Below, piece by piece: positions 1-32,299 of a stretch of DNA of 32,299 bases. Source of the DNA: a virus. Numbering within the stretch: position 1 is the stretch's first letter; each line of letters begins with the position of its first letter. The position numbers were made by a program, and so were the translations under genes. The notes below the pieces were generated by a model. The model had not been told where the DNA came from, did no database searches, and saw only the letters and a program-made list of their open reading frames with translations. The DNA lies in IMG/VR virus record IMGVR_UViG_3300048592_000358, positions 1-32,299 of that record. One strand, given 5' to 3'.

Positions 1-22
1 AAACCGCCGCCTTGTCCGTCAT
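1..22 (-). CDS. Start of a further tail-side gene, cut by window edge
   Basis: An ATG lies at 22 on the minus strand, and seven codons (MTDKAAV) are open before the window ends. A GAGGG ribosome-binding sequence sits at 34-30, seven bases before the ATG. The position, downstream of the last tail gene and in the same direction, suggests another tail, fibre or accessory gene. No function can be given from seven residues. Confidence 0.45.
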
Positions 23-32
23 CGCTGCACCC

Positions 33-49
33 TCGCGTCAAAAACGCGA
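33..49 (-). promoter_or_regulatory. Hairpin overlapping the ribosome-binding site of the left-edge gene
   Basis: TCGCGT (33-38) and ACGCGA (44-49) form a 6-bp stem with a 5-nt loop. On the minus-strand mRNA the end of the stem runs into the GAGGG ribosome-binding site at 34-30. It could modulate initiation of the left-edge gene, but the stem is short and this is inference. Confidence 0.3.
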
Positions 50-194
50 TTGCAGCTACAGCTCGCGGGGTTTTACAGGTGGGGTGGGCGGACGCTTACA
101 GAAGAACGAGTGTAAGCGGACACTTGGTTTGAGAAGGCCAGACACTTGGTTTGAGAAGGCGTAAAACTGTGTTTATTGCCGTCTAAACGTAGCG
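50..194. repeat. Intergenic repeats: tandem 20-bp direct repeat plus 8-bp inverted repeat
   Basis: The 145 nt after the last complete tail gene hold no ORF. GACACTTGGTTTGAGAAGGC occurs at 119-138 and again, identically, at 141-160, a 22-bp period or about two helical turns. Just to the left, CGCTTACA (93-100) and TGTAAGCG (111-118) form a perfect 8-bp inverted repeat with a 10-nt spacer. GTTTTAC (about 70-76) and GTAAAAC (about 161-167) flank the whole array as a wider inverted pair. Possible roles are an operator or promoter region for the left-edge gene, a transcription end, or a relic of transposon ends. No clear sigma70 promoter or U-tract terminator is visible. Confidence 0.6.
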
Positions 195-2078
195 TCACCG
201 CTCCTCAACCACCGTCAACGTGCTTCTCCAATAAGGCCCTGCCTTGTGGCCGATGCTCCATGGCTGGTCTATGTGGCCATAGACGGCGCTGTGCCGTACC
301 CAAGTCGCGGTGGCTGTGCGCGCGATAGCGAGCACTTCACCCGTCGTGCCAGCCTCTAGCTGTAGTGCGTGTAACGATGGGCGGCTGTCTGCGATTCCGG
401 CGTCTGTGAATCCCCACGCTGTTTCCGTCTCGCGGCCAGCTTCGAGCGGGATCGTCAGCACGCGGGTCCGCACACCAACAGACTCTACCCATTGCCTGCC
501 CGACGTTGCATCGATGCTGCCGGAATCGACAAAACTCATCGACCAGCCGCCGTCGATGCCGTCATCCAGCACGATCGCATCCCCGATCCATACACGCGCT
601 ATCGTCAGTGGGTATTCCTTCGCCGCGTCCGTCGTGATCCGAAACTGCGCCGATTCGGCAATACCGTCTGGCACTGCAGCCGCCATCATCGGCGGCAACG
701 ACCTGCCGCCCAGCGTCTCGGTGCCGAGTGCCCATGTGTGCAGCAAGGTCCAGGATTCATCGATCGTGTTGCGAGCGTGGACGCTGATGCTCTCGCCATG
801 CTGAGCTTCGGAAATGCCCACGCCAATCAGCGCAACCACCCGAGCAACGCCCGGCGCTTGGGTGCGGACTTTGAGTATGTTTCCGTGGTCGGAAATGTAC
901 CCCCCGACAATGATGCTACCGCCCGTGATTGCGAGCGCGCGGGCGGTTCCTGTGTCGTTGACAAACGTGAATCCCGTACTCACCGCCCCGGACGTGCTGA
1001 CCCTGCCAACCACCCATGAGGTTTCGTCGCCTATGTTGATCTGCGCGCCACCAACGAACACACCACCATCCGGCAACGTCACGAGCGCATACACGGTGTC
1101 GTCGGCACCATATACCAACCCGCCAGGATTCCAGCCCGTGTCCGCGCTTCCCGTGCTCAGAAGCCGTGCGATGCGGTTGCGTGTGGCGCCTCCGATATTC
1201 GTGAATGAGCCACCGACGTACAGTTTCCCGTCCGGTGTCGGAGCGATGGCGAATACAGTGCTATTAGCGATCGGGTTGAAGCTCTCAATACCTCCAGCAG
1301 ATGTGACCCGTGCGATGCGATTGCGTGTTGACCCACCGATGCTGGTGAAGGCCCCGCCGACCACGATCTTTCCTGCGCTGTCGATGGCGAGCGCATAGAC
1401 CGTGTTGTTCGCGTCGGCAGAAAACCCCGTGTCCGTGGCGCCGGACGCCAGCAATCGAGCGAAGTAAGCTCGCGTGTCGCTGTTGACCGTGGTAAATGCG
1501 CCGCCAATCACGATCTTGCCGTCCGATTGCAGCACGATCGCCATCACCTGCGCATCCAGCGACGGAGCAAAGCCCGTGTCGAGCGTCCCATCGGTGCGCA
1601 ACCGTGCGATATACGCTTGCGCCGTGCCGTTGACCGTGGCGAATGTCCCGCCAATCACGATCTTGCCATCCGACTGCAGCGCGATTGCGTTCACCTCACC
1701 GTCAAGCGTGACAGCAAACGATTCGTCCAACCTGCCATCCGGCAGCACGCGGGCAAGAAACGTCCTTGCTACGCCTGACACAGTGGCATAGTCACCTCCA
1801 AGAAGGATGCGGCCGTCCGATTGCACGGCTAGCGCGTTGACGTTTCCGTTCACATTCGGGGTGAACGTATCGTCGTGTTTGCGGTACGCCACGGCCGAAT
1901 TGTCGATCAGGATTTCCAGCGTCTCGGTTGGGCTCTGCACCTTTGATGTGAACACATCGGCCAGCCCCCGCTTCTTCACGTTCGCAACAGGGAACGCTGT
2001 CTCTTCGCCACCTGATGGGATTGTGATTGTCGCCGAATCAACAAAGTTGCGCGCACCCCAGCTAATCAATGCAGTCAT
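195..2078 (-). CDS. Distal tail protein with inserted delta-60 repeat propeller
   Basis: A 627-aa protein, probably part of the tail tip and a candidate receptor-binding protein. The ATG at 2078 is chosen because it overlaps the stop of the hub gene (ATGA). Residues about 1-60 and 405-627 look like the two halves of a beta-sandwich (discoidin-like) tail protein seen in Mu-like siphophages: strand ETLEILID before the insert, VARVVALIGVG after it. Between them, residues about 70-400 carry seven repeats with a period near 49 residues, each built as V-x-A-[IL]-x-x-x-S-[DA]-G-[KR]-[IL]-x-[VI]-G-G-x-[FY]-x-[TS]. This is the delta-60 repeat pattern, typical of predicted beta-propellers in secreted proteins. 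The repeats are also visible in the DNA, for example near 1507 and 1652. Repeat assignment is confident; receptor binding is inference. Confidence 0.85.
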   Translation of the reverse strand: MTALISWGARNFVDSATITIPSGGEETAFPVANVKKRGLADVFTSKVQSPTETLEILIDNSAVAYRKHDDTFTPNVNGNVNALAVQSDGRILLGGDYATVSGVARTFLARVLPDGRLDESFAVTLDGEVNAIALQSDGKIVIGGTFATVNGTAQAYIARLRTDGTLDTGFAPSLDAQVMAIVLQSDGKIVIGGAFTTVNSDTRAYFARLLASGATDTGFSADANNTVYALAIDSAGKIVVGGAFTSIGGSTRNRIARVTSAGGIESFNPIANSTVFAIAPTPDGKLYVGGSFTNIGGATRNRIARLLSTGSADTGWNPGGLVYGADDTVYALVTLPDGGVFVGGAQINIGDETSWVVGRVSTSGAVSTGFTFVNDTGTARALAITGGSIIVGGYISDHGNILKVRTQAPGVARVVALIGVGISEAQHGESISVHARNTIDESWTLLHTWALGTETLGGRSLPPMMAAAVPDGIAESAQFRITTDAAKEYPLTIARVWIGDAIVLDDGIDGGWSMSFVDSGSIDATSGRQWVESVGVRTRVLTIPLEAGRETETAWGFTDAGIADSRPSLHALQLEAGTTGEVLAIARTATATWVRHSAVYGHIDQPWSIGHKAGPYWRSTLTVVEER

Positions 2079-4057
2079 TCGGGAATCTCCAAAAGGCTCA
2101 AGCTCACTTGGCGCGAGCGGAATCGGTAGGTGATACCCAGCGCGCGGCACCATCGGCCTGCGTCAAGGCCGTAGCTCGGGTGTGTCACATGCACCCAATC
2201 GCCGATCTCGATGCTGTCGCCGACTTCCTCGCTCAACAGTGCGTCAACTTCGTAGCGCACCAAAGGCTTTGCGAACAAGCTCGCGACGCGCGTGGCCTCG
2301 GTTTGCAGGTCAGTGGCGGATTGCAGGTAGGTGGGTTGCGCCTCGGCACTCTCTGCCGCGCTGTAGATCGATGGCAGCGTGCCGACACCGGATTTGACCA
2401 CGTATTCGGCCTGTAGCTGCGCGCGCAGCGCCTCGTCAACGCTGGCAGCTATGTCGCCATCGTTGTGCACCAAATGCGTGCGCACGCCTGCCAATCGGCG
2501 ACTGAGGTTCGGTGCCGTCTCATCGCGGCGCTGCACGCCCACAATGCTGGCCGTGGTCAGGTACACGGTGCCCGTAGCCACGCCACGCGCCTGCAACCGG
2601 CCCACGGTCAGCGAGCCGTCGCGCTTGGCGGTGATCCAGCCACACCAGCCATCCATCAGCCGTTGCAGCACGGTGAGCGCAGTAACAGGCGATGGCTCGT
2701 GTGTGCCGACTTGGTATGGCGCTGCCGTGGCCAAGGCGTCAATGGCTGCGGTGTCGAGCGTCGGCGCACTGCCGCCTGCCGTGGCACGCGCGACGGTCCA
2801 GCGGATGAAGGGGCTGAGTGCGTCCGTGGTCACCACCGGCTGGATGGTCACATGGGCAATGGTGATGTCTAGCGGTCTGGTCGTGTGCCAGATACGCAAT
2901 ACTCGCGCGGTGCCTGATGACCCTACAGCGAATTCGTAAGACCCCGCTCGCGTGATTGTTGGAATCAAGAAAGACAACAGGGCCACTGGAGTTGCTGACC
3001 CTGCCGCGACTGTGCCAACTTCCATGCGCACATGCCATATCTTGTTCGCAGACAGAACGTTGGTCGAGGTCTCTGGCGTCATGGTCTGCACCGCTGTAGC
3101 TTGCATCCGCATGCCGCCTGCTACTTGTGTGATGGTCCCTGTGCTCCCCGCCTTCCACCAGCCGCTCGGCATGCCTCCTGACCACGTCCCATTGATGAAG
3201 TCCCACGTTGTTGCCGCGCCATCGTTCAGCAGAGCACCTTGCGCGGTGAAGCACACAGGTCGGTCAGGTTTGTTGACCAGCTTGATGCCGGTGCGCGCAG
3301 GGCGATAGTCGTAGTCTGTGGAAGGGGTGAATACGTCGCCTCGGTCGTACGCTGCCGACACGGCAAACACTGCATCGGAATGCACGTCGTAGCTCCACGC
3401 ATCGGGGTTCGCTACGGGACCGGGCAGTGTTTCGCGCGTATCCACCAGCACGCCCGGCGCAAAGTTCACCCGCCCGATGGTGATGGGCTTTGGCTTGCCG
3501 CGAATGGATTCGTTCGGGCAATCGTTCGGCCACAGATCGCGCTGCAACGGCACGTCGAGGATGGCGAGCGGGTCGGCGAAGTAGAACGTGATCTTGCGCC
3601 CGTTGTCGCTACTCTCCATGCGGTCGATCAAGCCGCGCTGATACAAGCGGCACTGCGCCCACGTGAAAGATGGATCGTCAGCTTCATCGTCCCAGCACCA
3701 CAGCAACTCATATGGCGCATCGCGCACACTGTCGGTCGTGGTGCCGTCGCTCAGCACCTCGCCCGCCACCGGGTAGAGGTAATCCAGCGCGCGATCCCCA
3801 TTCAGCAGCGTGATCGATCCTGCCGAATTGCTGGCCGATCCACTCAGCGGCCAACATGTCGCCCCGCGTGAAATCACAACATCAGCACCACCATCAATGC
3901 GGGCCTTGATCGGCGCGTTGATCACGTCGCTGACTGGATACAGGAACGCCACCCGCTCGCTGGCAAATGCGTTCGAGCCGGTCCAGTTCGGCGCTGGTAC
4001 CAACGACGGATCCAGCACCAGCCCGATGCGGACCAACAACACCCTACGCCTACTCAT
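2075..4057 (-). CDS. Tail hub / baseplate-like structural protein
   Basis: A 660-aa protein that starts inside the tape measure stop (ATGA at 4057-4054) and ends in the start of the distal tail gene. This is the usual place for the hub that closes the distal end of a siphophage tail. Residues about 30-260 resemble the N-terminal part of hub proteins from Mu-like siphophages. Residues about 410-500 carry the ALTVLQRLMDGWCGW...DGSLTVGRL segment typical of such hubs, and the C-terminus (about 590-660, with EIGDWVHVTHPSYGL) is a compact beta domain. Residues about 275-408 look like an inserted jelly-roll with alternating Gly/Trp and beta strands, resembling a carbohydrate-binding module. No catalytic motif is seen. 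Family assignment is from pattern memory and position. Confidence 0.7.
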   Translation of the reverse strand: MSRRRVLLVRIGLVLDPSLVPAPNWTGSNAFASERVAFLYPVSDVINAPIKARIDGGADVVISRGATCWPLSGSASNSAGSITLLNGDRALDYLYPVAGEVLSDGTTTDSVRDAPYELLWCWDDEADDPSFTWAQCRLYQRGLIDRMESSDNGRKITFYFADPLAILDVPLQRDLWPNDCPNESIRGKPKPITIGRVNFAPGVLVDTRETLPGPVANPDAWSYDVHSDAVFAVSAAYDRGDVFTPSTDYDYRPARTGIKLVNKPDRPVCFTAQGALLNDGAATTWDFINGTWSGGMPSGWWKAGSTGTITQVAGGMRMQATAVQTMTPETSTNVLSANKIWHVRMEVGTVAAGSATPVALLSFLIPTITRAGSYEFAVGSSGTARVLRIWHTTRPLDITIAHVTIQPVVTTDALSPFIRWTVARATAGGSAPTLDTAAIDALATAAPYQVGTHEPSPVTALTVLQRLMDGWCGWITAKRDGSLTVGRLQARGVATGTVYLTTASIVGVQRRDETAPNLSRRLAGVRTHLVHNDGDIAASVDEALRAQLQAEYVVKSGVGTLPSIYSAAESAEAQPTYLQSATDLQTEATRVASLFAKPLVRYEVDALLSEEVGDSIEIGDWVHVTHPSYGLDAGRWCRALGITYRFRSRQVSLSLLEIPE

Positions 4058-7000
4058 GCCGTCACCCCACGTCGTTGCGTCATCTGCGCCGCCTGCTTGC
4101 GGCTCTGGTCGTTGTTGCGGTCGCTCACTTCGCCGGTCTTGGCCACAGTGATGCTGATGTGTTCGGCATTGCTGCGGTCGCTGCGCTCGATGCTGTCCAG
4201 CCGGTCACGAATAGCGCGCAACTCAGCCAGCATCTCAGGGCTGGACCCCGCACCGCCCGAAACGGGCAGCCCGTTTTCCCGCATCCATGCGGCGAACGGT
4301 GCGGGAATGATGGCCTCGCCGCGGTGAATCATGGCCATGCCGTCCTGCGGCACGTAGCCGGTGCCTACGGCATAGCTCGGCACGCCTGCCGCCGTGTTTG
4401 CTGCGGCAAGGTTGTCCACAACGCGCAGCAACAAGGCATTGGTTTCTGCTGCTGCAACCGCTGCCGCATCGGTGGCTGCGCTGATGGCGCTGAGGTAGTC
4501 CAAGTCGTTGAGCGCATCAACCGGGAACACGTCGGCGAAGTACGGCGCCAGCGCGTTGCGAATGTCCGGCGCCAGTGTGTTGATGTAGCCCGACATGGCG
4601 TTGATGGCCGCGTTCGCGTCCGCCTCGGTCGTGGCGGTTGCAATGGCGTCAAGGTACGGCGCCAGCGCGTCGCCCGTGCCGTCTGGCAAGGCACCGATCT
4701 GCGCGGCCAGTGCCTGATTGAGCAAGCTCTGCGCGTCAGCCAAACTGCCAAGGTCCGCGCCTACGCTCTCGCCGATCTGAGACAGGTCGATGCCAAGCTG
4801 ATTGGCCAAGTTGCCCAGCGCCATCGCGCTTTCGGCGGTCAGGTCTTGCAGGCTGATGCCCATCTGCTCGGCAAGCTCGGTGATGCCCGCGCCCATGTCG
4901 GTCAGCGACACGCCAAGCTGGCCGGTCAAATCAAGCAGGTTGCTCCCAAGCAAGTCCGCCATATTGACCAGCGCCAGCACGGTTTCGCCGGTGATGGCTT
5001 GCAGGTTGATGCCAAGGTCTGCGGTCAGTTCGTGCAGGTCAACGCCCATGCTCTGCATGAGGTCATAGACCGTCTGGCCCACGGCGCTCGACAGGTCGGC
5101 CAAGTGCTGCGCCAGTTGCACGGCCAAGTCGAGCCGGTTCTGTGCCGCGATCTGCTCGGCACCTGCTGCGGTGATGTAGCCGCTACCGCCTGCGCCGTCC
5201 GTGGGCTCGCTGCCGATTGGCCCGATGCCGTCGAGCATGCCTTGCAGCAATTCGCGCACGTCCCAGAAGCCGCTGTTGTAGTCCTCGCCGCTGGCCTCCA
5301 TCTCGCGCAGCATGCGCAAGTACACGTCGGCAAGCTGTGTTGCCTGCTGTGCGTCGCCGGCGGCCACTGCGGCATTCAGTTGGCTCCAGGCTTCCTCCAA
5401 CTGCTCGGCAGGCGTGAGGGCTGATAGATCACCCAACAACATGCCGTCAAGGTAGGCTTGAAGCGTCTCCGCTGCCTGCCGTTGCTGCGCCCAATAGTCC
5501 GCTGCTGCGATGCCCGCATCCTCGATGCCGCTGGTGAGCGCTTCACCGATGCTGTCGCCGCCGCTGCCATACAGCTGGTCGATCAGCGATTGGGTTTCTT
5601 CGCGCAACTGTGCCAATGCCTGCGCGCGCAACTGCGCCGCGCGCCGCTCAATCACGGCCAACGCCTGCTCGCTTGCGCCGGCCATGCCCGCCGCGCGTGC
5701 GTGCTCGTTGGCGGTGGCAATCGCTTGCGCCTGCCAGTCGCCCGCGTCGCGCATGGCGGCTTGATAGTCAGTCAGCGATTGCGTCTCGCGCACCACGCCT
5801 CGGATGAATTCGCGGTAATCTGCCGCGCCTTGGGCCAAGGCGGCCTCAGCCTCAGCTTGCTCGGCTGCGGCCTGCTCGGCCTGCGCAGCGAGCAAGCGCG
5901 CCAGCGCATCGGCACGCAGACCTTCCAACATCGCAAGCTGTTCCTCGGACGCGCCCAAGTTCGCCAACTGCGCCGCGTACTCGTCCCACTGCCTGCCGAA
6001 CTCGGCCATCTGCCGCTCGAACTCGGTCATCCCAGCCAATGCGGCATCCCATTCCAGACCGCCCAGAATGTCGCCAATCTGCGCCTGTAGCTGCGCCTGT
6101 AGTTGCTGCATGGCTAGTGCGCGCTGTTCTTCCGCAGTGGCAAGCTGTTCGGCCGTGGCTCCATTCGCCGCAAGCCTTGCAGTCAGGTCATCGTAGTACC
6201 GGGTCAGTTCCGCAACGGCACGCTGGGCACCAGACAAGCCGTCGAGATAAAGCGCCCATGCATTACTGTCTAGCGTCTGCTGCAGCTCAGTTTGTACCTG
6301 AGCCAAGCGTTGCGCTTCCTCAGCGGCAGCGCGTGCTGCGGCTTCAGCCGCCTCGGCTTGCGCCTGAGCAGCGGCTTCGGATGCGGCAGAACGAATAAGC
6401 GCAAGCTGCTCCTCGGTTGCCCCGAGCGCAATCGCTTGGGCAATGTAACCATCAAATTGCCTCGTCAGCTGCGCAAGTTCGGCATCCAGTTGGGACATAC
6501 CAGCAACCGCCGCATCCCATGCGATGCCATCAAGCAAACTACTCAAGCTGGCCACGCGCTGAGCCTCAGCCTGGGCCAGTGCCTGCGTGCGCTGGCTTTC
6601 CAGTGTGGCCAGTTGCTCCGCTGTCGCGGCATTCGCCAGCAAGGTTTCACGGTGCTCTTCGTACGCGCGATTGATCTGTGCCACCGCGCGCTGAGCGTCG
6701 GTCACACCCGCCGCAGCAAGCTCCCATGCGTTGTTGTCGAGTAGGCCTGTCACCGTTGCAAGCTGGTCTGCGGTCTGTGTCACCACAGTGCCGACGTCGC
6801 CCATGGCTGCGTTCAGTGCGTCCGTGGCATCGATCACAATGCCCAAAGCCGCCGCCGCCTCAAGCCATTCAACAACCGCCTCGGCGCTGAGGGTTGGCAG
6901 TGCATTCTCGAACAACTCGCGGAACGCCTGTGTGCCGCCTTCGCCGGTGAATTGGGTGTAGTCCATCCCGATGTCGCCGAACTCGCTGGCTGCACTGGCT

Positions 7001-10000
7001 TGTGCCTGCGTCAACATGTATTGCGCGCGCTCAGCCTCGGTGTAGAACCGATCAAAGTACGCGCCCCATAGCGCCTCGGCGCGATCCAGCCCGCCCGCCG
7101 CATCCGTGATCGCCGTGGCCAGCCTCACGATATGCTCGCGCGTGCCGTCGATCTGTACGCCAGACATGTCCAGCGCCTGATCGAGCAAGGCCGTGCTCGT
7201 GGCCACCCGCGCATAGGTCTCGACCAGGGTCTCACTGCCGACGCCCAATTCTTCGACCAGATTGGTGATCTGGGTCAGCGTGCCGCCTTCGCCAAGCAAG
7301 CCGGCGCCGTGCTGAATGTCCGTGGCGGCCAGCAACAGGAATTGCGCGCCCTGCGCCAGTAGCTCGGCGTCGTGACGCCAGCGTTCGGCGATGGCTGAGG
7401 CTTCGCCCATCGGTTGCGGTGTGGACGGCCCGGCGCCAACACCAGGACCGCCGCCGCCGCCGTACTCGGGCAAGGTGTAGTCGATAGGCCCACGGATGCC
7501 TGCAATGCGCGCATTCGCGCCCGCGATCATCGCGCCGACCGTGGCCTCACCAACCGCCTGCACTTGGGTGCCGAGGGCGGCGTCGATATTGGCAATGATG
7601 TTTTCGGCTGCGATGCGCTGGGTGAACACCTCCCAGCTCTCGGCATAGGTGCGCCCAAGGATCGTTCCCGCCTCGCTGGTCAGCTTGCCGTCCTTGTCGA
7701 ACGACTGCTTGAAGCTGGCGGCCACCGATGCGGCCGATTCCAGCCCCAACACGCGCGCGGTTTCGGCATTGGCATCGACGATGGCCTGCCAGAACGCCTC
7801 GATATTCTTGATCGTCTCGGCATCCAGCGCGCCGCGTTCGGTCCAGCGTTTGCTTGAGCGCAAGAAGCCGCCCTTCTGGTAGATGTCCGCCCACTGGTCG
7901 CCGCTGATGCCGCCCGGTCCAAACGAGTACTGCGCACCTGATCCGGTGATCTCCGGCGCGCGATGGCCGAACACCCGCGTGACCAGCGAGCTACCGCCCA
8001 ACACTGACGCCCACTTGTCGGACAGCCCCAACTTGCTCAGTAGGCCGGTGGCGAACTGGGTGATGATCTTGCCGGCGAAGTCCCAGCCGCCGCTGCCCAT
8101 GCCATCGCCCTGCACCGTGCTGCCCCACGGGGTTTGTACCGATCCGCCGTCAGGCCGGTAGCCGTGCTGCCAGCTCAACAAGTTGGCGACCACGGCGGCA
8201 GCGATCCAGCCACCGAGCGCGCCTGCGCCCATGCCGCCCGCACTGGTCGCGCCACCTGCGCCTGTGCCGTAGCCAGTACCGCCCGCAAGCACGCCATACG
8301 ATCCAGTCGAGCCTACGCCGGTGTACGCCGCGAACGCGCCTGATCCGACCTGCGCGCTACCGCCCAAGCCAGCCAGCACGCCGTATCCCGCAGTGCCGCC
8401 TATGCCGCTCAGGTTGGCCGCGCCGAACAGACCTGCCCACAAGCTCTTGCCCGCACTCGCCCATGACTTCGCCGAAAACAACTGCCCGAACATCGACGTG
8501 CCACCCGCGCCACTCGCCCCACCGCCGCCAAACAACGAGCTGAAAATTGATCCGATACCCGTGCCGCCGCTGCCGGCCAGCGACAGGCCGCTCGATTTGT
8601 TGCCGAACAACGCCTGCATCAGCTTGAGCAAGCCCGACTGGATGAGCTGGCGCTTCATGTCATCAATCATCGCCTTCCACCAGCGCTTCACGCCTTGGCT
8701 GCCATCGGCAATCGCGCTGGCCAAGTCATAGGTGAAGCCCTCCCATGCGCGCGCCGATTGCTCGGCGGCCCATTGCGCCTCGCGCACGGTTTCGGCGTTG
8801 AGGTCTGCCAGATTCTTTGCATGCGTGTCGGCCGCCAGCTTGCGCAGTTCGGCCAGCTTGGCAATCTGCGCCTCGCTCATCGGCCCGAGATCGAGCCATT
8901 GCAATTCCAGATCGAGGATCCGCGCCTGCACGTCCTCGTAGTCCATCAGCGCGCGCGTAGCGCCATCGGCCAAGCCATAGGCCAGGCTGCGCAGCATGGT
9001 GTCTACCTCGCCGGTGGCGTCGGTGAGGTTTTTCGCGGCGGTGGCAAGGCTCTTGGTCTTCTTCGTCGCGCCATCTGCGCCGGTTTCGACGGACCCAAGC
9101 ATTGCCTCCACACGCTGGCGCAACTCGTCGATCTCGTCTTGCGGGCCTTTGGCCATGTCGTACAGCGCAGCACCAAATGCCTTGACCCCCCCGAGCAATC
9201 CGCCTTCGCCGCCAGAAAATGCGGCACCCAGCGTGGCCATCTGCTCGCCGGTCAATTTCACCGCGCGCGCCTGCACCTCGGTCAGCGCGGCCCACGATTT
9301 TGCGATGTCGTTGTGCGCACTCTCGACGCCGGCCTGTGCCGTCTCATACGCCACGGCGATCTGCTGGCCAGCCTGCTTAATCGTGGCCATGTTGCGCGCG
9401 TTGCCGTCCGCCACCGCTTGCCATGCGCCATCGAAATCCAAGCGCAAAATCGCCGACTGGTATTCCTGTAGCGACTGGATCGAGTTGGCCAACAGCGTGC
9501 CAATGGTCGATGTCACCGTGCCCACGATGTCGGCCAGCATCGCAACGCCGTTGACGATCACCTCGACCACGTTCTTGAATGCGACGCCGGCAATCGTGAC
9601 TATCTGCAAGCCGGCCGCCAGAAATTCCAGCCCGCCCGCGCTCTCGTGGCTGGCGTTGGCCTCGGCCATCAACAGCGTAGTGATACCGTCCAGCACCTGC
9701 GCCAAGCTGCCGGTGACGCCGGCGGCCTGATTGACGTTGTTGACGTACAGGCTCCATGCATTGGATACCTGACCGAGCGCTTGGCCTACCGTCTGCGGCA
9801 TTTTGGTCATTTCCGCCTGCATGGCGGTCAGTTGCAGCCGCAGCGAATCGGCCACGATGTCGGCTGTCAGTTTTTGCTGCTCGGCCAACTTGCGCAGCTC
9901 GCCAACACTCACGCCCAGCGTGTCGGTCAACGCCTTGACCACACGCGGGCTGTTTTCCATCACCGATCGGAACTCGTCGCCCGATAGCACGCCGGAAGCG

Positions 10001-10542
10001 AACGCCTGCGCCAACTGCTGCACGCCCGCCGCCGCCGATGCAGCGGATCCGCCGGATAGCGTGACCGCCATGCTCACGGCCTCGGTGATCTCGCCAAGCT
10101 CCTGCTGCGAGATGCCGAGCGATTGACTCGACTGCGCAAGGCGCGTGTACAGCGTAGCGACCGACTCCAAGTCAGATCGCGCGGAAATCGCCACGGCCTG
10201 CACCGTCTGCTGCGCTTGCGCGTAGGCTTCGGTTGATCCTGTTGCAATGCGCAGCCGTGCGTTGAGGCTTGTCATCGCATCAGCGGTGCTCACAAGGTCA
10301 CGCACCACGGCACGCACGCCGGCAAATGCGGCCCATACCGAGGCCAGATTTTGCAGGTTGCGCAACTGCGCGCTGATCGATTCAACGCCGCGCCGAGCCA
10401 TTGACAAGCCTGCGGCGGCGCGCTGCCCCGCTTGTTGGCTGGTATTGCCCAGATCGCCCATCTTGGACTTGACCAGGTCAACGCTTGCGACCACTCCCGT
10501 GGCGTCAGATTTGATTCGGAGGGTAACGGTCTGATCAGCCAT
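4054..10542 (-). CDS. Tail tape measure protein
   Basis: A 2162-aa protein that sets tail length and is ejected with the DNA. The N-terminus (about residues 75-260, including MTSLNARLRIATGS and SGGSAASAAAGVQQLAQAFASG) matches the tape-measure N-terminal domain family (TIGR02675 type). Residues about 650-800 are Gly/Ala-rich and hydrophobic, the likely membrane-active part. Residues about 1262-1565 contain long Ala/Gln/Glu-rich helices in tandem modules, and about 1830-1935 contain short LGxxLxxLT-type helical repeats. The C-terminus has the common tape-measure ending (GEAIIP near residue 2070). No M23, lysozyme or NlpC/P60 motif is visible. The ATG at 10542 has an AAGG ribosome-binding sequence. 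Its position after the G/GT chaperones and before the hub is standard. At roughly 0.15 nm per residue the tail would be about 320 nm long. Confidence 0.95.
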   Translation of the reverse strand: MADQTVTLRIKSDATGVVASVDLVKSKMGDLGNTSQQAGQRAAAGLSMARRGVESISAQLRNLQNLASVWAAFAGVRAVVRDLVSTADAMTSLNARLRIATGSTEAYAQAQQTVQAVAISARSDLESVATLYTRLAQSSQSLGISQQELGEITEAVSMAVTLSGGSAASAAAGVQQLAQAFASGVLSGDEFRSVMENSPRVVKALTDTLGVSVGELRKLAEQQKLTADIVADSLRLQLTAMQAEMTKMPQTVGQALGQVSNAWSLYVNNVNQAAGVTGSLAQVLDGITTLLMAEANASHESAGGLEFLAAGLQIVTIAGVAFKNVVEVIVNGVAMLADIVGTVTSTIGTLLANSIQSLQEYQSAILRLDFDGAWQAVADGNARNMATIKQAGQQIAVAYETAQAGVESAHNDIAKSWAALTEVQARAVKLTGEQMATLGAAFSGGEGGLLGGVKAFGAALYDMAKGPQDEIDELRQRVEAMLGSVETGADGATKKTKSLATAAKNLTDATGEVDTMLRSLAYGLADGATRALMDYEDVQARILDLELQWLDLGPMSEAQIAKLAELRKLAADTHAKNLADLNAETVREAQWAAEQSARAWEGFTYDLASAIADGSQGVKRWWKAMIDDMKRQLIQSGLLKLMQALFGNKSSGLSLAGSGGTGIGSIFSSLFGGGGASGAGGTSMFGQLFSAKSWASAGKSLWAGLFGAANLSGIGGTAGYGVLAGLGGSAQVGSGAFAAYTGVGSTGSYGVLAGGTGYGTGAGGATSAGGMGAGALGGWIAAAVVANLLSWQHGYRPDGGSVQTPWGSTVQGDGMGSGGWDFAGKIITQFATGLLSKLGLSDKWASVLGGSSLVTRVFGHRAPEITGSGAQYSFGPGGISGDQWADIYQKGGFLRSSKRWTERGALDAETIKNIEAFWQAIVDANAETARVLGLESAASVAASFKQSFDKDGKLTSEAGTILGRTYAESWEVFTQRIAAENIIANIDAALGTQVQAVGEATVGAMIAGANARIAGIRGPIDYTLPEYGGGGGPGVGAGPSTPQPMGEASAIAERWRHDAELLAQGAQFLLLAATDIQHGAGLLGEGGTLTQITNLVEELGVGSETLVETYARVATSTALLDQALDMSGVQIDGTREHIVRLATAITDAAGGLDRAEALWGAYFDRFYTEAERAQYMLTQAQASAASEFGDIGMDYTQFTGEGGTQAFRELFENALPTLSAEAVVEWLEAAAALGIVIDATDALNAAMGDVGTVVTQTADQLATVTGLLDNNAWELAAAGVTDAQRAVAQINRAYEEHRETLLANAATAEQLATLESQRTQALAQAEAQRVASLSSLLDGIAWDAAVAGMSQLDAELAQLTRQFDGYIAQAIALGATEEQLALIRSAASEAAAQAQAEAAEAAARAAAEEAQRLAQVQTELQQTLDSNAWALYLDGLSGAQRAVAELTRYYDDLTARLAANGATAEQLATAEEQRALAMQQLQAQLQAQIGDILGGLEWDAALAGMTEFERQMAEFGRQWDEYAAQLANLGASEEQLAMLEGLRADALARLLAAQAEQAAAEQAEAEAALAQGAADYREFIRGVVRETQSLTDYQAAMRDAGDWQAQAIATANEHARAAGMAGASEQALAVIERRAAQLRAQALAQLREETQSLIDQLYGSGGDSIGEALTSGIEDAGIAAADYWAQQRQAAETLQAYLDGMLLGDLSALTPAEQLEEAWSQLNAAVAAGDAQQATQLADVYLRMLREMEASGEDYNSGFWDVRELLQGMLDGIGPIGSEPTDGAGGSGYITAAGAEQIAAQNRLDLAVQLAQHLADLSSAVGQTVYDLMQSMGVDLHELTADLGINLQAITGETVLALVNMADLLGSNLLDLTGQLGVSLTDMGAGITELAEQMGISLQDLTAESAMALGNLANQLGIDLSQIGESVGADLGSLADAQSLLNQALAAQIGALPDGTGDALAPYLDAIATATTEADANAAINAMSGYINTLAPDIRNALAPYFADVFPVDALNDLDYLSAISAATDAAAVAAAETNALLLRVVDNLAAANTAAGVPSYAVGTGYVPQDGMAMIHRGEAIIPAPFAAWMRENGLPVSGGAGSSPEMLAELRAIRDRLDSIERSDRSNAEHISITVAKTGEVSDRNNDQSRKQAAQMTQRRGVTA
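4740..5050 (-). repeat. Short helical repeats near tape measure C-terminus
   Basis: About 105 residues (1830-1935) repeat units of the type LG-[IV]-x-L-x-x-[LI]-[TG], for example MGVDLHELTADLG, LGSNLLDLTGQLG and MGISLQDLTAESA. The regular Leu/Ile spacing suggests an amphipathic helix facing its neighbours inside the tail tube. Seen directly in the translation; packing is inference. Confidence 0.7.
5570..6760 (-). repeat. A-B-A-B tandem module duplication in tape measure
   Basis: Four related segments begin near 6745, 6530, 6270 and 6055. Types A (NNAWELAAAGV, NAWALYLDGL) and B (GIAWDAAVAGM, GLEWDAALAGM) alternate, with spacings of about 215, 260 and 215 nt. Each is followed by a conserved [GA]AT[AE]EQLA or GASEEQLA turn. 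A degenerate fifth unit (QAAMRDAGDW...GASEQALAVIE) follows to about 5570. The A-B pair of about 158 residues appears to have been duplicated, lengthening the tape measure. Confidence 0.75.
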
Positions 10543-10568
10543 GTCACACCTTCCCCAGTAGTGGCATC

Positions 10569-10784
10569 ATGTCCGGCATGAAGGCGCGTCGCATTGCATT
10601 GATCCTCGAACTGGCCGCATGGACCGCCGGCTTCGTGTGGCTGTTCAATCGACCTGGTGATGCAGGCACCAACCTGCTTGGCGGGTCGGTCATCGTGTTG
10701 GCATTGATCGGGGTACGCATCGCGCTGGCTATCATTTGCGGGGCCGTCGCATCGGTCGCCCGTGGGCTGCTCGGGCGCGATTGA
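10569..10784 (+). CDS. Small two-helix membrane protein on the opposite strand
   Basis: A 71-aa ORF, the only plus-strand gene I support. Its N-terminus is basic (MSGMKARR). Two hydrophobic stretches follow (about residues 8-26 and 38-62) with a short Asn/Arg/Pro loop between them. It fits the 245-nt gap exactly: 26 nt from the divergent tape measure start, with its TGA only 3 nt from the convergent stop of the GT chaperone. Third codon positions favour G/C as in its neighbours, and the opposite-strand reading of the gap does not look like protein. The ribosome-binding site is weak and no clear promoter is seen. Lone reversed small membrane genes are often morons (for example superinfection-exclusion proteins), but no function is recognised here. 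Confidence 0.6.
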   Translation: MSGMKARRIALILELAAWTAGFVWLFNRPGDAGTNLLGGSVIVLALIGVRIALAIICGAVASVARGLLGRD

Positions 10785-10787
10785 TCC

Positions 10788-11488
10788 TCACCGACCTTCC
10801 CTTGCCGACGCTTTCCGATTGCGCTCCCGCGCCACGCACGCACCCATGAAGGCCACATCGCGTGCAATCTCGGCTTGCTCGGTGCGCGGTATGCGCAGCA
10901 ACCAGCACGCGGCCGCAATGGCCGCCGGGCCGATGCCTTCCCAGCAGGTTCCGCCCATGTGGCCGATGCCGGCCACCGGGCAAAGCTGGAACACCTCAAC
11001 GGCGCGCACATGGCAGGCCCACATCTCAAGAATGCCTGCCGGCTCGCCTGCACCATCGTCGGCCATCGATACCTCGATGGTGCCTGCGTCATCGTCCGAG
11101 TCCTCGTCGGGCTGATCCGGTTCCGGTTCGCGGTCGCCGCTCAGCGTGAGCGCCGCGTTTTCGAGTTTCCCCGGCGGGCCTCGCCAAAGTGCTCGAAGTA
11201 GGCGGCAATGGCGGCCGGGTACAGGTAGGCGCTGGCCGGGCCGGTCAGCACGGCATCGAAGCCGTCGCCGTCGCCAAAGCCGTCGAAGCGGTCGTAAATC
11301 TCACGCAGTGCATCTTCATCGCGGCCCTCGTACTCGCCGTCGACCACGGCCACGCGCAGCTTCTCGAACTCGGCCTTGCTGCGCACCTTGGCCTGGCCGG
11401 TGAAATAGCCGGTGGCCACGGGTGACTGGATGTCGATGCGGACGGGATAGGTTTTGACCGCGGTGATCTGGATGGTTGAAACGCTCAT
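10788..11488 (-). CDS. Tail assembly chaperone GT, made by -1 frameshift
   Basis: The long form of the lambda G/GT-type chaperone pair. It shares the first 108 residues with the short form, then a -1 slip on GGGAAAC (11171-11165) continues with LENAALTL and runs open to the stop at 10788, about 233 aa in all. The added part has an acidic linker (DREPEPDQPDEDSDDD) followed by a DUF1799-type T domain (AVEVFQL...LLRIPRTEQAEIARDV). It would bind the tape measure during tail assembly, and it lies between the tail tube and tape measure genes as expected. The T part alone could start at an internal ATG (11066), but the frame is open from the slip site, which favours frameshifting. Assignment is from family knowledge and reading-frame arithmetic; the slip itself is not demonstrated. 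Confidence 0.8.
11141..11488 (-). CDS. Tail assembly chaperone G (short form)
   Basis: A 115-aa protein with an ATG at 11488 and a GAGGA ribosome-binding site seven bases upstream. It starts 92 nt after the tail tube gene; that gap shows only short weak dyads. Like lambda gpG, it should coat the tape measure before tube polymerisation and is not expected in the virion. It reads mainly as beta/alpha with an acidic middle (EYEGRDEDALREIYDRF) and a basic tail (SKTRRSR) after the slip site. The basic tail is what the frameshifted product replaces with an acidic linker and the T domain. Confidence 0.8.
   Translation of the reverse strand: MSVSTIQITAVKTYPVRIDIQSPVATGYFTGQAKVRSKAEFEKLRVAVVDGEYEGRDEDALREIYDRFDGFGDGDGFDAVLTGPASAYLYPAAIAAYFEHFGEARRGNSKTRRSR
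11165..11171 (-). promoter_or_regulatory. Slippery heptamer GGGAAAC for -1 frameshift
   Basis: Zero-frame codons are CGG GGA AAC, so the heptamer G-GGA-AAC has the canonical X-XXY-YYZ form (lambda uses GGGAAAG). A small hairpin CGCTCA-CGC-TGAGCG begins about 12 nt downstream, and the zero-frame stop lies inside that hairpin. The -1 frame is open to 10788. Confidence 0.8.
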
Positions 11489-11580
11489 GGTGTGTCCTCA
11501 CAGGGTGGTTGAAGTGCCGTCTCTCCGGCTGTCACGTCTGGTCCGTGCTCGACGTTCGCACTTCGCCCTGTGGGGCAGGG

Positions 11581-12603
11581 TTATGGCGCAGCGTCGCCAA
11601 AGCCGATGTAAAACTCATCACCGCCAGAACTCGACGGGATGCAGGGGCCAGTCAGCTCGAAGCCGTCGTCGCCATCGATGTCCACCTCGTTGATGCCCTC
11701 GATCTGGCAACGCACGCCCAGCTCGCTGTAGAGGCCATCCTTGGTGTCATCGTTGTAGAGTCGATACGCGGCCGTCACGATGATGCCGTTCTTGCGGATG
11801 AACCACGGGTCGAAGTCGGCGCTGATGTCGGTGGCAGCCAGGCGCAGGGTGAAGGTCGGCACGCGGTCGGTGATGCCGGACACACTCTTTTCGGTGTACT
11901 CGCGATAGGCCAGCGCATTGCCGAAGTCGATGCGCAGCGCCTTGGCCCAGGTATGCAGATCGACCAGCGGCGTGCCGACCGAACCGGCCGTGCCGCCTTT
12001 GACCAAGGTGCCGAGCAAGCACGTCGAATTGCGCTTGCTGCTGACCACGGGCACCGTTGTGGGCAGGGTGACGGTCGGCATGACTTGCGTGGTCACCTCG
12101 GTGTACTCGCCCTGCAGCGACGCTTGGCCGGTGAACCGCTGGCCGATCTCGATCCCGAGGCTGCTGAGGTTGGCGCGTGCGCCCAGCACCTTGATCAAAC
12201 GGCGGACGTGATACCAGTACGCCGTCGCGCTCGGAATGCCGGTGCTGATCGGGTTGTAGCGCGTGGTCTTGGTGGCCAGCACCTTGGTGGCCGCCATCCC
12301 TGCCGGAAACAACACGCGATCACAGAACGCGTCCGAGGTGCTAACCGCACCCGGCGTGGCCGGTGGGTACAGTTCGAACGTGCCTTCGATGGTGGCGCGG
12401 TGGTTGGCGGTGGCGAACGAGTTTCCGCCGAAAAACGGGCGGTCCTCGTTGCGTTCGATCTTGTCGAACTCGGTGGAGCTGGATCCGTCGAAAAACCGGA
12501 ACCCATCGGTGGCCGGCACCGGCAGGCTGTCCGTGCCCTCGGTAGCCTCGGCCTTGATGAGCAGGGCGCGCTTCTTGAAGAAATCGAGTGCTGGCTGTGC
12601 CAT
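11581..12603 (-). CDS. Phage tail tube (major tail) protein
   Basis: A 340-aa protein that polymerises into the tail tube. The opening segment (ALLIKAEATEGTDSLP...DGFRFFDGSSS), the central QASLQGEYTEVTTQV region and the beta-rich composition resemble siphophage tail tube proteins that Mu-like siphophages use instead of the Mu sheath and tube pair. The ATG at 12603 has an AAGGAG ribosome-binding site nine bases upstream. It sits directly upstream of the G/GT chaperones, the standard order. No sheath gene is present, which supports a non-contractile tail. Confidence 0.85.
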   Translation of the reverse strand: MAQPALDFFKKRALLIKAEATEGTDSLPVPATDGFRFFDGSSSTEFDKIERNEDRPFFGGNSFATANHRATIEGTFELYPPATPGAVSTSDAFCDRVLFPAGMAATKVLATKTTRYNPISTGIPSATAYWYHVRRLIKVLGARANLSSLGIEIGQRFTGQASLQGEYTEVTTQVMPTVTLPTTVPVVSSKRNSTCLLGTLVKGGTAGSVGTPLVDLHTWAKALRIDFGNALAYREYTEKSVSGITDRVPTFTLRLAATDISADFDPWFIRKNGIIVTAAYRLYNDDTKDGLYSELGVRCQIEGINEVDIDGDDGFELTGPCIPSSSGGDEFYIGFGDAAP

Positions 12604-12609
12604 GGCGTG

Positions 12610-12777
12610 TTACTCCTTGGTGGTCTTGCTGCGTGGGGTGTTGGCTGGTTTGTCGTCGGTCGCAGGCTCGGCCGGCGCGGGCGGTGGCGCATCGGGCATC
12701 AGTCGCTTGCCCTCGACGCGGTAGCCGCGTGGATCGCCAGCGGTGGGAAATGGCGCGGTGGTGAAGGGATTGCTCAT
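12610..12777 (-). CDS. Small proline-rich protein between tail terminator and tail tube
   Basis: A 55-aa protein with its ATG at 12777 overlapping the gp37-like stop (ATGA). It contains GDPRGYRVEGKRL followed by a Pro/Ala-rich, charged tail (PDAPPPAPAEP, then PRSKTTKE). In Mu a similarly small protein (DUF2635 type) occupies this spot; residue similarity is too slight to claim the same family. Real because of the precise coupling with the gene before it and only six bases to the tube gene after it. Function unknown. Confidence 0.6.
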   Translation of the reverse strand: MSNPFTTAPFPTAGDPRGYRVEGKRLMPDAPPPAPAEPATDDKPANTPRSKTTKE

Positions 12778-13214
12778 GGCTGCTCCTGATCGCGGTAATG
12801 GGTGCGGAAGATCACTTGGCGGGTCAGTTGCCCGCCGAAGAACTTGTCGGCCCCGCTGTGGCTGACCCACAACGGCTCAAACGGTGGCGCCGGTGACCAA
12901 TCGCGCAGCGCAGTGCGCACCGCGCGCTCGATGCCTTCCATCATTGCGGCCACCTTGGCGCCGGTGCTGTCGCCCACATGCCGCGCCCACAGCACCACGT
13001 TGATCGTGGCCGTCATGGGTTGGGCGTAGTGCTCGGCAAAGTCGGCGGGATCGCGGCCGGTTTCTTCCACCAGCACATAGGCGGCCGGCACCGCACGCGG
13101 CGGCGAATCGATGGCGGCCTGCAAACCGGCTGCGCCTTCGACGATGCGCAGTTCGGGCAGCGCGGCCAACCGCTCGATGACGGCGGATGCCGGAAAAGGG
13201 CCGGTGAGGCTCAT
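12774..13214 (-). CDS. Tail terminator-like protein (Mu gp37 / DUF1834 family)
   Basis: A 146-aa protein. The ATG at 13214 overlaps the previous stop by ATGA; the longer upstream reading is discarded because it overlaps that gene. The opening AVIERLAALPELRIVEGAAGLQAA and the later YVLVEETGRD, INVVLWARHVGD and VIFRTHYRD segments match the Mu gp37-like family, which caps the head-proximal end of the tail tube and joins it to the head. Followed by a small ORF and the tail tube, as expected. Confidence 0.8.
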   Translation of the reverse strand: MSLTGPFPASAVIERLAALPELRIVEGAAGLQAAIDSPPRAVPAAYVLVEETGRDPADFAEHYAQPMTATINVVLWARHVGDSTGAKVAAMMEGIERAVRTALRDWSPAPPFEPLWVSHSGADKFFGGQLTRQVIFRTHYRDQEQP

Positions 13215-13843
13215 GCCAGCACCTCCAACCCCACCATCTCCACCGTGACCGGCGCTGTCGCATAGACGCCATGCCCCCGGCCACCCGCGCTGCCGAAAAC
13301 GATGCCGATGTTGGCACTGTGCGCAATGGCATCGGCAAACAGGCGCGCATTCTGGCCGCCGTAAACGTCGCCCCACTGCGACGGGGTGAACGTCACTGTG
13401 ATGACGTGCTCGCCCGGCGTGAGCGGGATTTGCTGCGCGCTGTACCAGCGATATGACGCCATCTCGCCGCGTGCGGTCCAGTCATCACCGCGTCGCTGGA
13501 TGAGCAGTGAGGCCGTGGCCTGCGCGTCGGGTCGCTCCTGCGGGATGCATGGGCCTCCTGCCACGCGCAGGCGCACGGTGATCGTTCCGCCCACACGGAT
13601 CGGCGGCGGCTGGAAGTTCTGGACGTAGTGCAAGTGGCTGGCCGGGTTGGTCGGTATCGCAATGCGCCAGCCGCTTGCGGTCGGCACGAGGTCGCGCTGG
13701 CTCATGCCCGGCGAGTAGCCGATGGCCCAGCCGCGTGCGTTCGGCGCGGGCTTGGGCGCATCGCCCTTGCGCTTGCCGGATCGGCTGGCGATCACCGCGC
13801 CGATCACGACGAGGGCAATGATCCAGAGCGCGCCGATGCTCAT
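13211..13843 (-). CDS. Membrane-anchored beta-rich protein, unrecognised
   Basis: A 210-aa protein. Residues 1-20 form one hydrophobic helix (GALWIIALVVIGAVIA), then a basic stop-transfer patch (SRSGKRKGD) and a Pro-rich linker. Residues about 50-210 are beta-rich with many aromatic and Gly residues (GGTITVRLRVAGG, ITVTFTPSQWGDVYGG), looking like a jelly-roll or lectin-type fold. The helix plus basic patch implies an inner-membrane anchor with the basic patch cytoplasmic, so the beta domain may also be cytoplasmic. Overlaps both neighbours by ATGA. It has no counterpart in the standard Mu order and belongs to the accessory cassette between gp36 and gp37. Confidence 0.7.
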   Translation of the reverse strand: MSIGALWIIALVVIGAVIASRSGKRKGDAPKPAPNARGWAIGYSPGMSQRDLVPTASGWRIAIPTNPASHLHYVQNFQPPPIRVGGTITVRLRVAGGPCIPQERPDAQATASLLIQRRGDDWTARGEMASYRWYSAQQIPLTPGEHVITVTFTPSQWGDVYGGQNARLFADAIAHSANIGIVFGSAGGRGHGVYATAPVTVEMVGLEVLA

Positions 13844-13944
13844 CGGTTGCGATCCTTGCGTGCAGACTCAGCCAAAGCGAAAGCCATGAAGGCGAAAACC
13901 GCAGCGAGTAGCGTCAGGATGAGGCTGGTGATGAACTCGATCAT
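13840..13944 (-). CDS. 34-aa single-helix membrane peptide
   Basis: A very short gene (ATG at 13944, TGA at 13842-13840). It encodes a 34-aa peptide: about 25 hydrophobic residues (FITSLILTLLAAVFAFMAF) followed by a charged end (ESARKDRNR). It overlaps the fibre-like gene before it and the membrane-anchored gene after it, each by ATGA. The double four-base overlap and the clear transmembrane-plus-basic-tail design argue that it is translated. Function unknown. Confidence 0.6.
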   Translation of the reverse strand: MIEFITSLILTLLAAVFAFMAFALAESARKDRNR

Positions 13945-14846
13945 GCCGTCACCACGTCGGTCAGCGGCACGCGATACCACGCGCTGCCCTTGCGCACTAC
14001 GAGGCATCCTGTGCCTGTGCCAGCGCCCTCACTGCCGTTGCGACCATTGGTCACATAACGCACCGTGCCCGCAGGCGCGGTCGCGGGGAGGCCGGCAACC
14101 GTGGTGCCGGTCAGCTCCACTTGGTAGGTGTACACGCTTTTCCAGCGCGCCCACGATGCGCCGCAGAACTGCGTGTTGTCGGCGGTCGGCATCACCGCGC
14201 AATGCCACGTGCCGCCGCCGCCATTTTCGTACCAAGCGGCACCGGGCTCGCTCCGCGACGATGCCAGCCGCAGCATCGTGGTGTGGATCGTGATCTCGCA
14301 CTCACCACCCCCCGGTGCGGGTGGAGGGCCAATCGTGATGCCCAGATTCCGGTCCCATGGGATTTCGGGATAATTAGTCATCGGCCCACCGCGCAGGATG
14401 TCGCCGGTCAAGCCTGATGTCGTATCCATCGCTTGGATCGCGCCGGTCATCACGCCACCACTGAGCGGCAGCGCGCCGATCGCAGCACAGGCGGCTGTGC
14501 CCGATACGGCTTTGACCAAGGCGCGTCCCGTGGCGGTGCTGTCGCTGATGTCCGCAGCCACGTGCGCGTGAGCCGTGGGCGTGCGTGCATCGCTCAGACG
14601 TGGGTCCGTCGTGCCCACCGCGCCCGTCACATCAGCCACCGTCAAACTCGGTATGGGATGCACGTGATCGGCGCGGCTCGCCTCGGTGCTGACCCCCGGT
14701 GCAACAGTGCCAAGTGGCGCGGGTGGGGCGTCGGACAAATTGCCACCTGTCGGCCCAGCCGGCCCAGCCGGGCCGCGCGGGCCGCGCAACTGGCTATGGG
14801 CCAGCCGGTGCACGCGCGTGGCGATGCGCAGGATGGTGTCGGTCAT
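13941..14846 (-). CDS. Collagen-like fibre protein
   Basis: A 301-aa protein. Residues about 21-35 are a short Gly-Pro-rich collagen-like run (GPRGPAGPAGPTGG). Two fibre-type segments follow: a TVAPG...ASRADHVHP motif near 45-68 and a TDPRLSDARTPTAHAH repeat near 78-95, both common in phage fibre and appendage proteins. The rest (about 130-301) is Gly/Thr-rich and beta-like with several Cys. It should form a trimeric appendage. Its location in the head-tail connector region suggests a head or neck fibre, though a tail fibre is possible. Coupled by ATGA to both neighbours. Confidence 0.7.
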   Translation of the reverse strand: MTDTILRIATRVHRLAHSQLRGPRGPAGPAGPTGGNLSDAPPAPLGTVAPGVSTEASRADHVHPIPSLTVADVTGAVGTTDPRLSDARTPTAHAHVAADISDSTATGRALVKAVSGTAACAAIGALPLSGGVMTGAIQAMDTTSGLTGDILRGGPMTNYPEIPWDRNLGITIGPPPAPGGGECEITIHTTMLRLASSRSEPGAAWYENGGGGTWHCAVMPTADNTQFCGASWARWKSVYTYQVELTGTTVAGLPATAPAGTVRYVTNGRNGSEGAGTGTGCLVVRKGSAWYRVPLTDVVTA

Positions 14847-15172
14847 GGCAGCACCTTGCGGGCCAAGTCAATGGCAAAGGTCGGGCTGGTTTCCACCGTG
14901 CCATCCGGCCAGGTGTAGGTGATGTCAGACACCAGCCGCGCGGGCGACACGAGCGCAGTCTGCGCCGGGGTGGCGGTCAGTGCGGCCAGGGTGTTGTGGC
15001 CTTGGTCATCAGCCACGAGTGCCACGGCGCAGTTCCAGGCCAAAGCTCCGGCTGCCGTGCGCACGGCGCTGGCAATGCCGATGTCATCCAACACCTGCGG
15101 CACGCCGTCCACGTCGAGCGAGACGATCACCTCGTAGCTGTCGCCGGGCTTGATCGCGATGATCGGTGTCAT
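14843..15172 (-). CDS. BppU N-terminal-like structural protein
   Basis: A 109-aa protein starting IIAIKPGDSYEVIVSLDVDGVPQ and ending DITYTWPDGTVETSPTFAIDLARKV. The GD-[ST]-x-x-x-x-x-[VIL] opening, DG-x-P turn and closing beta strands resemble the small beta-sandwich (BppU N-terminal type) that often precedes phage fibres and attaches them. It stands directly before the collagen-like fibre gene, with an ATGA overlap, so it may be the fibre's adaptor. This is resemblance by eye only. Confidence 0.6.
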   Translation of the reverse strand: MTPIIAIKPGDSYEVIVSLDVDGVPQVLDDIGIASAVRTAAGALAWNCAVALVADDQGHNTLAALTATPAQTALVSPARLVSDITYTWPDGTVETSPTFAIDLARKVLP

Positions 15173-15387
15173 GGCGTGCGCTCCACGTTGTCGGCCTCAT
15201 CGCGGCCCAGCCACGGGAACAGCGGCACGAACAGGTCTTCGCGCGTGAGCGCGAACCACAGCAGGCGCACCTTGTTGATGCGGTTGCTGGTATCGGCTGG
15301 CGCACGCTGCGGGCGGGCGATATGCCAGGCGACCAGCAGGCCGAGTAGTGAGAATGGCAGGAGGATGAGGGCGAGTGCGGCAAGCAT
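15169..15387 (-). CDS. Small membrane protein
   Basis: A 72-aa protein with a hydrophobic helix at residues about 3-22 (ALALILLPFSLLGLLVAW), then a charged tail (INKVRLLWFALTREDL). The ATG at 15387 has a GGAGG ribosome-binding site seven bases upstream and overlaps the gp36-like stop (TGATG); a GTG three bases upstream is a poorer start. Function unknown. It is the first gene of the accessory cassette after gp36. Confidence 0.65.
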   Translation of the reverse strand: MLAALALILLPFSLLGLLVAWHIARPQRAPADTSNRINKVRLLWFALTREDLFVPLFPWLGRDEADNVERTP

Positions 15388-15902
15388 CACAAGCCCTCCA
15401 AGGTGGTGCGGGTAAACGCACGCGGCTGGCTGGTGATGCGCACGGCGCCGCCATCGGGTGCGGCCGGGTCGAGGGCCAAGGGGTCGCCCGCGCCCAGGCT
15501 CAGCTTTCCCTCAGCGATGAGGTCGAGGGCGCGGATGGCATCGCGGTAGTCGCGCTCGATGCGGCCGGTTTCTTCGGTGGTGCGGTCACGCTGGCGGTGG
15601 AGGTGGTAGCGGGTGATGGCCCGTGCCCACACCACCAACACGGGAAACTGCACCGGGTCCATCGGCGGTGTGTAGCCACGCACCCGCAAGCGCGCATCCA
15701 CTTCACCCGTGCCCTGGTCGCAGAACCTGCCAATGCTGGCCAGCACGTCCTGTGCTGCGGCCACGTCCGCTGGCAGCCATGCGCTGGTGTCGCCACCGGC
15801 GATGACGGCGGCCAGCAACGCGGGCTCGGTGCCGTAGAGCTCGGAAAGCTCGCGCAGGGCATCGTTGCCGTCGGCCAGATTGGCAGGGGTGACGTAGCTC
15901 AT
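15387..15902 (-). CDS. Head-tail connector, Mu gp36 / DUF1320 family
   Basis: A 171-aa protein. The MSYVTPANLAD start, mid-segment VDARLRVRGYTPP and VVWARAITRYHLH...IERDYRDAIRALDLIAEGKLSLG are characteristic of the DUF1320 (Mu gp36, gpJ) family, a helical adaptor of the gp6-connector type that sits under the portal. Its ATG overlaps the gp35-like stop (ATGA). Position right after capsid and gp35 is canonical. Confidence 0.9.
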   Translation of the reverse strand: MSYVTPANLADGNDALRELSELYGTEPALLAAVIAGGDTSAWLPADVAAAQDVLASIGRFCDQGTGEVDARLRVRGYTPPMDPVQFPVLVVWARAITRYHLHRQRDRTTEETGRIERDYRDAIRALDLIAEGKLSLGAGDPLALDPAAPDGGAVRITSQPRAFTRTTLEGL

Positions 15903-16099
15903 GGCTTGTTTTTGGCCTTGGCCTTGGTGGGCTTGCCGTCGGCTTCCGGCGCGTCATCGGTGATGACCAGCGCCGGTTCGGCACGGATGGCCGCCCACTG
16001 CGCGGCATCGAGCGTGGCCGGGTCGATCTCCACGCCTTCGCGTGTGAAGTGGATTCCAGCGCGGCGGAAACCGCCTTCAAACTTGGTTTTCACAATCAT
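15899..16099 (-). CDS. Mu gp35-like (FluMu N-terminal domain) small head protein
   Basis: A 66-aa protein (MIVKTKFEGGFRRAGIHF...) with a compact N-terminal domain and a Lys-rich tail (GKPTKAKAKNKP). The KTKFEGGFRRAG...F opening is typical of the small HI1506/FluMu-type proteins found between capsid and gp36 in Mu-like phages. The ribosome-binding GAGGA lies after the intergenic hairpin. Exact role unknown. Confidence 0.75.
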   Translation of the reverse strand: MIVKTKFEGGFRRAGIHFTREGVEIDPATLDAAQWAAIRAEPALVITDDAPEADGKPTKAKAKNKP

Positions 16100-16116
16100 G
16101 GTGCGTTCCTCGGAAG

Positions 16117-16138
16117 GGCCGGCGCCGCAGCGCCGGCC
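16117..16138. terminator. Strong hairpin after the capsid gene, no U-tract
   Basis: GGCCGGCGC (16117-16125) and GCGCCGGCC (16130-16138) form a perfect 9-bp GC stem with a 4-nt loop. On the minus strand it is followed by CTTCCGAGGAACG, so it lacks a U-tract. It may be a partial terminator or mRNA-stabilising hairpin that sets capsid mRNA above the genes that follow. Confidence 0.4.
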
Positions 16139-16145
16139 GGGTGCA

Positions 16146-17057
16146 TCAGGTCAACCATGGCGTGGCCACCAGCTCGGCACTGCCGGCCCACTCGTTGCCG
16201 CCGTTTTCGTCCTTCACCAGCAGCTTGCGGCCTGCGCCTTCCAGTACGGGCGGCACCACCAAGGTGGTGGGCGTGATGCCCAGCGGGCGGCCACCATCGG
16301 CCTTGAAGGCCTGCATCGCGGCACGTGCGGCGGCGTAGTTGGCAGCGGTCAGCGGCTGGTTGCTGGCATAGGCCAGTTGCCAGAAGCCATAACCCACGTT
16401 GCCGCGGCTATCCGCGCCAAAGCGGAACTGGTTGTTGGTGAACACCTGCTCATCATCCAGCTTGGTCATTGCCGTCAACACCGGCGCTTTGCGCTGCTGG
16501 TAGATGATCGGCTTCAAGGCGCGGCCGGTGTCCAGCAGATACCAAATCTTGCCGGTCGGGCGCGCGGTCAGGTCCACATCGTGGTTGGCGGTGCTGACGG
16601 CCGTGCCGGTGCCATCGGCATTGGGGTACACCGGGTGATCGCTGTCGAAGAAATACTGGCCGTCGTAGCACAGCGTGCTGCGGCCATCGGCAAGCGCCTT
16701 GAACACCATCTCATCGGGTTGGGCCTTGGCGGCGCGGCCCATCTCGGCAAACAGCGGGCTGTACACGCCCACGTTGTCATCCTCGATGTCGGTGCGCAGC
16801 ACGCCCACGGTGGATTCCCAATTCTTGTTGGTGATGCTGTAGCCGCTGGCTGCAATGTCCTTGACCGTGCGCGTGCCTACCCATTCGCGGAAGGCGGGGA
16901 ACTGGCCAAGCCAGGCATAGGTGCTGGACTTGGTGGCGCTCGGCACCACGGTGGCGACCTTTTCGAACTGGGTTGGGGTGTCGGCCAGGGCCTGCTGGAA
17001 TTCGCGGCGGTAGCCGACGAACAGAGCCTGTACCAGGGCGGAAGAAAGAATGGCCAT
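16146..17057 (-). CDS. Major capsid protein, Mu gpT family
   Basis: A 303-aa protein, near the length of Mu gpT (305). The sequence opens MAILSSALVQALFVGYRREFQQAL and contains AWLGQFPAFREWVGTRTVKDI, YFFDSDHPVYPN and KLLVKDENGGNEWAG, all typical of the Mu head subunit family (HK97 fold). It follows the protease/scaffold gene by 20 nt and is preceded by a GAGGA ribosome-binding site. A strong hairpin lies just after its stop. Confidence 0.95.
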   Translation of the reverse strand: MAILSSALVQALFVGYRREFQQALADTPTQFEKVATVVPSATKSSTYAWLGQFPAFREWVGTRTVKDIAASGYSITNKNWESTVGVLRTDIEDDNVGVYSPLFAEMGRAAKAQPDEMVFKALADGRSTLCYDGQYFFDSDHPVYPNADGTGTAVSTANHDVDLTARPTGKIWYLLDTGRALKPIIYQQRKAPVLTAMTKLDDEQVFTNNQFRFGADSRGNVGYGFWQLAYASNQPLTAANYAAARAAMQAFKADGGRPLGITPTTLVVPPVLEGAGRKLLVKDENGGNEWAGSAELVATPWLT

Positions 17058-17077
17058 ATCAGTGTGTCCTCGTCAGG

Positions 17078-17608
17078 TCAGACCGCACGCGCGGCAGTGA
17101 AATCGGCTTGGCTGATGCCCAGCAGACGGCAGGCTTCGGCCTCGGCCGCATTGAGCGCAGCAGGCTTGCCCGTATCGGGCTGGCGCGTGCCAAGGCCCGA
17201 GGCGCCGCCAATCTCCGGCGCGGCCGCGCAGAAGGCGCGGAAGCGTTCCAGCCCTGCCGCATCGGCGCAGCTGGCGCGATGGTAGGCCTCGGTGGCTGGG
17301 GTGATCTTGCCGGCGGTGAGTGCCTCGCCGATGGCGGTATCCACGGCGGCCTGATGCGTGGCCGCGTCGCGCGCCTGGATGGCGTTCTCGGCATTGGTGG
17401 CGCGGGCGACCAGGGCGTCGTAATCGGCGCGGGGCACGTAGCGGTCGAGTGAAGGCTGGGCCTTTTCGGCATTCAGCGCGCGGGCGCTGGCGTCATCGGC
17501 GGCGGCCTTGATGGCGTTGATGGCGGTGGCGACGGCATCATCGGCCGCGTCGGCCGCAAGGCCCAGCGCAGTCATGATCGCCGCAACGAGTGCTGCGGAT
17601 CGGTTCAT
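17078..17608 (-). CDS. Internal in-frame scaffold protein (Mu gpZ equivalent)
   Basis: An in-frame ATG at 17608 (residue 157 of the protease) is preceded by GAGGA with an eight-base spacer, a better site than that of the full-length gene. It would give a 176-aa Ala-rich helical protein equal to the scaffold half. Mu makes its scaffold Z by the same internal start within gene I. Inferred from the site and the family precedent. Confidence 0.7.
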   Translation of the reverse strand: MNRSAALVAAIMTALGLAADAADDAVATAINAIKAAADDASARALNAEKAQPSLDRYVPRADYDALVARATNAENAIQARDAATHQAAVDTAIGEALTAGKITPATEAYHRASCADAAGLERFRAFCAAAPEIGGASGLGTRQPDTGKPAALNAAEAEACRLLGISQADFTAARAV

Positions 17609-18076
17609 CGGTGATTCCTCACGGTGGTTGAGCGCCTGCAAATGCAGGTTGGGGGAATTGGTCAGCCCGGCGGATACCAGGCGCGACACGCGGCCGGTCG
17701 TCGGGTCGTAATCAAAGGCCGGCGACAGGTAGCGGTATTCACGGGCGGAAACTTCATTGCGGCCGCGCTCGGTCCACGTCACCGCGCCCCATAGCGACCC
17801 ATCCTCGATGGATAGCGATTCGATCCAGCCGGCCGCGGGCGATTCCTCACCCTTGGGGGCTTTCAGCTCGTTGGCGTGGTTGCGGTCGATGGGCAAGGCC
17901 ACGCGGCCGGCAGCGAACGCGGCCAGCACCGCTGCGGCCGATTCGGCATCGAACGTCCAGGCGCGGCCATCGCGGCCGGTGATGCGCGGCCCGGCCGGGA
18001 TCAACTGCACCCGCTCGGGCGCGCCGACGGCGGTGGCGGGCAGTTCAATGCAAAGGGCGAGCGTGGGTCGTGTCAT
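17078..18076 (-). CDS. Head maturation protease, Mu gpI family
   Basis: A 332-aa protein that cleaves scaffold and itself during capsid maturation. Residues about 1-150 are the protease: PIDRNHANE places a likely catalytic His at 67 and YRYLSPAF a likely Ser at 118, followed by the VSRLVSAGLTNSPNLHL strand typical of Mu-like proteases. Residues 157-332 are Ala/Asp-rich helices that act as scaffold. The ribosome-binding site before the ATG at 18076 is weak. It is the first gene after a 236-nt regulatory gap. Catalytic residues are assigned by family pattern. Confidence 0.9.
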   Translation of the reverse strand: MTRPTLALCIELPATAVGAPERVQLIPAGPRITGRDGRAWTFDAESAAAVLAAFAAGRVALPIDRNHANELKAPKGEESPAAGWIESLSIEDGSLWGAVTWTERGRNEVSAREYRYLSPAFDYDPTTGRVSRLVSAGLTNSPNLHLQALNHREESPMNRSAALVAAIMTALGLAADAADDAVATAINAIKAAADDASARALNAEKAQPSLDRYVPRADYDALVARATNAENAIQARDAATHQAAVDTAIGEALTAGKITPATEAYHRASCADAAGLERFRAFCAAAPEIGGASGLGTRQPDTGKPAALNAAEAEACRLLGISQADFTAARAV

Positions 18077-18108
18077 GCCGCCAGCATCGGGCGCGGGCGG
18101 AATGCATC

Positions 18109-18128
18109 GGTGAGGAAGCCCTCCCCCG
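18109..18128 (-). promoter_or_regulatory. 20-nt element, copy 2 (before protease gene)
   Basis: On the minus strand it reads CGGGGGAGGGCTTCCTCACC. It matches the copy at 26429-26448 in 19 of 20 positions and ends 32 nt before the protease ATG. Both copies lie in the only large gaps upstream of late operons, so a common promoter, activator site or leader motif is likely. Confidence 0.55.
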
Positions 18129-18189
18129 CGTTTCGGGGTGGATTTCGGGCAAAACAGGGCTCAGACGGTCACAGCCGCGTCGCGCTCAA

Positions 18190-18216
18190 TTCAAACTCGT
18201 TCAAACCCCGTTTAAA
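18190..18216. repeat. Helically phased TTCAAA/TTTAAA array
   Basis: On the plus strand TTCAAA (18190), TTCAAA (18200) and TTTAAA (18211) recur at 10 and 11 bp, one per helical turn, in an AT-rich patch surrounded by GC-rich DNA. This is the pattern of a bent or protein-bound site. Confidence 0.5.
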
Positions 18217-18270
18217 ACCGCGCAGGAGCCGATCCAATGGACAGGGTGGCACGGTGACCGCACTCAGACG

Positions 18271-18301
18271 CCGCCTGAGCCGCCCAGCGCCGCTCAGGCG
18301 G
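18271..18301. terminator. Perfect 10-bp hairpin next to gpG stop
   Basis: CCGCCTGAGC (18271-18280) pairs with GCTCAGGCGG (18292-18301). TTTT follows on the plus strand and AAAA precedes on the minus strand, so as an intrinsic terminator it is better placed for plus-strand transcripts. In the phage direction it may still act as a weak terminator or 3-prime-end stabiliser after gpG. Confidence 0.45.
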
Positions 18302-18312
18302 TTTTGGGAAAA

Positions 18313-18840
18313 TCAGCCCTTGATGGCTTTTTCGAGGTGCCGAGTTGCCAGCTTGGTGATGATCCCCTGGTCGGCGACGGACAAGCCCAAGAACGGCCGC
18401 GCCGGGATATCTGCCCAGGGTGTCTTCCCGCCGGCGAAGCTGTGCTTGGCGGCGCCGAACTGCTGCACGCCGGCGTACACCATCGGGCTACCGATCTCCA
18501 CATAGTCTGAGCTTGCGCGGTAGTTGATGGTGGTCGATAGCGCGCGGGTTTCGCCGATCAGTGGTTTCTTGCCGGCCAGCCGCGCCGCGCCGGATTTGGT
18601 CACGCGGCCTTTCTTGTCCAGCCCGCTCTTGTACTTGCCAGCCAAGTTCACATAGGTGGATTCCGCATTGGGCGCCCAGCGTGATCCATCGGGCGCGGTG
18701 CTGGTCTGGAATCGCTGCTTGGTGGTTTCGGTCAGTTGCTCGCCAAGCTCTTGCATCAAGGGGCGCATGTTCGTTGCCGCGTCGCGCAAGCGCACGAACA
18801 GGGCTTGGGTTTCGGTGTCGATCACTTCGATCTTGATCAC
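18313..18840 (-). CDS. Virion morphogenesis protein, Mu gpG family
   Basis: A 175-aa protein. GTG at 18840 is chosen as the start because AAGGAG lies seven bases upstream; the longer reading has no such site. LGEQLTETTKQRFQTSTAPDGSRWAPN and RPFLGLSVAD match the phage virion morphogenesis (Mu G, P2 gpS-like) family, which acts in tail completion or head-tail joining. It follows gpF after an 84-nt gap with no clear signal and closes the upper late operon. Confidence 0.85.
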   Translation of the reverse strand: MIKIEVIDTETQALFVRLRDAATNMRPLMQELGEQLTETTKQRFQTSTAPDGSRWAPNAESTYVNLAGKYKSGLDKKGRVTKSGAARLAGKKPLIGETRALSTTINYRASSDYVEIGSPMVYAGVQQFGAAKHSFAGGKTPWADIPARPFLGLSVADQGIITKLATRHLEKAIKG

Positions 18841-18924
18841 GGCTATACTCCTTGGCAGCAGCGTCGTGGCATGCCTGTCGTCCGGCTCATACCCGGGAAC
18901 GTTTAGGACGTGGACCAAAGCGGG

Positions 18925-20178
18925 TCATGACGCTGCGATCTTCTTGATCCAAAAAGACAGCAGCGCAAGCGACTTGCGCCCGCCGCGAATCTCCCACACC
19001 GACACAAACTCCTCATCGCCGAAGCGGCGACGCATAAGTATGACCGGCTGCCCGGTGGACCAGCCGACACCAGCATCCTCGACCGCATCAGGATTGGACA
19101 GTATCTGTGGCAAGCGGGCGTAATCCGCTGCGGTGACGGCACGCTGGCCGCGCCTCGATTCCACTGCAGCATCCCCGTGCTTGCTGAGGACGTGACCCAC
19201 TACGCTGCGATCCATCGCATAGTCGAATCCCGCCACGGCCCGCCCCGACAAGTGCTGCACCATCGCCGCCTGTTCGGAGGTCAGCAGCCCCAATGTTCGA
19301 TACGGCGGCACGTCCAAGTTATCGCGCCCCTCAAGAATGCGCTGCGCATACAGCCGCGTGTCGGTCGCCACCGATGGCAGTGCGCGATAGGCCTGGGCCA
19401 GCGCATCGCGTTGTGCTTCCGGCACGCCCTGCATGTACGCCTTGGCCAAGGTGTAATCCCAGTGCTGGGTTTTGGCTGCCATCTGTGCCACGGCATCACT
19501 GACCGTGTCGCCGGGCGCATAGTCCCAGCCCTTGCCGATGCCGATGGGCGCGCCGGTCTTGGGGTCGATGGCTTGCCAGTCATCGGGCAGGGATTTGTTC
19601 GGATCGCCGCCCAGCGCCGTGGCATCCTCAGGATTGCGCAGGCCCACCACGCGGCAGCTGCAGCCCCAGCCATTGGGTGGGTAGTGCGCTTTCCAGAATG
19701 GATGGTCGGCGGGTAGCACCAACCCATCCCACGCAAGGTGTTGCATGCGCGGCTCCACGCTGTCGCCATGCTTGTACAGGTAGTGCGTAAAGCCACCATC
19801 GCGCAGTTGCGCCAATCGCCCTGCGGCGTAGCTGGTGGCGATATTGGTGCGGTAGATGGTGCGTGTGCGCCAGTTGACCTCGCCGTTGTAGGCCCATCCA
19901 TGCTTGGCCACGATGGCCTGAAAATCCTTGCGGAATGCCTCGATGCCCACGCCCTCGGTGACAGCACGATCCACGGCGGCGCCAAGGTCGGCAAGCAAGT
20001 CGGCCGATTGCGCACCGGCCACCATGAAGCCACGGTCGTGCGCTGCGCGCAGCATGTCGGTCCATGTGGCGGTCGGCACGAGGTTGCCCAGCTTGGCGCG
20101 AAAGAACGCCACCTGCTCGGCAAACGGGCGCTTGAGCACGCCCGCAATGGCAGGGTCGCGGTTGGCGGTATCAGCCAC
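18925..20178 (-). CDS. Mu gpF-like minor head protein with C-terminal BECR-type domain
   Basis: A 417-aa protein. Residues about 60-180 are the phage Mu F / SPP1 gp7 head morphogenesis domain, ending in the diagnostic HPFWKAHYPPNGWGCSCRV segment. It binds the portal and may be ejected with DNA. Residues about 285-417 are an additional module: YAMDRSVVGHVLSKHGD (His 329, His 334), then ADYARLPQILSNPDAVED and ILMRRRFGDEEFVSVWEIR. That order matches the phage-Barnase-EndoU-ColicinE5/D-RelE-like (PBECR) nuclease fold known to be fused to phage head proteins. Overlaps the portal stop by eight bases. Domain call is by pattern; nuclease activity is not shown. Confidence 0.85.
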   Translation of the reverse strand: MADTANRDPAIAGVLKRPFAEQVAFFRAKLGNLVPTATWTDMLRAAHDRGFMVAGAQSADLLADLGAAVDRAVTEGVGIEAFRKDFQAIVAKHGWAYNGEVNWRTRTIYRTNIATSYAAGRLAQLRDGGFTHYLYKHGDSVEPRMQHLAWDGLVLPADHPFWKAHYPPNGWGCSCRVVGLRNPEDATALGGDPNKSLPDDWQAIDPKTGAPIGIGKGWDYAPGDTVSDAVAQMAAKTQHWDYTLAKAYMQGVPEAQRDALAQAYRALPSVATDTRLYAQRILEGRDNLDVPPYRTLGLLTSEQAAMVQHLSGRAVAGFDYAMDRSVVGHVLSKHGDAAVESRRGQRAVTAADYARLPQILSNPDAVEDAGVGWSTGQPVILMRRRFGDEEFVSVWEIRGGRKSLALLSFWIKKIAAS

Positions 20179-21736
20179 GCGGCGACTCCTGCTCGATGTC
20201 GTAGCGGCCGGCCAATTCGGCCGCAGCGCTGGCCATGGCCATCACCTCGGCCAGTTGCTCCAGTGGCAGGCCGGTATAGGCCTCATCCAGCGCCGTGCGC
20301 AGGCTGGCCATGTCTGGCGCTTCCTCCACCAATTGCTGTATGTGGGCAATGATCGTGTCCCACGCGGTGCCGGCCTGCGCATCCAAGGCGTTGGCCAGTG
20401 CCGTGATTGGGGTCGCGGACGGTTCCACGCTGTCGCCCTGCACATTCATCGCCCGATTGAACGCCATGGGCGCGGGGTTTGACGGGGCTTTGAGCAGGGC
20501 CGCACCGGGGTCGGGATCGGGCAGGCCCAGCTTGTCGCGGATGATGGATTGCTCCACCTCCATGCCCAGCGGCACCAGTTTCTCCAGCGCATTCACCAAC
20601 AGCTCGGTGTTTTCAGGTTTAGGCACCACCAGCTGCAGGCGCGGATAGTCACCGGGAGTGAAATTGAGGTCGCAGAACGGCTGCACCAACTGCGCTTGCA
20701 GGGTGTTGCTGAGCGCCCGCGCGTCGGCGGTCATGATGTCCAGGCGCACGATCTGGTGTACTTGGGCTTGGCTCAGGGATGCGCCGTCGTCGGCGGTCAT
20801 GGTCTGGCCGAGCACGCCCTTGCTGATTTGCTTGTCCCAGAACTCCGACAGGGTTTTGAAGAACTCGCCTGCGCCGGTCGTTTGCGCGGCTTGCTCGAAC
20901 TCGACGCGCATCGAGTCCGGCATCACCGCCGCCGCATCGCTGCCGAGGTTCGCAACCGCTGCCATCAGCTTGGCAATGTCATCCTTGGTGGCCTGCGGGC
21001 CGTACTTGCCCACCCGCATCGGCAAGCCGTAGATGTCGGCAAAGGCCATCCAGTCGCGCCATGTCCAGGCCTTGCACATGCAGGCCACGGCGGCCAAGCG
21101 CGCCAGCCCGCCACGGATCGGCAGGCCCGATCGAATCTTGGGCGTATGCACGATGAACTTGTACGGCGGCAGCGGCAGGCCATTCACGGCATCGCCGGCG
21201 TCGATCAGGCGCAGCTCGGTGCCGGTGTCGCGGTCGTAGGTGAAAAACCGTGGATCGCGGGCGATGAACTGCGGCCGCCACAACGCGCCAGAGCGATCCC
21301 ACACAATTTCCGCTACCGCAAAACCTTTGCCGAGTGCGTCAACCAGGTGCGCCACCATCTCGCCGAACTGGGCGCTGTCCACGATCTCGCGCACCGCATC
21401 GGCGCGGCGCACGTCCTCGGGTTTGTCGCTGGCCGCATCCACGCGCACATCCAGCCCAACCAGTGCCAGCTTGCGGGTGCCGAGCACGCTGGCGTAGTGC
21501 AGGTCCTTTTCTTCCATTTCCTCGGCAAGGGTCAGGTATTCGTAGGCATCGCCTGCGGCGGCCGCATCGAGAATCCCGCGCAGCCGCGCCGGGGTGATGT
21601 CGCCCAAGGCGCTGTGCCAGGCCTGCCGGATGCCGGCCAGGCTCGGCGCGGACAACTCATCACGCAGCACCGATTGCGTGGGCGGGGTGATGCGCTGCAA
21701 GGCGCGATGGATCGAATGGCGCAAGCGGTCGAACAT
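20171..21736 (-). CDS. Portal protein, Mu gp29 / DUF935 family
   Basis: A 521-aa protein, close to Mu gp29 in length. It forms the dodecameric ring for DNA entry and exit. Sequence features typical of DUF935 include ISPARLRGILDAAAAGDAYEYLTLAEEMEEKDLHYASVL-type opening (around residues 46-85), GKGFAVAEIVWDRSG, the DIYGLPMRVGKYG segment and the QLVQPFCDLNF region. GGAGG lies nine bases before the ATG at 21736. It stands between terminase and gpF, as in Mu. Confidence 0.95.
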   Translation of the reverse strand: MFDRLRHSIHRALQRITPPTQSVLRDELSAPSLAGIRQAWHSALGDITPARLRGILDAAAAGDAYEYLTLAEEMEEKDLHYASVLGTRKLALVGLDVRVDAASDKPEDVRRADAVREIVDSAQFGEMVAHLVDALGKGFAVAEIVWDRSGALWRPQFIARDPRFFTYDRDTGTELRLIDAGDAVNGLPLPPYKFIVHTPKIRSGLPIRGGLARLAAVACMCKAWTWRDWMAFADIYGLPMRVGKYGPQATKDDIAKLMAAVANLGSDAAAVMPDSMRVEFEQAAQTTGAGEFFKTLSEFWDKQISKGVLGQTMTADDGASLSQAQVHQIVRLDIMTADARALSNTLQAQLVQPFCDLNFTPGDYPRLQLVVPKPENTELLVNALEKLVPLGMEVEQSIIRDKLGLPDPDPGAALLKAPSNPAPMAFNRAMNVQGDSVEPSATPITALANALDAQAGTAWDTIIAHIQQLVEEAPDMASLRTALDEAYTGLPLEQLAEVMAMASAAAELAGRYDIEQESPRG

Positions 21737-21739
21737 GGG

Positions 21740-23074
21740 TCAATCCTCCCGGCGCGTGCGCCAGCCGGCGCCGCGCCGAATCAGGCGCGGCAGGTCGGCG
21801 GACGGGGTCACGCGGTGATAGTCGAAGGTTTCCGCGCCGGTGTCGGCCGCGTTCAAGGCCAGAAAGCACGCCCACGCACGGTCGGCATGGCCGGCGCTGT
21901 CCGAGTCGGCCACAAAGCGCGGCGTGCCGGTGGGGCCGGTCACTTTCTTGAGCTTGTGCAAATCGGCACGCAGTGCGTGATCGCCCTCGGGGATGCGAAT
22001 CTGACGATCCTCGAAGGCCTGCTTGCCGCGCGTGGCCAGGGTGATCTTGTTGGGGCCGGTGAACAGCACGCCTTCGATGCGCGCCTCACCATGCCGGCGC
22101 TGCGCATCCTGCACGGGTTTTTCGCCCATGCCGGTCTGGTCCATGCACACCCGCACCACGCGATAGCGCTGCATTACGTCATCCAGCAAGGCGTCCTGCT
22201 CGGCAAAGCTCACGCCACGGCGGGCAATGACTTCGCGCGTCCAGTACACATCGCCCACTTGCTCCACCACCCAGATCACGAACAGGTCGTTGCGTGCGGC
22301 AATGTCCACGCCCACGTAGCAGGCGCCGCCCTGGTAGGCGTCCGGCTCGCCGGCATCGGCGTGTTCGCAGGCGCTGATCAATTCGAACGATAGCCAGGCG
22401 TGCGCTTCATCCAGCCATTTGAGCTCGTACTCCTGCGCCCAGGCATCTTCGTCACCCACGCCGCGGCGCAGTTCCTCGATGTCGCGCGGCAGGCCATCGG
22501 CCACCGCCTGATAGATGTCGGTCTGGTGTTTTTTCCACACCGGATCGCTGGCCGTCATCAGCTCGTAGAACTTGTTGGCCTTGCCGTTTGGCGTGGAAAT
22601 CACCCGCAGCTTGAGGCCGGGCTTGGAAATCACCGGAAACAGCGCCCGCCAGATCGCGCGGCTGTCCTGATGGAAGGCGAACTCGTCCAACAGCACGTTT
22701 GCACTGAAGCCGCGCGCGGTGTCCGGGTTGGCCGGCAGCGCGGTGATGCGGCTGCCGCCTGGCAGCTCCACCTCCAGCGATCGGATACCCGCATCAAACG
22801 GCAGGTCAAGCTCCTTGAACCCGGCTTGCAAGGCGTGCAAATGTAGTTTCACGCCCTCGTTCATCGCCTCGCGCGCCTGGCGCTCGCCACGGCTCAGGAT
22901 CACCCAGCGCGCTCGTTTGCCCGCCACCTCGGCGCGGATGCAGTCGAGCACGATCTCCAGCGTCGAGGTGAAAGTCTTGCCGCACTGGCGCGCGAACATC
23001 GCGCACTTGAAACGTGATTCATCCTGCAGCCAGCGCCGCTGATACGGGAACAGCTGGAGCGCCGGATCACTCAT
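21740..23074 (-). CDS. Terminase large subunit, Mu gp28 family
   Basis: A 444-aa packaging motor. The ATPase has Walker A at residues 28-34 (ARQCGKT), Walker B at 127-132 (VLLDEF) and a coupling motif near 159-165 (ISTPNGK). The RNase H-like headful nuclease begins at GVDIAARND (Asp 257), with a further Asp in VVRVCMDQTG. It is shorter than Mu gp28 (about 550 aa), but all motifs are present. Its start overlaps the gp27-like stop by ATGA. In Mu-like phages packaging starts at the phage end and takes flanking host DNA. Confidence 0.95.
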   Translation of the reverse strand: MSDPALQLFPYQRRWLQDESRFKCAMFARQCGKTFTSTLEIVLDCIRAEVAGKRARWVILSRGERQAREAMNEGVKLHLHALQAGFKELDLPFDAGIRSLEVELPGGSRITALPANPDTARGFSANVLLDEFAFHQDSRAIWRALFPVISKPGLKLRVISTPNGKANKFYELMTASDPVWKKHQTDIYQAVADGLPRDIEELRRGVGDEDAWAQEYELKWLDEAHAWLSFELISACEHADAGEPDAYQGGACYVGVDIAARNDLFVIWVVEQVGDVYWTREVIARRGVSFAEQDALLDDVMQRYRVVRVCMDQTGMGEKPVQDAQRRHGEARIEGVLFTGPNKITLATRGKQAFEDRQIRIPEGDHALRADLHKLKKVTGPTGTPRFVADSDSAGHADRAWACFLALNAADTGAETFDYHRVTPSADLPRLIRRGAGWRTRRED

Positions 23075-23637
23075 AGGTCATAGGCCGCCTTGATGACCGC
23101 CGCCACAGCGGCAGGGTCCAGTGCGCCACTGGCGCCCAGGGCCTCGATCTTTTCGCGCTGCTCGCGCAAGGCCATCTCACGCGCCTCGGCGGCAATCTTG
23201 GCGCGACGCGATACGCCCATGCGGCGCGCATCGTTCACCTTCACCGCAATGGCCGCAAAGCGGGCCGCATCCTCGGTTTTCAGCTCGCCGCCAGTGCGCG
23301 CTTGCTGCACGGCCTTGATGGCAAACACGGTCGCCGCTTGGGTGAGGTAATCCGCCGCTGCCTCGCCGAACTGGTCGCCGGTGCCGCCAAACACCGCCTT
23401 GGCGGCGGTCTCGATCTCCATCAGCTCGTGCATGTCCTCGCGGATGCCTTGCTCGTGGCGGTGCAGGGCGCTGCGCGACACCTCGGCCGCAGGTTCGCCC
23501 GGCCAGCGCCGGCGCAGGTCGGCAATCAATTCATCCAGCGTCATCGAGCCTGCGCGGATGGCGCGCTCGATATAGGCCCGCTGCTCTTCCGGCAGGCGCG
23601 TGATGCTGGAGGTCTTGCGCCGGCGCAGGCGAGCCAT
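23071..23637 (-). CDS. Mu gp27-like protein (DUF3486), probable small terminase
   Basis: A 188-aa protein. The opening ARLRRRKTSSITRLPEEQRAYIERAI and SMTLDELIADLRRRWP, followed by SRSALHRHEQGI, are diagnostic of DUF3486 (Mu gp27). The N-terminus looks like a helix-turn-helix that could bind DNA, consistent with a small terminase placed directly before the large subunit. The ATG at 23637 is one base after the previous stop; the longer frame overlaps the upstream gene and is rejected. Confidence 0.9.
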   Translation of the reverse strand: MARLRRRKTSSITRLPEEQRAYIERAIRAGSMTLDELIADLRRRWPGEPAAEVSRSALHRHEQGIREDMHELMEIETAAKAVFGGTGDQFGEAAADYLTQAATVFAIKAVQQARTGGELKTEDAARFAAIAVKVNDARRMGVSRRAKIAAEAREMALREQREKIEALGASGALDPAAVAAVIKAAYDL

Positions 23638-23638
23638 G

Positions 23639-23947
23639 TCACAGCCTCCGGCGCGGGGCGGATAGGCCCTCGATGTCGATGCCCCCGCGCAGGTAATCCT
23701 CGCCACGTTCGGTCAGACGCACGCCCATGGCATTGGTGTGCAGTGGCTCCAGCGCCACCAGCCCGGCCCGCTCCAGAAATGCCAGATCACCCTCCACCTG
23801 CTCGATGTCGAGGTTCTGCAAGCTGGCCGCATACAGCGCGGTCTTGAGTGTGGTGGACGTGGTGATGCCGCCGGGTCGAGCTGCGGTTTCGCGCAACAGG
23901 ATCAATCGACGATCTTCGATCAAGGTGCGGGCAAAGGATTTCGTCAT
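23639..23947 (-). CDS. Mu gp26-like small winged-helix protein
   Basis: A 102-aa protein (IEDRRLILLRETAARPGGITTSTTLKTAL...VEGDLAFLERAGLVAL...LTERGEDYLRGG). It has the layout of a winged helix and resembles the small phage family called VpaChn25_0724 found upstream of gp27. It may be a packaging accessory. The start overlaps the DUF2730 stop (ATGA). Confidence 0.75.
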   Translation of the reverse strand: MTKSFARTLIEDRRLILLRETAARPGGITTSTTLKTALYAASLQNLDIEQVEGDLAFLERAGLVALEPLHTNAMGVRLTERGEDYLRGGIDIEGLSAPRRRL

Positions 23948-24222
23948 GGCAGAGTCCTCAAAAAGTCCTGGATGCTCAGCACGGCCTCTTGCGTGCTCTT
24001 GCTGCGCTCGATCAGCGCAGACAGTTGTTCGCTTTGCTGTTGCTGGCGCGCGCGGATGTCGTCGATGCCGATCAGCTGCACCTCGATCACCGACAGGCGC
24101 CGGTCGATGCGGTTGGTGTGGTCGCGCGTGGTCTCGTGCCGGTGCCAGATCATCAGGATCAAGCCGGTATGGGCCAGCACCAGGCCGAGCGACACCACGG
24201 CCAGCAGGGGAATCAGGTCCAT
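23944..24222 (-). CDS. Membrane-anchored coiled-coil protein, Mu gp25 / DUF2730 type
   Basis: A 92-aa protein. One N-terminal helix (IPLLAVVSLGLVLAHTGLILMIW) is followed by a charged coiled-coil-like region (IDRRLSVIEVQL...QQQQSEQLSALIERSKSTQ). It matches the DUF2730 design found just before gp26/gp27. The ATG at 24222 has AAGGAG five bases upstream. Function in Mu is not known. Confidence 0.7.
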   Translation of the reverse strand: MDLIPLLAVVSLGLVLAHTGLILMIWHRHETTRDHTNRIDRRLSVIEVQLIGIDDIRARQQQQSEQLSALIERSKSTQEAVLSIQDFLRTLP

Positions 24223-24236
24223 CGGCACTCCTTGGG

Positions 24237-24473
24237 TTACAGCCATCCAGCGACCTCCGCCATCATTTGGCATTCGAAACACCGGCGCGCATGGGGCGCG
24301 GCCGCCAGACGTTCGGCAGGCACCGGCATGCCGCAGTCGAGGCAGTCGCGTGGTGCGCCGGCCGGCAAGGCCGGATCGATCTCATCGCGCAACACGGCCG
24401 CACGGTGCGCTGCCAAGGCGCGTTCGATGTGCGCATCGATCTCGGCATCGGACAGGTCAGCCAGATCAGCCAT
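24237..24473 (-). CDS. TraR/DksA-type zinc-finger protein
   Basis: A 78-aa protein with a C4 zinc finger: CLDCG, then 17 residues to CFEC (C-x2-C-x17-C-x2-C). A helical N-terminus starts ADLADLSDAEIDAHIERAL. Small TraR-like proteins bind the RNA polymerase secondary channel and reprogram promoters; phages often carry them in late operons. The ATG at 24473 has GGGAG eight bases upstream and overlaps the previous stop by eight bases. Confidence 0.85.
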   Translation of the reverse strand: MADLADLSDAEIDAHIERALAAHRAAVLRDEIDPALPAGAPRDCLDCGMPVPAERLAAAPHARRCFECQMMAEVAGWL

Positions 24474-24729
24474 GGCTGAATCTCCCAGGCTCATCGGCCA
24501 GCAAGGCTTCCAGATCGGTGATCACCATCGTCAGAACCACCGCCTGCAAATGCGAAGCGCGACGGAACGCGATGGATGTTTCAGTATCCGACTGCCTTTT
24601 CTCCAACTGCGCACGACGGTTCGCGTAGTCGCGCAACAGGGGCAGCAAGCTGGCCGCCGGCACAGCCTGGCCCGGCGACACCTTCAGCCGCAGCGGCCGC
24701 GCAGTAGCTTTGGTGGACGGCGCGCTCAT
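24466..24729 (-). CDS. Small hypothetical protein after the spanins
   Basis: An 87-aa protein, start overlapping the i-spanin stop (ATGA). Largely helical (LLRDYANRRAQLEKRQSDTETSIAFRRASHL) with a basic N-terminus (STKATARPLRLKV). Its first 149 nt also encode the end of the outer-membrane spanin in another frame. Not recognised. Confidence 0.65.
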   Translation of the reverse strand: MSAPSTKATARPLRLKVSPGQAVPAASLLPLLRDYANRRAQLEKRQSDTETSIAFRRASHLQAVVLTMVITDLEALLADEPGRFSHG

Positions 24730-25054
24730 GGTCGGCGTGCGCCTCCATCAATCGCAGCATCCGGCAGCGGCAGCGGTGGTACTGCTCGGCGGCCGCCAGA
24801 TAGTTGCGGATCAGTGCCGGAAGGCTGTCGCCCGTCAGCGTCGGCAGTGCGACCGGGCACGGCTCCATCAGCGCCTTCGGCAAGGATGGCGGTGGCATCG
24901 GTGGCAGGGTGGGCACCAATGGCGGCCGCGTTCCATGCGAGCACGCCATCAGGCCCAATGCGGCAATCCACCCACTCAGGATGACGCGCCAGCAAACTCT
25001 CGATGTCGGCGCGCTGGCTGGCAAATGCCGCATCGAGCGAAGCAAGGTCATCAT
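24581..25054 (-). CDS. Outer-membrane spanin lipoprotein (Rz1/LysC-like), nested
   Basis: A 157-aa reading frame starting inside the i-spanin gene, in a different frame. A signal peptide ends in the lipobox LMAC (Cys about residue 38 from the ATG at 25054; ATG 25051 is an equal choice, both after GAGGG). Next comes a Pro-rich stretch (RPPLVPTLPPMPPPSLP) and then CPVALPTLTGDSLPALI...YHRCRCRM, the arrangement of P2 LysC-type o-spanins. It would pair with the i-spanin to fuse the two membranes at lysis. The frame runs 145 nt past the i-spanin stop into the next gene, giving a longer tail than usual. Confidence 0.75.
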   Translation of the reverse strand: MMTLLRSMRHLPASAPTSRVCWRVILSGWIAALGLMACSHGTRPPLVPTLPPMPPPSLPKALMEPCPVALPTLTGDSLPALIRNYLAAAEQYHRCRCRMLRLMEAHADHERAVHQSYCAAAAAEGVAGPGCAGGQLAAPVARLREPSCAVGEKAVGY

Positions 25055-25313
25055 GCAAACCCTCGGCGGTAGTCTCAAAACGAATCTGTGCGCTGCGGAA
25101 ATCCTGCGCCACGGCCAAGCCACGTCGCCGCAACTCCAGCGAGGCGGCATCAAGCGCATCCACATGGCGGCGCAGGTCGTCGCGCTCGATCTGCGCATCG
25201 CGCCCGCTGCGCCATTCCGAACCCACCCAGGCGCCCACGGCAAAGGCAGCCACCGCCATCACCAGCAGCGCAGCCAGCGCAGGGCCGAGTGGCAAGGTGC
25301 CAGGCAGCGTCAT
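24726..25313 (-). CDS. Inner-membrane spanin (Rz-like)
   Basis: A 195-aa protein with one N-terminal transmembrane helix (about residues 10-30, PALAALLVMAVAAFAVGAWVG) and then a periplasmic helical region (DDLRRHVDALDAASLELRRRG...IRFETTAEGLHDDLASLDAAF). This is the i-spanin layout. It bridges to the lipoprotein spanin encoded within it. It starts in the endolysin stop (ATGA). The C-terminal third is Gly/Asp/Pro-rich, probably shaped by the need to encode the o-spanin in the other frame. Confidence 0.75.
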   Translation of the reverse strand: MTLPGTLPLGPALAALLVMAVAAFAVGAWVGSEWRSGRDAQIERDDLRRHVDALDAASLELRRRGLAVAQDFRSAQIRFETTAEGLHDDLASLDAAFASQRADIESLLARHPEWVDCRIGPDGVLAWNAAAIGAHPATDATAILAEGADGAVPGRTADADGRQPSGTDPQLSGGRRAVPPLPLPDAAIDGGARRP

Positions 25314-25999
25314 GGCGTCACCTCACAAGCCGGCGCCCCCGACCACCCAGCCGCGTGATAGGCCGGTTCCAGCTTCAACAGGATGCGTTCCACGTAACTG
25401 CGATTTTCGCGCTTGGCCCAGCCGGCGCGGGCGGTGTAATGCTCCACCTGACCAAACCACACATCATCCTCTGCGCCCTGCGCGGCCGCGCGCTTGCGGT
25501 CGCGCCGCAGCCAGCCCTCGCCGCCGTTGTAGGCCGACAGGCCAAACGCCCAGGTGTCGCACTCGGTCGCGCCGGGATTGCGCGTGGTCAGCCAATGGTC
25601 GTAGATCACCATGGCGCGCACCGCTTGCACCGGGTCCCATGGATCAAACCCGCCCAACTTGTCGGGGAACTTGGCGGCAATCCATTCGGCGGTGGCCGGG
25701 GTGAATTGCGCCATGCCGTGCGCGTACTGACTGGCCGCCTTGGGCCGCCACAACGATTCGGCATGAATCTGTGCCGCAATGCGCGCCGTCGGCGCAGCAA
25801 TGCCCCACACCTCGGCCGCTTCACGCTCCACCATCAGGCGGTGCAGGGGCGCAACTACGGGCATGGCCGGCGCGGCCTCGGCCGCGCGGGCCGCACAAGC
25901 TGGAAACAACCCACCCAGCACCCCAGCCACCAGCAACGCGCACCCGCAAATGCGGATCGCGGATGGTCCAAGTACGGCATGCAGCGCGCGACGGATCAT
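25310..25999 (-). CDS. Endolysin: secreted lytic transglycosylase (SLT fold)
   Basis: A 229-aa protein. Residues about 1-42 are a signal sequence (IRRALHAVL...CALLVAGVLGGLF...AARA-A). The SLT domain follows: AQIHAESLW places the catalytic Glu at 81, with GMAQFTP at about 95-101 and SAYNGG at 155-160. It cuts the glycan strand of peptidoglycan. A signal peptide means it can be exported by the host Sec pathway, with the holin triggering or timing lysis. The Cys in FPAC is not a convincing lipobox. Start overlaps the holin stop (ATGA). Confidence 0.9.
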   Translation of the reverse strand: MIRRALHAVLGPSAIRICGCALLVAGVLGGLFPACAARAAEAAPAMPVVAPLHRLMVEREAAEVWGIAAPTARIAAQIHAESLWRPKAASQYAHGMAQFTPATAEWIAAKFPDKLGGFDPWDPVQAVRAMVIYDHWLTTRNPGATECDTWAFGLSAYNGGEGWLRRDRKRAAAQGAEDDVWFGQVEHYTARAGWAKRENRSYVERILLKLEPAYHAAGWSGAPACEVTP

Positions 26000-26301
26000 G
26001 GCGCAAACGCCGCCGCGATGATGGCCGCTGCCATCAGGGTGACGCGCCGGGTGTAGGCCATGGCGCGCTCGATGCCTTCGAGCTGGGCCACATGCGGATC
26101 ATCCCACGTGTGAAACAGCGCCACGCCGATCAGGGCCGACGCAATGATCTTGGCGCCCAGCCACGCGCCCACCAGCAGCTTCATTGGATTCGCCAGCGCC
26201 ACAACGCCGATCAGCACCAGCGCCAGCAACACCCACGCGGCACGATCACGGTGGCCAAACAGCCAGTTCGAAAGGGATTTGATTCGGGTTCGAAGATCCA
26301 T
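25996..26301 (-). CDS. Putative holin
   Basis: A 101-aa protein with a basic N-terminus (MDLRTRIKSLSNWLFGHRD) and about three hydrophobic helices (about 22-40, 42-62, 83-101). The ATG at 26301 has GGAG six bases upstream; a TTG further up is rejected. It directly precedes the endolysin with an ATGA overlap, which is the main argument for a holin. First gene of the late block. Confidence 0.75.
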   Translation of the reverse strand: MDLRTRIKSLSNWLFGHRDRAAWVLLALVLIGVVALANPMKLLVGAWLGAKIIASALIGVALFHTWDDPHVAQLEGIERAMAYTRRVTLMAAAIIAAAFAP

Positions 26302-26316
26302 TGCACGCTCCGCTGA

Positions 26317-26360
26317 CAAAAGAACCCGGCGACGGCGGAGGGGAGTCGCCGCCGCCGGGT
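26317..26360 (-). terminator. Intrinsic terminator in the leader of the lysis operon
   Basis: A 14-bp stem with one mismatch (26324-26337 with 26347-26360) is followed on the minus strand by TTCTTTTGT. It lies only 16 nt before the holin ATG, so it would stop transcripts before they reach the lysis genes unless it is bypassed. Confidence 0.65.
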
Positions 26361-26428
26361 GCCCTGTGCGTGCGATGGGAAGGGGTCACCGCACACGCAC
26401 CCAGCTTGCGCGCGCGCGGCGGTTTGAA

Positions 26429-26448
26429 GGTAAGGAAGCCCTCCCCCG
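26429..26448 (-). promoter_or_regulatory. 20-nt element, copy 1 (after mor, before lysis operon)
   Basis: On the minus strand it reads CGGGGGAGGGCTTCCTTACC and matches 18109-18128 in 19 of 20 bases. It begins immediately after the U-tract of the mor terminator and lies 128 nt before the holin ATG. Between it and the leader terminator is a further dyad (GTGCGTG...CACGCAC, about 26361-26405). Candidate activator site, promoter part or RNA element. Confidence 0.55.
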
Positions 26449-26451
26449 AAA

Positions 26452-26475
26452 CAAAAGCCCCGCCGAAGCGGGGCT
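26452..26475 (-). terminator. Intrinsic terminator of the early operon
   Basis: AGCCCCGC-TTCG-GCGGGGCT (26475-26456 on the minus strand) is a perfect 8-bp stem with a stable TTCG tetraloop, followed by TTTTGTTT. It stands 24 nt after the mor stop. Confidence 0.85.
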
Positions 26476-26499
26476 GGGTTGGGCTGGTGTGGCAGGCGA

Positions 26500-26931
26500 T
26501 TACGCCTCGCCCTCATCCTCTGGGAACAGCCATCCTTGCATCTTCGCGCGACGCAACAGGGTTTGCTCCCGCACGATCTGAGCGATTCGGCGTGGCGTCA
26601 CCTTGTATTGCCGCGCCAACAGCTCGTAATTGCCGCTGCGCGCCGCGTGGAAAATTTCGTCGTACATCAGCGCCCGCTTGAGGTCTTCGCCGGCGGGCAA
26701 GTACAGGTTGCGCCCGCCCACATAGAACGCCTGCGCCGCCACCACGGCCCGCGCCAGCACCTCGGCGCGCTCGGGCTTGACGTTGGCTCGCACCATCGCC
26801 AGCACGCTCACATCCAGCAAGGCGCGCAACACCGCGGGCCAACGGTTGGTTTCCACCCCACGGCTGACGGTATCGGCCAGGGCTGCGGCATCCTGCATCT
26901 CCAGCTCGAAGGCTTCCGGTTCGTCGTTCAT
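26500..26931 (-). CDS. mor: Mor-family transcription activator
   Basis: A 143-aa protein; Mu Mor is 129 aa. The diagnostic GGRNLYLPAGEDLKRA strand-helix is at residues 72-87, followed by a C-terminal helix-turn-helix (about 100-124: NYELLARQYKVTPRRIAQIV). The ATG at 26931 is inside the previous stop (ATGA); the longer frame overlaps the upstream gene and is rejected. As last gene of the early operon it should switch on the next transcription unit, whose control region follows its terminator. No second Mor/C-type gene is seen, so it may drive both middle and late transcription. Confidence 0.9.
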   Translation of the reverse strand: MNDEPEAFELEMQDAAALADTVSRGVETNRWPAVLRALLDVSVLAMVRANVKPERAEVLARAVVAAQAFYVGGRNLYLPAGEDLKRALMYDEIFHAARSGNYELLARQYKVTPRRIAQIVREQTLLRRAKMQGWLFPEDEGEA

Positions 26932-27512
26932 GCGTTCGGCTCCTGCTTGGCGCGCGCCTCGGCGATATAGGCGTCGCGTTGTTCGGACGTCCACACATCC
27001 AGCGAGTGCATGTGATTGGCATACAGCACCGCATCGGTGAATGGATTGTCGGCAGCGTTCTGCGCGCGTGGCGCATCGCGATGGCGGCCCGCGCGGCGCA
27101 TGTCTTCCTGTTGCCGCTCGGCCTCGGCCTCGTGCTTGTCGGCCAGGGTGAATACCACTTTTCGCAGGTAGTTGTGGCCGCCCAGCGGCAAGCCCGCAGG
27201 CGGCGTGGCCAGCAACTGTTCGATGCCTGCGGCCCACAGTGCGGCCGGCGCTGCGCGCCACACGCCGGCACGCTCATCACTGCACACGCGGCCCGCATCA
27301 ATCAGCGCAATCAATTCCTGCGCGATCTTCACCGCACGCGCCAGCCGCAAACCCTGCTTGGCCGGCTTGAACAGGCGCAGATAGCCGAGCACCGCCCGCC
27401 CCAGCGCCGGGTCCATCGCGGCAAACAAGGCCGCCAAACGCTTGCCATCGCCTTCGATGAACCCGGCCTCGATCGGGAACTCGGTGCCGCAGCAGGGGCA
27501 GTTCAGTTGCAC
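26928..27512 (-). CDS. CPxCG-knuckle early protein, unrecognised
   Basis: A 194-aa protein using GTG at 27512, directly after the GemA stop (TAAGTG). It begins MQLNCPCCGTEF, a single CPxCG knuckle (Cys 5, Cys 8) with no clear second pair, then helices (DPALGRAVLGYLRLFKP, IAQELIALIDAG) and a charged C-terminus. Similar proteins occur next to GemA and Mor in Mu-like phages, but I do not know a function. Confidence 0.75.
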   Translation of the reverse strand: MQLNCPCCGTEFPIEAGFIEGDGKRLAALFAAMDPALGRAVLGYLRLFKPAKQGLRLARAVKIAQELIALIDAGRVCSDERAGVWRAAPAALWAAGIEQLLATPPAGLPLGGHNYLRKVVFTLADKHEAEAERQQEDMRRAGRHRDAPRAQNAADNPFTDAVLYANHMHSLDVWTSEQRDAYIAEARAKQEPNA

Positions 27513-27947
27513 TTACGCCCTCGCCACATGCCGACGGCGGTCGTATTCCAGCGCCGCCACCACCTTGCGCAGCACCTCATCGGAGCAGAACTCCAGCCGC
27601 TCGCCACCGCCCAGCTTTTTGCCGAGCGCGTGGCCATAGGCCCACGGCTTGCGGCCCGTGGCCAGCAACGCGCCGATCTTGCGCAGCAGCGGCTTGTCGT
27701 TGACGTTGCGCGGTCGGTCGGCGCGCACATCGAACGCGCGCCCTTGGCTGCGATTGAGGTGCGCCAGCACCGCGGCCAGTTGCACATCCGTCATGGCCGC
27801 GCAGCTTTCACACGCCGGCCCATGCTCGCCGGAAACCCGCACCTGCATCGCACGGCGCGCTTCTTCGTCCATGCCCAGCTTGGTGGCTGCGGCGTGGATG
27901 GCGGCAATCACACGGCGGCGGCTGAAGGGTGCGGCCGACGCACTCAT
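27513..27947 (-). CDS. gemA: GemA regulatory protein (Mu gp16-like)
   Basis: A 144-aa protein. IAAIHAAATKLGMDEEARRAM, LAAVLAHLNR, then KPLLRKIGALLA and GGERLEFCSDEVLRKVVAAL match the GemA/DUF1018 family. In Mu, GemA influences host gene expression and DNA supercoiling. The ATG at 27947 overlaps the Gam stop (ATGA) with AGGAG eight bases upstream; a GTG nine bases earlier overlaps that site and is rejected. Confidence 0.85.
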   Translation of the reverse strand: MSASAAPFSRRRVIAAIHAAATKLGMDEEARRAMQVRVSGEHGPACESCAAMTDVQLAAVLAHLNRSQGRAFDVRADRPRNVNDKPLLRKIGALLATGRKPWAYGHALGKKLGGGERLEFCSDEVLRKVVAALEYDRRRHVARA

Positions 27948-28474
27948 GCCACACACTCCTGCACCGCAAACCCATCATCGCCCTGCAAGGCCTGAATGAG
28001 CTTGTCCAGATCGCCATCGGTGGCCGCCAGCACGATCACATCGCCCGTGTTCAGCACGTTGACACCGAGCTTCTTGAGCGTACCCACATCGAGATTCTGC
28101 AAAGCCTTCTTGATCGGCTTTTCCGTCACCTTCACCAGGGCTTCAACCTGTTGCGGCAGGTGCTTGTGAATCAGCTTGATCGTGGCCGCTTCATCGGCAA
28201 TGTCCAGCCCGCCGCGCCCCTTCTGGTAGCCCACTCGGATGCCGTGCAATACCCGCGTGCGCGGCTCCGTGAACAAGCTCGGCGCGGCCTCGATGGCGGC
28301 GCGCAGTTCGTCCTCAGCCCGCTTGTGGGCGCGCAGCGCATCAAGGATGCCAGCACGGTGCTGCTCGCGCATCACCGTGATTTCAGCATCGAGCGCGTGG
28401 ATTGCGGCCGCAAGGTCATCACGGCAGGCGGCGTAGTAGCGGGTGCGTTCTTCGATTTCGGTCATGTCGGTCAC
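27944..28474 (-). CDS. gam: Host-nuclease inhibitor Gam
   Basis: A 176-aa protein (Mu Gam about 174 aa) that binds DNA double-strand ends as a Ku-like dimer and blocks RecBCD-type exonucleases. The long N-terminal helices (IEERTRYYAACRDDL...ITVMREQHRAGI), PSLFTEPRTRVLHGIRVGYQKGRGGLDI and EALVKVTEKPIKKALQNLD are family features. GTG at 28474 has GGAGG eight bases upstream; ATG at 28465 is possible but too far from it. Confidence 0.9.
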   Translation of the reverse strand: MTDMTEIEERTRYYAACRDDLAAAIHALDAEITVMREQHRAGILDALRAHKRAEDELRAAIEAAPSLFTEPRTRVLHGIRVGYQKGRGGLDIADEAATIKLIHKHLPQQVEALVKVTEKPIKKALQNLDVGTLKKLGVNVLNTGDVIVLAATDGDLDKLIQALQGDDGFAVQECVA

Positions 28475-28477
28475 GGG

Positions 28478-28738
28478 TCAATCCTCCGGGTTGGCGGCTG
28501 CAAACCGCATGTCTTGGGCAATGTCGGAAAACTTTTCGGCGATGCACGGCGCAAGCTCTGGCCGGTGTAGGTCAAACCATGCGGCGCGCAAGGTCTCCGC
28601 CGTTTGGCGTGAGCATCCAAACCGGCGCACCACCTCGTCGGTGCTGGGCGCTCGCGTCATCGCGTCCGCCCACAAGGCAAACGCCATCGCGCGACGCAAC
28701 ACGCGCCCTGATTGGCCTCGGCGGCTCATGTTGCCCAT
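28478..28738 (-). CDS. Small helix-turn-helix early protein
   Basis: An 86-aa protein. ATG at 28738 has GGAGG five bases upstream; ATG 28729 overlaps the previous stop but is farther from it. Residues about 15-60 look like a helix-turn-helix (RAPSTDEVVRRFGCSRQTAETLRAAW). Probably a DNA-binding regulator or replication accessory; not assigned to a named family. Confidence 0.7.
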   Translation of the reverse strand: MGNMSRRGQSGRVLRRAMAFALWADAMTRAPSTDEVVRRFGCSRQTAETLRAAWFDLHRPELAPCIAEKFSDIAQDMRFAAANPED

Positions 28739-29040
28739 GACAGCCTCCGATGCGCATCGCTGGGCCCGATGACCTCCCACTCCACTTTTGCGCCGTGGCA
28801 CACCGCCACGTACACCGTGCGCGTGGCGCCATGTTGGGTAACGCGCTTGTGCAGCGCGCCGCGCAACCAGCAGCGCACCGGCGGCGGGTCAATGCGGATG
28901 ATCGGCCTGCGGCCGCGCAGCTCGATCTCGCGCACCACGCACCCCATGTCATCGAGGTGGAACACCGCATCCATGGCCGACTTGGCCGCGTCAATGAAAT
29001 AGGCATTGCCCAGGGCAAGGCTGGCCTTGGTGGTGTTCAT
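28726..29040 (-). CDS. Small early protein, unrecognised
   Basis: A 104-aa protein. The ATG at 29040 lies in the stop of gene B (ATGA); the longer frame is rejected because it runs inside B. Contains GNAYFIDAAKSAMDAVFHLDD, a beta-like IELRGRRPIIRIDPPP stretch and a basic middle. Overlaps the next gene by 13 nt. No function recognised. Confidence 0.65.
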   Translation of the reverse strand: MNTTKASLALGNAYFIDAAKSAMDAVFHLDDMGCVVREIELRGRRPIIRIDPPPVRCWLRGALHKRVTQHGATRTVYVAVCHGAKVEWEVIGPSDAHRRLSWAT

Positions 29041-30008
29041 TCCGCACCTCCCAATTCGCGCCATGCCGCTTTCACGTCGGCGCCGTTGATCGTGCGCCCC
29101 TCGGCCGCCGCGTGCATCGCAGCCAGCCGCAGGGTTTTGGATACCCCGCGCAGCGCGCCGGGCTTGCTCGCAATGCCCATCAGCGCCGGCCGGCATTCTT
29201 CGCCCGCGTTCCAGGCGTCGGCCAGGGCCTTCACATCCTCCGAAGCTGGCCGCACCAGCCGCACCCTTTTCCCGATGCGTGAAAACAACCGATCCAAATA
29301 CGCCGCACGGTTGCCGCCCGTCATGCGTGCATACACCTGTTCATTGCCAACCAGGGCGATACCGATGCCGGTGGCATCATGGATGCCGCGCACCTGGTCG
29401 AGCGCCGCCACCGTCAGGTGCTGCGCCTCATCGATTACCAGCAGCCCGCCCGTGCCAGTCACGCGCTTGCACACCGCGCGATGCAGACGCGCTGCGCTAC
29501 CCACCGCGCCACCCGCCGACACCGCATCGGCCACTTCCTCCAGCGCCATCACCACGCCCGCCGAAGCCGGGGTGATCGTGGCGTGCCACACGTTCGGCGC
29601 CATCCTCTCAAACTGGCGGATGCTGGTGGTTTTGCTCATGCCTGCGCCGCCGTAGATCACCGCAATGTCACCAGCCACCTGCGCGTAGCGCAGCGCGGCG
29701 ATGATGCGCAGCGTGCTGGGAGTTTCGATATAGTCCGGCGCCGCCGGCATGGCTCCGGCGCTGGCGCGCTTGGCCTGCTCACTGTCGAACCAGCGCAGCA
29801 CCTTGGCCTCCACCGCCGCGTTGTCGCCGGCGTAGGTGCCCGATAGCCACTGACTCAGTGAGGCGGCGCTGATGCCCGCCTCACGCGCAATCCGCACCTG
29901 ACTGAGTGCGCGGTTTGCCTCCATCATCGCCCGCAGCTCAAGCCGCAGGTCCGGCGTGTAATCCACCGATGCCGTACTGGGCATCGAATCATCGTTGCTG
30001 TTGTCCAT
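29037..30008 (-). CDS. Transposition target-selection ATPase (MuB-like)
   Basis: A 323-aa AAA+ protein (MuB 312 aa). The N-terminal helix-turn-helix is at about 36-58 (QVRIAREAGISAASLSQWLSG), Walker A at 120-127 (GGAGMSKT) and Walker B at 191-195 (VIDEA followed by QHL). It would coat target DNA, stimulate transposase A and give target immunity. The ATG at 30008 is chosen for its GGAAGGAA ribosome-binding sequence; the longer frame overlaps gene A. Separated from A by 82 nt containing a hairpin. Confidence 0.9.
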   Translation of the reverse strand: MDNSNDDSMPSTASVDYTPDLRLELRAMMEANRALSQVRIAREAGISAASLSQWLSGTYAGDNAAVEAKVLRWFDSEQAKRASAGAMPAAPDYIETPSTLRIIAALRYAQVAGDIAVIYGGAGMSKTTSIRQFERMAPNVWHATITPASAGVVMALEEVADAVSAGGAVGSAARLHRAVCKRVTGTGGLLVIDEAQHLTVAALDQVRGIHDATGIGIALVGNEQVYARMTGGNRAAYLDRLFSRIGKRVRLVRPASEDVKALADAWNAGEECRPALMGIASKPGALRGVSKTLRLAAMHAAAEGRTINGADVKAAWRELGGAE

Positions 30009-30051
30009 GTAACATTCCTTCCGCAGTGAGGGGTGTTTGTTGCTTGCTGCT

Positions 30052-30081
30052 GGCCCGTGGTGGTTGCCGCCACCTCGGGCC
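30052..30081 (-). promoter_or_regulatory. Hairpin between transposase genes A and B
   Basis: GGCCCG-T-GGTGG (30052-30063) pairs with CCACC-T-CGGGCC (30070-30081): 11 paired bases with one mismatch and a 6-nt loop. There is no U-tract. It may set the A:B expression ratio or protect the mRNA. Confidence 0.45.
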
Positions 30082-30090
30082 GTCTTGCTC

Positions 30091-32094
30091 CTAGATCTGA
30101 TCGCGTTGGAGCGCCTCCTGAATGCGCTTGAGGTACTCATTCAGCGATACCGCACGCGCCACGTCATCGGTGCCCGTGGCGGCAAGCTGTTCGTCTTGGG
30201 GCGGCGCCACAGGCCGCGTGAACATGCCCTCGATCACGCTGGCCGCTGGCAGTTCGGGCGCGTCCATGTCCGGTAATTGCGCCGCCACCGCCGCCGCCTG
30301 CATCCGGCGTTCTGCTTCCAGTTGCTGCTTGCCGGCACGACGCCATTGCGCCTTGGCGCGGGCGTGTTCGCGGCTGGCATTGGTGTCGGAAAACCCGACG
30401 CCCACCATGTACTGCGCCTCGGCCACGTATTCGCCATCCAGTTGATAGGTGTGCACGCTGCCATGCAGCTGCATCGGGTCGAAGCGCAACACCAGCTTTT
30501 GCCCTTTGTGCTGCGCCAGCGCCTCGCACCAGTAGCGATTGCCCGCCAGCCGCACGCTGCCATCCGTTCGGCTGGCGCTCACCACCTCGGCCGCCAACAG
30601 CAAGGTGCGCAACTGCTCGGCCGTGGCCTTTCGGATCGGGTTGGCGGAGTAGCTTTCAGCAAAGGCCACATCGAAGCTGCGCCCATCGCACACCTTCGAG
30701 CGACGCCCCACGCGGGCGTTGTGGGCATGGATTTCGCTTTCCACCACCCGCGCAAACTCTTCGAACGGCACCAGGCGGCTGCCGTAGTTCTCCGGCTTGT
30801 TCGCCACACTGTTGCCCAGGTAAGCCCCGGCAAACGCCGGATGCTTGGCGATGTTCGCGCAAAAGTCCCGCCACGCACGCTCAATAGGTTTGGCCTGACC
30901 GTGGTACGGCGTCACCCAATGCACCTGCACGCCCAGCGCCGTGATGATGCCCACCGGGTCCTCTTCCTTCACCTTGAAGCGGTAGCGGTTCGGCGTGCCG
31001 CCGGTCAGATACTTGCTGGCAAAAGCGCGGCCGTTGTCCAGCCACACATGCCCAGGGATGCCATAGCTGCGCACCATGTCGCAGAACGCCAGCCGCACCA
31101 AGTCAGACGATTCGGTTTGCCCAATGCGCCACGCCAGAATCTTGCCGCTGTACAAGTCCTGCCAGCCCACGATCACCGGGCGGCCCGTGGTGCCATCGGG
31201 GAAGGTCACACCCACATCCCACACATGGCCATCGGCGTTCACCCCTTCCATCGCGGTGAACAGACTGCGGTCGCGCTCCTGCGCTGGGTACTCGCGCATC
31301 AAGGCCTCTTCGCCCTTGCGCGCCAGCGTCAACACCTGCGGCGGAATCTCCCGCTCAATCCGTCGGATGAATGTCACCAGCACAGGCAGCGCCGCCCAAT
31401 CCGCATGCCGGTCGGCAATGCGCTCCAGCCGCCGGTAACAACTGGCCGCCGAAGGGGCTTCAAGCCGCAGATAATCGGCCTTGAAAATATCCCACGCCGC
31501 AGGCTCGATCTCGGCCGTCACCAAGCGCCCGCTGTAACTGGGCAGCAACAGCGCCAGCCAATACGCCCGATCCACGCCTGCCACATCGGCCGCCCATCGG
31601 CACAGGCTTTGCACGCTGCCGCCGCGTACACCCTCGCGTTGCAACTGCGCCGCCACCACAGCGCGCGCCTGCATCACGGCCATACCGCCCGCACACAAGG
31701 CATCCACCGCCTGCAAGGCTCGCAACCGGCGCTTGGCCACCTCCTTCAGCCGATCCGGCGTGCGCTCGTACCGCGCCCAGGCCGATTCGATGGCCTCGCG
31801 TGAAGGCGCCATACGCGCCGCCGGCGCATCGGCCAGTGCCGTCGCCACCATGTCCGGCGATGCCGCACGCGCCACGCGCGCCGCCTTCAACGCCAGCGCG
31901 GCTTGGGTGACGGGTGGTAGCGCGGTGATGCGGTATTCCCGGCCACCACCCACGGCATTGCGTGGGCGGGATGGCCAGCTTTCGCGCTTGGCTGTGGCAA
32001 ACACCCGCCGGGCCGTGCTCGGCAACCCCGGCAACCCCGCCAATTCCGCCGCGCTGTACCAGCGCTCCACATCCATCCGCGCACCATCAGCCAT
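30091..32094 (-). CDS. DDE transposase A (MuA-like)
   Basis: A 667-aa protein (MuA 663 aa). Residues about 8-65 form the Mu-type N-terminal DNA-binding domain (RWYSAAELAGLPGLPSTARRV). The RNase H-like catalytic core carries Asp 288 (VNADGH), Asp 353 (VWLDNGRAF) and Glu 405 (AKPIERAWRDF). The C-terminal part (about 480-667) should bind B and ClpX. It catalyses integration and replicative transposition. The ATG at 32094 has AAGGGG about six bases upstream and overlaps the previous gene by eight bases. Confidence 0.95.
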   Translation of the reverse strand: MADGARMDVERWYSAAELAGLPGLPSTARRVFATAKRESWPSRPRNAVGGGREYRITALPPVTQAALALKAARVARAASPDMVATALADAPAARMAPSREAIESAWARYERTPDRLKEVAKRRLRALQAVDALCAGGMAVMQARAVVAAQLQREGVRGGSVQSLCRWAADVAGVDRAYWLALLLPSYSGRLVTAEIEPAAWDIFKADYLRLEAPSAASCYRRLERIADRHADWAALPVLVTFIRRIEREIPPQVLTLARKGEEALMREYPAQERDRSLFTAMEGVNADGHVWDVGVTFPDGTTGRPVIVGWQDLYSGKILAWRIGQTESSDLVRLAFCDMVRSYGIPGHVWLDNGRAFASKYLTGGTPNRYRFKVKEEDPVGIITALGVQVHWVTPYHGQAKPIERAWRDFCANIAKHPAFAGAYLGNSVANKPENYGSRLVPFEEFARVVESEIHAHNARVGRRSKVCDGRSFDVAFAESYSANPIRKATAEQLRTLLLAAEVVSASRTDGSVRLAGNRYWCEALAQHKGQKLVLRFDPMQLHGSVHTYQLDGEYVAEAQYMVGVGFSDTNASREHARAKAQWRRAGKQQLEAERRMQAAAVAAQLPDMDAPELPAASVIEGMFTRPVAPPQDEQLAATGTDDVARAVSLNEYLKRIQEALQRDQI

Positions 32095-32293
32095 GACGCA
32101 CCCCTTGGTTCAGCCAATCCACAGCGCAGTCAAACTCGATCAAGGCGTCATCGACCGCGCCTGCCAGCGCATCAAGATCGAACTCAAGCGCCTGGTCGCC
32201 CATCGCGCCCACCGCTTCCGCGCACTCGCGCACCTGCTGCGCCGCACGCGCCAAGGCCGCCACCGCCTCGCGTGCATCGTCATGGATGCTCAT
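32087..32293 (-). CDS. Small acidic helical protein before transposase A
   Basis: A 68-aa, Ala- and Asp-rich, probably all-helical protein (DDAREAVAALARAAQQVRECAEAVG...FDLDALAGAVDDALIEFD). ATG at 32293 is six bases from the window edge and the frame stays open, so the true start could lie outside. It overlaps gene A by eight bases. Function unknown. Confidence 0.55.
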   Translation of the reverse strand: MSIHDDAREAVAALARAAQQVRECAEAVGAMGDQALEFDLDALAGAVDDALIEFDCAVDWLNQGVRHG

Positions 32294-32299
32294 GCTGCC

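Follow-up and report, generated by a model that had tools for sequence, protein, structure and literature searches.

A predicted seven-repeat delta-60 propeller inserted into the conserved tail-tip protein of a Mu-like siphophage

Siphophage tails of the Mu-like type include a conserved tail-tip protein that, in the phage described here, has quite probably gained a whole seven-repeat delta-60 propeller in a hairpin loop. This propeller, probably derived from a cell, would serve as an exchangeable surface-binding module. The stretch of DNA analysed (hereafter the window, 32,299 bases) is a virus contig of a Mu-like phage, with MuA transposase and MuB encoded at its right end. In addition, it encodes Mor, a terminase, a Mu-type portal, the I protein and a phrog_371 major head protein, as well as a phage Mu F-like protein (18928-20178) with a C-terminal PBECR3 (Barnase/EndoU/ColicinE5-like) domain. 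The named capsid relatives are led by prophages of Vulcaniibacterium (73% identity) and Pseudoxanthomonas (74% identity). The tail genes run leftward on the minus strand, in the order tail terminator, tail tube, tape measure (TMP_3), gene 2 and gene 1, and gene 1 overlaps the end of gene 2, directly upstream, by 4 bases. The tape measure gene, further upstream in this operon, fixes genes 1 and 2 at the tail tip. Gene 2 is a probable hub. The three genes on which the argument depends are the following.

4054..10542, minus strand: tape measure protein, 2162 aa (PF20155 TMP_3, 3.1e-55)
2075..4057, minus strand: gene 2, tail gene of 660 aa with the second insertion site, homologous to phrog_8917 proteins
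195..2078, minus strand: gene 1, tail-tip protein of 627 aa and host of the propeller insertion, whose homologues share its tail-operon position

At the window's tail-side end, immediately past gene 1 (119-160), the sequence GACACTTGGTTTGAGAAGGC is found twice in exact and adjacent copies with a period of 22. The pair occurs nowhere else in the window (chance expectation 0.00), and the two copies are possibly transposase-binding end sites.

Delta-60 repeats are listed in Pfam as a domain of unknown function. The presence of seven such repeats in the last tail gene, originally predicted by reading the sequence alone, is borne out by two family models, with scores well outside what chance would give, and the repeats lie at residues 68-410: gene 1 matches DUF5122 (PF17164) with E=1.7e-55 and 185.4 bits (curated cut-off 27), and TIGR02608 delta_60_rpt with 2.9e-41 and 139.1 bits (curated cut-off 76.5). 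The parts of gene 1 can be delimited as follows.

1893..2078, minus strand: N-terminal flank, residues 1-62, with which the conserved tail domain begins (family profile 2-55)
849..1892, minus strand: inserted seven-repeat delta-60 propeller, residues 63-410 (DUF5122, TIGR02608, AlphaFold2, Foldseek)
1728..1877, minus strand: repeat 1, residues 68-117, length 50
1581..1727, minus strand: repeat 2, residues 118-166, length 49
1434..1580, minus strand: repeat 3, residues 167-215, length 49
1287..1433, minus strand: repeat 4, residues 216-264, length 49
1143..1286, minus strand: repeat 5, residues 265-312, length 48
981..1142, minus strand: repeat 6, residues 313-366, length 54, with an insertion of about 5 residues
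849..980, minus strand: repeat 7, residues 367-410, length 44, shortened
195..848, minus strand: C-terminal flank, residues 411-627, remaining beta-sandwich and conserved C-terminal tail domain (13-homologue profile)

The uniform repeat length of 49 residues that had been proposed applies to repeats 2-4, the overall span being 44-54 residues. Similarly, near-identical DNA had been reported for neighbouring repeats; this description fits a 46-nt block (1486-1531 vs 1633-1678, 87%), but not whole repeats, which are at most 67-70% identical. Specifically, repeats 2 and 3 share 59% of their protein sequence and 67% of their DNA. The gene-1 repeats in the window have diverged, and recent repeat amplification is seen only in the propeller of a relative, KLAP74, not in gene 1. 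A literature search of open-licence papers found none that mentions both the delta-60 repeat and a phage.

Structure prediction agrees with the proposal that the repeats form a propeller. AlphaFold2, applied to the 627-aa protein, models seven repeats of three strands each, with pLDDT values mostly of 70-97 over residues 72-406 and with the last two blades less certain. In the same full-length model the flanks have pLDDT values below 50, partly because four alignment rows were misplaced onto the propeller, and only the propeller part was used. The leading PDB matches of this part in Foldseek are WD40 propellers (E~1e-8). Doa1, through its seven-bladed WD40 domain, is the best target (TMt 0.70), followed by Ytm1-type chains (TMt 0.63-0.69), most NHL domains scoring 0.53-0.59; the best structural matches are seven-bladed, and the ring may be closed. 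No solved structure matching by sequence was found. A second model was obtained for an insert-less homologue from contig 3300032431_000027 (mean pLDDT 45.5), in which residues 50-145 adopt a sandwich (pLDDT ~55-72) and the insertion loop runs between strands 52-57 and 63-76. The best PDB matches of this sandwich, taken from a low-confidence model, are CBM32 and CBM29 modules (TMt ~0.4-0.54). The designation of the tail domain as discoidin-like is consistent with these matches, at the low confidence of the model from which they come, and the insertion loop is predicted to join two strands that lie side by side in a CBM32/discoidin-like sandwich.

The borders of the insert are defined by comparison with homologues that lack it. 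A profile of 13 insert-less homologues matches gene 1 with 101 bits (4e-33), profile positions 2-55 aligning with gene-1 residues 2-55 and positions 111-270 with residues 457-626. As had been anticipated, the two flanks fit a single conserved protein and keep its order on either side of the gap. The strands expected on either side, ETLEILID and VARVVALIGVG, are located at residues 52-59 and 411-421, and the homologue gap falls where it was predicted, the homologues having only a short loop there; the insert itself is longer than the approximately 330 residues first estimated, measuring about 345-348. In particular, removal in silico of residues 64-412 gives the best score against the insert-less profile, 115.1 bits, and excisions starting at 61-66 and ending at 408-413 score nearly as well. 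When the N-terminal part was shuffled, none of 1,000 versions reached this value (mean 104.3, maximum 111.3 bits), and propeller pieces put in its place reached at most 107.0 bits. The N-terminal flank alone scores -1.4 bits against the same profile; its placement derives from the spliced score together with 13 identities over 41 positions between KLAP74 and window gene 1 (residues 1-41). Judged from these alignments, the seven-repeat insert splits a conserved tail protein of about 280 aa.

Through the 13-homologue profile (101 bits, and 115.1 after excision) the gene-1 flanks belong to a phrog_8610-type family. Most insert-less gene-1 homologues correspond to phrog_8610, which two of them do not match, and the gene-2 homologues to phrog_8917, both being families of uncharacterised phage genes; no direct phrog_8610 match was obtained for window gene 1 or its C-terminal flank. 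A Dit family match for gene 1 was not found either. Moreover, gene 1 comes after the 660-aa hub-like gene 2 and not directly behind the tape measure, and for this reason it is at most a candidate Dit.

Relatives without the insert, on whose existence the novelty of the architecture had been made to depend, do exist: at least 13 gene-1 homologues of 256-290 aa have a short loop at the insertion site. Single-sequence searches of viral and genome collections with the C-terminal flank or gene 2 gave no matches, and the homologues were found through profiles and the capsid route. By tblastn, the C-terminal flank led to two 'minor tail proteins', one of 276 aa in Microcystis phage Me-ZS1 and one of 273 aa in Leptolyngbya phage Lsp-JY19. 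The homologue of Microcystis phage yong1 (277 aa) was reached via Me-ZS1, that of EBPR siphovirus 2 (264 aa) via gene 2, and those on IMG/VR contigs by profile searches. For most insert-less homologues the gene order is tape measure, then a tail gene, then the gene-1 homologue; in the phage records and contigs the gene-1 homologue comes after a gene resembling gene 2, and both lie downstream of the tape measure. When 50 genomes whose capsids are related were searched with a profile, homologues were also found in Vulcaniibacterium tengchongense (263 aa), in MAGs of Pseudoxanthomonas (256 aa) and Desulfovibrionaceae (290 aa), and in the KLAP74 MAG (261 aa). The insert-less set therefore includes the prophages of Vulcaniibacterium and Pseudoxanthomonas, which among named capsid relatives are the two closest. 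KLAP74 gene 1 is by far the closest insert-less relative, with 47% identity over residues 493-627 (135 residues). A further 14 gene-1 matches in 398 genomes of Vulcaniibacterium's order are all open frames of 176-354 aa. No propeller was found at the gene-1 site in the 13 homologues and 14 further matches, and the gene-1 insert is therefore known from one record. Two additional features of the relatives can be mentioned. In several of them, but not in the window, gene 1 is followed by a conserved gene of about 256 aa with the motif PWPGGKxRL (L024 555-1325; L022 6550-7320; L125 563-1339; L126 2158-2934), which by eye resembles D12-type DNA adenine methylases. In two others, gene-1 homologues are duplicated in tandem (L041 5995-7636; L179 5145-6865).

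A second insertion site is found in the neighbouring gene. KLAP74 gene 2 (845 aa), directly upstream of gene 1, contains a delta-60 propeller, and its conserved parts are 44% identical to window gene 2 (window residues 38-274 and 451-658). At the site of the KLAP74 propeller the window has a different module.

2834..3211, minus strand: jelly-roll/CBM-like module in gene 2, residues 283-408, about 125 residues, at the site of the KLAP74 propeller

A profile of nine empty-site gene-2 homologues aligns on either side of both the window and the KLAP74 inserts, and the site is empty in 13 homologues, jelly-roll-like in six including the window, and occupied by a propeller in KLAP74. Among the further gene-2 relatives, four have an empty site and five a jelly-roll-like module (L173, L177, L178, L179 and L181). 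Four of these five modules are weakly similar to each other or to that of the window (E 0.004 to 2.5e-5), and the one in L173 to none. The window module has no Pfam or PDB-profile match; its assignment to a known CBM family was accordingly rejected, and its CBM-like character is a reading of its sequence pattern only. As a propeller is found in gene 1 of the window and in gene 2 of KLAP74, each gene has its own insertion site. The KLAP74 array (L128 6502-7180) consists of 147-bp tandem units with 92% matches, which may reflect a recent change in repeat number or an assembly estimate. Propeller-like repeats, seven by eye, are also present in an 824-aa protein beside a tape measure in a different phage (L043 4888-7362), just before a part that matches positions 17-94 (of 97) of the SPP1_Dit C-terminal domain (E=0.0037). 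Separately, a 1316-aa protein of a viral contig (L131 2346-6296) has about seven delta-60 repeats near its C-terminus.

With regard to the origin of these propellers, 35 of 300 genomes of Vulcaniibacterium's order encode cellular delta-60 proteins, the best matches being 42-53% identical. The window and KLAP74 propellers align with each other end to end at 46%, and the two phages are close in the conserved parts of both tail genes (47% and 44%), as would be expected had a single phage-borne cassette moved between genes 1 and 2 within the tail module. We consider such a transfer unlikely, since the two propellers show no special kinship: the one in the window scores 235 bits against the cellular protein L151 and 200 against that of KLAP74, which in turn scores 300 bits against the cellular L156 and 226 against the window's. 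As each of them scores at least as well with cellular proteins, these comparisons suggest separate captures, a more likely course than one moving cassette, and the probable source of the gene-1 propeller is a cellular delta-60 protein.

The same scores bear on the possibility that the propeller is ancestral to the gene-1 family and that the short forms are deletions. A domain in a loop is easily deleted and the sample covers only a minor part of the family; but the propeller is absent from all 13 homologues, in several deep branches (cyanobacterial phages, the EBPR phage, Xanthomonadales and other prophages), and from the 14 further matches, and the insert resembles cellular delta-60 proteins (up to 235 bits) no less than it does any phage propeller, making an ancestral propeller very improbable. 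An assembly chimera or a misread frame might be suspected in an IMG/VR virus contig for which a second copy of the tail tip was not found. We give this practically no credence, as the frame is open throughout, both junctions lie within the loop defined by the relatives, and insert and flanks agree in GC (60.7% vs 60.5%) and GC3 (71% vs 69%). There is also the question of whether the propeller binds the host at all. Propellers are often platforms for protein-protein interaction, and insertion loops of the Dit of roseophage R4C help to clamp the hexamer (PMC10276861), so that a structural spacer or an inter-subunit contact stiffening the tail tip is conceivable. This reading appears rather improbable to us, because absence from every homologue examined indicates that the propeller is not needed for assembly, and because the gene-2 site, with its varied jelly-roll-like modules or a propeller, follows the pattern of exchangeable binding modules.

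An exchangeable surface-binding module is thus the best explanation, given that the propeller is dispensable across the family, that its ends could close on each other and that such a propeller is found at a site which other relatives fill with jelly-roll-like modules. According to this explanation, a whole delta-60 propeller would enter a beta-hairpin loop of the N-terminal discoidin/CBM32-like sandwich. The two ends of a closed propeller adjoin and, consequently, it would fit a short loop and leave the host domain unbroken. It would then be displayed at the tail tip as an extra module promoting adsorption. By analogy with the systems discussed below, display at the tip and binding to the host surface are the most likely role of the gene-1 propeller.

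In Dit proteins, inserted carbohydrate-binding modules attach to saccharides of the host and promote adsorption (PMC10688798; PMC7291167). The 'evolved' Dits of lactococcal 936/Skunavirus phages and of Lactobacillus phage J-1 (PMC7291167; PMC10688798) resemble gene 1 in having a binding module in a conserved tail-tip loop, in that only some phages carry the insert, and in that the domain receiving the module exists without it in relatives. In these Dits, however, CBMs are located in the galectin domain, whereas gene 1 has a delta-60 propeller, with putative binding activity, in a predicted discoidin/CBM32-like sandwich. Propellers are known from phage receptor-binding devices, namely the five-bladed one of the S. 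aureus phi11 RBP and the seven-bladed C-terminal domain of PhiKZ gp131 (PMC4901313). Like that of gene 1, they are located at the tail tip or baseplate with a proposed host contact, but they are separate domains of RBP- or baseplate-type proteins, neither loop-inserted nor of the delta-60 family. The tail of roseophage R4C combines a Dit insertion domain, an oligosaccharide-binding domain in the hub and a carbohydrate-binding domain in the megatron protein (PMC10276861). As in the window and its relatives, several tail-tip proteins thus have extra, probably saccharide-binding domains, although the folds are different and no delta-60 propeller is present. Finally, cellular delta-60/DUF5122 proteins share the repeat family of gene 1 and its repeats of about 49 residues; they have 7-14 repeats in frames of about 600-1,200 aa, in contrast to the exactly one propeller that gene 1 holds inside another domain.

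A broader proposal, to which we assign even chances, is that delta-60 propellers serve as a portable adhesion cassette, which phages have on more than one occasion acquired from cellular proteins and lodged in loops of at least three tail-tip scaffolds, with amplification of the KLAP74 kind renewing the binding surfaces. The three scaffolds proposed are the gene-1 sandwich of the window, the hub-like gene 2 of KLAP74 and the SPP1-Dit-like C-terminal domain of L043.

The modularity of 'evolved' tail proteins, known mainly with carbohydrate-binding modules in phages of Gram-positive bacteria, would hereby be extended to a common cellular propeller. The phage concerned is Mu-like, and prophages of Gram-negative bacteria are its nearest relatives. 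Two adjacent tail genes have insertion sites, and the modules that occupy them differ between relatives; consequently, candidate host-binding parts become predictable from sequence, as whatever is extra relative to the empty site. Should glycans or proteins of the host prove to be bound by the propellers, this would provide a testable function for delta-60 repeats.
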